Shown one piece after another: positions 1 to 41,515 of a stretch of DNA of 41,515 nucleotides. The translations under genes and the position numbers were made by a program. Each line of letters starts with the position of its first letter. Position 1 is the stretch's first letter. The stretch lies in contig JAJFUR010000080.1 of the NCBI GenBank assembly GCA_021372335.1, positions 1 through 41,515 of the forward strand, in the 5' to 3' direction. The notes under the pieces were generated by a model. That model was not told where the DNA came from. It made no database searches and saw only the letters and a program-made list of their open reading frames with translations. This DNA is from Methanobacteriota archaeon. Its GTDB lineage: Archaea; Thermoplasmatota; Thermoplasmata; Methanomassiliicoccales; UBA472.

Positions 1-1048
1 CGTCGTCGATCTCGTACCCTTTGTTGGCCAGGATCTGCTTGATGGTGTGCCTTCCGGAGTGCTTGCCGATGACGATCTTGCGGGTGAGGCCGACCTCCTC
101 CGGGGTGTACGGCTCGTAGTTCGAGAGGTACTTGATCACTCCGTCCGTGTGGATGCCCGCCTCATGCGCGAAGCAGTTCGTGCCGATGATGGGCTTCCAA
201 CCGGGGATCTCCCGCCCGGCCGCCTTGGCCACGTACTCGGCGATCTCGCGGAAGCGCTCCGTGCGGTAGTCCACGTCCATGTGCAGGAGGTGCTTGGCGG
301 CCATGACGATCTCCTCCAGCGGGGTGTTCCCGGTGCGCTCGCCGATGCCCATGACCGTGGTGCTGACGAACCTCGCCCCCGCCTGAACGCCCGCCAGGGC
401 GTTCGCGGTCGCCATCCCGAAGTCGTTGTGGGTGTGCATCTCGATGTCGATGTCCACCGCCTCGCGCAGCGCCTTGATCTCGGCGTAGGCCCTCCTGGGC
501 TCCAGCAGGCCGATCGTGTCGCAGTAGCGGAGGCGGTCCGCCCCGGCCTCCTTGGCGGCCCTGCCGAACTCGACCAGGAAGGCCGGGTCGGCGCGGGAGG
601 CGTCCTCGGCGTTGCAGGACACGTACAGCCCGTGCGCCTTCGCGTACTCCACACTCTCGACCACCTTCTCCAGCACCCACTCCCGGGTCTTCATCAGCTT
701 GTTCTTGATGTGGATGTCGGAGGAGGACATGGAGATCGCGACCGAATCGACATCGCAATCTATGGAGTGCGCCACGTCCTCCTTGCTGGCCCTGTTCCAT
801 CCGAGGATGGAGGCGTCCAGCCCCAAGGAGGCGATCCTCTTCACGGCGTTCTTCTCGTCCCCGCCCATTGCGGGTATCCCAGCCTCGATCTGCTGCACTC
901 CCACTTCGTCCAGAAGCTTGGCTCTCCTCAGTGTTTCCAAATTCGCGAAGACGATGCCAGCGGCCTGCTCCCCGTCGCGGAGCGTGGTGTCGCAGGTGAT
1001 CAAGGGGCTCTTCTCGAACTTGGCAAGGATCTCGGACCGGTCTCTCAT
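1..1048 (-). CDS. Homocitrate synthase, NifV/AksA type (3' end outside window)
   Basis: This enzyme condenses acetyl-CoA with a 2-oxoacid. Homocitrate formation is the likely reaction, feeding coenzyme B side-chain synthesis (AksA role) or FeMo-cofactor (NifV role). About 349 residues are visible from ATG 1048, and the C-terminus runs off the window. The N-terminal motif DTTLRDGEQ is the DRE-TIM metallolyase signature. Later motifs EDASRA, RLRYCDTIGLLEP, EMHTHNDFGMATANAL and GIGERTGN resemble NifV more than LeuA. The HxH metal ligands are present in MHTHND. A purine-rich GGAAGGG lies about 7 bases before the ATG. The gene is separated from pelA by 235 bases that hold inverted repeats but no gene. 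The exact substrate (2-oxoglutarate, longer 2-oxo-diacids or pyruvate) cannot be settled by eye; citramalate or isopropylmalate synthase is less likely. Confidence 0.85.
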   Translation of the reverse strand, partial: MRDRSEILAKFEKSPLITCDTTLRDGEQAAGIVFANLETLRRAKLLDEVGVQQIEAGIPAMGGDEKNAVKRIASLGLDASILGWNRASKEDVAHSIDCDVDSVAISMSSSDIHIKNKLMKTREWVLEKVVESVEYAKAHGLYVSCNAEDASRADPAFLVEFGRAAKEAGADRLRYCDTIGLLEPRRAYAEIKALREAVDIDIEMHTHNDFGMATANALAGVQAGARFVSTTVMGIGERTGNTPLEEIVMAAKHLLHMDVDYRTERFREIAEYVAKAAGREIPGWKPIIGTNCFAHEAGIHTDGVIKYLSNYEPYTPEEVGLTRKIVIGKHSGRHTIKQILANKGYEIDD

Positions 1049-1067
1049 CGCATTCCCTTCCGCTCTG

Positions 1068-1117
1068 CCGCACATCGTCCTGATGTCCGGTGGGACCTTC
1101 CCCCATACGGACATGGG
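1068..1117 (-). promoter_or_regulatory. Inverted repeats in homocitrate synthase leader
   Basis: Two dyads lie just upstream of the ATG at 1048. One is ACATC-gtcct-GATGT (1072-1086), extended by CCG/CGG to 1068-1090 with one mismatch. The other is CCCAT-N6-ATGGG (1102-1117). They could be operator sites or a folded leader. I saw no strong TATA box close to the gene; a weak TTTAGTAA on this strand (about 1240-1248) would put a start near a 12-bp palindrome, GGACCGCGGTCC (1218-1229). The function is unproven. Confidence 0.25.
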
Positions 1118-1283
1118 TATTTCTTCCAGGCGTCCCGAATCGGACAGGGGGGCGAAAGGGGCGTCTCCCTGTTGACACCATAGCCCCCGGCGCCGGAGGC
1201 TGGATATGGGGGCGGCGGGACCGCGGTCCGGGGGACCTTACTAAAGCGTTCCGGAGAAGGGCGGCATGGACCGGGGCGCGGCG

Positions 1284-2324
1284 TCATGCCGATGGGCGGA
1301 ACCGGAGGAGCGCCCCCATACCACCCAAGGCCTCTAATTTCCTCCCGCCCTCATGCAGTTCGCTGACGATCGTAACGCGCCCCCGGGCGTCCTCGACGGC
1401 GCGCATGAGGCTCTCCACATCCTTTTCCCTGACCAGGGAGTCGAGGACCAGCAGGTGCTCCACCGCCCCCGCCTCGACCGCCTGTCGCACCTCCTTCGGT
1501 CCGTAGGTCGCCAGCCCGTCCGTGCCCACCCGCTCCAGGAGCGCCTCCACCAGCTCCGTCTCCTCGGCCACGCGGGAGCCCTTCAGCACCTCCGCGCCCA
1601 AGCCCCGCTTCATTAGCTCCTGGATGCCCGTCATGCCCGACTGCCCCGTATGGTACAGGAACGCCCGGGAGAACATCTCCGGCTCTCGCTCCTTCCCCCT
1701 GGCCATGAGCGTCTCCTTGGCGAAGCCCGGACCAAGCACGACCACCGGGACCCCGGGGGAATAGGCCTGCTTCGCCTTGGCGATGATCTCGCCGAAGTAG
1801 TCCCCCTCCTCCTTGGAAACGTACATCTTGCCGTGGCCGCCGGCGGAGATGTCCGCCAGCCTCTGCACCCCGAACTGCCGGAGCACCGCCACGGTCGCCT
1901 CGTCGTCGTCCAGGGAGATGAAGAGGACGCAGGGGCGCTTGGCGTCCTCCACGGCCCGCCGGACGCGTTCCAGCTCCGATCGCCTCCATTCCTTTTTGAT
2001 GACGGAGAGCACGTCGCCCTCCTCCACGAGGAGGGTGTGGTGCGCCCCGATGTCCTGCGGGCCCTCCTCGATGACGCCGAGTAGGCGCAGGCGATCGTCG
2101 AACTCCCCGAACTCCACCTTCTCCAATCGGATCCCCAGCGTCATCCTCCTCTTCTCGCCCCTCTCCGCCCTGAGCTTGTCCGACTTGGCCTCCTCACGGC
2201 GGTATGTCGAGGCGTACACCAGGTCCCCGGGGGCGAGGATGTTGTACAGGTGCCAGAGGTCGTCGGCCACCTCCACCTGCAGCTTGATCTCTCCCTTGAA
2301 GCGGTCCTGATGCAGTACCTTCAT
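1284..2324 (-). CDS. pelA: Archaeal Pelota (mRNA surveillance / ribosome rescue)
   Basis: This is an eRF1 paralogue that enters the A site of stalled ribosomes and, with aEF1A and ABCE1, splits the subunits. It has 346 residues, normal for archaeal Pelota. The N-terminal Sm-like domain (about 1-130) starts MKVLHQDRFKGEIKLQVE. The central domain (about 135-260) contains FISLDDDEATVAVLR and no GGQ hydrolysis motif, as expected for Pelota. The C-terminal L7Ae-like domain (about 265-346) contains the segment EAGAVEHLLVLDSLV. The ATG at 2324 was preferred over longer in-frame starts because a TATA-like ATAAAT (complement of 2348-2353) sits about 26 bases upstream, which implies a leaderless mRNA, and because family members begin at this motif. 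It is divergent from carA. Confidence 0.95.
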   Translation of the reverse strand: MKVLHQDRFKGEIKLQVEVADDLWHLYNILAPGDLVYASTYRREEAKSDKLRAERGEKRRMTLGIRLEKVEFGEFDDRLRLLGVIEEGPQDIGAHHTLLVEEGDVLSVIKKEWRRSELERVRRAVEDAKRPCVLFISLDDDEATVAVLRQFGVQRLADISAGGHGKMYVSKEEGDYFGEIIAKAKQAYSPGVPVVVLGPGFAKETLMARGKEREPEMFSRAFLYHTGQSGMTGIQELMKRGLGAEVLKGSRVAEETELVEALLERVGTDGLATYGPKEVRQAVEAGAVEHLLVLDSLVREKDVESLMRAVEDARGRVTIVSELHEGGRKLEALGGMGALLRFRPSA

Positions 2325-2347
2325 CGGGGCGAGATGCCCTCCCCGGC

Positions 2348-2353
2348 ATTTAT
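2348..2353 (-). promoter_or_regulatory. TATA box of pelA
   Basis: ATAAAT on the minus strand is centred about 26 bases before the pelA ATG (2324). That is the standard archaeal TATA-to-start distance, so the transcript is probably leaderless. Confidence 0.55.
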
Positions 2354-2468
2354 GGTTGTCCCAATGCGTCCGGCATTGGACAAAGGGGGGAGAGGGTATG
2401 CCCGAAAATAGACGGGGCGCGCGCATCCAGCATTGACCGGTCCAGCGCCCTGGGCGGTTCAGTAAGGG

Positions 2469-2475
2469 TTAAGTA
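2469..2475 (+). promoter_or_regulatory. Likely TATA box of carAB
   Basis: TTAAGTA is centred about 30 bases before the carA ATG (2502), in an A+T-richer patch of the pelA-carA divergent region. No clear Shine-Dalgarno sequence precedes carA, so the mRNA is probably leaderless or has a very short leader. Confidence 0.4.
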
Positions 2476-2501
2476 CAGTATAATGCTACCGTGGAATCCT
2501 G

Positions 2502-3578
2502 ATGGCGAAGTGCTTCCTGGTTCTCGAGGACGGGACTATCATGGAGGGCACCGGCTTTGGTCATCTGGGGGACGCCTCGGGGGAGGTCGTCTTCAGCACC
2601 GGCATGGGCGGCTACCAGGAGAGCCTGACCGACCCGTCGTTCAGCGGCCAGATCCTGACGATGTCCTATCCTCTCATCGGCAATTACGGGGTGAGCCCGA
2701 ACGACGTGGAGTCGGACCGGGTCCAGGTCTCCGGGTTCGTGGTGCGGGAGCTGTGCGATGTCCCGAGCCCGGGGTATGGGGGTAGGCCTCTCGGCCCCTA
2801 TCTCGAGGAGCAGGGAATCCCAGGCATAGCCGGGGTGGACACCCGCTCCCTTATTATCAAGATAAGGAGCGCGGGGACGATGAAGGGCGCCATCGTCCAC
2901 GACGACCCGGAGGGGGCGCTGGAACGGGTGCGCCGGATGCCCCATCCCGCCGAGGACAATCTGGTGGGGAAGGTCAGCACCAAGGAGGTGCTCCACTTCC
3001 CGAGGCCGGGGGCGAAGCGGGTGGCGGTGCTCGATTGCGGCGTCAAGCTCAGCATAATGGAGGAACTCCGGCGGCGGTTCGATGTGTACCAGCTCCCTTA
3101 TGACACCGGGGTGAAGTTCTTCCGGGACCACGAGATCGACGGAGTGTTCCTGACCAACGGCCCCGGGGACCCTTCCCATCCGTCCCTCACCGGCACGATC
3201 GTCGCCACTCTTAAGAAAATTCGGGACGACTACCCGATGATGGGCATATGCATGGGCAACCACCTCGTCTGCCAGGCGTTCGGCGGCAGCACCTTCAAGC
3301 TCAAGTTCGGGCACCGGGGGGAGAACCAGCCCGTGCGCTTCAGGGACCGGGTGTTCATCACCTCCCAGAACCACGGGTACGCCGAGGACCCGGCGACCCT
3401 GGAGGGCTCCGGGCTGGAGATCGACCAGGTGAACGTGAACGACGGGACGGTGGAGGGGCTCCGCCATCGTGAGCTGCCGATATTCTCGGTGCAGTACCAC
3501 CCGGAGGCCAGTCCGGGGCCCAGGGACACCGGGTTCCTTTTCGATGACTTCGTCAAAATGCTGGAGGCGAGGCGATGA
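2502..3578 (+). CDS. carA: Carbamoyl-phosphate synthase small subunit
   Basis: This is the glutaminase subunit of carbamoyl-phosphate synthase. It releases ammonia from glutamine and passes it to CarB, for pyrimidine and arginine synthesis. It has 358 residues, the usual length. The CarA-specific N-terminal domain includes FSTGMGGYQESLTDPSF. The class I glutamine amidotransferase domain holds the nucleophile Cys250 in GICMGNHL and the His333/Glu335 pair in VQYHPEAS. The stop overlaps the carB start by 4 nt (ATGA), so the subunits are translationally coupled. HypF at 33347 also consumes carbamoyl phosphate, giving this pair a possible second customer. Confidence 0.97.
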   Translation: MAKCFLVLEDGTIMEGTGFGHLGDASGEVVFSTGMGGYQESLTDPSFSGQILTMSYPLIGNYGVSPNDVESDRVQVSGFVVRELCDVPSPGYGGRPLGPYLEEQGIPGIAGVDTRSLIIKIRSAGTMKGAIVHDDPEGALERVRRMPHPAEDNLVGKVSTKEVLHFPRPGAKRVAVLDCGVKLSIMEELRRRFDVYQLPYDTGVKFFRDHEIDGVFLTNGPGDPSHPSLTGTIVATLKKIRDDYPMMGICMGNHLVCQAFGGSTFKLKFGHRGENQPVRFRDRVFITSQNHGYAEDPATLEGSGLEIDQVNVNDGTVEGLRHRELPIFSVQYHPEASPGPRDTGFLFDDFVKMLEARR

Positions 3579-6500
3579 GCAAGGGGAGGCTGCTCGTCAT
3601 AGGCTCCGGCCCCATCGTCATCGGCCAGGCGGCGGAGTTCGACTTCTCCGGCTCCCAGGCCTGCCGCTCCCTGCGGGAGGAGGGGTACACCACCGTCCTG
3701 GTGAACTCCAACCCCGCCACCATCCAGACGGACCTGGAGATGGCGGACGTCGTCTACATAGAACCGCTGAACGTGGAGACCATCGCCGAGATCATACGAA
3801 AGGAGAGGATAGAGGGCGTCCTCTCCGGCATGGGGGGGCAGACCGCCCTCAACCTGTGCTCGGAGCTGGCGGAGAAGGGGTACCTAGAGCGGCTGAACTG
3901 CCGCCTGCTCGGCACCCAGCCGCGCGCCATAGCTCTCTCGGAGGACCGGGAGCTGTTCCGGGAGACCATGCTCGGGATAGGCGAGCCGATCCCGCGCAGC
4001 GTCACCGTCACCAACATCGAGGACGCGAAGCGGGCGGTCGAGGCGGTGGGCGGGTTCCCCGTCCTCATCCGCCCCGCCTACACCCTCGGCGGCACCGGAG
4101 GGGGCGTCGCTCACAACGAGGAGGAACTCGTCCCGATCGTTGGCCGCGGGCTCATCTACTCCCGCATCCACCAGGTGCTCATCGAGGAGAGCGTGCTCGG
4201 CTGGAAGGAGCTGGAGTACGAGGTGATGCGGGACCGCAAGGACAACTGCGTGGTCATCTGCACCATGGAGAACGTGGACCCCATGGGGATCCACACCGGC
4301 GAGAGCATCGTGGTCGCCCCGATCCAGACCCTGAATGACGAGGACTATCAGCGGATGCGCACCGCCTCCATCAAGATCATCCGGGCGCTGGGCATCGAGG
4401 GAGGGTGCAACGTCCAGTTCGCGTACGACCCAAGCACCAGGGGTTATCGAGTGATCGAGGTGAACCCGCGCGTCTCCCGCTCCTCCGCCCTGGCCTCCAA
4501 GGCGACCGGGTACCCGATAGCGCGGGTGGCGGCGAAGATCGCGGTCGGCAGGACCCTGGACGAGATCCCGAACAAGATCACCGGGAGGACCTTCGCGGCC
4601 TTCGAGCCGACCATCGACTACGTGGTGACGAAGATCCCCCGCTGGCCCTTTGACAAGTTCCGGACGGTGGAGACGCGGATCGGGACGCAGATGAAGAGCA
4701 CCGGGGAGGTCATGGCGATCGGCCGCACCATCGAGGAGTCGTTCATGAAGGCGGTCCGCTCCCTGGAGACGGACCGCATCGACCTGGAACCGGAGATCTG
4801 GACCGACCAGGAGCTGGAGGCGGAGCTGGTCGCCCCCTCGGACAAGCGCCTCTACGCGGTTGCGGAGGCGCTGCGGCGCGGCATGCCGGTCGAGAGGATA
4901 GCGGACCTCACCAAATGGGACGCCTTCTTCGTGCACAAGGTGCGCTCCATCGTCCAGATGGAGCGGGAGCTGGCCGAGGGCCCGCTCACCCCCGAGCTCC
5001 TCCGGAGGGCGAAGCGCATGGGCTTCCCGGACGAGAGCATCGCCAAGTTCGCCCGGAGGGACGAGGGCTCGGTCCGGCGGGCCCGCATTGAGAACGGGAT
5101 AGCGCCGACGTACAAGATGGTGGACACCTGCGCCGCCGAGTTCGAGGCCCAGACGCCCTACTTCTACTCCACCTATGGCACCGAATGCGAGGTCCCCAGC
5201 TCCGGGAACAGGAAGGTCATCATCGTCGGCGCCGGGCCCATCCGCATCGGGCAGGGGATCGAGTTCGACTACTGCTGCGTGCACGGGGTCATGGCCTGCC
5301 AGGAGGCGGGGGTGGACGCGGTGGTGATCAACAACAACCCGGAGACGGTGTCCACGGACTACGACATCTCCGACCGCCTGTACTTCGAGCCCCTCACCCT
5401 GGAGGACGTGCTGAACGTGATCGAAAAGGAGGACGCTGACGGCGTCATCCTTCAGTTCGGAGGGCAGACCTCGGTCAATCTCGCCGTGCCGCTCGAGGAG
5501 GCGCTCAGGGGGAAGAGGTGCCAGGTGCTCGGCACCTCCCCGGACATGATGGACGTGGCCGAGGACCGCAAGCGCTGGTCGGCCCTCATGCGGCAGCTGG
5601 GCATCGCCCAGCCGGAGTCGGGCACCGGCCACTCCTTCGAGGAGGTGAAGCAGGTGGCCGACCGCATCGGCTACCCCGTCCTCCTTCGCCCCTCGTACGT
5701 GCTCGGGGGGCGGGGCATGGAGATCGTGTACAGCGAGGAGGAGCTGCGGACCTACGTCGCGACGGCGGTCAAGGTCTCGAAGAAGCATCCGGTGCTCATC
5801 GACAAGTACCTCACCCACGCTCAGGAACTGGACGTGGACCTGGTCTGCGATGGCAGGGACGTCTTCATCGGCGGCGTGATGGAGCACATCGAGGAGGCGG
5901 GGGTCCACTCGGGGGACGCCACGATGGTCCTTCCGTGCCAGAGCATCCCCCCCGAGGTGATGGAGAGGGTGGTGGAGATCAGCAACAAGGTCGCCCTCGC
6001 CCTCCAGATCAAGGGCTGCCTGAACCTGCAGCTGGCGGTGAAGGACGGCACGGTGTACATGCTGGAGGCGAACCCGCGGGCGTCCCGCACCGTGCCGTTC
6101 ATATCCAAGGCGATCGGCGTCCCCCTGGCGAAGCTGGCCACCAAGGTCATGCTGGGCAAGGGGCTCAGGGAGCTCGGGCACGTCGGCCTCGCCCAGTTCG
6201 ACCACGTGGCGGTCAAGGCGTCCGTCTTCCCGTTCCTCAAGCTGCCTGGGGTGGACTCGATCCTGGGGCCGGAGATGAAGAGCACCGGGGAGGTCATGGG
6301 CATAGACATGAGCTACGGGGCCGCGGTCTACAAGGCCCTGGTGTCCGCCGGGAACAGGCTGCCGCTGGAAGGGGGGGTGTACGTCACCGTCTCCGACACC
6401 GACAAGCCGGCCATCCTGCCGATCGTCAGGGAACTGCATGAGATGGGCTTCACCATATACGCCACGAAGGGCACGTCAACGTTCCTGAGGAACAACGGCA

Positions 6501-6793
6501 TCCCCGTGACGACGGTCTACAAGGTCGCCGAGAACATCGCGCCCGATGCCCTGGGCCTGATGCGCCGCGGGGAGATCAAGCTCATCATCAACACGCCGAC
6601 GTACTCGTCCGGCTCCCGGAGGGACGGGTACATGATGCGGCGCCTGGCGGTGGAGCTGGAGATCCCGTTCCTGACCACCGTGCAGGGGGCGAGGGCGACG
6701 GTGTGCGCGATCAAGCGCGCCCGGGAGGGCGCGCTTCAGGTCAGGGACGTGGCCTCGTACCACCGAAGCGCGGCAGGCGGTCCGGGTTCCTAA
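3575..6793 (+). CDS. carB: Carbamoyl-phosphate synthase large subunit
   Basis: This subunit makes carbamoyl phosphate from bicarbonate, ammonia and two ATP. At 1072 residues it is full length and unsplit, unlike the divided carB of some methanogens. The two homologous halves both carry ATP-grasp modules: the first opens GSGPIVIGQAAEFDFSG and contains RPAYTLGGTGGG; the second, from about residue 545, contains GAGPIRIGQGIEFDYC and RPSYVLGGRGM. The C-terminal MGS-like allosteric domain (about 935-1060) contains YATKGTSTFLRNNGI and NTPTYSSGSRRDGYMMRR. The ATG at 3575 lies within the carA stop (ATGA). Its TAA stop shares two bases with the TAG of the convergent glycosyltransferase gene. Confidence 0.97.
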   Translation: MSKGRLLVIGSGPIVIGQAAEFDFSGSQACRSLREEGYTTVLVNSNPATIQTDLEMADVVYIEPLNVETIAEIIRKERIEGVLSGMGGQTALNLCSELAEKGYLERLNCRLLGTQPRAIALSEDRELFRETMLGIGEPIPRSVTVTNIEDAKRAVEAVGGFPVLIRPAYTLGGTGGGVAHNEEELVPIVGRGLIYSRIHQVLIEESVLGWKELEYEVMRDRKDNCVVICTMENVDPMGIHTGESIVVAPIQTLNDEDYQRMRTASIKIIRALGIEGGCNVQFAYDPSTRGYRVIEVNPRVSRSSALASKATGYPIARVAAKIAVGRTLDEIPNKITGRTFAAFEPTIDYVVTKIPRWPFDKFRTVETRIGTQMKSTGEVMAIGRTIEESFMKAVRSLETDRIDLEPEIWTDQELEAELVAPSDKRLYAVAEALRRGMPVERIADLTKWDAFFVHKVRSIVQMERELAEGPLTPELLRRAKRMGFPDESIAKFARRDEGSVRRARIENGIAPTYKMVDTCAAEFEAQTPYFYSTYGTECEVPSSGNRKVIIVGAGPIRIGQGIEFDYCCVHGVMACQEAGVDAVVINNNPETVSTDYDISDRLYFEPLTLEDVLNVIEKEDADGVILQFGGQTSVNLAVPLEEALRGKRCQVLGTSPDMMDVAEDRKRWSALMRQLGIAQPESGTGHSFEEVKQVADRIGYPVLLRPSYVLGGRGMEIVYSEEELRTYVATAVKVSKKHPVLIDKYLTHAQELDVDLVCDGRDVFIGGVMEHIEEAGVHSGDATMVLPCQSIPPEVMERVVEISNKVALALQIKGCLNLQLAVKDGTVYMLEANPRASRTVPFISKAIGVPLAKLATKVMLGKGLRELGHVGLAQFDHVAVKASVFPFLKLPGVDSILGPEMKSTGEVMGIDMSYGAAVYKALVSAGNRLPLEGGVYVTVSDTDKPAILPIVRELHEMGFTIYATKGTSTFLRNNGIPVTTVYKVAENIAPDALGLMRRGEIKLIINTPTYSSGSRRDGYMMRRLAVELEIPFLTTVQGARATVCAIKRAREGALQVRDVASYHRSAAGGPGS

Positions 6794-7779
6794 GGGACGA
6801 CCTTCTTGTACGTTCCATAAAGAAGCACGAGGAGGCGGGGACTGAGATCGTTCAACGCGCCCAGCCCTCTCAGCCATCCCTGCGCGCTTTCCCTGTAGTA
6901 CCTGTTGGTTCGGTACCCGGGGAGGTTCGCCCTCATGAAGGCGCGCAGCTCGTACAGGCGGTCGACGGGGGGCCTGTCGAAGGAGGAGAGGGCCTTGTAG
7001 ACCGTCTCCAGGTACACCACGATGAGCTGCCAGGAGACCTCCTCCTGGTATGGAGCATACAGCCCCCTGTCCTCGAGCTCCCGCACCAGCATCCCGGCCA
7101 CCTTCGGTCGGTCGAAGTGGTGCATGGCGTTCCGGGCCTGGGTTGTGGCGCCGGGGCGTTTGAAATAGTAATAGAGGGGCTCGGGGACCTTCTGCACGTT
7201 CCGGGCATAGGCCAATGCGAGGGGGAGGAAGAGCAGGTCCTCGTACGCCACCCCCTCCGGGAAGTGGACCGCGTTGTCGATGAGCAGCGAGCGCCGGTAG
7301 AGCTTGGTCCAGAGCGCCCCGCCGTCGAGCATCGCTCCCCTCCTCTTGTCAAGGTCCATCGCCCCGGTGCATTCCGGGCGGAGGCTCACCTTCGGTTCGA
7401 ACGAAAGGCCGTCGGTGCGCACGAAGTCGCAGTCCACGATATCGGCCCCGGTCTCCTTGGCCTTGAGGTACAGCCTCTCGAGCATGGCGGGCGCCATCCA
7501 ATCGTCGCAGTCCACGAAGGCGAGGTACTCGCCGGAGGCCGCCTCAATGCCCATGTTCCTCGCCCCGCCCTGCCTCCGGTTGGCCTTTGGCTCTATGATG
7601 ACGATGTTAGGATGGCGCGCCTGGTATTCCCTCAGGATGCCCAGGCTGTCATCCTGGCTAACATCGCAGACGGCGATCACCTCGATGCCCTCGAGCGTCT
7701 GGGCCAGCAATGAGTCGAGGCATCTCCGCAGATAGGGCTCCCCGTTATATACCGGCACAATGACGCTGATCGCAGCCAA
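6790..7779 (-). CDS. Family 2 (GT-A) glycosyltransferase
   Basis: This protein transfers an activated sugar to an unknown acceptor, probably at the cytoplasmic face. The N-terminal GT2 domain begins ISVIVPVYNGEPYLRRCLDS and carries the DXD-like metal motif in FVDCDDWMAPAML. The C-terminal part (about 200-329) is typical of stress/teichoic-type GT2 proteins, and no membrane segment is evident. There is no ATG near the start. TTG 7779 gives a normal GT2 N-terminus (MAAISVIVPVYNG) behind a G-rich GGGGGGCGGGAC. TTG 7812 would add 11 residues (PSGSTDGGRD...). It follows the EamA gene closely on the same strand. The substrate cannot be inferred, and its place beside an amino-acid-type regulator and exporter is not explanatory. 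Confidence 0.85.
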   Translation of the reverse strand: MAAISVIVPVYNGEPYLRRCLDSLLAQTLEGIEVIAVCDVSQDDSLGILREYQARHPNIVIIEPKANRRQGGARNMGIEAASGEYLAFVDCDDWMAPAMLERLYLKAKETGADIVDCDFVRTDGLSFEPKVSLRPECTGAMDLDKRRGAMLDGGALWTKLYRRSLLIDNAVHFPEGVAYEDLLFLPLALAYARNVQKVPEPLYYYFKRPGATTQARNAMHHFDRPKVAGMLVRELEDRGLYAPYQEEVSWQLIVVYLETVYKALSSFDRPPVDRLYELRAFMRANLPGYRTNRYYRESAQGWLRGLGALNDLSPRLLVLLYGTYKKVVP

Positions 7780-7832
7780 GTCCCGCCCCCCGTCGGTACT
7801 GCCTGAAGGCAAGCGTTCCGCCCCTACTAAAA

Positions 7833-8732
7833 CTATGGAGGCCCCTTCTCCTCCGGGCGCCCGTCCTTCCCTTCCTTTCCAGTCCTGTCGGACGCGGTGA
7901 GCAGGACCCCCGCCAGGACCAGGGGCGCCGCCAGCAGCACGGCAGGACCGGGCGCCTCGCCCAGAAGGACGAGGGCCAGCATGGAGGCGAGGACGGGCTC
8001 CCCCAGCAGCGCCGTGCTGACGACCGGGGCGGGAAGGTACCCTAGCGCCCAGTTATAGACGGTATGCCCGAAGATGGTGCACACCACCGCCAATGCCAGG
8101 AATAGGAGCACCTCCTCGGCGGGATAGGGATGGAGGGGCACCCCACTCGCGAGCGCGGCGGCCAGCAGCACGAGGGCGGCGGCCATGTAGACCAGGAAGG
8201 CGTAGGAGAGCGTTCCCAGCCTCCGGCGCAGCACCCTACCGGCCAACAGGTAGATCGCGGCCATGGCCCCGCCGAGCAGGGCCAGGGCGTTCCCGACCTC
8301 CTCCCCCGTGCCCACGCTGGAGAGCGCGAGGGCGGCGACGCCGATGAGGCCGACGGCCACGCCGAGCACGGTCCGGCGGGAAGATTCCCTCAGAAGGAGC
8401 ACGGACGCCGCCCCGACGATGAGGGGGTGGCAGTTCACCAGCAGGGTGGAGGAGGCCACCGAGGTGTGGCGGAGGGAGGAGATGAAGGCGAAGAAGTGTA
8501 TGGCGAGCACCACCCCGGTGCCGAGGACGCCGGCCATCGTCCTCCGGTCCAGGGGCTCCGCCTTCCTCCTCTCCCGGAGGGCGAAGGGGGCCAGCAGCAG
8601 GGCGGCGAAGAGCATGCGGTACCCGGCGAGGACGAGGGGGTGGGAATCGCTCCACCGCACGAAGATGGAGGCGAAGGAGACGGCGAGGATGGCGATGGCC
8701 AGGGCGGGGTAGGCTCCCCTTTGGGCGTCCAT
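7833..8732 (-). CDS. EamA/DMT-superfamily transporter
   Basis: This is an integral membrane permease with about ten predicted hydrophobic helices in two EamA repeats (about 8-140 and 148-285). It has 299 residues, normal for the family. Typical family features are FASIFVRWS near the start, the HTSVASSTLLVNCHPL loop and YLPAPVVSTALLGEPVLA in the second repeat. The C-terminus is charged (RTGKEGKDGRPEEKG). DMT proteins of this type export amino acids or other metabolites. The gene starts 4 bases after the stop of an ACT-domain regulator gene, so an amino-acid substrate is a reasonable guess but is not shown. Confidence 0.88.
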   Translation of the reverse strand: MDAQRGAYPALAIAILAVSFASIFVRWSDSHPLVLAGYRMLFAALLLAPFALRERRKAEPLDRRTMAGVLGTGVVLAIHFFAFISSLRHTSVASSTLLVNCHPLIVGAASVLLLRESSRRTVLGVAVGLIGVAALALSSVGTGEEVGNALALLGGAMAAIYLLAGRVLRRRLGTLSYAFLVYMAAALVLLAAALASGVPLHPYPAEEVLLFLALAVVCTIFGHTVYNWALGYLPAPVVSTALLGEPVLASMLALVLLGEAPGPAVLLAAPLVLAGVLLTASDRTGKEGKDGRPEEKGPP

Positions 8733-8736
8733 GGGA

Positions 8737-9237
8737 TCAGTGGATCACCACGGACCGCACGCCCTTGCACGCCCGGATCTGCGGCAGGAGCTCCGGGGGG
8801 ACCGCCCCCTCGGTGATGACGAAGAGGCGGGGGTCCGGGGAGAGGTCGGGGTCGCTCACCACCGTCTGGCGCACCGAGATCCCCTCCCGGGCGATGACCC
8901 CGGTGACCTCCGCGACGATCCCGGGGGTGGCCGCGTCCGTAGGGACGATCTCCAGCGCCGTCCAGCCCATGACCGGGGCGACCTCGGTGAGCAGGGCGGT
9001 GGGCATCAGGCGTGAGTACACCGCCCGGAGCTCCGGGCTGCGCTCGATCGTGTCGATGGCCGAGCGCACGATGCGGCGGTCCACGCCCGCCGCCCGCCCC
9101 AGGGCCATGTCCGCGATCTCGATGTCCCCGCAATACACCCGGCCCTCCCGGACCCTGAGCCCGTGGACCAGGAGCAGCTTGGCCACCTTGGCCTGCGATG
9201 GGTATTTGCCGAAATGCTTGGCGAGCGATTTCCACAT
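8737..9237 (-). CDS. HTH-ACT domain regulator of amino-acid metabolism (COG2150-like)
   Basis: This is a predicted archaeal transcription regulator of 166 residues. The N-terminal half (about 1-75) looks like a helical DNA-binding region containing SQAKVAKLLLVHGLRV and DRRIVRSAIDTIE. The C-terminal half (about 92-166) is an ACT domain: LEIVPTDAATPGIVAEVTGV, EGISVRQTVVSDP and LFVITEGAVP. ACT domains usually bind an amino acid, so ligand-controlled regulation is likely. It is the first gene of a minus-strand run with the EamA transporter. A TATAA-type box 28 bases before the ATG suggests a leaderless transcript, and an imperfect dyad upstream may be its operator. Which amino acid it senses is unknown. 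Confidence 0.8.
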   Translation of the reverse strand: MWKSLAKHFGKYPSQAKVAKLLLVHGLRVREGRVYCGDIEIADMALGRAAGVDRRIVRSAIDTIERSPELRAVYSRLMPTALLTEVAPVMGWTALEIVPTDAATPGIVAEVTGVIAREGISVRQTVVSDPDLSPDPRLFVITEGAVPPELLPQIRACKGVRSVVIH

Positions 9238-9261
9238 CGATAGTAGTGATGTGTTCCAACC

Positions 9262-9295
9262 TTATAATCGTTGACAGAAGCGCGTAATAATGCGC
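9262..9295 (-). promoter_or_regulatory. Promoter and possible operator of the HTH-ACT gene
   Basis: The TATA box TTATAA (9262-9267) lies about 28 bases before the ATG at 9237. Immediately upstream of it, 9280-9295 reads GCGCGTAATAATGCGC, a 16-base dyad with 6 of 8 paired positions. This spot is suited to autoregulation by the HTH-ACT protein or to control of BRE/TFB binding. Confidence 0.45.
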
Positions 9296-9368
9296 AGATG
9301 TGCACGCTCCCATCCATTAAAGTGTGTAGTCCCTTCGGCGATAATCGGGATATTTGTGGTATTAATGA

Positions 9369-9375
9369 TTAAATA
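9369..9375 (+). promoter_or_regulatory. TATA box of the AAA/RloB cassette
   Basis: TTAAATA lies in a strongly A+T-rich stretch. The expected start point about 26 bases downstream (near 9398) falls inside the palindrome at 9395-9413. The cassette therefore has its own promoter and does not read through from neighbours. Confidence 0.55.
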
Positions 9376-9394
9376 ATGGTAATACAATTGGAAA

Positions 9395-9413
9395 TTTGTG
9401 AATAATTCACAAA
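9395..9413. promoter_or_regulatory. Operator-like palindrome before the AAA ATPase gene
   Basis: The sequence TTTGTGAATAATTCACAAA has two exact 9-base inverted arms around one central base. It overlaps the predicted transcription start and ends 20 bases before the ATG at 9434. Position and symmetry fit a repressor operator. A GGAGG Shine-Dalgarno (9422-9426) follows, 7 bases before the ATG, so the mRNA has a leader. The binding protein is unknown. Confidence 0.6.
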
Positions 9414-9433
9414 AATACAGTGGAGGATTGTGA

Positions 9434-10711
9434 ATGCTCTTAGAATTTGAGGTTGAGAACTTTCGTTCCTTCGCCGACCCTGTAACGTTCAGCATGATCG
9501 CTTCCTCCGACAGGAGCCATGCGGACCATCTGATCGCGATGGGGGGTTCCAGGGACCGGGCGATGCGATCGGCATCGATCTATGGGGCGAACGCCTCGGG
9601 CAAGTCCAACCTCGTTATGGCCATGGGCATGCTTCAGAGTATTGTATTGCGTTCCCACCTTGCGCAACTTGGCGAGCCTATGCCTTACTTCCCGTTCAAG
9701 TTCGGAAGGCCGGGGGAGTGGACGTCCACCCGATATAGGGTGGTCTTTCTAATGAACGGCGTGGAATACGAATATTCGCTGAGGCATGACGCCGCCCGGG
9801 TATATGAGGAACGTCTCTATCATTATCCTAAGAACCGTAAGGCCATCATCTTCGAGAGGGTCGATGGGCGGGAACTGAGGGCCCCCCAGGACAAAGGGTC
9901 GCTTCGAGCTACAGCTGAGAAGACCCTTCCCAACGCGCTCCTGCTGTCAAAGGCGGTACAGGACAACAATCCCCTTGTGATGCCTGCCTTCAAATGGTTC
10001 CAAGAAAGGCTCATGGTCATCCTGAAGGTCAATTCCATGGTCGTTGAGGAAAGGGCCCTCGCCAGGATGCAGCAGGATGAAAGGTTCAGAGCGCTCCTCC
10101 TCAAGGCCTTGAACATGGCAGACCTAGGGATCGTCGACGTCCGCGGCAAGGTCGTTCAAATGGACCAAGAGGAGCTGGACAGGATGCCCCCGGAGATCCA
10201 GGAGCAGATGCGAGGATTGGTGAAAGGCAAGATAGAGCAATGGCTCAGGCTGGAGATAAAGACTGTCCATCAGGCCGTGGATGAGGGCGGGAAGGTAGTA
10301 CAGATAGAGATGGACTTCCACCATGAGGAATCGTTGGGGACCCAGAAGGTCTTCGCCGTCATGGCGCTGATCCTGGAGGCGATGGAGGCCGGCCGCGTCC
10401 TGGTCATGGACGAGATGGACCTGCATCTGCACCCTCAGATCGCCAGGTTCCTGGTCGAACTTATGAACGATCCTGAGCAGAACCGGGGGAACGCTCAGTT
10501 CGTTTTCACCACACACAACACCAACCTGATCGATCTGAACCTTTTCAGGAGGGACCAGATCTGGTTCATAGAGAAGGATGAAAGAGGCCGGTCTAGCCTG
10601 TACTCGCTGTCCGATTTCAATGTGCGGACGGACCTTAGGGTCCAGAAGGCGTATGAGGTGGGCAGGTTCGGCGCGGTCCCCTTCGTAAAGGGAGGGAAGG
10701 TCATCGAATGA
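9434..10711 (+). CDS. AAA/ABC-type ATPase of an AbiL/RloA-like defence pair
   Basis: This is a 425-residue ATPase of the COG1106/AAA_15 type (OLD/SMC-like head). The start MLLEFEVENFRSFADPVTFS is the usual N-terminal strand of this family. Walker A is GANASGKS (residues 51-58). A signature-like EESLGTQK (about 298-305) precedes Walker B LVMDEMD with Asp326-Glu327, followed by LHLHP, and the H-loop is in VFTTHNTNLID. An insert of helices separates the two halves. The downstream gene overlaps by 4 nt (ATGA) and encodes an RloB-like protein. Such ATPase plus TOPRIM/RloB pairs are known phage-defence modules (AbiL; compare PARIS and OLD-type systems), where the ATPase acts as sensor. Base composition is visibly more A+T-rich than the flanking operons, consistent with transfer. 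A defence role is inferred from family and pairing. Confidence 0.85.
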   Translation: MLLEFEVENFRSFADPVTFSMIASSDRSHADHLIAMGGSRDRAMRSASIYGANASGKSNLVMAMGMLQSIVLRSHLAQLGEPMPYFPFKFGRPGEWTSTRYRVVFLMNGVEYEYSLRHDAARVYEERLYHYPKNRKAIIFERVDGRELRAPQDKGSLRATAEKTLPNALLLSKAVQDNNPLVMPAFKWFQERLMVILKVNSMVVEERALARMQQDERFRALLLKALNMADLGIVDVRGKVVQMDQEELDRMPPEIQEQMRGLVKGKIEQWLRLEIKTVHQAVDEGGKVVQIEMDFHHEESLGTQKVFAVMALILEAMEAGRVLVMDEMDLHLHPQIARFLVELMNDPEQNRGNAQFVFTTHNTNLIDLNLFRRDQIWFIEKDERGRSSLYSLSDFNVRTDLRVQKAYEVGRFGAVPFVKGGKVIE

Positions 10712-11334
10712 CGCGCCATAGAGGCCGTAGGTCCCATCCAAGGGAACCAAGGCCCCGATTGCTGATAGTCTGCGAAGGAAGGAGGACGGAGCCCAACTAC
10801 TTCGAGGGTTTCCGGAGAGAGAATCGCAATATCATCATCATGATCTGCGAATCCCCTGGGAAAACGCCGATGCAGATCGTCCGCTACGCGAAGGAAAGGG
10901 CGGACGAAATGCAGATAGGCAAGGTCACGGGGGATTCCGCCTGGTGCGTCTTCGATGTAGATGAATGTACGGACAAGGACATGCGAAGGGCGATAGAGAA
11001 CGCAGGGAGAATGCTGAGGCTGGCGGTGTCTAACCCTTGCTTCGAGTTCTGGTTCCTGCTGCACTACACTTATTTCGATAGACGCATGGACACCTGCCGG
11101 GAGGTCATCACCGAACTTCGAAGATACATCCCCAGTTATGAAAAATCAAGGGACCATTTCGACCTCCTCAGACCCATGACCTCGACAGCTGTCGATAATG
11201 CGGAAGGGCTAGAGAGAGGCCGCCGAGGGATGGGGCTTGAACCCTATTCGAGGGGGGCAAATCCCTGCACTGGTGTGCATCACCTCGTAACGGAGATCTT
11301 GACCCGACGGAGAGACCCCCCGAGGGATGGCTGA
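10708..11334 (+). CDS. RloB-like (TOPRIM-like) putative nuclease, AbiL-type partner
   Basis: This 208-residue RloB-family protein has an N-terminal basic tail (TRHRGRRSHPREPRPR) and then LLIVCEGRRTEPNYFEGF, which matches the glutamate motif of TOPRIM folds (Glu23). A DxD motif follows in CVFDVDE (Asp83, Asp85). The family hallmark NPCFEFWFLLHY (109-120) is intact. A divalent-metal nuclease role as the toxic effector is inferred from these motifs. It is translationally coupled to the ATPase by ATGA at 10708. In Campylobacter rlo loci and lactococcal AbiL, similar proteins pair with an AAA ATPase. No restriction-modification gene is nearby, so this is a self-contained pair. The C-terminal RRRDPPRDG tail looks non-conserved. 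Confidence 0.8.
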   Translation: MTRHRGRRSHPREPRPRLLIVCEGRRTEPNYFEGFRRENRNIIIMICESPGKTPMQIVRYAKERADEMQIGKVTGDSAWCVFDVDECTDKDMRRAIENAGRMLRLAVSNPCFEFWFLLHYTYFDRRMDTCREVITELRRYIPSYEKSRDHFDLLRPMTSTAVDNAEGLERGRRGMGLEPYSRGANPCTGVHHLVTEILTRRRDPPRDG

Positions 11335-11437
11335 TCGATGCGGGGGAAAGATGGCCCCCATTCTGCCAGAACCTAGTAGGCCGTGGACTGGAACATATTA
11401 ATAAAGCCTACACATTATATTTGTCAGGAACGCAACC

Positions 11438-11445
11438 CTTATATG
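11438..11445 (+). promoter_or_regulatory. Promoter of the aromatic/homocysteine operon
   Basis: CTTATATG is a good archaeal TATA box about 40 bases before the GTG at 11481. It would give a start near 11467 and a leader of about 14 bases containing a GGAAGGTGA Shine-Dalgarno (11468-11476). An additional A+T-rich stretch, ATTATATTT, lies just upstream. Confidence 0.5.
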
Positions 11446-11480
11446 CGTGCTATTAATTGACACGGCAGGAAGGTGAAAAA

Positions 11481-12272
11481 GTGCTAGGCAAGAGCGTAAG
11501 GATGGAACGCATCATGGACCGGGGCACCGGGAGGGCGGTCATCGTCCCCATGGACCACGGGATGACCATGGGCCCCATCGACGGACTAGTTGACATGAGG
11601 TCGACCATAGACAAGGTGGCGCAAGGGGGCGCCACCGCGGTGGTGCTGCACAAGGGCATCATCCCGTACAGCCACCGGTCCTTCGGGCGGGACATCGGCC
11701 TGATCGTGCATCTCTCGGCCAGCACCAAGTTCAGCAAGCGCATCGACCAGAAGATCCTGGTCACCACCGTGGAGGAGGCGCTGAAGATCGGCGCGGACGC
11801 GGTGTCCATCCACGTCAACATCGGGAACGAGTACGAGAACGAGATGCTGGAGGACTTCGGGGACATCTCCCGCCGCTGCAACGAATGGGGCATGCCGCTG
11901 CTGGTCATGATCTACCCGCGGGGGAAGGACATGAAGGACGCGTACGATCCCGACGCCCTCAAGGTCTGCGCCCGGGTGGGGACGGAGCTGGGCGCGGACA
12001 TAATCAAGACGAGCTACACCGGCGACATAGACACCTTCCGCGAGGTCGTCCGGGGAGCACAGGCGCCGGTGGTCATCGCCGGGGGCCCGAAGATGGACTC
12101 CGACGAGCGGCTGCTGCAGATGGTGCGCGATTCCATCGACGCCGGGGGAAAGGGGGTCTCGATCGGCCGCAACATCTTCCAGCACAAGAACGTGATCGGC
12201 ATAACCAAGGCCATCAGCGGGATCGTGCTGGAGGACATGGAGGTCGAAGAGGCCATGCAGCTGCTGAAGTGA
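11481..12272 (+). CDS. aroA': 2-amino-3,7-dideoxy-D-threo-hept-6-ulosonate (ADH) synthase
   Basis: This is the first enzyme of the archaeal route to 3-dehydroquinate. It is a class I aldolase that joins 6-deoxy-5-ketofructose 1-phosphate with L-aspartate semialdehyde. Motifs include AVIVPMDHGMTMGP, LHKGIIPYS and the Schiff-base region DIIKTSYTGD (Lys176), with the phosphate-binding IAGGPKM and SIGRNIFQH near the C-terminus. It resembles the FbaB/DhnA family, but the following DHQ synthase II gene fixes the role. I chose GTG 11481 (263 residues) because a Shine-Dalgarno GGAAGGTGA sits 4 bases upstream; the TTG at 11457 would place that site inside the gene. It is first in an 11-gene run that also encodes Asd, the supplier of one substrate. 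Confidence 0.92.
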   Translation: MLGKSVRMERIMDRGTGRAVIVPMDHGMTMGPIDGLVDMRSTIDKVAQGGATAVVLHKGIIPYSHRSFGRDIGLIVHLSASTKFSKRIDQKILVTTVEEALKIGADAVSIHVNIGNEYENEMLEDFGDISRRCNEWGMPLLVMIYPRGKDMKDAYDPDALKVCARVGTELGADIIKTSYTGDIDTFREVVRGAQAPVVIAGGPKMDSDERLLQMVRDSIDAGGKGVSIGRNIFQHKNVIGITKAISGIVLEDMEVEEAMQLLK

Positions 12273-12276
12273 GGGT

Positions 12277-13314
12277 ATGTCCGGGACGGGCAAGATAGTC
12301 TGGGTGAGGGCCGACCACCTCCCGTCGGCCGCGGAGCGCAAGCGCATGGTCACCTCCGCCCTGGAGGCGGGGTACGCGGACATCGTCATAAGGGAGGAGG
12401 ACGCCGCGCTGCAGCGGGTCGGGCGCTACTGCGCGATAGTGCGCAAGGGCGACGGGCTCTACGTCGAGGGCAAGCGGCTCGGCGCCGTGCTCACGGTCCG
12501 GGAGGCCAAGGACGTGGAGGGGGCCTCCCGCTTCAAGGGAAAGGAGGAGGCCGTGCTCGTCGAATCGCACGACTGGAAGGTGATCCCGCTCGAGAACCTC
12601 ATCGCCGAGTTCCAGGGGACTGGCACCAAGGTCATCGCCTCCTGCGCGTCGGTGGAGGAGGCGAAGCTCTTCGCGGCCACCCTGGAGAGCGGGGTGGACG
12701 GGCTGGCCATCACCATCGGCGACCCGGCGGGGCTGGGGCGCTTCTCCGAGCTGCGGCGGCCCGAGGTCGCCACCATCGAGCTGGTGGAGGCCACCGTCAA
12801 AGGGGTCAGGCCGGTCAGCGTCGGCGACCGGGTATGCGTGGACACCTGCTCCCTCCTCCGCGTCGGCGAAGGGATGCTGGTCGGCTCGCAGTCCGCCTGC
12901 CTCTTCCTGGTGCAGAGCGAGTCCATGGACTCGCATTACGTCGCTTCCCGCCCGTTCAGGGTGAACGCCGGGGCGGTGCACGCCTACGTCCTGGGCGCGG
13001 ACGGCCGCACGAAGTACCTCTCGGAGGTCAAGGGCGGCACCGAGCTCCTGGCCGTGGACTCGGAGGGGCGCACGAGGCCGGTGGTCGTCGGCCGGGCCAA
13101 GGTGGAGGTCCGCCCGCTCCTGCTGCTGGAGGCGGAGGTCGGCGGCAGGACGTACACGACGGTCCTGCAGAACGCAGAGACCATCCGCCTCTGTACCAGG
13201 GACGGCTCCATCTCGGTGGCGGACCTCAAGGAGGGGGACAAGGTCCTGGTGCGCCTGGAGGAGGGCGGCCGGCATTTCGGGCATGCGGTGAAGGAGAGCG
13301 TTGTGGAGCGATGA
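12277..13314 (+). CDS. aroB': 3-dehydroquinate synthase II
   Basis: This enzyme oxidatively deaminates and cyclises ADH to 3-dehydroquinate with NAD, replacing bacterial AroB. It has 345 residues. It opens GKIVWVRADHLPSAAERK and contains the family motifs VIPLENLIAEFQ, VSVGDRVCVDTCSLLRVGEG, FLVQSESMDSHYVASRPFRV and NAGAVHAYV. It begins 4 bases after the ADH synthase stop and ends in an ATGA overlap with aroDE. Archaeal members are often around 330-380 residues, so this one is complete. Confidence 0.95.
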   Translation: MSGTGKIVWVRADHLPSAAERKRMVTSALEAGYADIVIREEDAALQRVGRYCAIVRKGDGLYVEGKRLGAVLTVREAKDVEGASRFKGKEEAVLVESHDWKVIPLENLIAEFQGTGTKVIASCASVEEAKLFAATLESGVDGLAITIGDPAGLGRFSELRRPEVATIELVEATVKGVRPVSVGDRVCVDTCSLLRVGEGMLVGSQSACLFLVQSESMDSHYVASRPFRVNAGAVHAYVLGADGRTKYLSEVKGGTELLAVDSEGRTRPVVVGRAKVEVRPLLLLEAEVGGRTYTTVLQNAETIRLCTRDGSISVADLKEGDKVLVRLEEGGRHFGHAVKESVVER

Positions 13315-14768
13315 CCAGGACCTGCGTGGCGATCTCGGAGGCGGACGCGGCCTCGGCATTGGCGGTGGCCAGGGAGGCGCTGGCGAGGGGGGCGGAGTGC
13401 CTCGAGCTCCGCTTCGACGCCATGGCTGAGCTGCCCGGCGACCTCACGCCGTTCTCTCAGCTTGAGGGCCGGAAGATCGCGACCCTGCGGGAGAGGGAGC
13501 AGGGAGGGGGCTGGGAGGGGACGACCGAGGCGAAATGGGAGTTCCTGCGGCGGGCGGCCAAGGCCGGGTTCGACATAGACCTGGAGCTCGGGCATCCGCT
13601 GGTGAGCAGGACGCATCTCCTCCGGCCGGCCAAGGTCATCGTCTCCTACCATGACCTGAAGAAAACGCCCTCCGTCGCCAGGATCATCGAGGTCCTCGTG
13701 GAGTGCTCCGCCCGCTCGGACATGGCCAAGGCCGCCTTCCAGGTCCGGACGGTGCATGACCTGGCGCAGCTGGTGGAGGCTGCGCAGCTGTTCGCCCTCA
13801 CCCGGGAGCGCTTCACCCTCATAGGCATGGGGGAGCTGGGCATGGCGACGAGGGTCCTGGCCCACAGGATGGGCTCCCTGCTCTCCTACGCGGCCGTCTC
13901 GCCCGGCAAGGAGACCGCCCCTGGCCAGCTGGACCTGGAAACGGCCAAGTGGCTGGGGAAGGAGCCGATGGTGACCGGCATAGTGGGGTCCCCGCTGGAC
14001 CATACCGTATCCCCGGCCCTGCACACCGCCGCCTACAGGGCCTCGGCGGTCCGCGGGACGTACCTCAAATGGGTCACGATGGTCGACGAGCTGGAGGACC
14101 TCCTGGACGTGGTGGACGCCCTGGGGATCCGGGGCTTCAACGTGACCATCCCGCACAAGGAGGGCATCCTGCCGCTCCTGGACAGCGTGGACGCCGTGGC
14201 CGAGGGGATCGGGGCGGTGAACACCGTGATCAATGAGGGGGGGAGGCTGGTCGGCAGGAACACGGACGTCATCGGCGTGCAGCGGACGTTCGAGCACCAC
14301 AAGGTGGAGGTGAAGGGGAGGCCGGCGCTGGTGCTGGGGGCGGGGGGCGCCTCCCGTGCCGTCCTCCAGTTCCTGACGACCGAGGGGGCTGAGGTGGACA
14401 TCACCAACCGGACCATGGGGAAGGCGGAGGCCCTGGCCAGGATGTTCGGCGCCCGCCCGGTGGCGCTGCGGGCGGCGGAGGAGCGGCGGTACGACATCAT
14501 AGTGAACTGCACCCCCCTGGGCATGAAGGGCTTCCCGCAGGAGGCGCCGATCTCCCCGCACGCGCTCCACGAGGGGCAGTTCGTCATGGACACCGTGTAC
14601 AACCCGCCGGTGACGCCGCTGCTGGCTGAGGCTTCCCGCAAAGGGGCGAGGGCGGTCAACGGCATGGACATGCTGATCTACCAGGCCCTGGCCTCCTTCG
14701 AGTTGTGGACCGGGAAGGCCGTGGAGCGGGAGGTCATGGAGAGGGCCTTCAGGGAGGCGCTGCCGTGA
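13311..14768 (+). CDS. aroDE: Fused 3-dehydroquinate dehydratase (type I) / shikimate dehydrogenase
   Basis: This bifunctional enzyme (485 residues) converts 3-dehydroquinate to shikimate. Residues 1 to about 215 are a class I dehydroquinase: catalytic His114 in VSYHD and Schiff-base Lys140 in SDMAKAAF, with LELRFD and the substrate-binding TLRE segment. From about residue 220, shikimate dehydrogenase begins MVTGIVGSPLDHTVSPALH, with catalytic Lys283 in NVTIPHKEG, Asp319 in GRNTDVIG and the NADP-binding VLGAGGASRA. The two parts lie in one uninterrupted frame. Start and stop overlap both neighbours by 4 nt (ATGA and GTGA). The fused arrangement is known from plants and some bacteria; most archaea that I recall have separate genes. 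Confidence 0.95.
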   Translation: MTRTCVAISEADAASALAVAREALARGAECLELRFDAMAELPGDLTPFSQLEGRKIATLREREQGGGWEGTTEAKWEFLRRAAKAGFDIDLELGHPLVSRTHLLRPAKVIVSYHDLKKTPSVARIIEVLVECSARSDMAKAAFQVRTVHDLAQLVEAAQLFALTRERFTLIGMGELGMATRVLAHRMGSLLSYAAVSPGKETAPGQLDLETAKWLGKEPMVTGIVGSPLDHTVSPALHTAAYRASAVRGTYLKWVTMVDELEDLLDVVDALGIRGFNVTIPHKEGILPLLDSVDAVAEGIGAVNTVINEGGRLVGRNTDVIGVQRTFEHHKVEVKGRPALVLGAGGASRAVLQFLTTEGAEVDITNRTMGKAEALARMFGARPVALRAAEERRYDIIVNCTPLGMKGFPQEAPISPHALHEGQFVMDTVYNPPVTPLLAEASRKGARAVNGMDMLIYQALASFELWTGKAVEREVMERAFREALP

Positions 14769-15610
14769 AGGGGAGGGCGGAGGCCAGGGGGGCCGTCACC
14801 ATCGTCAACGCCATCGCCGCCGGGAAGGGGTGCGCCGTCGGCGTGGACCTGCGCACCTGGGCGGAGGTGGAGCTGGTCCCGGGGGAGGGGGCCGAGGTCC
14901 GGCTGGAGGGCCTTCCGGACGAGCCGACGACGTTGGCCGAACTCTGCGCCCTGGAGGTGCTGGAGCGCTTCTCCGTTAGGCGGAGGGCGATCGTCCGCAC
15001 CGGCTCCCAGCTCCCGGTCTCCCGGGGGCTCAAGAGCAGCAGCGCGGCGGCCAACGCGGTGATAATGGCGACGCTGCGCGCCCTGGGGGAGAGCATGCCC
15101 GCCCTGGACGTGCTGCGGATGAACGCCGACGTCTCCGTGCGGGCGGGCGTCTCCGTCACCGGGGCGATGGACGACGCCGCCGCCTCCCTGCTCGGGGGGG
15201 TCGTCCTCACCGACAACCATGCCCGGGCGCTGCTCCGCCGGGAGCGGTTCGGCCTCGCCCCCAGGGCGGTCATCGGGGTCCCGGAGCGGATGGTCCGGAA
15301 GGCGGGGCTGCCCCGGGAGCGCATCGCGCTCCACCGGCCCCTGGTGGAGGAGGCCTTCCGGATGGCCTGGAACGGGGAGTACGCCAAGGCCATGTACCTG
15401 AACTCGCTGTGCTACGGCGCGGCCCTGGGGCTGGACCTGGAGCTGCCGCTGAGGGCTTTGGCCGCCGGTGCCCTGGGCGCGGGGATCTCCGGCACGGGGC
15501 CGGCGGTCGCCGCCTTCGTGGACCTGGGAACGGAGAGGAAGGTGGCCGAGGCCCTGGGGATGCCAACGCTGGCCGCGGACGTGTACCAGGGGGTGGAAGG
15601 ATCAGGCTGA
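14765..15610 (+). CDS. aroK: Shikimate kinase, archaeal GHMP type
   Basis: This enzyme phosphorylates shikimate to shikimate 3-phosphate with ATP. It is the archaeal non-orthologous replacement of bacterial AroK and belongs to the GHMP kinase superfamily. It has 281 residues, about the length of the methanococcal enzyme. It contains the GHMP ATP-binding loop LPVSRGLKSSSAAANAV, the segment DDAAASLLGGVVLTDN and the C-terminal GAGISGTGPAVAA glycine-rich motif. The GTG start at 14765 overlaps the aroDE stop (GTGA). A longer reading from upstream would only extend into the aroDE frame. Confidence 0.93.
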   Translation: MKGRAEARGAVTIVNAIAAGKGCAVGVDLRTWAEVELVPGEGAEVRLEGLPDEPTTLAELCALEVLERFSVRRRAIVRTGSQLPVSRGLKSSSAAANAVIMATLRALGESMPALDVLRMNADVSVRAGVSVTGAMDDAAASLLGGVVLTDNHARALLRRERFGLAPRAVIGVPERMVRKAGLPRERIALHRPLVEEAFRMAWNGEYAKAMYLNSLCYGAALGLDLELPLRALAAGALGAGISGTGPAVAAFVDLGTERKVAEALGMPTLAADVYQGVEGSG

Positions 15611-16866
15611 GGGTCATCGGCTCGAGGGCGGAGGGAAGCATCGCCGCCTCCCCCTCCAAGAGCTACACCCACCGGGCGATGGCCCTGGCGCTGCTCGCCG
15701 ACGGGGAGAGCGTGCTGCGGCGGCCCCTGCTGGGGGAGGACACCCTGGCCACCTTGGAGGCCATTAAGGCCTTCGGCGCCCAGGTGACCGGGGGGGACGA
15801 GCTGCGCATCGTCGGCGGCGAGCTGCGCTGCCCGGACGCCGTCATAGACGCCCGGAACTCGGGGACGACCATCCGCCTCATGGCCGGGGTGGCGTCCCTC
15901 CTCCCCTGCTCGACCGTGCTGACGGGGGACGCGAGCGTCCGCAGCCGCCCGATGCAGCCGCTCATCGACGCGCTGTGCATGCTGGGCGTCCGGTGCGAGA
16001 GCACCCGCGGGAACGGGCTGGCGCCGCTGATCGTGCGGGGGCCGAACCTCGGCACGGCGACCGAGGTCCGCGGCGACGTAAGCTCCCAGTTCATCTCCGC
16101 GCTCCTGCTGCCCTCGCCGCTGAAGGCCGTGGACACGACGGTCAGGCTGACCTCCCCGCTGCGGTCGAGGCCCTATGTGGACATCACCCGGGAGATGATG
16201 CTCCGCTTCGGGGCGAGGAGCGAGGCCCTTCCCGACGGGTTCCTGGTGCCGGGAGGGCAGCGCTACCGCCCGCAGACCTACACGGTGCCGGGGGACTTCT
16301 CCTCCGCCGCCTTCCCGCTGGCCGCGGGGGCCCTCACCGGCCGGGTGACCGTACGCAACCTCGACCCGGCGGACGCCCAGGGGGACCGCGCGTTCCTCGA
16401 CATCCTGACGGGGCTGGGGGCGGAGGTGGCATGGAGGGGGGACGCCCTCACCTGCTCCCGCGGGGAGCTCCGCGGCGCGGCCATCGACCTGGGTGACGCT
16501 CCGGACCTATTCCCAATCACCGCGGTGATGTGCGCGTACGCCCGGGGGGAGAGCCGCATCTACAACGCGGCGCACGTCCGCCTCAAGGAGAGCGACCGCA
16601 TCGCCGCCACGGTCCAGTTCCTGAGGGCCATGGGGGCGGAGGTGCGGGAGACGGCGGACGGGTGCGTGGTGGAGGGGGGAAGGCCGCTGAAGGGGGCGCA
16701 TGTGGACGCAAGGAACGACCACCGCATCCTGATGGCCGCGGCCGTGGCGGCCATGGCGGCCGAGGGGGAGACGGTCATAGGCGATGGCGAATGCCATCGC
16801 ATCTCATACCCCGATTTCGTCAAGGACATGCGGTCCCTGGGGGCCAGGATGGAGATGATACCATGA
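15607..16866 (+). CDS. aroA: EPSP synthase (3-phosphoshikimate 1-carboxyvinyltransferase), apparent CTG start
   Basis: This enzyme joins shikimate 3-phosphate with phosphoenolpyruvate to make EPSP. Family motifs are ASPSKSYTHRAMALALLA at the N-terminus, NSGTTIRLM, the SQFISALLL region, and the C-terminal LKESDRIAA and DARNDHRILMA. No ATG, GTG or TTG exists in frame between GTG 15409, deep inside aroK, and the essential SKSYTHR motif. The best start is CTG 15607. It makes a CTGA overlap with the aroK stop, exactly like the ATGA/GTGA junctions elsewhere in the operon, with GGAAGG (15595-15600) 6 bases upstream. This gives 419 residues and a normal N-terminus, (M)RVIGSRAEGSIAA. ATC 15601 is a less likely alternative. 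Confidence 0.93.
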   Translation: MRVIGSRAEGSIAASPSKSYTHRAMALALLADGESVLRRPLLGEDTLATLEAIKAFGAQVTGGDELRIVGGELRCPDAVIDARNSGTTIRLMAGVASLLPCSTVLTGDASVRSRPMQPLIDALCMLGVRCESTRGNGLAPLIVRGPNLGTATEVRGDVSSQFISALLLPSPLKAVDTTVRLTSPLRSRPYVDITREMMLRFGARSEALPDGFLVPGGQRYRPQTYTVPGDFSSAAFPLAAGALTGRVTVRNLDPADAQGDRAFLDILTGLGAEVAWRGDALTCSRGELRGAAIDLGDAPDLFPITAVMCAYARGESRIYNAAHVRLKESDRIAATVQFLRAMGAEVRETADGCVVEGGRPLKGAHVDARNDHRILMAAAVAAMAAEGETVIGDGECHRISYPDFVKDMRSLGARMEMIP

Positions 16867-17936
16867 ACACGATAGGAAGCGAGCTGCGCCTCACCCTGTT
16901 CGGGGCCAGCCACGGGCCCTGCGTCGGCGCGGTGCTGGACGGGGTCCCCCCCGGCCTGACGGTGGACCTCGCCCGCCTGCAGGGCGAGGTGGACCTCAGA
17001 CGGCCGAGGGCGGGCATCGGGACCCCGAGGGCGGAGGAGGACCGAGTGGAGGTCCTCTCCGGCCTTCTGGATGGAAGGAGCACCGGGGCGCCCATCGCCC
17101 TGCTTGTGGTGAACCGAAACATCGATCCCCAGAAATACGAGCGGTTCCGGACGGTCCCTAGGCCGGGGCACGCCGACCTCACCGCGCGCTCGAAGTACTC
17201 CGAGTGCGCCGACCTGCGCGGCGGAGGGCAGTTCTCCGGCCGAATGACCGTCGGGATCGTGGCCGCCGGCGCCATCGCCAAGATGCTTCTGGAGGAGCGG
17301 GGGGTGCGCATCGCCGCCTACGTCCGCCAGGTCGGGAGGGTGCTGGACCCGGAGGACCGGGACGTCACCGCCGCCCTCCTCTCCCGCTCCAACGACGTGA
17401 GGGCGGCCACGCCGGAGCTGGCCGAGGCCATGCGGGCCGAGATCGCGGCCGCAAGGGAGGAGGGGGACAGCGTGGGGGGCGTGGTCCAATGTATCGCGGA
17501 CGGGCTCCCGATGGGGCTGGGGGAGCCCTTCTTCGACACGGTCGAGGGGGAGCTGGCGAAGATGATGTTCGCCGTGCCGGGGGTGAAGGGCATTGAGTTC
17601 GGGGCGGGCTTCGCCGCCGCCGGGATGCGGGGCTCGCAGCACAACGACCCCTTCGTGCTGGTGGACGGGAAGGTGCGGACGGCGAAGAACGACGCCGGGG
17701 GGATCCTCGGGGGGATCACCAACGGCATGCCCGTGGTCCTCCGGGTGGCGATCAAGCCGACGGCGTCCATCGCCCGGGGGCAGCGCTCCCTGGACCTGGA
17801 GACGGGCGAGCAGACCGATCTCCGGATAGAGGGGCGACATGACCCGTGCATCGCCCCCAGGGCGGTGCCGGTCGTGGAGGCGGCCGCCGCGCTAGTGCTG
17901 GCGGACCTGAGCGTGCGAGGTGGGATGCTTGACTGA
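16863..17936 (+). CDS. aroC: Chorismate synthase
   Basis: This enzyme converts EPSP to chorismate using reduced FMN as cofactor without net oxidation. It has 357 residues, the usual length. It carries the signature FGASHGPCVGAVLDG with the catalytic His, RPGHADLTARSKY, GGGQFSGRMTVG, GMRGSQHNDPFV and the C-terminal GRHDPCIAPRAVPVVEA. The ATG at 16863 overlaps the aroA stop (ATGA). Its own end overlaps the TTG start of tyrA by 8 nt. Confidence 0.97.
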   Translation: MNTIGSELRLTLFGASHGPCVGAVLDGVPPGLTVDLARLQGEVDLRRPRAGIGTPRAEEDRVEVLSGLLDGRSTGAPIALLVVNRNIDPQKYERFRTVPRPGHADLTARSKYSECADLRGGGQFSGRMTVGIVAAGAIAKMLLEERGVRIAAYVRQVGRVLDPEDRDVTAALLSRSNDVRAATPELAEAMRAEIAAAREEGDSVGGVVQCIADGLPMGLGEPFFDTVEGELAKMMFAVPGVKGIEFGAGFAAAGMRGSQHNDPFVLVDGKVRTAKNDAGGILGGITNGMPVVLRVAIKPTASIARGQRSLDLETGEQTDLRIEGRHDPCIAPRAVPVVEAAAALVLADLSVRGGMLD

Positions 17937-19005
17937 TTCCGTGGAGGGCATTCGCTGGAAGATAGAGGAGATCGACAACCAGATCCTGGACCTGATCAAG
18001 AGGCGCATGGAAATCGCCCTGAGCATGGGGCAGCAGAAGGTGGAGAAGGCCCTGCCGGTGCGGGACCTGCGGGTGGAGGAGCAGGTGCGGACGAGGTACC
18101 TCGCGCGGGCGAAGGAGGTGGGGATCAGCGAGGCGGCCGCGATCGAGCTGGCGACCCTGCTCGTCAGGGAGTCGGTCGAGGCCCAGGCCCGGCTGCCCCG
18201 CCCGATGCGGCCGCGCAAGGTCCTGGTGGTCGGCGGCGGGGGGGCGATGGGGCAGTGGCTGTGCCGCTTCTTCGCCTCCCGCGGGCACGAGGTGACGGTG
18301 AGCGACGCCCAGCCCGGGGGAGGGTTCCCGAACGTGGGGCTGGAGGAGGGGGTGCGGGGGGCGGACGTCATCGCGGTGTCCACGCACATCTCCGCCACCG
18401 AGGAGGCGCTGCGGAAGGTGCTCCGGCTGAGGCCGAAGGGGCTGGTGTTCGACATCGCCTCGGTCAAGGCCCCCTTCATTGACGTCCTGAGGGAGGGCGC
18501 GGCCCAGGGGCTGCTGGTCTGCTCCATCCACCCCATGTTCGGCCCGAGCGCCTCCTCCATGTTCGCCCGGAACCTCATCGTGTGCAACTGCGGCTCCGAC
18601 GCGGCCGTCGGCCGGTTCATGCCCCTGCTGAACGGGACGGGGGCGAACGTCGTCGAGATGCCAGTCGAGGACCACGACCGGCTCATCGCCATCGTCCTCG
18701 GGATGAGCCATGCGCTCAACCTGGCGTTCTTCGGGGCGCTGCGGGCGAGCGGGTTCAGCTACGAGGAGCTGAGCAGGGTGGCCTCCACCACGTTCGAGCG
18801 GCAGATGAGCATCAGCAAGAGCGTGGCCATGGAGAGCCCAAACCTTTACTATGAGATCCAGCATCTGAACCCGCACAACCGGGAGATCCTGGATAGGCTG
18901 ATCGATGCCCTGAGGGAGGTCCAGCAGGCGGGGTGCGACGAGGACCGGGAGCATATGATCAGGCTCATGCAGGAGGGAAGGAAGTACTTCGAGGTGAAAC
19001 GATGA
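17929..19005 (+). CDS. tyrA: Chorismate mutase-prephenate dehydrogenase (bifunctional)
   Basis: The N-terminal AroQ-type chorismate mutase (about 1-85) has IRWKIEEIDNQILDLIKRR and QQKVEKALPVRD, and makes prephenate. The C-terminal NAD(P)-dependent prephenate dehydrogenase (about 90-358) starts RKVLVVGGGGAMGQWLCRFF and contains FDIASVKAPF, SIHPMFGPSA and EDHDRLIAIVLGMSHALN. The product, 4-hydroxyphenylpyruvate, goes to tyrosine. TTG 17929 was chosen because GAGGTG (17916-17921) lies 7 bases upstream; GTG 17920 and GTG 17941 are alternatives. The prephenate dehydratase for the phenylalanine branch is 12 kb away at 29637 and has no mutase domain, so this fusion probably serves both branches. Confidence 0.94.
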   Translation: MTDSVEGIRWKIEEIDNQILDLIKRRMEIALSMGQQKVEKALPVRDLRVEEQVRTRYLARAKEVGISEAAAIELATLLVRESVEAQARLPRPMRPRKVLVVGGGGAMGQWLCRFFASRGHEVTVSDAQPGGGFPNVGLEEGVRGADVIAVSTHISATEEALRKVLRLRPKGLVFDIASVKAPFIDVLREGAAQGLLVCSIHPMFGPSASSMFARNLIVCNCGSDAAVGRFMPLLNGTGANVVEMPVEDHDRLIAIVLGMSHALNLAFFGALRASGFSYEELSRVASTTFERQMSISKSVAMESPNLYYEIQHLNPHNREILDRLIDALREVQQAGCDEDREHMIRLMQEGRKYFEVKR

Positions 19006-20063
19006 GGAAGGTGCAGGTGGCGGTCCTAGGCGCCACGGGAATGATCGGCCAGAGATTCGTGCAGCTGCTCGAGGGCCATCCCTATTTCGAGATCGGCGGC
19101 CTCTACGCCTCCGAGCGGTCGGAGGGGAAGACGCTCGGGGAGGTCCTGAGGGTGAAGGGCGTCCGCTTCCAGGACGAGACGCTCGCCATGAGGATAGAGG
19201 CGCTGGAGCCCAAGGCCATCGCCCGGCGGTGCCGGTTGGCGTTCTCGGGCCTCCCCACCGAGGTGGCTAAGGACGCCGAGGCCGCGCTCGCCGATGCCGG
19301 CGTAGCGGTGTTCTCCAACGCCGCCTCCCACCGCATGCGGGCGGACGTCCCGCTGCTCATCCCCGAGGTCAACCCGGACCACCTGGAGCTGGCGCGCTCC
19401 CAGGCGACCTTCCCCCAGGGCGGGTTCATCGTCACCAACGCGAACTGCTCGACCACCGGCCTCGCCGTCCCGCTCAAGGCCGTCCACGCGGCGTTCGGGC
19501 TCAGGGCCTGCTATGTCTCCACGTACCAGGCCGTCTCCGGCGCCGGCTACCCGGGCGTCCCGTCCCTGGACATCCTCGGGAACGTGGTCCCCTTCATCCG
19601 GAACGAGGAGGAGAAGATGGAGGAGGAGATCCACAAGATGCTCGGCACATATAAGGGCGGCAGGGTCGAGCCCGCAGCCTTCGACATGGTGGCCAGCTGC
19701 GCCCGCGTCCCGGTGCTGGACGGGCACCTGGAATCGGTCGTCCTGAGGCTGGGGAGGGAGGCCGCCGCCGCCGAGGTCGTCGAGGCCCTGGAGACGTTCA
19801 GGCCCGAGCCCCAGGCGCTCGGCCTGCCCACCGCTCCCCTCCGGCCGATCATCGTGCGTGGGGAGGAGGACCGCCCCCAGCCCATCGCGGACGCCCTGGC
19901 GGGGGAGCCCGAGCGGGCGAGGGGGATGGCCGTGAGCGTGGGCCGTGTCCGGGAGCGCAAAGGATATATCAAGCTCTGGGTGCTTTCCCACAACACCCTG
20001 AGGGGCGGGGCCGGCGGGTCCGTGCTCAACGCGGAGCTGGCAAAGGCCAAGGGGCTCCTCTGA
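19002..20063 (+). CDS. asd: Aspartate-semialdehyde dehydrogenase
   Basis: This enzyme reduces aspartyl phosphate to L-aspartate semialdehyde with NADPH. It has 353 residues and is of the archaeal/fungal type. The N-terminal Rossmann motif is VAVLGATGMIGQRFVQLLEG. The catalytic Cys149 lies in NANCSTTGLAVPL. The segment YQAVSGAGYPGVPSLDILGNV is the conserved substrate-site region. The ATG overlaps the tyrA stop (ATGA). In this operon the product has two nearby uses: substrate for ADH synthase (first gene) and precursor of homocysteine (next genes). Aspartate kinase is encoded in the neighbouring his operon. Confidence 0.96.
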   Translation: MRKVQVAVLGATGMIGQRFVQLLEGHPYFEIGGLYASERSEGKTLGEVLRVKGVRFQDETLAMRIEALEPKAIARRCRLAFSGLPTEVAKDAEAALADAGVAVFSNAASHRMRADVPLLIPEVNPDHLELARSQATFPQGGFIVTNANCSTTGLAVPLKAVHAAFGLRACYVSTYQAVSGAGYPGVPSLDILGNVVPFIRNEEEKMEEEIHKMLGTYKGGRVEPAAFDMVASCARVPVLDGHLESVVLRLGREAAAAEVVEALETFRPEPQALGLPTAPLRPIIVRGEEDRPQPIADALAGEPERARGMAVSVGRVRERKGYIKLWVLSHNTLRGGAGGSVLNAELAKAKGLL

Positions 20064-20075
20064 GGGGGGTGCTGG

Positions 20076-21242
20076 ATGAAGCGGACGGTAGCGGAGATCA
20101 ACCAGAGGATCAAGGACGGGGACGTGGTGGTCATGACCGCCGAGGAGGTCGTCTCCTACGTCCAGAGCGAGGGCGTGGAGCGCGCCGCCAAGGAGGTGGA
20201 CGTCGTGACGACGGGCACCTTCGGGGCCATGTGCTCCTCCGGCGCCTTCCTGAACTTCGGCCATTCCGAGCCGCCGATCCGCATGCAGCGGGTGACCCTC
20301 AACGACGTCCCGGCCTACGCCGGGCTGGCGGCGGTGGACGCCTACATCGGCGCCACCGAGCTCAGGCAGGACGGGCGTGAGGAGTACGGGGGCGCGCACG
20401 TCATCGAGGAGCTGGTGGCCGGAAGGGCGGTCCGCCTCAGGGCCTCCTCGAGCGGCACCGACTGCTACCCACGCAAGGAGATCGACACGTACGTCTCGCT
20501 GAACACCATGAACCAGGCGTACCTCTTCAACCCCCGGAACTCGTACCAGAACTACGCCTCGGGGACCAACTCCTCCGAGCGCACCCTCTACACCTACATG
20601 GGCAAGCTGTTGCCGAACTACGGCAACATCACCTATTCCAGCGCCGGGCAGCTATCCCCCCTCCTCAACGACCCCACGCTCCGCACCATCGGCATCGGCA
20701 CCCGGCTGTTCCTAGGCGGGGGGACGGGGTACGTGGCGTGGGAGGGCACGCAGTTCAAGACCAACGTGGAGACGCGGTTCGGGGTGCCCATGGGCGGGGC
20801 GAGGAGCCTCGCCACCATCGGGGATATGCGGGGCATGTCCCCCGAGTTCATCCGGGCGGTGGCCCTCACCGGGTACGGCGTGTCCCTGGCCATCGGGATC
20901 GGGGTCCCCATCCCGATCCTGGACGAGGAGGTCATGCGGAGCTGCGCCATCAGCGACGAGCAGCTCTTCTCCCCCCTTGTCGACTACTCCGTCCAATCCC
21001 GGAACCGCAGGCCGATCAAGCACTTCTCCTACGCGGAGCTGCGCTCGGGGAAGGTGGAGCTCTTCGGCCGGGAAGTGCGGACCTCCTCCCTCTCCAGCTA
21101 CCTGAAGGCGAGGCAGGTCGCCGAGACGCTCGCGGAGCGGATCGAGGGCGGGGAGTTCCTGCTCACGGAGCCGGTGGCGCCGCTGCCCGCGGACAGGGGG
21201 GTCGGCACCCTGGAGGTGCGGTCCAAGGAGGAGGCGGTCTGA
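20076..21242 (+). CDS. Homocysteine biosynthesis protein (COG1900/DUF39)
   Basis: This protein is homologous to Methanosarcina MA1821, which with its ferredoxin partner is needed to convert aspartate semialdehyde to homocysteine. It has 388 residues. Conserved segments are TTGTFGAMCSSGAFLNFGHS (Cys53) and SSSGTDCYPRKEID (Cys130), plus SYQNYASGTNSSERTLYTYM and the glycine-rich LFLGGGTGYVAWEGTQF. The two cysteines fit the conserved pair implicated in persulfide chemistry in Methanosarcina, as I recall it. It lies 12 bases after asd, and its stop shares one base with the start of the ferredoxin gene. The sulfur donor is not encoded here. Confidence 0.9.
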   Translation: MKRTVAEINQRIKDGDVVVMTAEEVVSYVQSEGVERAAKEVDVVTTGTFGAMCSSGAFLNFGHSEPPIRMQRVTLNDVPAYAGLAAVDAYIGATELRQDGREEYGGAHVIEELVAGRAVRLRASSSGTDCYPRKEIDTYVSLNTMNQAYLFNPRNSYQNYASGTNSSERTLYTYMGKLLPNYGNITYSSAGQLSPLLNDPTLRTIGIGTRLFLGGGTGYVAWEGTQFKTNVETRFGVPMGGARSLATIGDMRGMSPEFIRAVALTGYGVSLAIGIGVPIPILDEEVMRSCAISDEQLFSPLVDYSVQSRNRRPIKHFSYAELRSGKVELFGREVRTSSLSSYLKARQVAETLAERIEGGEFLLTEPVAPLPADRGVGTLEVRSKEEAV

Positions 21243-21646
21243 TGGCCAAGCGGAAGTTCCTCCTGGGCTTCAGCCCGGACCTAGTGAACGAGGCCATCGT
21301 CTACCGCCTCGTTAAGGACTACGACCTGAAGATCAACATCCTCCGGGCGGAGGTGCGGGAGCAGGGCGGCCGGCTGCTGATGGAGGTGGAGGGGAAGGCG
21401 GGCAACATCAAGGAGGCCGTCCGCTACCTGAACGAGGCGAGGGTGGAGGTGCAGGAGCTCGCCACCTACGTGGAGAAGAACGAGGAGCGGTGCACCCACT
21501 GCGGCATGTGCCTGTCGATCTGCCCGGTGGAGGCGCTCACGGTGGAGAGGCCGTCGTGGAGGGTCCGTTACGACGCCGAGCGGTGCATCGCCTGCGGGAT
21601 GTGTATCGACGCCTGCCCTCCGGGAGCGATGAAGTTCCGGCTATGA
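21242..21646 (+). CDS. NIL-domain/2x[4Fe-4S] ferredoxin (homocysteine pathway partner)
   Basis: This is the homologue of Methanosarcina MA1822. The 134-residue protein has an N-terminal NIL domain (about 4-78; FLLGFSPDLVNEAIVYRLVK) and two [4Fe-4S] binding motifs: Cys84-87-90-94 (CTHCGMCLSICP) and Cys115-118-121-125 (CIACGMCIDACP). It probably supplies electrons for reductive sulfur insertion by the upstream COG1900 protein. Start and stop overlap both neighbours (TGATG, and ATGA with UPF0280), so the trio is tightly coupled. Confidence 0.92.
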   Translation: MAKRKFLLGFSPDLVNEAIVYRLVKDYDLKINILRAEVREQGGRLLMEVEGKAGNIKEAVRYLNEARVEVQELATYVEKNEERCTHCGMCLSICPVEALTVERPSWRVRYDAERCIACGMCIDACPPGAMKFRL

Positions 21647-22362
21647 GGAGACATTTCCAGTACAAGGAGACGGCCGTCACGATCGAGGCGGACGAGGAGT
21701 ACCTTCCCCTGGCGGAGAAGGCCGTGCTCGACGCCCGCGAGGAGGTGGAGGCGTACATAGCCAAGGACCCCTACTTCAAGGCCACGTTCGATCCCTATCC
21801 AGTGAGGGCGGACATGGGGGAGGTGGTCCGGCACATGTGCGAGGCCGCGCAGCGGGCGGACGTGGGGCCGATGGCCGCGGTGGCGGGCGCCATCGGCCAT
21901 CACGCCGTGGCGGCGATGACGAAGGCGGGATGCAAGCACTGCCTGGTGGACAACGGCGGGGACATCGTCATGCGCACCAATCGGACCGTGACCGTCGGCC
22001 TGTACTCCAGCGTCCGGACGCCGAACTATCTGGCCCTTGAGGTTCCGGCCACGAAGGCGCCGTACAGCATATGCACCTCGTCCGGGACGGTCGGGCCGTC
22101 CATATCCCTGGGCAGGGCGGACCTGGCGACCGTCATCGCCGCGGACGGGGCGCTCGCGGACGCCTGCGCGACCAAGCTCGGCAACCTGATCACCGAGGAC
22201 GACCTGACGCTCATCGACCGGGCCATCCGGGAGGTGCTGGCCATCGAGGGGGTCAAGGGCGCCCTGGTCATGATCGCCGGGAAGCTGGGGCTGGGAGGGG
22301 AGGTCCCCCGGCTGGTGCGGTGCGACGTCCCCCCGGAGCTCATCACCCGCGTCCGTTATTGA
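21643..22362 (+). CDS. UPF0280 family protein (ApbE-like fold)
   Basis: This 239-residue protein is of unknown function; it is common in methanogens and related to the ApbE/FAD:protein FMN transferase fold. Motifs seen are PMAAVAGAIGHHAVAAMTKAG, the glycine/aspartate motif LVDNGGDIVMRTN (like the DxGGD/NxGG site of ApbE) and YSICTSSGTVGPSISLGRAD (like the HxxxP-TSG segment). The C-terminal half (ADACATKLGN) also fits ApbE. No signal peptide is seen. It overlaps the NIL-ferredoxin stop (ATGA) as last gene of the operon, which points to a part in homocysteine synthesis or flavin-dependent maturation of that system. That is inference. Confidence 0.85.
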   Translation: MRRHFQYKETAVTIEADEEYLPLAEKAVLDAREEVEAYIAKDPYFKATFDPYPVRADMGEVVRHMCEAAQRADVGPMAAVAGAIGHHAVAAMTKAGCKHCLVDNGGDIVMRTNRTVTVGLYSSVRTPNYLALEVPATKAPYSICTSSGTVGPSISLGRADLATVIAADGALADACATKLGNLITEDDLTLIDRAIREVLAIEGVKGALVMIAGKLGLGGEVPRLVRCDVPPELITRVRY

Positions 22363-22426
22363 AGTCCCGATCTGGGACATGCGTTGAGGGCGCTCATGGG
22401 GGACTGAAGCTGGCAAAGGGCCCCGG

Positions 22427-22438
22427 GCGGGCGCCCGC
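22427..22438. repeat. GC-rich 12-bp palindrome between operons
   Basis: GCGGGCGCCCGC is a perfect dyad in the 144-base gap between UPF0280 and hisG. No T-run follows, so it is not a clear terminator. It may only reflect high GC. Confidence 0.3.
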
Positions 22439-22458
22439 GCCCGACCAGAGTGTCAGTA

Positions 22459-22487
22459 GTTATAAGTAGCAATTGCCCATTGATGGG
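22459..22487 (+). promoter_or_regulatory. his operon promoter with dyad at predicted start
   Basis: The TATA box GTTATAAGT (22459-22467) predicts a start near 22489. A dyad, CCCAT-TG-ATGGG (22476-22487), abuts that point and is well placed for a repressor. The hisG ATG is at 22507, and only a weak AAGGG precedes it. Confidence 0.5.
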
Positions 22488-22506
22488 GAGTGCCAAGGGC
22501 TATCTT

Positions 22507-23370
22507 ATGACACTCAGGCTGGCCATACCCAACAAAGGACGGCTGAGCGAGAGGTCCATAGAGATCCTCAAGCAGGCCGGGCTGGAGATCGAGAACGGCG
22601 ACGAGCGCAGGCTCTACGCCAACGTCAAGCGCCAGGACCTGGTGGTCATGTTCCTCCGGGCCCAGGACATAGTCCGGTTCGTGCACAAGGGGGCGGTGGA
22701 CGTGGGCATCACCGGCTACGACCTCGTGCTCGAGTCCGGGCTGGACGTGGTCGTCCCCTACAGGCTCAACTTCGGGCACTGCCGATTATCCGTGGCGGTC
22801 CCCGACACCATGGCCGTCAAGGGGCCGGAGGCCCTCCCGGACGGGCTGGTGGTGGCCACCTCCTTCCCGAACCTCACCCGCAGGTACTTCGAGGGTCTGG
22901 GCAAGCGGGTGGAGATCGCCCCCATAGCCGGGGCGGCGGAGGTCGCCCCGCTCCTGGGGGTGGCGGACATCATCGTCGACCTGGTGGCCAGCGGCTCCAC
23001 TCTTAAGATGAACCACCTGCGCGAGCTCGCCGTGATCGCGGAGTCACAGGCGGTGGTCATCGCCAACCGCGAGGCCTACGAGGGGTGCGAGCAGCAGGTC
23101 CAGGAGGTGATCTCGGCCATGCTGAGCGTGACCGAGGCGGAGAACAAGAAGTATCTCATGGCCGACGTGCCCAAGGCCTCCCTGGAAGAGGTCAAGCGGG
23201 CCTTCCCCGGGATCGCCGGGCCGACCATCATGAACATCATCGGCCGGGACGACGTGGTGGCCGTGCACGTCGTCATCGACAAGGCGGACGCGTACGATGC
23301 GATCAACCAGCTGAAGCGCATGGGCGCCACCGGCATCCTGCTGACCCCCATCGACCGGATGGTTCCCTGA
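22507..23370 (+). CDS. hisG: ATP phosphoribosyltransferase, long form
   Basis: This enzyme catalyses the first committed step of histidine synthesis, ATP plus PRPP to phosphoribosyl-ATP. It has 287 residues, so it is the long form with a regulatory C-terminal domain and needs no HisZ. It starts LRLAIPNKGRLSERSIEIL. It also contains GITGYDLVLESG, the PRPP-type loop in DIIVDLVASGSTLKMNHLR and the C-terminal regulatory segment VVAVHVVIDKADAYDAINQL. Histidine feedback on this domain is typical of the family. Upstream in-frame starts (from 22450) would precede the predicted transcription start. Confidence 0.96.
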   Translation: MTLRLAIPNKGRLSERSIEILKQAGLEIENGDERRLYANVKRQDLVVMFLRAQDIVRFVHKGAVDVGITGYDLVLESGLDVVVPYRLNFGHCRLSVAVPDTMAVKGPEALPDGLVVATSFPNLTRRYFEGLGKRVEIAPIAGAAEVAPLLGVADIIVDLVASGSTLKMNHLRELAVIAESQAVVIANREAYEGCEQQVQEVISAMLSVTEAENKKYLMADVPKASLEEVKRAFPGIAGPTIMNIIGRDDVVAVHVVIDKADAYDAINQLKRMGATGILLTPIDRMVP

Positions 23371-23379
23371 GGTGCGTCG

Positions 23380-24432
23380 ATGGACAGGAACTGGATCCGC
23401 TCCACGTGCCGGGACCTTCAGCTCTACTACAACCCCGAGGTGGGGAACAAGCTGCGCATGGACACGAGCACCAACGCCCTGGGCGCGAATCCCGCGGGGA
23501 TGCGGGCGCTCCGGGAGTGCTGTGACCTGGACCTGGGGCAGTACCCCAGCACCTACGGCGACGGTCTCAGGGAGGAGCTGGCCAGGGTGCACCGGCTGAG
23601 CAGGGACAACTTCGTCGTGGGCAATGGCTCCGACGAATCCCTGGACGTGATCATGAAGACGCTGGTGGAGCCTGGGGGTACTGTCATCACCGCCCACCCG
23701 GCCTACGTGCTGCACTCCTTCTTCGTCAGCATCAACGGCGGGAGGACGGTCACGGTCGACCTGGACGAGCGGTTCCAGCTGGACGTGGAGCGCATCAACT
23801 CCACGCCAGGGAGCCTCGTCCTCATCTGCACGCCGAACAACCCCACCTCCAACACCTTCCGGGACGAGGACGTGCGGGCGGTGATCGAGGGGGCGGCCCG
23901 CCCGGTGGTGGTGGACGAGGCGTACGCGGAGTACGCCGGGCGCTCCTTCCTCCCCCTGGTGGAGAGGTACGACAACCTGATCGTCACCCGGACGTTCTCG
24001 AAGGCGTACGGGCTGGCGGGAATGCGCGTCGGCTACCTCGCCGCGAGCAGGGAGCTGGCCGACGCCCTGCAGAGGGTCAAGGTCCCGTACTCGCTGAACA
24101 AGGTTGGGGAGCGGGTGGCCATCGCCGCCCTCAGGGACCCCGCCTTCCTCGAGGAGAGCGTGCGCGTCGTCGCCGAGCAGCGGCCCTTCCTCGAGGAGGG
24201 GCTGCGCGCCCTCGGCTTCCAGGTGTTCCCGTCGGAGGCCAATTACATCCTCTTCCGGCCGACGGTCCCCTCGGACAGGTTAACGAAGGGGCTCGCGGAC
24301 AGGGGCGTGCTCGTCCGGGACTTCGGAAAGGTCCGCCGCCTGGAGAACTGCGTGCGCACCACCATCGGCACCCGGGAGATGAACACCGTCCTGCTGGAGA
24401 GGATGCAGGAGGTGCTGAGGGAATGCCGCTGA
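23380..24432 (+). CDS. hisC: Histidinol-phosphate aminotransferase
   Basis: This is a PLP-dependent class I/II aminotransferase (350 residues) making histidinol phosphate. Motifs are STNALGANPAGMRAL, VGNGSDESLDVIMKTLV, CTPNNPTSNTF, VVDEAYAEYAG and the PLP-lysine segment TRTFSKAYGLAGMRVGYLA. It starts 9 bases after hisG behind GAGGTG, and overlaps hisH by 10 nt. Confidence 0.95.
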   Translation: MDRNWIRSTCRDLQLYYNPEVGNKLRMDTSTNALGANPAGMRALRECCDLDLGQYPSTYGDGLREELARVHRLSRDNFVVGNGSDESLDVIMKTLVEPGGTVITAHPAYVLHSFFVSINGGRTVTVDLDERFQLDVERINSTPGSLVLICTPNNPTSNTFRDEDVRAVIEGAARPVVVDEAYAEYAGRSFLPLVERYDNLIVTRTFSKAYGLAGMRVGYLAASRELADALQRVKVPYSLNKVGERVAIAALRDPAFLEESVRVVAEQRPFLEEGLRALGFQVFPSEANYILFRPTVPSDRLTKGLADRGVLVRDFGKVRRLENCVRTTIGTREMNTVLLERMQEVLRECR

Positions 24433-25022
24433 GGATCGAGCTTGCCGATTACGGCGTGGGGAACCTGCACAGCATCCGGAAGGCCCTGGAGAACTGCGGG
24501 GCCGAGGTCCACGTGGCGGAGGACATGGCCCTCCTGGAACGGGCGGAGTGCATCGTCCTGCCGGGGGTGGGGGCTTTCGACCGGGCGATGGAGCGGCTGC
24601 GCCCCCACGGGGAGGCCATCGTGGAGAGGCTGAACGAGGGCGTCCCCTGCCTGGGGATATGCATCGGCATGCAGGTCCTGTTCCAGAGGAGCGCGGAGGG
24701 CGCCTCGCCCGGCCTCGGGTTCCTGGAGGGGGAGGTGGTCCGGCTGAGCGCCCCGCGCGTCCCGCACATGGGCTGGAACGAGGTCGTCACCGCCGATGCG
24801 ATCATGGACGGCATCGAGGACAGGCACTTCTACTTCGCCCATTCCTTCCGCGGGCGCCCCACCGACGGCTCCGCCGTGGGCCATACCGACCACTTCGGGA
24901 GCTTCCCCTCGCTCTTCCGCAAGCGGAACGTCTACGGGACGCAGTTCCACCCCGAGAAGAGCTCGTCGGCCGGGCTGGCCTTCCTCAGGAACTTCGTGCG
25001 GTTCGCGGAGGGGTGCGCATGA
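24423..25022 (+). CDS. hisH: Imidazole glycerol phosphate synthase, glutaminase subunit
   Basis: This class I amidotransferase (199 residues) supplies ammonia to HisF. The nucleophile is Cys80 in CLGICIGMQVLF, and His176/Glu178 lie in QFHPEKSS. The N-terminal LADYGVGNLHSIRKALE and VLPGVGAFD are typical. It overlaps hisC by 10 nt and hisA by 4 nt. The partner HisF is encoded three genes on, so all subunits are present. Confidence 0.96.
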   Translation: MPLRIELADYGVGNLHSIRKALENCGAEVHVAEDMALLERAECIVLPGVGAFDRAMERLRPHGEAIVERLNEGVPCLGICIGMQVLFQRSAEGASPGLGFLEGEVVRLSAPRVPHMGWNEVVTADAIMDGIEDRHFYFAHSFRGRPTDGSAVGHTDHFGSFPSLFRKRNVYGTQFHPEKSSSAGLAFLRNFVRFAEGCA

Positions 25023-25720
25023 TCGTCGTACCCGCGGTGGACATCCTGGACCACCGGGTGGTCCAGCTGGTAGGGGGGGTCCCGGGGACGGAGCGGGTGG
25101 TGCTCCCCGACCCTGTCGCGGTGGCCGAGGGCTGGGAGGCCGAAGGGGCCAGGAGGCTGCACGTGGTCGACCTCGACTCCGCCCTGGGGAAGGGGCACAA
25201 CGCCCAGGCGATCAGACGGATCGTGCAGGGGGCCGGCATACCAGTCCAGGTGGGCGGGGGCATCCGGTCCTCCGAGGTGGTGGAGTACTACCTCGACTGC
25301 GGGGCGGACAGGGTCATCGTGGGGACCAAGGGGCTGAAGGACCCCGCCTGGCTGCAAAGGATGGCGGAGAGGCGCCCGGGGAGGCTTGTGCTGGCCCTCG
25401 ACATGAGGGGCGGGCGGGTCCAGGCCCAGGGCTGGAGGGAGGGGCTGCCCCTGGGATTGGAGGACGTCTTCGCCATGATCGCCGACATGCCGCTCGCCGG
25501 GGTGCTCTACACCAACGTGGATGTGGAGGGACAGGGCGCGGGCATCGACGCCGGGGCGGTGCGCGCCTTCATGGCCGCCTGCCCGCACCCGACCATAGTG
25601 TCCGGCGGGATCACCACCGAGCGGGACCTGGAGGCGCTCGAGGGCATGGGCGTCCGGGAGGCGGTGGTGGGATTAGCGCTTTATACTGGGAAGCTGAATC
25701 ACAGCGTGATCCGGAGATGA
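25019..25720 (+). CDS. hisA: ProFAR isomerase (HisA)
   Basis: This (beta/alpha)8 enzyme (233 residues) isomerises ProFAR to PRFAR. Asp8 in VVPAVDILDHRVVQL is the expected catalytic acid. VQVGGGIRSSEVVEYYLDCG and IVSGGITTERDLEAL are the two phosphate-binding half-barrel motifs. The second catalytic Asp lies in LYTNVDVEGQGAG. It starts within the hisH stop (ATGA), and the hisB start follows 4 bases after the end. It belongs to HisA and not to TrpF/PriA judging by the neighbouring his genes. Confidence 0.94.
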   Translation: MIVVPAVDILDHRVVQLVGGVPGTERVVLPDPVAVAEGWEAEGARRLHVVDLDSALGKGHNAQAIRRIVQGAGIPVQVGGGIRSSEVVEYYLDCGADRVIVGTKGLKDPAWLQRMAERRPGRLVLALDMRGGRVQAQGWREGLPLGLEDVFAMIADMPLAGVLYTNVDVEGQGAGIDAGAVRAFMAACPHPTIVSGGITTERDLEALEGMGVREAVVGLALYTGKLNHSVIRR

Positions 25721-25724
25721 GGCC

Positions 25725-26276
25725 ATGGACCGCAAGACCGAGGTAGTGCGCAAGACCCGGGAGACCGAGGTCCGGTTGAAGCTGGACCTGGACGGGGAGG
25801 GGAATGCCGATGTGCGGTGCGAGGAGCAGTTCCTGCGCCATATGGTCGGGACCCTGGCCCGGTACGCCGACTTCGATCTGGCCCTGGAGGCCAGGGGGGA
25901 CGACGTGCACCACCTGGTCGAGGACGTGGCGATCGTCCTGGGGAAGACGCTCAAGCAGTGCCTGGGCGAATCCCCGATCGAGCGCACCGCCTTCTCCCTC
26001 ATCCCGATGGACGATGCGCTGGTGCAGGTGGCGGTGGACATCATCGAGCGGCCATACGCGGACGTGGACTGCCCCAACGCCCTGTACGCCCACTTCCTCC
26101 GCAGCTTCGCCATGTCCTCGGGGATAACGCTGCACGTCATGGTGCTCCGCGGGTACGACGAGCACCACATCGTGGAGGCCTCGTTCAAGGCCTTGGGCAA
26201 GGCGCTGCGCGCCGCGGTCCGCCCGCGCAGGAGCGAACTCAGCACCAAGGACCGCCCCAAGGTGAGCACGGAATGA
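25725..26276 (+). CDS. hisB: Imidazoleglycerol-phosphate dehydratase
   Basis: This manganese enzyme (183 residues) converts IGP to imidazole acetol phosphate. It retains [17 protein letters not shown], the two metal-binding clusters [15 protein letters not shown] and [17 protein letters not shown], and [15 protein letters not shown]. The fold is the dehydratase only, with no fused histidinol phosphatase domain. That phosphatase must therefore come from another gene (see the PHP protein). The sequence is somewhat divergent, with VHH in place of the usual DHH in the first cluster, but every histidine and glutamate ligand I can align is present. Confidence 0.93.
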
Positions 26277-27028
26277 GCCTGACCAAGAGGATCATCCCCT
26301 GCCTGGACGTCAAGGACGGGGCGGTCGTCAAGGGCGTCCGGTTCCTGGACCTGAAGGACGTGGGCTCGCCGCCGGCGATGGCCGAGGAGTACGAACGGCA
26401 GGGGGCGGACGAGATCGTGTTCCTGGACATCTCCGCGAGCGTCGAGGGCAGGCGGACGCTGCTCGGCGTGGTGGAGGAGACGGCCAAGCGGCTGTTCGTG
26501 CCCCTGACCGTGGGCGGGGGCATCCGGGAGACAGCGGACGTACGGGCGGCCCTCAACGCCGGGGCGGACAAGGTGTCGATCAACACCGTGGCGGTGCAGC
26601 GGCCGGAGATCATCTCCGAGTGCGCCAAGGACTTCGGCTCCCAGTGCGTGGTGGTCGCCATCGACGCCAAGCGCCGCGCGGGCGGGTGGACGGTGTACAC
26701 GCACGGGGGGCGGAGGGACGCCCAGCTGGACATGGTGCGGTGGGCCAAGCGGGTGGAGGAACTGGGGGCCGGGGAGATCCTGCTGACGAGCATGGACGCC
26801 GACGGCACCAAGGACGGGTACGACATCGCGATGACCAGGGCGGTGGCGGACGCGGTCTCCATCCCGGTGATCGCCTCGGGGGGATGCGGCTCGCCGAGGC
26901 ACATCCTGGAGGTGCTGAGGGAGACCAAGGCGGAGGCGGCCCTCGCGGCGTCCATCTTCCACTATGGGGAGTGGACGGTCGGGGACGTCAAGGAATATCT
27001 GAGGAGGAACGGGGTTGAGGTGAGATGA
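26273..27028 (+). CDS. hisF: Imidazole glycerol phosphate synthase, cyclase subunit
   Basis: This is the barrel subunit (251 residues) that uses ammonia from HisH to make IGP and AICAR. Asp12 in [16 protein letters not shown] and the Asp in [15 protein letters not shown] are the catalytic pair. [20 protein letters not shown] and [15 protein letters not shown] bind phosphate. It overlaps both neighbours through ATGA junctions. Confidence 0.97.
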
Positions 27029-27627
27029 GCGCCCCCAAGTTCGATGCCGATGGGCTCGTCCCTGTCATCGTGCAGGACCACGAGACCAACGAGGTGCTGA
27101 TGATGGCCTATGCCAACGAGCAGGCGTACCGGGACATGCTGCGGACCGGCTACACCCATTTCTACTCCCGTTCCCGGCAGGCCCAGTGGAGGAAGGGGGA
27201 GACGTCTGGGCATGTCCAGGAGATCGTCTCCATCCAGCTCGACTGCGACGGCGACGCGCTCCTCGTGCGGGTGAGGCAGACGGGGGTGGCCTGCCACCTC
27301 GGGCGGATGTCGTGCTTCGACGAGGTGCTCTACGGGGACCCCGATGGCACCATGGCCGTGCTCCCCCCGCTCCTGCGGGTCATCCGGGAGCGCAGGGCCG
27401 AGCCCCGGGAGGGCAGCTACACGTGCACGCTCTTCGCGGACGAGAACAAGCGCCTGAAGAAGGTGGTCGAGGAGGCGGGGGAGGTGATCCTGGCGGCCAA
27501 GGACCGGAAGGCCGAGGAGCAGGCCTGGGAGGTGGCCGACCTCGTGTACCACCTCCTGGTGGCGGTGGAGGGGATGGAAGTGACCTGGGAGGACGTCTAC
27601 CGGAAGCTGGCGGAGAGGAGGAGATGA
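27025..27627 (+). CDS. hisIE: Phosphoribosyl-AMP cyclohydrolase / phosphoribosyl-ATP pyrophosphatase fusion
   Basis: This bifunctional enzyme covers steps 2 and 3 of histidine synthesis. The cyclohydrolase (about 1-110) has [34 protein letters not shown] and the zinc/metal cysteines in [11 protein letters not shown] and [12 protein letters not shown]. The pyrophosphatase (about 118-200) has [20 protein letters not shown] and [14 protein letters not shown]. It has 200 residues, normal for the fusion; many archaea carry the two as separate genes. It is joined to hisF and the PHP gene by ATGA overlaps. Confidence 0.96.
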
Positions 27628-28283
27628 GGGCGGAGCTGCACACCCACACCCTGCTGAGCGACGGCGAGCTGCTGCCGATCGAGCTGGCCCGCCGCGCGGT
27701 GGTGAAGGGGACGAAGTACCTGGCGTTCACGGACCACGTGTCGCTCAGCAACCTGGAGCGGGTCGTGGCCGAGGGCCGGCGGGACGCCGAGCTGGCGGAG
27801 GAATGGGGCATGAAGGTGCTGGCCGGGGTGGAGGTCACGCACGTCCCCGTCCGGCGCATCGACGAGGTCGTGCTCAAGGCGCGCAGGCTCGGCGCGGAGC
27901 TCGTGGTGGTCCACGGGGAGACGCTCAGCGAGCCGGTGGAGAAGGGGACGAACATGGCCGCCGTGCTCAACCCCGAGGTGGACATCCTGGCCCACCCGGG
28001 GCTCATCACCCTGGAGGAGGCGCAGCTGGCCCGCGACAACGGGGTGGCGCTGGAGATCACCTCCCGGAGCTCCCACTGCAAGGCCAACGGGCATGTGGCC
28101 CGGATGGCCCAGCAGGCCGGGGCGCCCATGGTCGTGAACACGGACGCGCACGGCCCCGACGACCTCATCGATCTGCCCACGGCCCTGCAGCTCGCGCTGG
28201 CGGCCGGGCTGACCCGCGAGGAGGCGGACCGGGCGCTCATCGAGGTGCCGAAGGCCATCATCAAGCGGAGGTGGCGCGGCTGA
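27624..28283 (+). CDS. PHP-domain phosphoesterase, candidate histidinol phosphatase
   Basis: This 219-residue PHP protein has metal-binding motifs typical of the family: ELHTHTLLSDGE (His6, His8), FTDHVSLSNLERV, the Glu in AGVEVTHVP, VVVHGETL, ILAHPGLIT, SSHCKAN and VVNTDAHGPDDL. The family includes HisK-type histidinol phosphatases. HisB here lacks a phosphatase domain and this gene is coupled to hisIE by ATGA, so histidinol phosphatase is the best guess. Archaeal proteins of this size are often only annotated as domain-containing, and the activity is not proven. Its TGA forms a CTGA overlap with the lysC start. Confidence 0.8.
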   Translation: MRAELHTHTLLSDGELLPIELARRAVVKGTKYLAFTDHVSLSNLERVVAEGRRDAELAEEWGMKVLAGVEVTHVPVRRIDEVVLKARRLGAELVVVHGETLSEPVEKGTNMAAVLNPEVDILAHPGLITLEEAQLARDNGVALEITSRSSHCKANGHVARMAQQAGAPMVVNTDAHGPDDLIDLPTALQLALAAGLTREEADRALIEVPKAIIKRRWRG

Positions 28284-29635
28284 AGGTGCTCAAGTTCGGC
28301 GGCTCCTCGCTGCGGACCGGGGGGTCCATGCGGCAGGTCGCCGGGATCATCATGGCCGAGCGGGAGAAGAAGGCCGTGGTGCTGAGCGCGGTGACGGGCG
28401 TCACCGAGATGCTGGTGCAGTTCATCTCCCGCACCCGGAGCGAGGAGGACGTGGACGCCTTCATGCGGGAGATCACCAAGCTGCACGTCGATCTCGCGCG
28501 GGACGCCCTGCGCACCGAGAGCGCCCGGGCCAAGGCCGTGGAGGAGCTCGTGGCCAAGCTGGTGAAGCTGGAGCGCATGCTCTACGGCTCCTGCTACATA
28601 GAGGAGGTCAACCCCCGCATCCGCGACTACGTGCAGTGCTTCGGGGAACGGCTCTCCGTCATAATCCTCTCGGCCCTGCTGAACGAGCTGGGGGAGAGGG
28701 CGCGGCCGGTGGACGCGGACGAGCTGGGCATCATCACCGACGGCCTGTACGGGGCGGCGACGGTCAACATGGAGGCGACGCGCGCCAGCATCCGCCCGAA
28801 GCTGCTGCGGATGCTGCAGGAGGACACCACGCCGGTCATCACCGGCTTCTTCGGGCGGGCCCCGGAGGGCTCCGTCACCGTCTTCGGGCGCAACGGGAGC
28901 GACTACAGCGCGGCGGCGGTGGCCAACGCCATGGGGGCGTCCTCCCTGGAGATCTGGAAGGACGTGGACGGGTTCATGAGCGTCGACCCCAAGATCGTGC
29001 CCTCGGCCAAGCCCATCCCCCGCCTCAGCTACGACGAGGCGGCCGAGCTCGCGTACTTCGGGGCCAAGGTCGTGCATCCCATGACCATGGAGCCGGCCCG
29101 CTCGGGCAACATCGAGATCCGCGTCAAGAACGTGTTCCGGCCGGAGGCGCCCGGCACCGCCATCGGCGGGGCCGACAACGTCGATCAGAGCATCAAGTCG
29201 ATCTCCTGCATGAAGGACCTCTCCCTGGTGAAGGTCTTCGGGGAGGGCACCGGGTACAAGCTCGGGGTGCTGGCCGACGTCGCCTCGCTGCTGCGGAGGG
29301 CGGAGATCAACATCTACAGCGTGGTCACGTCGCTGACCTGCATCGCGCTGCTCATCGACCGGAGGGACGTGGCCAAGGCCCAGAAGGTGCTGGCGGAGTC
29401 GGGCGCCTCGAGGGTGGAGACGCACACCGGCTTCGCCCTCATGTGCATCGTCGGCGAGGGGCTGGGGCACCACAAGGGGCTGGCCTCCCGCGTCTTCAAG
29501 GCGGTGGCGAAGGAGGGGGTGAACGTCGGGCTGATCTCGGCCGGCGCCTCGCTGGTCGCCTACCACTTCACGGTGGACGAGGCGGACCTGGAGCGGGCGA
29601 CGAGGGCGGTCCACGAGGAGCTGTTCGGGTGCTGA
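28280..29635 (+). CDS. lysC: Aspartate kinase, apparent CTG start
   Basis: This enzyme phosphorylates L-aspartate, the entry to aspartate semialdehyde. It has 451 residues, of monofunctional type. The N-terminal KFGGSSLRTGGSMRQVA is the nucleotide-binding signature. GFFGRAPEGSVTVFGRNGSDYSAA (split motif, about 190-213) is the catalytic core. Two C-terminal ACT repeats follow (about 311-445; KVFGEGTGYKLGVLADVA, CIVGEGLGHHKGLASRVF), so feedback control by an end product is likely. CTG 28280 was chosen: GGAGGTG (28267-28273) sits 6 bases upstream, it makes a CTGA overlap with the PHP stop, and it gives the usual start (M)KVLKFGG. GTG 28271 would lie within the Shine-Dalgarno, and GTG 28286 would be 12 bases from it. 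Confidence 0.94.
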   Translation: MKVLKFGGSSLRTGGSMRQVAGIIMAEREKKAVVLSAVTGVTEMLVQFISRTRSEEDVDAFMREITKLHVDLARDALRTESARAKAVEELVAKLVKLERMLYGSCYIEEVNPRIRDYVQCFGERLSVIILSALLNELGERARPVDADELGIITDGLYGAATVNMEATRASIRPKLLRMLQEDTTPVITGFFGRAPEGSVTVFGRNGSDYSAAAVANAMGASSLEIWKDVDGFMSVDPKIVPSAKPIPRLSYDEAAELAYFGAKVVHPMTMEPARSGNIEIRVKNVFRPEAPGTAIGGADNVDQSIKSISCMKDLSLVKVFGEGTGYKLGVLADVASLLRRAEINIYSVVTSLTCIALLIDRRDVAKAQKVLAESGASRVETHTGFALMCIVGEGLGHHKGLASRVFKAVAKEGVNVGLISAGASLVAYHFTVDEADLERATRAVHEELFGC

Positions 29636-29636
29636 G

Positions 29637-30464
29637 ATGATCATAGCGTTCCAGGGGGTGAGGGGGGCGTACAGCGAGGACGCGGTGCGCGCCTGGGACG
29701 AGGGGGCCGAGGCCCTGGAGTGCCCCGAGTTCATCGACCTCTTTGACGCGGTGCGCTCCGGCAGGGCGGACCTGGGGATGCTGCCGGTGGAGAACTCCAT
29801 CGAAGGGAGCGTGACGGCCGCCAACGACCTCCTGTTCCGAAGCGACCTGTGGGTGGTCGGGGAGGTCATGGTGCGCATCAGGCACTGCCTCATCGGCCAT
29901 CCCGGCGCCGGGGTCCAGGACGTGCGGCGGGTGTACAGCCACCCCCAGGCGCTGGCCCAGTGCCGCGACCTGCTGACCTCGCACCCGGAGTGGGAGAAGG
30001 TCCCCGCCTACGACACCGCTGGCTCGGTGCGGATGGTCAAGGAGCGGGGGCTGCGGGAGGAGGCGGCGATCGCCAGCCGGCGCGCCGCCGAGACATACGG
30101 CATGGAGGTGCTCATGGAGGACGTGCAGAGCGTTCGGGACAACATCACCCGCTTCTTCGTCCTCTCCAGGGAGCGGGGGACGGGGAGGGGAGACAAGACC
30201 GCCCTTGCGTTCACCACCAAGAACCGCCCGGGGGCGCTGTTCGATTGCCTGCGGGCGTTCGCGGACAACGGCGTCAACATAACCAAGCTCGAGTCCCGGC
30301 CCTGGCGCGGCCGGGCTTGGGAATACGTGTTCTATCTGGACCTGGACGGTGACGTGGAGGACGAGAGGGTGGCCGCGGCGCTCCGGGCGCTGCGGGAGAG
30401 CGCCTCGTGCGTGAAGGTCTTCGGCTCCTTCAGGAAGGCCGCCCTGCCCTCACTCGGGCCGTAG
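29637..30464 (+). CDS. pheA: Prephenate dehydratase with ACT domain
   Basis: This enzyme converts prephenate to phenylpyruvate. It has 275 residues and no chorismate mutase domain. The dehydratase domain (about 1-178) has FQGVRGAYSEDAV, VENSIEGSVTAANDLL, YSHPQALAQC and DNITRFFVL. The ACT domain (about 185-265) holds the phenylalanine-binding motifs GALFDCLRAFA and KLESRPWRGR, so inhibition by phenylalanine is expected. The ATG begins 1 base after the lysC stop. The 3' end overlaps the convergent flavin-reductase gene by 15 nt. It closes the his operon, physically away from the other aromatic genes. Confidence 0.96.
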   Translation: MIIAFQGVRGAYSEDAVRAWDEGAEALECPEFIDLFDAVRSGRADLGMLPVENSIEGSVTAANDLLFRSDLWVVGEVMVRIRHCLIGHPGAGVQDVRRVYSHPQALAQCRDLLTSHPEWEKVPAYDTAGSVRMVKERGLREEAAIASRRAAETYGMEVLMEDVQSVRDNITRFFVLSRERGTGRGDKTALAFTTKNRPGALFDCLRAFADNGVNITKLESRPWRGRAWEYVFYLDLDGDVEDERVAAALRALRESASCVKVFGSFRKAALPSLGP

Positions 30465-30998
30465 GGACCGCAGGGGCCTGTCGGCGGTCCAGAACTCCCC
30501 GTCCCGGTAGAGCAGCGCCTGGCTGCGGTCGTACCCCTGCACAATGTCAGTGTGCTTTATCTCCCCGAGGTACCAGGTGTGGTCCCCCACCTCGAAGGAC
30601 TGCGTCCTCTTGACCTCGATGTTCATCAGGCACTCGGCGATGCGCGGGGCCTTGGTCCGCTTCCCCTTTACCGGGGTCAGGCCGGCCAGTTTGAACTTGT
30701 CGGTTTCCGCGCCGCTCCTCTCCCCGCATGCTATCACCTTGTCCAGGAGGTCCTTCCCCGGGATGTTCACGGTGAACTCGTCGTTCTCCTCCAGCAGCTT
30801 GTAGCTGTAGCGGGCGGTCGTCACCCCTATGCCGATGATGGGCGGACGGACCGAGAACACATTGAACATCCCCACCGTGATGATGTTCCTCTCCTTCCAT
30901 TCCCTGTCCGCCACTCCCACCAGCACAAGCGGTGCCGGCGGGAGGGCCATCACCGCGCCCATGTGGTCCAGGTCGACCTTGTCGTCCATCCCGATCAT
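30450..30998 (-). CDS. Flavin reductase-like (flavoredoxin family) protein, copy 1
   Basis: This is an FMN-binding protein of the flavin reductase-like family, 182 residues. It starts MIGMDDKVDLDHMGAVMA, with the FMN-binding segments FNVFSVRPPIIGIGV, EFTVNIPGKDLLDKV and the C-terminal GDHTWYLGEIKHTD. ATG 30998 and ATG 30989 are both possible. A TTATTA box (31033-31038) about 38 bases upstream may give it its own promoter. It is a tandem paralogue of the next gene upstream. The electron donor and acceptor are unknown; in methanogens such proteins may pass electrons between ferredoxin, F420 or flavins. Confidence 0.85.
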   Translation of the reverse strand: MIGMDDKVDLDHMGAVMALPPAPLVLVGVADREWKERNIITVGMFNVFSVRPPIIGIGVTTARYSYKLLEENDEFTVNIPGKDLLDKVIACGERSGAETDKFKLAGLTPVKGKRTKAPRIAECLMNIEVKRTQSFEVGDHTWYLGEIKHTDIVQGYDRSQALLYRDGEFWTADRPLRSLRPE

Positions 30999-31032
30999 CG
31001 TATCACATGTAATGGAACGGGACGGCGGGCCT

Positions 31033-31038
31033 AATAAC
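31033..31038 (-). promoter_or_regulatory. Possible TATA box of flavin reductase copy 1
   Basis: TTATTA on the minus strand lies in the 44-base gap after the stop of copy 2. It predicts a start near 31010, 12 bases before ATG 30998. Confidence 0.35.
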
Positions 31039-31042
31039 CTTT

Positions 31043-31567
31043 TCACCGCCGCCGGATGACGTCCCCCACCACCCGGAACTCGCCGGCCCAGTACATGAGC
31101 GCCCGCTCCCGGTCGACGCCCTTGGCCATTTCGGCGTGCACGACCTCGCCCAGGTACCAGACGTGGTCCCCGGCGTCCACCCTCTGGCACTTGACGCACT
31201 CCAGGTTGACCGGGCACTCCTCGATGACCGGAGACCGGATCCTCTTGCCCTGCCGGGGCTCGAGGCCGCATTCCTCGAACTTGTTCACCTCGCGCCCGGA
31301 GCGTTGGCCGCAGTAAAGGACCTCCTCCACCAGGTCCTTGCTCGGGACGTTGATGGAGAAGTCCTCGGCGGCCTCCAGCAGCTCATAGGTGTACCGGGCC
31401 GGGGACACCCCAATGCCCATGACCGGCGGGTTGAAGGAGAACATATGCACGAGGGCGATGGTGACCACGTTGCTGTTCCCCTTGCCGTCGCTCACCGCGA
31501 CGAGCACGACCGGGAACGCCGGGAACCCCCTGCACGCCATGATGGGATTGACCTCGCTCTTATCCAT
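31043..31567 (-). CDS. Flavin reductase-like (flavoredoxin family) protein, copy 2
   Basis: This is a 174-residue paralogue of copy 1. Aligned pairs include FSFNPPVMGIGVSPARYTYE with FSVRPPIIGIGVTTARYSYK, and GDHVWYLGEVVHAEM with GDHTWYLGEIKHTDI. It has five cysteines (MACRG, YCGQRSG, ECGLEP, EECPVN, CVKCQ), more than copy 1, which might support redox or metal chemistry. The ATG at 31567 follows a GAGAGGGG Shine-Dalgarno, and an AAAATAAG-type box (31600-31607, minus strand CTTATTTT) lies upstream. It is divergent from the phosphorylase gene. Confidence 0.85.
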   Translation of the reverse strand: MDKSEVNPIMACRGFPAFPVVLVAVSDGKGNSNVVTIALVHMFSFNPPVMGIGVSPARYTYELLEAAEDFSINVPSKDLVEEVLYCGQRSGREVNKFEECGLEPRQGKRIRSPVIEECPVNLECVKCQRVDAGDHVWYLGEVVHAEMAKGVDRERALMYWAGEFRVVGDVIRRR

Positions 31568-31599
31568 TGTTACCCCTCTCTGGACATTTTTAAGGATGT

Positions 31600-31607
31600 A
31601 AAATAAG
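31600..31607 (-). promoter_or_regulatory. TATA box of flavin reductase copy 2
   Basis: CTTATTTT on the minus strand is centred about 37 bases before ATG 31567. It allows a leader of about 11 bases that contains the GAGAGGGG ribosome-binding site. Confidence 0.4.
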
Positions 31608-31684
31608 CTTTGGGGGCTTGGTTCGTTCCCTTGGAAGGTTCCCCCTGAAAATGGCCAGCGCCGCCAGGGCATGACGCCGTTCCC

Positions 31685-31691
31685 TTTATTA
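31685..31691 (+). promoter_or_regulatory. TATA box of the MTA/MTI phosphorylase gene
   Basis: TTTATTA is centred about 34 bases before ATG 31722, predicting a very short leader without a Shine-Dalgarno. It lies in the divergent region shared with flavin reductase copy 2. Confidence 0.45.
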
Positions 31692-31721
31692 CTCCCGAAT
31701 CGCCTATCGTGCCGGAGCACC

Positions 31722-32507
31722 ATGAAGGCTAGGATCGGCATAATCGGTGGGACCGGGGTCTACGACCCCGACATGTTCGAGCTCAAGGAGACCGTTCGCC
31801 CTCATACCCCCTACGGGCCGGCCTCGGACGAAATCCAGCTGGGGGAACTCAACGGGGTCCCGGTGGCCTTCCTCCCCCGGCACGGCCGTGGGCACGCGAT
31901 CCCCCCGCACATGATAAACTACCGGGCGAACATCTACGCCCTGAGGCAGGTGGGCGTGGAGAGGGTGATCTCCCCCTGCGCGGTCGGCTCCCTGCAGGAA
32001 GAGTACAAACCGGGCGAGATCGTACTCGTCGACCAGTTCATAGACCTCACCAAGGGAAGGAGGTACACGTTCTTCGACGGGCCGAGGACCGTGCATGTCA
32101 GTACGGCCGACCCCTTCTGCCCGGAGATGAACGCGCTGTTCGCGAAGGAGGCGAAGCGGGCGAAGATTCCGGTTCACGCGGGCGGCACGTACGTCTGCAT
32201 CGAGGGGCCGCGCTTCTCCACGCGGGCGGAGAGCAGGATGTTCAAGGCGTTCGCCGATGTCATCGGCATGACCCTGGCGCCGGAGTGCGCGCTCGCCAGG
32301 GAGATGGAGATGTGCTACACGAGCCTGGCGACGATCACCGACTACGACGTCTGGGCGGAGCACCCGGTGGACACGGCCACCGTCCTGAGGATAATGGCGG
32401 AGAACGCCGACAGGGTGCGCACGCTGCTGGCCAGGACCCTTCCGAAGATCCCCGAGGAGAGGAAGAAATGCCCCTGCGGGAGCGCGCTGGCCGACGCCGG
32501 GGCGTAA
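31722..32507 (+). CDS. S-methyl-5'-thioadenosine/thioinosine phosphorylase
   Basis: This PNP/MTAP-family enzyme (261 residues) phosphorolyses methylthioadenosine or, in methanogens, often methylthioinosine. It starts RIGIIGGTGVYDPDMFEL. It contains FLPRHGRGHAIPPHMINYRA, SPCAVGSLQEEYKPGEIVLV, YVCIEGPRFSTRAES and GMTLAPECALAREMEMCY, with ITDYDVW near the base-binding Asp pair of MTAP. The C-terminal KKCPCGSALADAGA carries a CxC. The substrate (MTA, MTI or other purine nucleosides) cannot be decided by eye. The gene is monocistronic. The ATG 31722 start is supported by the promoter position. Confidence 0.9.
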   Translation: MKARIGIIGGTGVYDPDMFELKETVRPHTPYGPASDEIQLGELNGVPVAFLPRHGRGHAIPPHMINYRANIYALRQVGVERVISPCAVGSLQEEYKPGEIVLVDQFIDLTKGRRYTFFDGPRTVHVSTADPFCPEMNALFAKEAKRAKIPVHAGGTYVCIEGPRFSTRAESRMFKAFADVIGMTLAPECALAREMEMCYTSLATITDYDVWAEHPVDTATVLRIMAENADRVRTLLARTLPKIPEERKKCPCGSALADAGA

Positions 32508-32608
32508 GGGGGCGATGGGCAGGGGCCGATGCCCCCGCGCGTCGCATTCAGGGCCGGGATCCCTCGAGGGCCCGGGGACGGCGCCCTTGCCGGCGGGCGA
32601 TGAAAGAC

Positions 32609-32615
32609 TTTTATT
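32609..32615 (+). promoter_or_regulatory. TATA box of the small unknown gene
   Basis: TTTTATT is centred 28 bases before ATG 32640, as expected for a leaderless transcript. This supports the small ORF as a real gene. The rest of the 132-base gap is GC-rich, with the palindrome CCCTCGAGGG but no other signal I can name. Confidence 0.5.
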
Positions 32616-32639
32616 CCGATCAACGGCATACTATTCCGC

Positions 32640-32870
32640 ATGACCTGCTACTTCCGGCACCTCGAGCATGTCTTCGAGAGGGCCGGACTGCAGATAGACA
32701 TCGACAACCGCAAGCGGGTGGACATGATCATCCACGAGATGGCGGGCGTTGACTACAAGGACTGCGCCAAGACCTGGAAGGCGGTGCAGGAGCTTCTCAA
32801 GGACGAGGACGCCTTCATAGAGCGGCTGCGGACGGAATGCCAGGCCCGCAACATCTACCTGGAGTACTGA
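32640..32870 (+). CDS. Small conserved-looking archaeal protein, function unknown
   Basis: This 76-residue acidic/basic helical protein starts MTCYFRHLEHVFERAGLQID, with KRVDMIIHEMAGVDYKDCAK and a C-terminal ECQARNIYLEY. It has three cysteines, no membrane segment and no signal peptide. It looks like small soluble proteins that I recall from other methanogens, but I cannot name a family. A TATA box lies 28 bases upstream. Its stop directly abuts the stop of the convergent gcvH gene, with no gap. Coding is supported by promoter position, codon use like its neighbours, and absence of a competing frame. Confidence 0.7.
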   Translation: MTCYFRHLEHVFERAGLQIDIDNRKRVDMIIHEMAGVDYKDCAKTWKAVQELLKDEDAFIERLRTECQARNIYLEY

Positions 32871-33254
32871 TCATTCGCCGATGTGCCTTCTATAGCCCTT
32901 GGCATCCATGAGCGCCCCTAGCTCGGAGGGGTCGGCCAGCCTGATCCTGGCGATCCATCCGTCGGCGTAGGGGGACCGGTTGATGATAGCCGGGTCCTCC
33001 TCGAGCGACGCGTTGACCTCCACCACCGTCCCGGATACGGGGGCGTACACGTCGGCGGTGTTCTTGACGCTCTCCACCACCGCCAGCACATCGCCCTTTC
33101 TTATCTGGGCGCCCTCCTTCGGAAGCTGGATGTAGACGAACTCGGTCAACTCGTCCTGGGCGTGGTCGGTGATTCCCACGGTGACCATGTCGCCCTCGAC
33201 CTTGGCCCATTCGTGGTCCTTCGTATAGCGGAGTCCCTCCGGTACCTCGCTCAT
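32871..33254 (-). CDS. gcvH: Glycine cleavage system H-like protein (lipoyl carrier)
   Basis: This 127-residue lipoyl-domain protein has the attachment Lys64 in VVESVKNTADVYAPVSG, preceded by YTKDHEWAKVEGD and VGITDHAQDELTEFVYIQLP. In the glycine cleavage system it carries the aminomethyl group between P and T proteins. No gcvP, gcvT, lipoate ligase or lpd gene is in this window, so it may act alone or with distant genes. A TATA box (ATAAATAT, 33282-33289 minus) lies about 32 bases upstream. It is divergent from hypF. Confidence 0.95.
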   Translation of the reverse strand: MSEVPEGLRYTKDHEWAKVEGDMVTVGITDHAQDELTEFVYIQLPKEGAQIRKGDVLAVVESVKNTADVYAPVSGTVVEVNASLEEDPAIINRSPYADGWIARIRLADPSELGALMDAKGYRRHIGE

Positions 33255-33281
33255 GCTATCCCTGCTCGCAACGGAGTGCGG

Positions 33282-33289
33282 ATATTTAT
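33282..33289 (-). promoter_or_regulatory. TATA box of gcvH
   Basis: ATAAATAT on the minus strand is centred about 32 bases before the gcvH ATG (33254), giving a leader of only a few bases. Confidence 0.5.
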
Positions 33290-33315
33290 GCCTCGTGGGG
33301 CCGGGACCGACAAGG

Positions 33316-33323
33316 GATAAATA
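33316..33323 (+). promoter_or_regulatory. TATA box of hypF
   Basis: GATAAATA is centred about 27 bases before ATG 33347. The alternative ATG 33335 would lie upstream of the expected transcription start, so this box decides the hypF start and implies a leaderless mRNA. Confidence 0.55.
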
Positions 33324-33346
33324 GCCGGGGCTGGATGGAAAGGGGC

Positions 33347-35533
33347 ATGCGCATCACCGTCAAGGGCGTGGTCCAGGGGGTCGGCTTCCGACCGACGGTG
33401 CACCGGCTCGCCCGGGCCATGGGCCTTCACGGGTACGTGCAGAACAACGGTTCCACCGTGGTCATCGAGGTCGACGGGGACGCGGAGGCCTTCGTCCGGA
33501 GGCTCCGGGAGGCGCTGCCCCCGCTGGCCCGGTTGGACGAGGTCTCGCTCTCCCCGGGGCTGCCCGACGCCGCCCTGCAGGCCATGGGCTTCAGGATCAT
33601 GCCGAGCCAGCAGGGCGCCGGAGGGGTGGCGGTTCCCAACGACGCCGCGGTCTGTCCCGCCTGCCTGAGGGAGCTGTTCGACCCCGGCAACCGCCGCTAC
33701 CTCTACCCTTTCACCAACTGCACCGATTGCGGCGCGCGCTTCACGGTCATCGAGGGCCTCCCCTACGACCGCGAGCAGACCTCCATGCGCCCGTTCCCGA
33801 TGTGCCCGGAGTGCCAGCGCGAGTACGCCGACCCGGACGACCGGAGATTCCACCATCAGACCATCACCTGCCCGGCATGCGGCCCCCGCTACTACCTTCT
33901 CGGCCGGGACGGGGGGAGGGACTACGACGCCCCCATAGCCAAGTTCGCCGCCGGCCTTCACGAAGGGAAGATAGGCGTGGCAAAGAGCTGGGGCGGGATG
34001 CACCTGTGCTGCACGTTGGATCAGCTATCGCACATGCGGGAGTGGTATCGCCGGAAGGAGAAGCCCTTCGCGATCATGGTCCGGGACCTAGGGTCGTTGG
34101 GACGGTACGGGAGGCCGTCCGCGCACGACCTGGAGCTGCTCACCTCCGCCCACCGCCCCATCGTGCTGGTGCCGAAGGTGGACGGCGAGGTCACGGAACG
34201 GGTGGCGCCGGGGCTCGGGAACATAGGGGTGTTCCTTCCGTACACCTCGATGCAGCACCTGCTGTTCCACTTCCTGGACGAGGACGCCCTGGTGATGACC
34301 TCCGCCAACGTCCCGGGCGAGCCGATGGTGCTCCAGGAGGCGGACGCGCTCGCCCTCGGGGCGGACATGTACCTGATGCACGACCGGGAGATCGTCAATC
34401 GCTGCGACGATTCAGTGGTGCGCTCCTTTGGGGACAGGACCTACTTCGTCCGCAGGTCCAGGGGGCACATCCCCTCGGCCATCCCGCTTCCGGTGAAGGG
34501 CGTGGCGGTGGGGGTCGGCGCGCAGGAGAGCGTGGCCGGGGCGCTGGCGTTCGACGGGCGCCTCTACGCCACGCAGTACATAGGCGACGCTTCCTCGCCA
34601 GGGGTGCTCGAGTTCCTGGAGGGGGCGCTGCGGTACCTGCGGCGCCTGCTCGGCGCGGAAAGGCTGGACGCGGTGGGGATGGACCTGCACCCCGGGCATT
34701 CCACCCGGCGGCTGGCGAGGGCGTGGGCGGAGGAGAGCGGGATCGAGGCCGTGGAGGTGCAGCACCATCACGCGCACGCCGCCTCGCTGCTCGTCGAGTC
34801 GGGCCTGGAGAAGATGGTCGCCCTGACCCTCGACGGCACGGGGTACGGCGACGACGGGGTCGCCTGGGGCGGAGAGGTGCTCCTCGCCGACCTGAAGGGC
34901 TACCGCCGGCTTGGGCACCTGGCCGAGGTGCCGCTGCTCGGGGGGGAGAGGGCGGTGTACGACGTGCGCCGGCTGGCGTTCGCCCTCGCCGAGATGACCG
35001 GCGGCGGCCTGGACTGCTTCCCGGAGGGGGAGGCGGAGGTCCTCCGCAAGATGATGCGCCGCTCCGGGCGCACCACCTCCTTCGGGAGGGCCCTGGACGC
35101 CATCTCCTGCTACCTGGGCGTCTGCCAGTACAGGAGCTACGACGGGGAGCCGGCGATGAAGCTGGAGCGGTGGCTGGAAGAGGCTCGATGCCTCGATATG
35201 GTGCCGACCGTCCGGAGGGGCGACGTCATCGACACCCCCGCCATGTTCCGGACGATGATGGAGGCCAGGGGCAGCAGGGCGGACCGGGCGGGGAGCATGG
35301 TCCACGCCCTTCTCGAGGGCCTCGTCGACCTAGCCGCGGAGGCGGCGGAGACGGAGGGCGTCAGGCACATCGGCCTCACCGGGGGGGTGAGCTACAATCA
35401 CGCCATCTCCGCCTGGACCAAGGAACTGGTCGAAACGCGCGGCCTCACGTTCGTCTGCCACGACCTCGTCCCCAACGGCGACGGGGGCATCTCCACGGGG
35501 CAGTGCGCCGTCGCTTTGTCCAGGATGGGATGA
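33347..35533 (+). CDS. hypF: Carbamoyltransferase HypF ([NiFe]-hydrogenase maturation)
   Basis: This enzyme uses carbamoyl phosphate and ATP to load a carbamoyl group onto HypE, for the cyanide ligands of [NiFe]-hydrogenases. It has 728 residues from ATG 33347. Domain order: acylphosphatase-like (about 1-88; VKGVVQGVGFRPTVHRL); zinc fingers with CPACLREL, CTDCGARF, CPECQREY and CPACGPRY (about 103-185); YrdC-like (about 195-370; VAKSWGGMHLCC, TSANVPGEPMVL); and a C-terminal Kae1-like domain (about 385-728; HHHAHAASLLVE, DGTGYGDDGVAWGGE, GGVSYNHAIS). All parts are intact. No other hyp gene is nearby. ATG 33335 would add four residues. Confidence 0.96.
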   Translation: MRITVKGVVQGVGFRPTVHRLARAMGLHGYVQNNGSTVVIEVDGDAEAFVRRLREALPPLARLDEVSLSPGLPDAALQAMGFRIMPSQQGAGGVAVPNDAAVCPACLRELFDPGNRRYLYPFTNCTDCGARFTVIEGLPYDREQTSMRPFPMCPECQREYADPDDRRFHHQTITCPACGPRYYLLGRDGGRDYDAPIAKFAAGLHEGKIGVAKSWGGMHLCCTLDQLSHMREWYRRKEKPFAIMVRDLGSLGRYGRPSAHDLELLTSAHRPIVLVPKVDGEVTERVAPGLGNIGVFLPYTSMQHLLFHFLDEDALVMTSANVPGEPMVLQEADALALGADMYLMHDREIVNRCDDSVVRSFGDRTYFVRRSRGHIPSAIPLPVKGVAVGVGAQESVAGALAFDGRLYATQYIGDASSPGVLEFLEGALRYLRRLLGAERLDAVGMDLHPGHSTRRLARAWAEESGIEAVEVQHHHAHAASLLVESGLEKMVALTLDGTGYGDDGVAWGGEVLLADLKGYRRLGHLAEVPLLGGERAVYDVRRLAFALAEMTGGGLDCFPEGEAEVLRKMMRRSGRTTSFGRALDAISCYLGVCQYRSYDGEPAMKLERWLEEARCLDMVPTVRRGDVIDTPAMFRTMMEARGSRADRAGSMVHALLEGLVDLAAEAAETEGVRHIGLTGGVSYNHAISAWTKELVETRGLTFVCHDLVPNGDGGISTGQCAVALSRMG

Positions 35534-35694
35534 GCCCCCGTCAAGATGCCCACCGCACCCGCCCTCCCTTCCTCGGATTGGGGCTGGATGGGGAAGGTCG
35601 GGGGGGTCCGATCGACCTTCTTCCGTCGGAGCGTTCTCCCATCGTCTCGGGCGGCGGGCCGGGGGACCATTCGGTTGGAGGGTTCGACCAACAG

Positions 35695-35703
35695 TAATTA
35701 TAT
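35695..35703 (+). promoter_or_regulatory. TATA box of the ApgM-like gene
   Basis: TAATTATAT is centred about 38 bases before ATG 35737. A small dyad, GTTGG-N9-CCAAC (35674-35692), lies immediately upstream at the BRE position. The rest of the 203-base gap after hypF shows nothing I can name. Confidence 0.5.
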
Positions 35704-35736
35704 GGCTACGCCCATTCGAGGACGTCAGGGCTGGCG

Positions 35737-36786
35737 ATGAGAAAGCTGATCATCCTGTTGGACGGCGCGGCCGACGAGCGCATCCCGATATTCGACAACC
35801 GCACCCCCCTGGAGGCGGCCAGCAAGGCCTTCATGGACGGCGTGGCCAGGGACGGGAAGGTGGGCACCACCGACGGGAAGGACTACACCCACACCTTCCT
35901 GCTGGAGCTCCTGACCGGCAGGCCGTACGAGATCCCGAGGGGGGTCATCGAGGCGTACGGGCTGGAGCTGCCGATCGGCGAGGGGAGAGTGGCCTACCGC
36001 ATGACCCCCGCCAAGGTGCGCGACCACAACGTGGAATGGTACTACAACATCACCTGCGACGAGGAGATGTTCCTGCAGAGGGCCATAATCAAGAACCGCC
36101 CCAAGCTGGCCTCCATGGACCCCAAGATCCTGCTCTATCACGGGGGGAAGGGGGTGCTGACGGTCAAGGGGGACGACATCCTGGACCTGCCCAAGCCCCC
36201 GGGCCAGGCCAAGCTCGACGGCGCCGACCTAGGGCCCTTTGAGGATTTCGCCAGGGGCGTACAAGACAGCACCGGCGGCATCACCCTCCTGCCCTGGGGA
36301 GGGGGGCTGGGCAAGGTGGCGGTGGATATAAGGAGGGAGATAACGAAGGTCCCGGACCTCGCGGTCATCTCCAAGAGCCCCTCCGCCCTGGGCGTCGGCA
36401 GGTTCCTGGGCATGCAGACCCATCGGGTGCCGGGGTTCAAGGAGGGGGCGAAGGTGGCCGCCCAGCTATTGGGCAGGGAGGACGTCTTCCTGCATATAGA
36501 GGAGACGGACGATATCAGCCACAAGTGCAACCCGAAGGACAAGCTGCGGCTGATCGAGGAGATCGACCGGGAGCTGGCCAGATATGAGAAGCATTTTCAG
36601 AGGTGCGAGGTCGCCCTGCTCATCGACCACGGGGCCTCCTCCGTTACGGGCGAGCACCTGCTGATGAGGGTCCCCTTTGCCGTGCGCGGGCCCAGATGGA
36701 AGGGGGACGGGACGGCCTCCTTCCATGAGAACGGCGGGCAGCACTTTCCGTTGGGGGCCCTTCTGGACACCATCCTCGAGGATTGA
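35737..36786 (+). CDS. Alkaline-phosphatase-superfamily protein, ApgM-like (divergent)
   Basis: This 349-residue protein is related to archaeal cofactor-independent phosphoglycerate mutase (COG3635), which usually has about 400 residues. Conserved parts are ILLDGAAD (metal ligand Asp9), NRTPLEAASKAFMD, SPSALGVGRFLGM, HIEETDDISHKCNPKDKLR (His262) and LIDHGASSVTGEH (Asp297-His298). The usual nucleophile segment GSDVANLSLLGY appears as YTHTFLLELLTG, with Thr51 where Ser is expected and the following Asp and Asn lost. It may therefore be a phosphomutase, a phosphatase or a homoserine-kinase-like member with a different substrate. It lies between hypF and cobT with its own promoter. I cannot assign a function. 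Confidence 0.72.
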   Translation: MRKLIILLDGAADERIPIFDNRTPLEAASKAFMDGVARDGKVGTTDGKDYTHTFLLELLTGRPYEIPRGVIEAYGLELPIGEGRVAYRMTPAKVRDHNVEWYYNITCDEEMFLQRAIIKNRPKLASMDPKILLYHGGKGVLTVKGDDILDLPKPPGQAKLDGADLGPFEDFARGVQDSTGGITLLPWGGGLGKVAVDIRREITKVPDLAVISKSPSALGVGRFLGMQTHRVPGFKEGAKVAAQLLGREDVFLHIEETDDISHKCNPKDKLRLIEEIDRELARYEKHFQRCEVALLIDHGASSVTGEHLLMRVPFAVRGPRWKGDGTASFHENGGQHFPLGALLDTILED

Positions 36787-36803
36787 GCGCCCGGACCAAT
36801 AGA

Positions 36804-36814
36804 TTAAATATTTT
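36804..36814 (+). promoter_or_regulatory. TATA box of cobT
   Basis: TTAAATATTTT predicts transcription starting near 36834. That matches either a leaderless start at ATG 36831 or a leader of about 40 bases to ATG 36876. Confidence 0.5.
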
Positions 36815-36875
36815 CTTCGCATTGAGTTGGATGATACAGCCAATTCGATTTGGTTGGCATCGAGGGGCGGCGATC

Positions 36876-37979
36876 ATGCGCAAGGCTGACATAATATACG
36901 CGTTCGAGGAGCAGGCGGGAAGGAGGTTCGTGGATGGCGTTTGGGGCAAGGTGCCCACCTACACGGTCGTCATCGGCAACACCGAGACGGCGAAGGTCCC
37001 GGGCGTTTCGGCCGCCGGGGCGGTCCCGGAGATCACTGATTTCACCCCGGCGGCGGACGTCGAACTCCTCCATTACGGCCGGTGCAAGTGCATCGACGGC
37101 GTTCCGGTCACCCCGACGGGCGTGCCCACGCCCGGCATAATATCGATGAGCGCGCTGCAGCTGGCGCCCATGCCGACCTTCGTGATCAACGGCGGCGTGC
37201 GGGTGAGGCCGCACACCCCCTACTTCGAGATCGAGGGGGAGCCGGGGGAGGATATCCGCACCGGCCGGGCGCTCAAGGACCCCCGGCGGGCGTACGAGAA
37301 CGCCCTGCAGCTGGGCCGTCAGCTGGCACGGGGGAGCCCCTACCTGGTGATAGGGGAGAGCATCGCCGGGGGGACGACGACCGCCCTCGCGGTCCTGCTC
37401 GCAATGGGCTACGACGGCCAGGGCAAGGTCAGCAGCAGCATGATCGACAACCCCCACTCCCTGAAGGAGCGGATCGCCCGGGAGGGGATCGCCAACGCGC
37501 CCTTCTCCGCGGAGGAGATGAGGGCTGACCCCCTCAAGGCGGTGCAGGCCGTGGGCGACCCGATGATGCCGGCCGCGGCCGGCGTGGTGGCCGGGGCCGC
37601 GGAGAGCGTCCCGGTCCTCATGGCCGGGGGGACGCAGATGGCCGCGGTCATGGCCCTTGTCAAGGGGCTCGCCCCCCATGTCCTGGAGAACGTCGCGCTG
37701 GGGACCACCAAATGGATCGTGAACGACCGCAGCTCGGACGTCCGGGCGATCGTGCGGCAGGTCGGCGAGGTGCCGATCCTGGCCGCCGACCTGGACTTCG
37801 GGCCCTCCAGGCACGAGGGGCTCGCCGTCTTCGAAAAGGGATTGGTGAAGGAGGGGGTGGGCGCCGGCGGGATAGCGATCGCTGCCTTCCTGAGCTCGCA
37901 GGGGAGGATCGGCGCCAAGACGATGCTGGAGAAGGTGGAGGAGAACTACGTCCGATTGATGCGGCTCATGGGCAAGTGA
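36876..37979 (+). CDS. cobT: Nicotinate-nucleotide-dimethylbenzimidazole phosphoribosyltransferase family protein
   Basis: This archaeal CobT-like protein activates the lower-ligand base of cobamides to its riboside phosphate. It has 367 residues from ATG 36876. Motifs are VIGNTETAKVPGVSAAG, GESIAGGTTTALAVLLAMGY, MAGGTQMAAVMALVKG and the likely catalytic-Glu region FEKGLVKEGVGAGGIA. GAGG lies about 10 bases upstream. ATG 36831 (15 more residues, MIQPIRFGWHRGAAI) is an alternative leaderless start. The 3' end overlaps cobY on the other strand by 14 nt. Archaeal members are poorly characterised compared with Salmonella CobT, so base specificity is open. Confidence 0.88.
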   Translation: MRKADIIYAFEEQAGRRFVDGVWGKVPTYTVVIGNTETAKVPGVSAAGAVPEITDFTPAADVELLHYGRCKCIDGVPVTPTGVPTPGIISMSALQLAPMPTFVINGGVRVRPHTPYFEIEGEPGEDIRTGRALKDPRRAYENALQLGRQLARGSPYLVIGESIAGGTTTALAVLLAMGYDGQGKVSSSMIDNPHSLKERIAREGIANAPFSAEEMRADPLKAVQAVGDPMMPAAAGVVAGAAESVPVLMAGGTQMAAVMALVKGLAPHVLENVALGTTKWIVNDRSSDVRAIVRQVGEVPILAADLDFGPSRHEGLAVFEKGLVKEGVGAGGIAIAAFLSSQGRIGAKTMLEKVEENYVRLMRLMGK

Positions 37980-38592
37980 GGCGGGCGCGCAGCTCCCTCT
38001 CGGCCTCCCTCAGGTCCCGTACGGTGTTGACGTTCAGCACCACGTCCAAGGTATCGGCCACGTAGTATCCCCCGGGCAGATACTCCCGGGTGAGCATCGC
38101 CTGGCGGTCCACGACGCTCACCCCGCAGGGGATCAGCGAGCGGCCGTCCACGCATTCGTAGAAGGTCACGTCCACCCCGAACTCCAGCGCCCTCTCCAGC
38201 GGGATGCCGACCGTCAGGGACCTTTCCTTTCTCCTCAAGTAATCGTTGACCACGTCGGCCACTAGCTCGGCGCGCAGCAGCGGCAAGTCGGCCGGGCAGA
38301 TGAGGACATGGTCCTCGGCGATCCCCTCCGCCGCCTGGATCAGGTCGTGACAGTACTCCGTCCCCGAGGTCTCGAGCACCCTGACGCCCATGGCCTCCAG
38401 GTGCTCCCTCGTCCTCGGGACGTTGGGGCTCACCGACACGTACACCGCCGAGACCTCGTCCACCAGCATCAGCTGCTCCAGCACGATGTCCACCATCGGC
38501 CTCCCGAGGAGGGGGGCCAGGGGCTTCTCCACCCCCAGCTCCGCGATGCGCGTCCCCTTTCCCCCGGCGGTGATGAGGGCGGCCACGCTCAT
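37966..38592 (-). CDS. cobY: Adenosylcobinamide-phosphate guanylyltransferase
   Basis: This archaeal GTP:AdoCbi-P guanylyltransferase replaces the nucleotidyltransferase half of bacterial CobU. It has 208 residues. The nucleotide-binding signature is ALITAGGKGTRIAELGVEKP, with LGRPMVDIVLEQL, VSVSPNVPRTREHL and LICPADLPLLRAEL. The C-terminus contains YYVADTLDVVLNVNTVRDL. Its ATG overlaps the cobS stop (ATGA), and it is the last gene of the minus-strand cob run. Confidence 0.94.
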   Translation of the reverse strand: MSVAALITAGGKGTRIAELGVEKPLAPLLGRPMVDIVLEQLMLVDEVSAVYVSVSPNVPRTREHLEAMGVRVLETSGTEYCHDLIQAAEGIAEDHVLICPADLPLLRAELVADVVNDYLRRKERSLTVGIPLERALEFGVDVTFYECVDGRSLIPCGVSVVDRQAMLTREYLPGGYYVADTLDVVLNVNTVRDLREAERELRARLTCP

Positions 38593-39359
38593 AGCCCCAC
38601 CGCCATCAGCAGTACGAGGAGCACGATCGGCCGGGCGATCTCGTTGGTCGCGCCCAGCACGTCGCCGTTCACCGCCCCGAAGTTCCGCATGGCCACCCTG
38701 CTCATGTACAGCCCGACGAGGGAACTGACCAGGGCGCCCACCAGGGCGAGGACGGCGGCCGTCCCCAGGTCCCAGTGCCCGAGCGCCAGGTCGAGCAGGC
38801 CCACGGCCCCGAAGGCCAAGAGAGAGGAGAGGACGATCGATGCGAGCGCCTGCCCCCCGGAGGTGTTGGCGACGAACGCGTTGCCCAGCCCCTCCCTCGG
38901 CCTCCCCGCGGAGGCGCAGAGGACCATGGCGTTCTTGTTCATTATCTCCGCGATCAGCGGGAGGAAGAGGAGTTCCGACCGGCCCCTGATGGAGCCGAGG
39001 GCGGCGAGGCTCAGCAGGGTGAACGTGACCACGTAGCCGACCCCCCCGGCCCCCGTCTTGGAGTCCTTCATGGCGGCCAGCTTCCTTTCCGGGGTGCCTC
39101 CGCACACGAGCCCGTCCCCCAGGTCGCTGAGCCCGTCGAAGTGCAGGAACCTGTTCAGCAGCTGGACCGCCGCCAGGGCGAGGGCGGTCCCCGCCAGGGG
39201 GGGCAGCCATTCGGCCGCCACGTACATGGTCCCCCCGGCGAGGAGGCCATAGGCCAGCCCTATGAACGTGATCAGATGGAAGCGATGGGAGAGCGCGTCC
39301 ACGTCCTCCTCCCTGGCCTTGGCCGGGAGGACGGTGAAGAGGGCGACGGCCGCCCTCAG
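38589..39359 (-). CDS. cobS: Adenosylcobinamide-GDP ribazoletransferase, apparent CTG start
   Basis: This integral membrane cobalamin synthase joins AdoCbi-GDP with alpha-ribazole (5'-phosphate). The metal-binding HFDGLSDLGDGLVCGG is the family hallmark, followed by KDSKTGAGGVGYV. Six or more hydrophobic segments are visible. No ATG, GTG or TTG lies in frame ahead of the conserved N-terminal segment ALFTVLPAK for at least 50 bases. The next one (GTG 39302) would delete that segment. CTG 39359, 5 bases after the cbiS stop, gives 256 residues and (M)RAAVALFTVLPAK; it has only a weak AGGCG upstream. Confidence 0.92.
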   Translation of the reverse strand: MRAAVALFTVLPAKAREEDVDALSHRFHLITFIGLAYGLLAGGTMYVAAEWLPPLAGTALALAAVQLLNRFLHFDGLSDLGDGLVCGGTPERKLAAMKDSKTGAGGVGYVVTFTLLSLAALGSIRGRSELLFLPLIAEIMNKNAMVLCASAGRPREGLGNAFVANTSGGQALASIVLSSLLAFGAVGLLDLALGHWDLGTAAVLALVGALVSSLVGLYMSRVAMRNFGAVNGDVLGATNEIARPIVLLVLLMAVGL

Positions 39360-39364
39360 CGCGC

Positions 39365-40501
39365 CTACGACAGTCGTCCCTCTCCCTCCAGGAGCTCTGA
39401 GTAGATGACGGACATGGTCGCCCCTATCAGCGAGGCGACGATGTCGTCCATGAACGGGCCGAGGGTGGCCAGAATGCCTGGCTTCCGCTTGTCGTAGCGG
39501 GTGTACTCGAACACGCACTTGGAGCCGCCGATGTACTCGGCGAGCGCAATTCCGAGAAGCTCGTCGGCCAGGAGGTGCACCGGGTCCTCCTGGAACTTGG
39601 CCTCGTCAAGGCCGTAGAGCTGGCCGTACCGACCCTTGTCCTCCAGGACCAGGGCTGCGGTGAGGAGCGCGTTGACGTTGATGTCCCTCGCCAGGCCCTC
39701 GAGCTTGGCCTCGAACATGCGCCGCACCCGCGCCTCGTCCCACGCCGGGTCGAGGGCATCCATCTCCTTGACCGCGGCCCACATGTCGTCGAACGTGACG
39801 CCCCGTATGGCCAGGTGCCGCAGGAAGGGCACGGAGTTGCCATTGGCGCCCTTCCAGTTGACAATGGACTCCCCCAGGGCGGAGCGCACGGCCATGGCCA
39901 GGGCGATGCCGTGGTCGGAGCCGGTCCCGGACCACAGGCACCTTTCCCCTTCCAGCGGGCAGGCGATCAGCACAGCGTCGCTCGTGGTGCCCGTCCCCGG
40001 GATCTGGTGGTCCTGCAATGCGGCGGCCTTCGCCTCCGTGATGGTCATGATGGCGTTGGCGAGCCCGCAATCCGCCAGAGGCCGGTCGGTGACCGCCACG
40101 ATGTTGATGGTCCCCACCTGCCGATGCGGGACGGACCCTTCGCGGGAGGCCTCCCCCGCCCGGATGGAGTTGGAGATGCCTGCACTGACCAGCGCTACCG
40201 CCTGGGAGCCGTTGTGCTCAACCCCCTTGGCGCAGAACGCCTTGTCCAGCTCGGCGGCGGTCATGAAGCACGCCGTGTCCTCGGGGAGCCTCAGCTCACG
40301 CAACATAGTGCGCAGATGCTCCACCGGGGCCGCATGGTCATAGTGCAGGGGGACCTGGACCATGAGCACGGAGTCCGTCTCCCCGAGCCCTCCGTTGAGA
40401 ATGGTGGAGGCAAAGGTCCTCATGCGGCGGGGAAGCCTTATCCCCACGTACCTGTACCCGTCCACCGTCCCCCTGTCGATCCTGATCTCGCTCAGCCTCA
40501 T
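39365..40501 (-). CDS. cbiS: Bifunctional adenosylcobinamide amidohydrolase / alpha-ribazole-phosphate phosphatase
   Basis: This is a fusion like Methanopyrus CbiS. The CbiZ domain (about 1-225) contains GYRYVGIRLPRRMRTFAST, ALVSAGISNSIRAGE, TINIVAVTDRPL and GTTSDAVLIACPLEGE; it cleaves the aminopropanol arm of salvaged cobinamide to cobyric acid. The C-terminal CobZ/PgpA-like domain (about 235-378) contains DPVHLLADELLGIALAEYIG and GPFMDDIVASLIGATMSV; it dephosphorylates alpha-ribazole phosphate or the cobamide phosphate. ATG 40501 lies one base after the cbiB stop behind GGTGGTTGA; GTG 40510 is an alternative. It has 378 residues. Confidence 0.9.
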   Translation of the reverse strand: MRLSEIRIDRGTVDGYRYVGIRLPRRMRTFASTILNGGLGETDSVLMVQVPLHYDHAAPVEHLRTMLRELRLPEDTACFMTAAELDKAFCAKGVEHNGSQAVALVSAGISNSIRAGEASREGSVPHRQVGTINIVAVTDRPLADCGLANAIMTITEAKAAALQDHQIPGTGTTSDAVLIACPLEGERCLWSGTGSDHGIALAMAVRSALGESIVNWKGANGNSVPFLRHLAIRGVTFDDMWAAVKEMDALDPAWDEARVRRMFEAKLEGLARDINVNALLTAALVLEDKGRYGQLYGLDEAKFQEDPVHLLADELLGIALAEYIGGSKCVFEYTRYDKRKPGILATLGPFMDDIVASLIGATMSVIYSELLEGEGRLS

Positions 40502-40502
40502 G

Positions 40503-41510
40503 TCAACCACCTATGCAACCAGCTATGAGCCCCCAGAGCATATCCTCCATAAGAACCTGCAGGTGCACGCCGACCAGCAGGGAGAGCGGCACCACCACGA
40601 CGAGCACGAAGAGATACGCCGTCAGGGTCATGACCTTTATGGTGTCCCTGAGCACCTCCGGGTCCGAGGGCAGGGGCCCGTCGCCCAGGACGTACCACCC
40701 TATCTTCTCGAACCGGGTCCCGAGCCCGCCGGCGAAGGCCGCCATGTGCCAGCCCTTGTTCGGGGAGAGCGTCCGGTCGTGGTGCTTCCGCGCGGCCGCC
40801 CATCCGGCCCGCCAGTCCTTGCCTAGGAGCGCCAGCGCCAGCAGGATGAAGGGCACCGCCACCCTGGCCATCAGCCAGTTCGTGCAGTCATCCAGCCTGG
40901 CGGAGAACCAGCCCACGTGGCGGTGCCTTTCGTCCATATAGCCGACCATGGCGTCCAGGGTGTTGGAGGCCCGGTAGGCCACGGCCGCGGGCACCCCGAG
41001 CAGCCCGTGGTAGAAGAGGGGGGAGAGGATGCTGTCCACGGTGTTCTCCGCCGCGCTCTCCGCCGCGCAGGAGAGCACGTGCCCCTCATCCAATTGGCTC
41101 ACGTCCCTCGAGACCATCATCGCCGCCTTCTGCCTCCCCAGCTCCAGGTCCCCCGCCAGCAGCGCCGCGCGCACCGGCTCGGTGTGCTTGGCCATGGCCC
41201 CGATGGCGAACGTCGTCTTCAGGACCGCCCCGCCGACAAGGGCCCAGGCCAGGGGCCCGAGCGTGTGCCGCACAGCGGCCGTGAGGAAGAGCGTTGCAAG
41301 GCCGAAGAGAAGGATGACGGCGAGCGCCATGAGCGTTCCGTATGCTTTCTCCCGCGCGGCCCTCCCCCGCGGCGCCCTTCGGTCCAGGAAGGCGATCGTC
41401 CTCCCCATCCACACCACCGGGTGCCAGCGGTTCGGAGGCTCCCCGAGGAACCGGTCGATCAGCAGGGCGACGGCCAGGGTAAGCAGTGCGTACGGGACCA
41501 GCTCATACAT
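40503..41510 (-). CDS. cbiB: Adenosylcobinamide-phosphate synthase
   Basis: This integral membrane protein (335 residues) attaches aminopropanol phosphate to adenosylcobyric acid. It has several hydrophobic helices. Family motifs are LLIDRFLGEPPNRWHPVVWM, ESAAENTVDSILSPLFYHGL, YRASNTLDAMVGYMDERH and HDRTLSPNKGWHMAAFAGGL. Start ATG 41510 lies 5 bases from the window edge, so the upstream context is unseen. It heads the cbiB-cbiS-cobS-cobY run visible here. The CobD-type threonine-phosphate decarboxylase that makes its second substrate is not in the window. Confidence 0.95.
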   Translation of the reverse strand: MYELVPYALLTLAVALLIDRFLGEPPNRWHPVVWMGRTIAFLDRRAPRGRAAREKAYGTLMALAVILLFGLATLFLTAAVRHTLGPLAWALVGGAVLKTTFAIGAMAKHTEPVRAALLAGDLELGRQKAAMMVSRDVSQLDEGHVLSCAAESAAENTVDSILSPLFYHGLLGVPAAVAYRASNTLDAMVGYMDERHRHVGWFSARLDDCTNWLMARVAVPFILLALALLGKDWRAGWAAARKHHDRTLSPNKGWHMAAFAGGLGTRFEKIGWYVLGDGPLPSDPEVLRDTIKVMTLTAYLFVLVVVVPLSLLVGVHLQVLMEDMLWGLIAGCIGG

Positions 41511-41515
41511 GCATC

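Follow-up and report, generated by a model that had tools for sequence, protein, structure and literature searches.

A UPF0280 (COG2122) protein with an ApbE fold in a Methanomassiliicoccales homocysteine operon: a proposed sulfur-supply accessory of COG1900 enzymes

Introduction

The way in which anaerobes incorporate sulfide into thiols independently of the classical PLP enzymes is unsettled, and the closest described systems are those of D. vulgaris and M. acetivorans. In D. vulgaris Miyazaki, the genes for COG2122 (DvMF_0044), DUF39 (COG1900) and a NIL/ferredoxin protein are all three required for homocysteine, methionine rescues the COG2122 mutants, and the fitness profiles of COG2122 and DUF39 correlate with r = 0.98 over 170 experiments (PMC5764234). 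The same paper, citing a 2016 study, describes the COG2122 protein MA1715 of M. acetivorans as needed at low sulfide, with the mutant rescued by more sulfide and also by cysteine; COG2122 is presented there as a distant ApbE relative, apparently without the flavin-binding region, for which a part in persulfide formation has been suggested. In PMC12068725, MA1715 is named a sulfur trafficking protein for L-ASST. The reaction is drawn in that paper with an aldehyde, a sulfur species and electrons only, the electrons coming from the NIL-ferredoxin or from a ferredoxin inserted in MMP16; which form of sulfur COG1900 enzymes use is said there to be unclear, and the core cysteines of MMP16 are reported to be dispensable in M. 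acetivorans. Additionally, the abundance of the Methanococcus voltae homolog is higher with Fe(II)/sulfide than with pyrite (PMC9431491).

Here we describe a UPF0280 (COG2122) gene on a 41,515-nucleotide contig of a Methanomassiliicoccales archaeon (JAJFUR010000080.1; hereafter, the window). A first-pass annotation had proposed the protein as a third component of homocysteine synthesis beside COG1900 and the NIL-ferredoxin, a proposal that agrees with the published genetics (PMC5764234), but it had also called the role not established, when in fact one is already in print for both D. vulgaris COG2122 (PMC5764234) and MA1715. The main claim is thus ordinary, namely a known component in a known pathway.

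The UPF0280 gene and its operon

The relevant features are given below; residue numbers are those of the window protein, A2 is the 75-row UPF0280 alignment, and the FmnB equivalents are those that we infer from motif spacing on the ApbE motifs.

19002..20063, + strand: aspartate-semialdehyde dehydrogenase (ASD), maker of the COG1900 substrate; TIGR00978, 400 bits, with a query that began at 18996, two residues upstream of the start at 19002
20076..21242, + strand: COG1900 / HcyBio (DUF39), L-aspartate semialdehyde sulfurtransferase type; PF01837, 500 bits
21242..21646, + strand: NIL-domain ferredoxin, 134 aa; NIL PF09383, 50.3 bits, and two Fer4 stretches
21643..21646, + strand: ATGA overlap of the NIL-ferredoxin stop with the UPF0280 start, read from the sequence
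21643..22362, + strand: UPF0280 / COG2122 protein, 239 aa, ApbE fold, proposed sulfur-assimilation accessory; NF003324, 275 bits; PDB 2o34, E 1e-27; model pLDDT 94.2
21952..21963, + strand: codons of Asn104 to Asp107 (NGGD), aligned with ApbE NAGGD (FmnB Asn216); N, G and G in 75/75, D in 74/75
22072..22074, + strand: codon of Cys144, the only near-invariant cysteine; C in 73/75 rows of A2, Ala in 22/25 paralogs
22078..22080, + strand: codon of Ser146, aligned by hhalign with the catalytic Ser of ApbE (FmnB Ser257); 75/75
22159..22173, + strand: DACAT codons, Asp173 to Thr177, which match the Mg ligands of ApbE (FmnB Asp301, Thr305) in the alignment; Asp173 and Thr177 each 75/75

ASD, COG1900, NIL-ferredoxin and UPF0280 form a tight run in this order, in which the last two joints are overlaps: a TGATG joins the end of COG1900 to the start of the NIL-ferredoxin, and the ATGA, which the first-pass annotation had read correctly, joins the ferredoxin to UPF0280. 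The UPF0280 frame starts with ATG and stops with TGA. That it is the last gene of the operon, as had also been claimed, is plausible, with hisG starting at 22507, 144 bases on; no terminator-like site was found on the + strand. Judged from its sequence, the frame is a real gene, because it scores at the NF003324 cut-off of 275 bits, shares 76% identity with a same-genus homolog (L008) and has homologs spread over many phyla; among the named rows of the tree, one from a Methanomassiliicoccales archaeon (Thermoplasmatota) is nearest. All domains of the L-ASST homocysteine system (PF01837; NIL and ferredoxin) are found in the window, in one operon with UPF0280.

The protein has the same family and pathway as MA1715, which is required for efficient sulfide assimilation and works with a COG1900 enzyme (PMC12068725, PMC5764234), and it is a COG2122 protein like DvMF_0044, which is genetically required for homocysteine (PMC5764234), and DVU1097 of D. 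vulgaris Hildenborough. The latter two are bacterial, and whereas the three genes lie together in the window, they are apart in D. vulgaris Miyazaki, judging by the locus tags in PMC5764234.

An ApbE fold without the flavin-transfer machinery

The closest solved structure is that of DVU1097 (PDB 2o34; phmmer as listed above, profile E 7.6e-55), and an AlphaFold model of the window protein, built from 75 sequences (pTM 0.92), aligns with it in VIA at Z 26.4 (rmsd 2.4, 214 aligned, 30% identity). ApbE chains follow at Z 17.8 to 14.6, the best being 1vrm with an rmsd of 2.9 and 205/309 residues aligned, and the best row beyond 2o34 and the ApbE chains belongs to urate oxidases, at Z 8.5; the predicted structure has the ApbE fold. 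The likeness in sequence is weak: Pfam ApbE (PF02424) gives E = 3.3e-4 and 20.7 bits against a gathering threshold of 25.6, and searching the PDB with an A2 profile returned 2o34 and no ApbE at E up to 10. The ApbE link rests on the fold and on hhalign, which matches UPF0280 with five archaeal ApbE sequences over the C-terminal half (probability 95.9, E 5.5e-9).

What, then, is left of the ApbE active site? FmnB uses Asp301, Ser257 and His273, and its site also holds Asn216, Thr305, Lys190 and Arg262 (PMC8906456). The first-pass annotation had likened two motifs to the ApbE flavin-transfer site, had suggested an overlay on ApbE, and had raised flavinylation of the COG1900/ferredoxin pair as a function. 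Both motifs are present, LVDNGGDIVM at residues 101-110 and SGTVGPSISLGRAD at residues 147-160, and the likeness holds for the fold and for Asn104, Ser146, Asp173 and Thr177, which align with metal/phosphate-site residues of ApbE, are invariant in 75/75 rows, and would include the catalytic Ser and Asp and the metal-ligand Thr. It fails for the rest of the site: the place of the catalytic His is taken by H in 38 of the 75 rows and by P in the other 37 (P in the window), the NYER segment with its Arg, DPxTG and a Lys at the ApbE AKG place were not found in UPF0280, and about 100 ApbE residues are without a counterpart in the shorter UPF0280 protein. The proposed flavinylation fares no better on the side of the acceptors, since the ApbE acceptor motif D-x-x-[ST]-G-A-[ST] (PMC12052999) occurs in 0/95 COG1900 proteins, 0/80 NIL-ferredoxins and 0/9 MMP16 proteins and in none of the window's own COG1900, NIL-ferredoxin and ASD. 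UPF0280 of the window also differs from ApbE / FmnB in that it carries no visible export signal. Going by the model, UPF0280 is an ApbE-fold protein but most likely not a flavin transferase.

An FeS cluster motif, CX2CX6DX2(H/C)X2C, has been proposed near the C-terminus of the ApbE-like protein (PMC9431491). This motif was looked for in A2 and occurs in 0/75 rows, so we set the cluster aside.

Cys144 and a paralogous branch

As Thr145-Ser146 align with the active-site Thr-Ser of ApbE, Cys144 adjoins the old metal/phosphate site in sequence. The two exceptions in A2, Ala in L115 and Gly in L140, mean that this cysteine is not universal; it is kept in 38/40 further rows, and the two remaining ones are L179, whose sequence is divergent, and L197, a fragment from a contig end. 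Since Cys also occupies the equivalent position of one archaeal ApbE (L056), the cysteine alone is no marker of a sulfur protein.

A paralogous UPF0280 branch of 25 loci (among L171-L196) is typed as NF003322 from one tested member (L172). These paralogs are of one superfamily with the window protein and keep NGGD as well as the Asp and Thr of DxxxT, but at position 144, 22 of them have Ala, 2 have Cys and 1 has Thr; the genes adjoin AA_synth (PF06684) in 19/25 loci, and no COG1900 lies in the fetched flanks of the 25 loci. In L172, the neighborhood includes what we take to be a molybdenum-hydroxylase-like gene. Within these alignments, Cys144 is a mark of the COG1900-linked UPF0280 branch.

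UPF0280 and COG1900 occur together

The first-pass annotation had recommended a check of co-occurrence with COG1900, and the match is near-complete in three phyla. In the phylum of the window, UPF0280 and COG1900 are each present in 30/196 genomes, and the lists are identical; NIL is found in 22/196, every one among the 30, so UPF0280 tracks COG1900 more closely than the ferredoxin does. In the phylum of a Methanosarcina record (L100, genome G210), UPF0280 and COG1900 occupy an identical set of 116/146 genomes, and in that of a deltaproteobacterial record (L135, genome G217), UPF0280 is in 110/148 and COG1900 in 105/148, all 105 inside the 110. Hypergeometric p values for the co-occurrence take no account of relatedness and serve as a rough guide. 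The five genomes with UPF0280 and no COG1900 match are G378 (which has a weak paralog match only), G379, G459, G484 and G500; since UPF0280 adjoins a NIL-ferredoxin in G484, COG1900 may merely be absent from that assembly. In other words, UPF0280 without COG1900, which had been named as counting against a shared role, is hardly seen in the COG1900-linked branch, although the separate paralogous branch does occur so. There is also a counter-example in the other direction: Synechococcus elongatus has PF01837 and no NF003324 match, which indicates that not every COG1900 needs UPF0280.

Physical linkage is less complete. COG1900 lies within the fetched flanks (up to 5 kb) of UPF0280 in 56/80 named loci, and the remaining 24 have a NIL-ferredoxin only (one), ComDE only (one) or none of these (22). 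Of 23 genomes without COG1900 or NIL-ferredoxin near UPF0280, 21 have COG1900 elsewhere, the misses being G197 (L066) and G206 (L087); this search covered 25 genomes, including two with linked COG1900 that served as positive controls. PF02424, the true ApbE, was detected in 7/196 genomes of the window's phylum, only one of which (G007) is among the 30 with UPF0280, and none was found in the host genome.

A side observation concerns G484, where a predicted cysteine desulfurase-like frame, read from the translation, follows NIL-ferredoxin and UPF0280 (L167, 2300-5269) and hints at a sulfur source.

Gene order and a link to coenzyme M

The order COG1900, NIL-ferredoxin, UPF0280 is found in 22/30 genomes of the window's phylum. 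Four others (G165, G156, G125, G185) have the order COG1900, UPF0280, ASD with no NIL, and in the last four, no COG1900 or NIL lies closer than 1.5 kb to UPF0280. At L045, L046, L047 and L052, the runs of COG1900, UPF0280 and ASD come with no NIL match anywhere in the genome.

In three of the last four genomes (G109, G112 and G023), UPF0280 ends a run of MMP16, cysteate synthase and ComDE, and the single COG1900 of each genome is of the MMP16 type. In G109, MMP16 scores 490 bits against a cut-off of 364 and cysteate synthase 570 against 325; of sulfopyruvate decarboxylase, the alpha part reaches 189 (cut-off 148) and the beta part 210, just short of its 221.5. By these profiles, the run is the coenzyme M pathway. 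Related arrangements occur elsewhere. UPF0280 adjoins ComDE and cysteate synthase in G050, whose 5 Mb assembly (contamination 7%) has MMP16 near the end of another contig, and it adjoins ComDE in Methanoplasma (L066); in Methanothermococcus (G214, L109), the one COG1900 is of the MMP16 type and is not linked to UPF0280. The bacterial genomes G383 and G490 have two UPF0280 and two COG1900 genes each, and in each, one of the UPF0280 genes adjoins an iron-sulfur protein of CCG/LdhH-like type and an MMP16, which scores 415 bits in G383. In two bacterial genomes of the phylum of the deltaproteobacterial record, at L161 (2703-5431) and L162 (3418-6163), MMP16 (methanogenesis marker 16) lies between UPF0280 and the CCG/LdhH-like protein.

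The MMP16-linked UPF0280 rows, a group that was named before the tree was built, take separate places on it, namely within the Methanomassiliicoccales rows, within a bacterial clade, and with L109 and L139, and the starred branches force at least three changes. A single origin of these copies, as one clade, is rejected (AU p 2e-77).

We found no report of an operon link between UPF0280 and MMP16 or coenzyme M in the literature, including the available text of PMC12068725 and PMC5011839, though a supplementary neighborhood figure of the former may show one. New, as far as we have found, is that UPF0280 accompanies COG1900 also in genomes that have no COG1900 other than the MMP16 of a coenzyme M operon, and that two bacterial genomes have a second UPF0280 next to MMP16. 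This observation would be a modest extension of the published picture, in which UPF0280 partners COG1900 enzymes at large, coenzyme M synthase among them.

Proposed role and alternatives

We lean toward the view that UPF0280 is a cytoplasmic protein of the ApbE fold, which has given up flavin transfer and serves as a sulfur-supply accessory of COG1900 aldehyde sulfurtransferases. The delivery chemistry that we infer would run as follows. COG1900 of the host would form homocysteine from aspartate semialdehyde and sulfide, the NIL-ferredoxin supplying the electrons. UPF0280 would collect the sulfide as a Cys144 persulfide or as metal-bound sulfide, with Cys144 holding it perhaps next to a divalent metal, one residue before the metal-site Thr-Ser pair, and would pass the sulfur to COG1900, which would join it to the aldehyde. 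Elsewhere, UPF0280 may do likewise for the coenzyme M synthase MMP16, although the dispensability of the MMP16 core cysteines (PMC12068725) means that relaying persulfide to this enzyme would require a different acceptor. More tentatively, and with less confidence than we place in the accessory role, we hypothesize that the COG1900-linked proteins are general sulfur-loading proteins for homocysteine and coenzyme M (MMP16/ComF), in which an ApbE-type phosphotransfer fold, stripped of its His/DPxTG machinery, employs a cysteine adjacent to the former metal site. Should UPF0280 act for MMP16 in addition to L-ASST, it would also matter for coenzyme M and hence for methane formation, and Cys144 and the kept metal-site residues are directly testable mutants.

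The invariance of Asn104, Ser146, Asp173 and Thr177, and the retention of the Asn, Asp and Thr in a paralog branch that mostly lacks Cys144, could instead mean that UPF0280 keeps the Mg-phosphate chemistry of ApbE on another substrate, with Cys144 being structural; it would then hydrolyze or transfer a phosphate or nucleotide, for example in activating or repairing a cofactor or substrate of COG1900. We consider this unlikely, for no substrate is known, the reaction as drawn in PMC12068725 calls for none beyond the aldehyde, sulfur species and electrons, and Cys144 tracks the COG1900 branch. Somewhat less plausible still is a non-catalytic subunit or chaperone of COG1900 enzymes, a reading that would account for the almost perfect co-occurrence and for the swapping of partners to MMP16 but not for catalytic-site residues kept across very distant sequences, and to which the rescue of the M. 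acetivorans mutant by more sulfide (PMC5764234) is a poorer fit than to sulfur supply. Finally, a flavin transferase or flavin-cofactor maturase for COG1900 or the NIL-ferredoxin, for which the fold, the four aligned residues and a host without PF02424 ApbE (which UPF0280 could in principle replace) might speak, is very improbable given the lost site residues and the absent acceptor motif.

Sulfur metabolism of the host

Returning to sulfur supply, we also considered SepCysS as a UPF0280 client in the host and rejected it, as SepCysS gave no match over the cut-off in 13 relatives, the host's own genome included; COG1900 is therefore the only known sulfur client found in the host. This differs from M. 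acetivorans, where cysteine can also rescue the MA1715 mutants (PMC5764234). The host genome does contain a strong PLP enzyme of family PF01053, which may give it another way to homocysteine beside COG1900.

A last observation concerns the neighboring his operon. Histidinol phosphatase has been described as being without annotation in ANME and methanogen genomes (PMC9012536). Right after the HisI/HisE fusion, the window encodes a PHP-domain protein (27624-28283) that scores 282 bits vs 117 for NF004981, a histidinol phosphate phosphatase domain.
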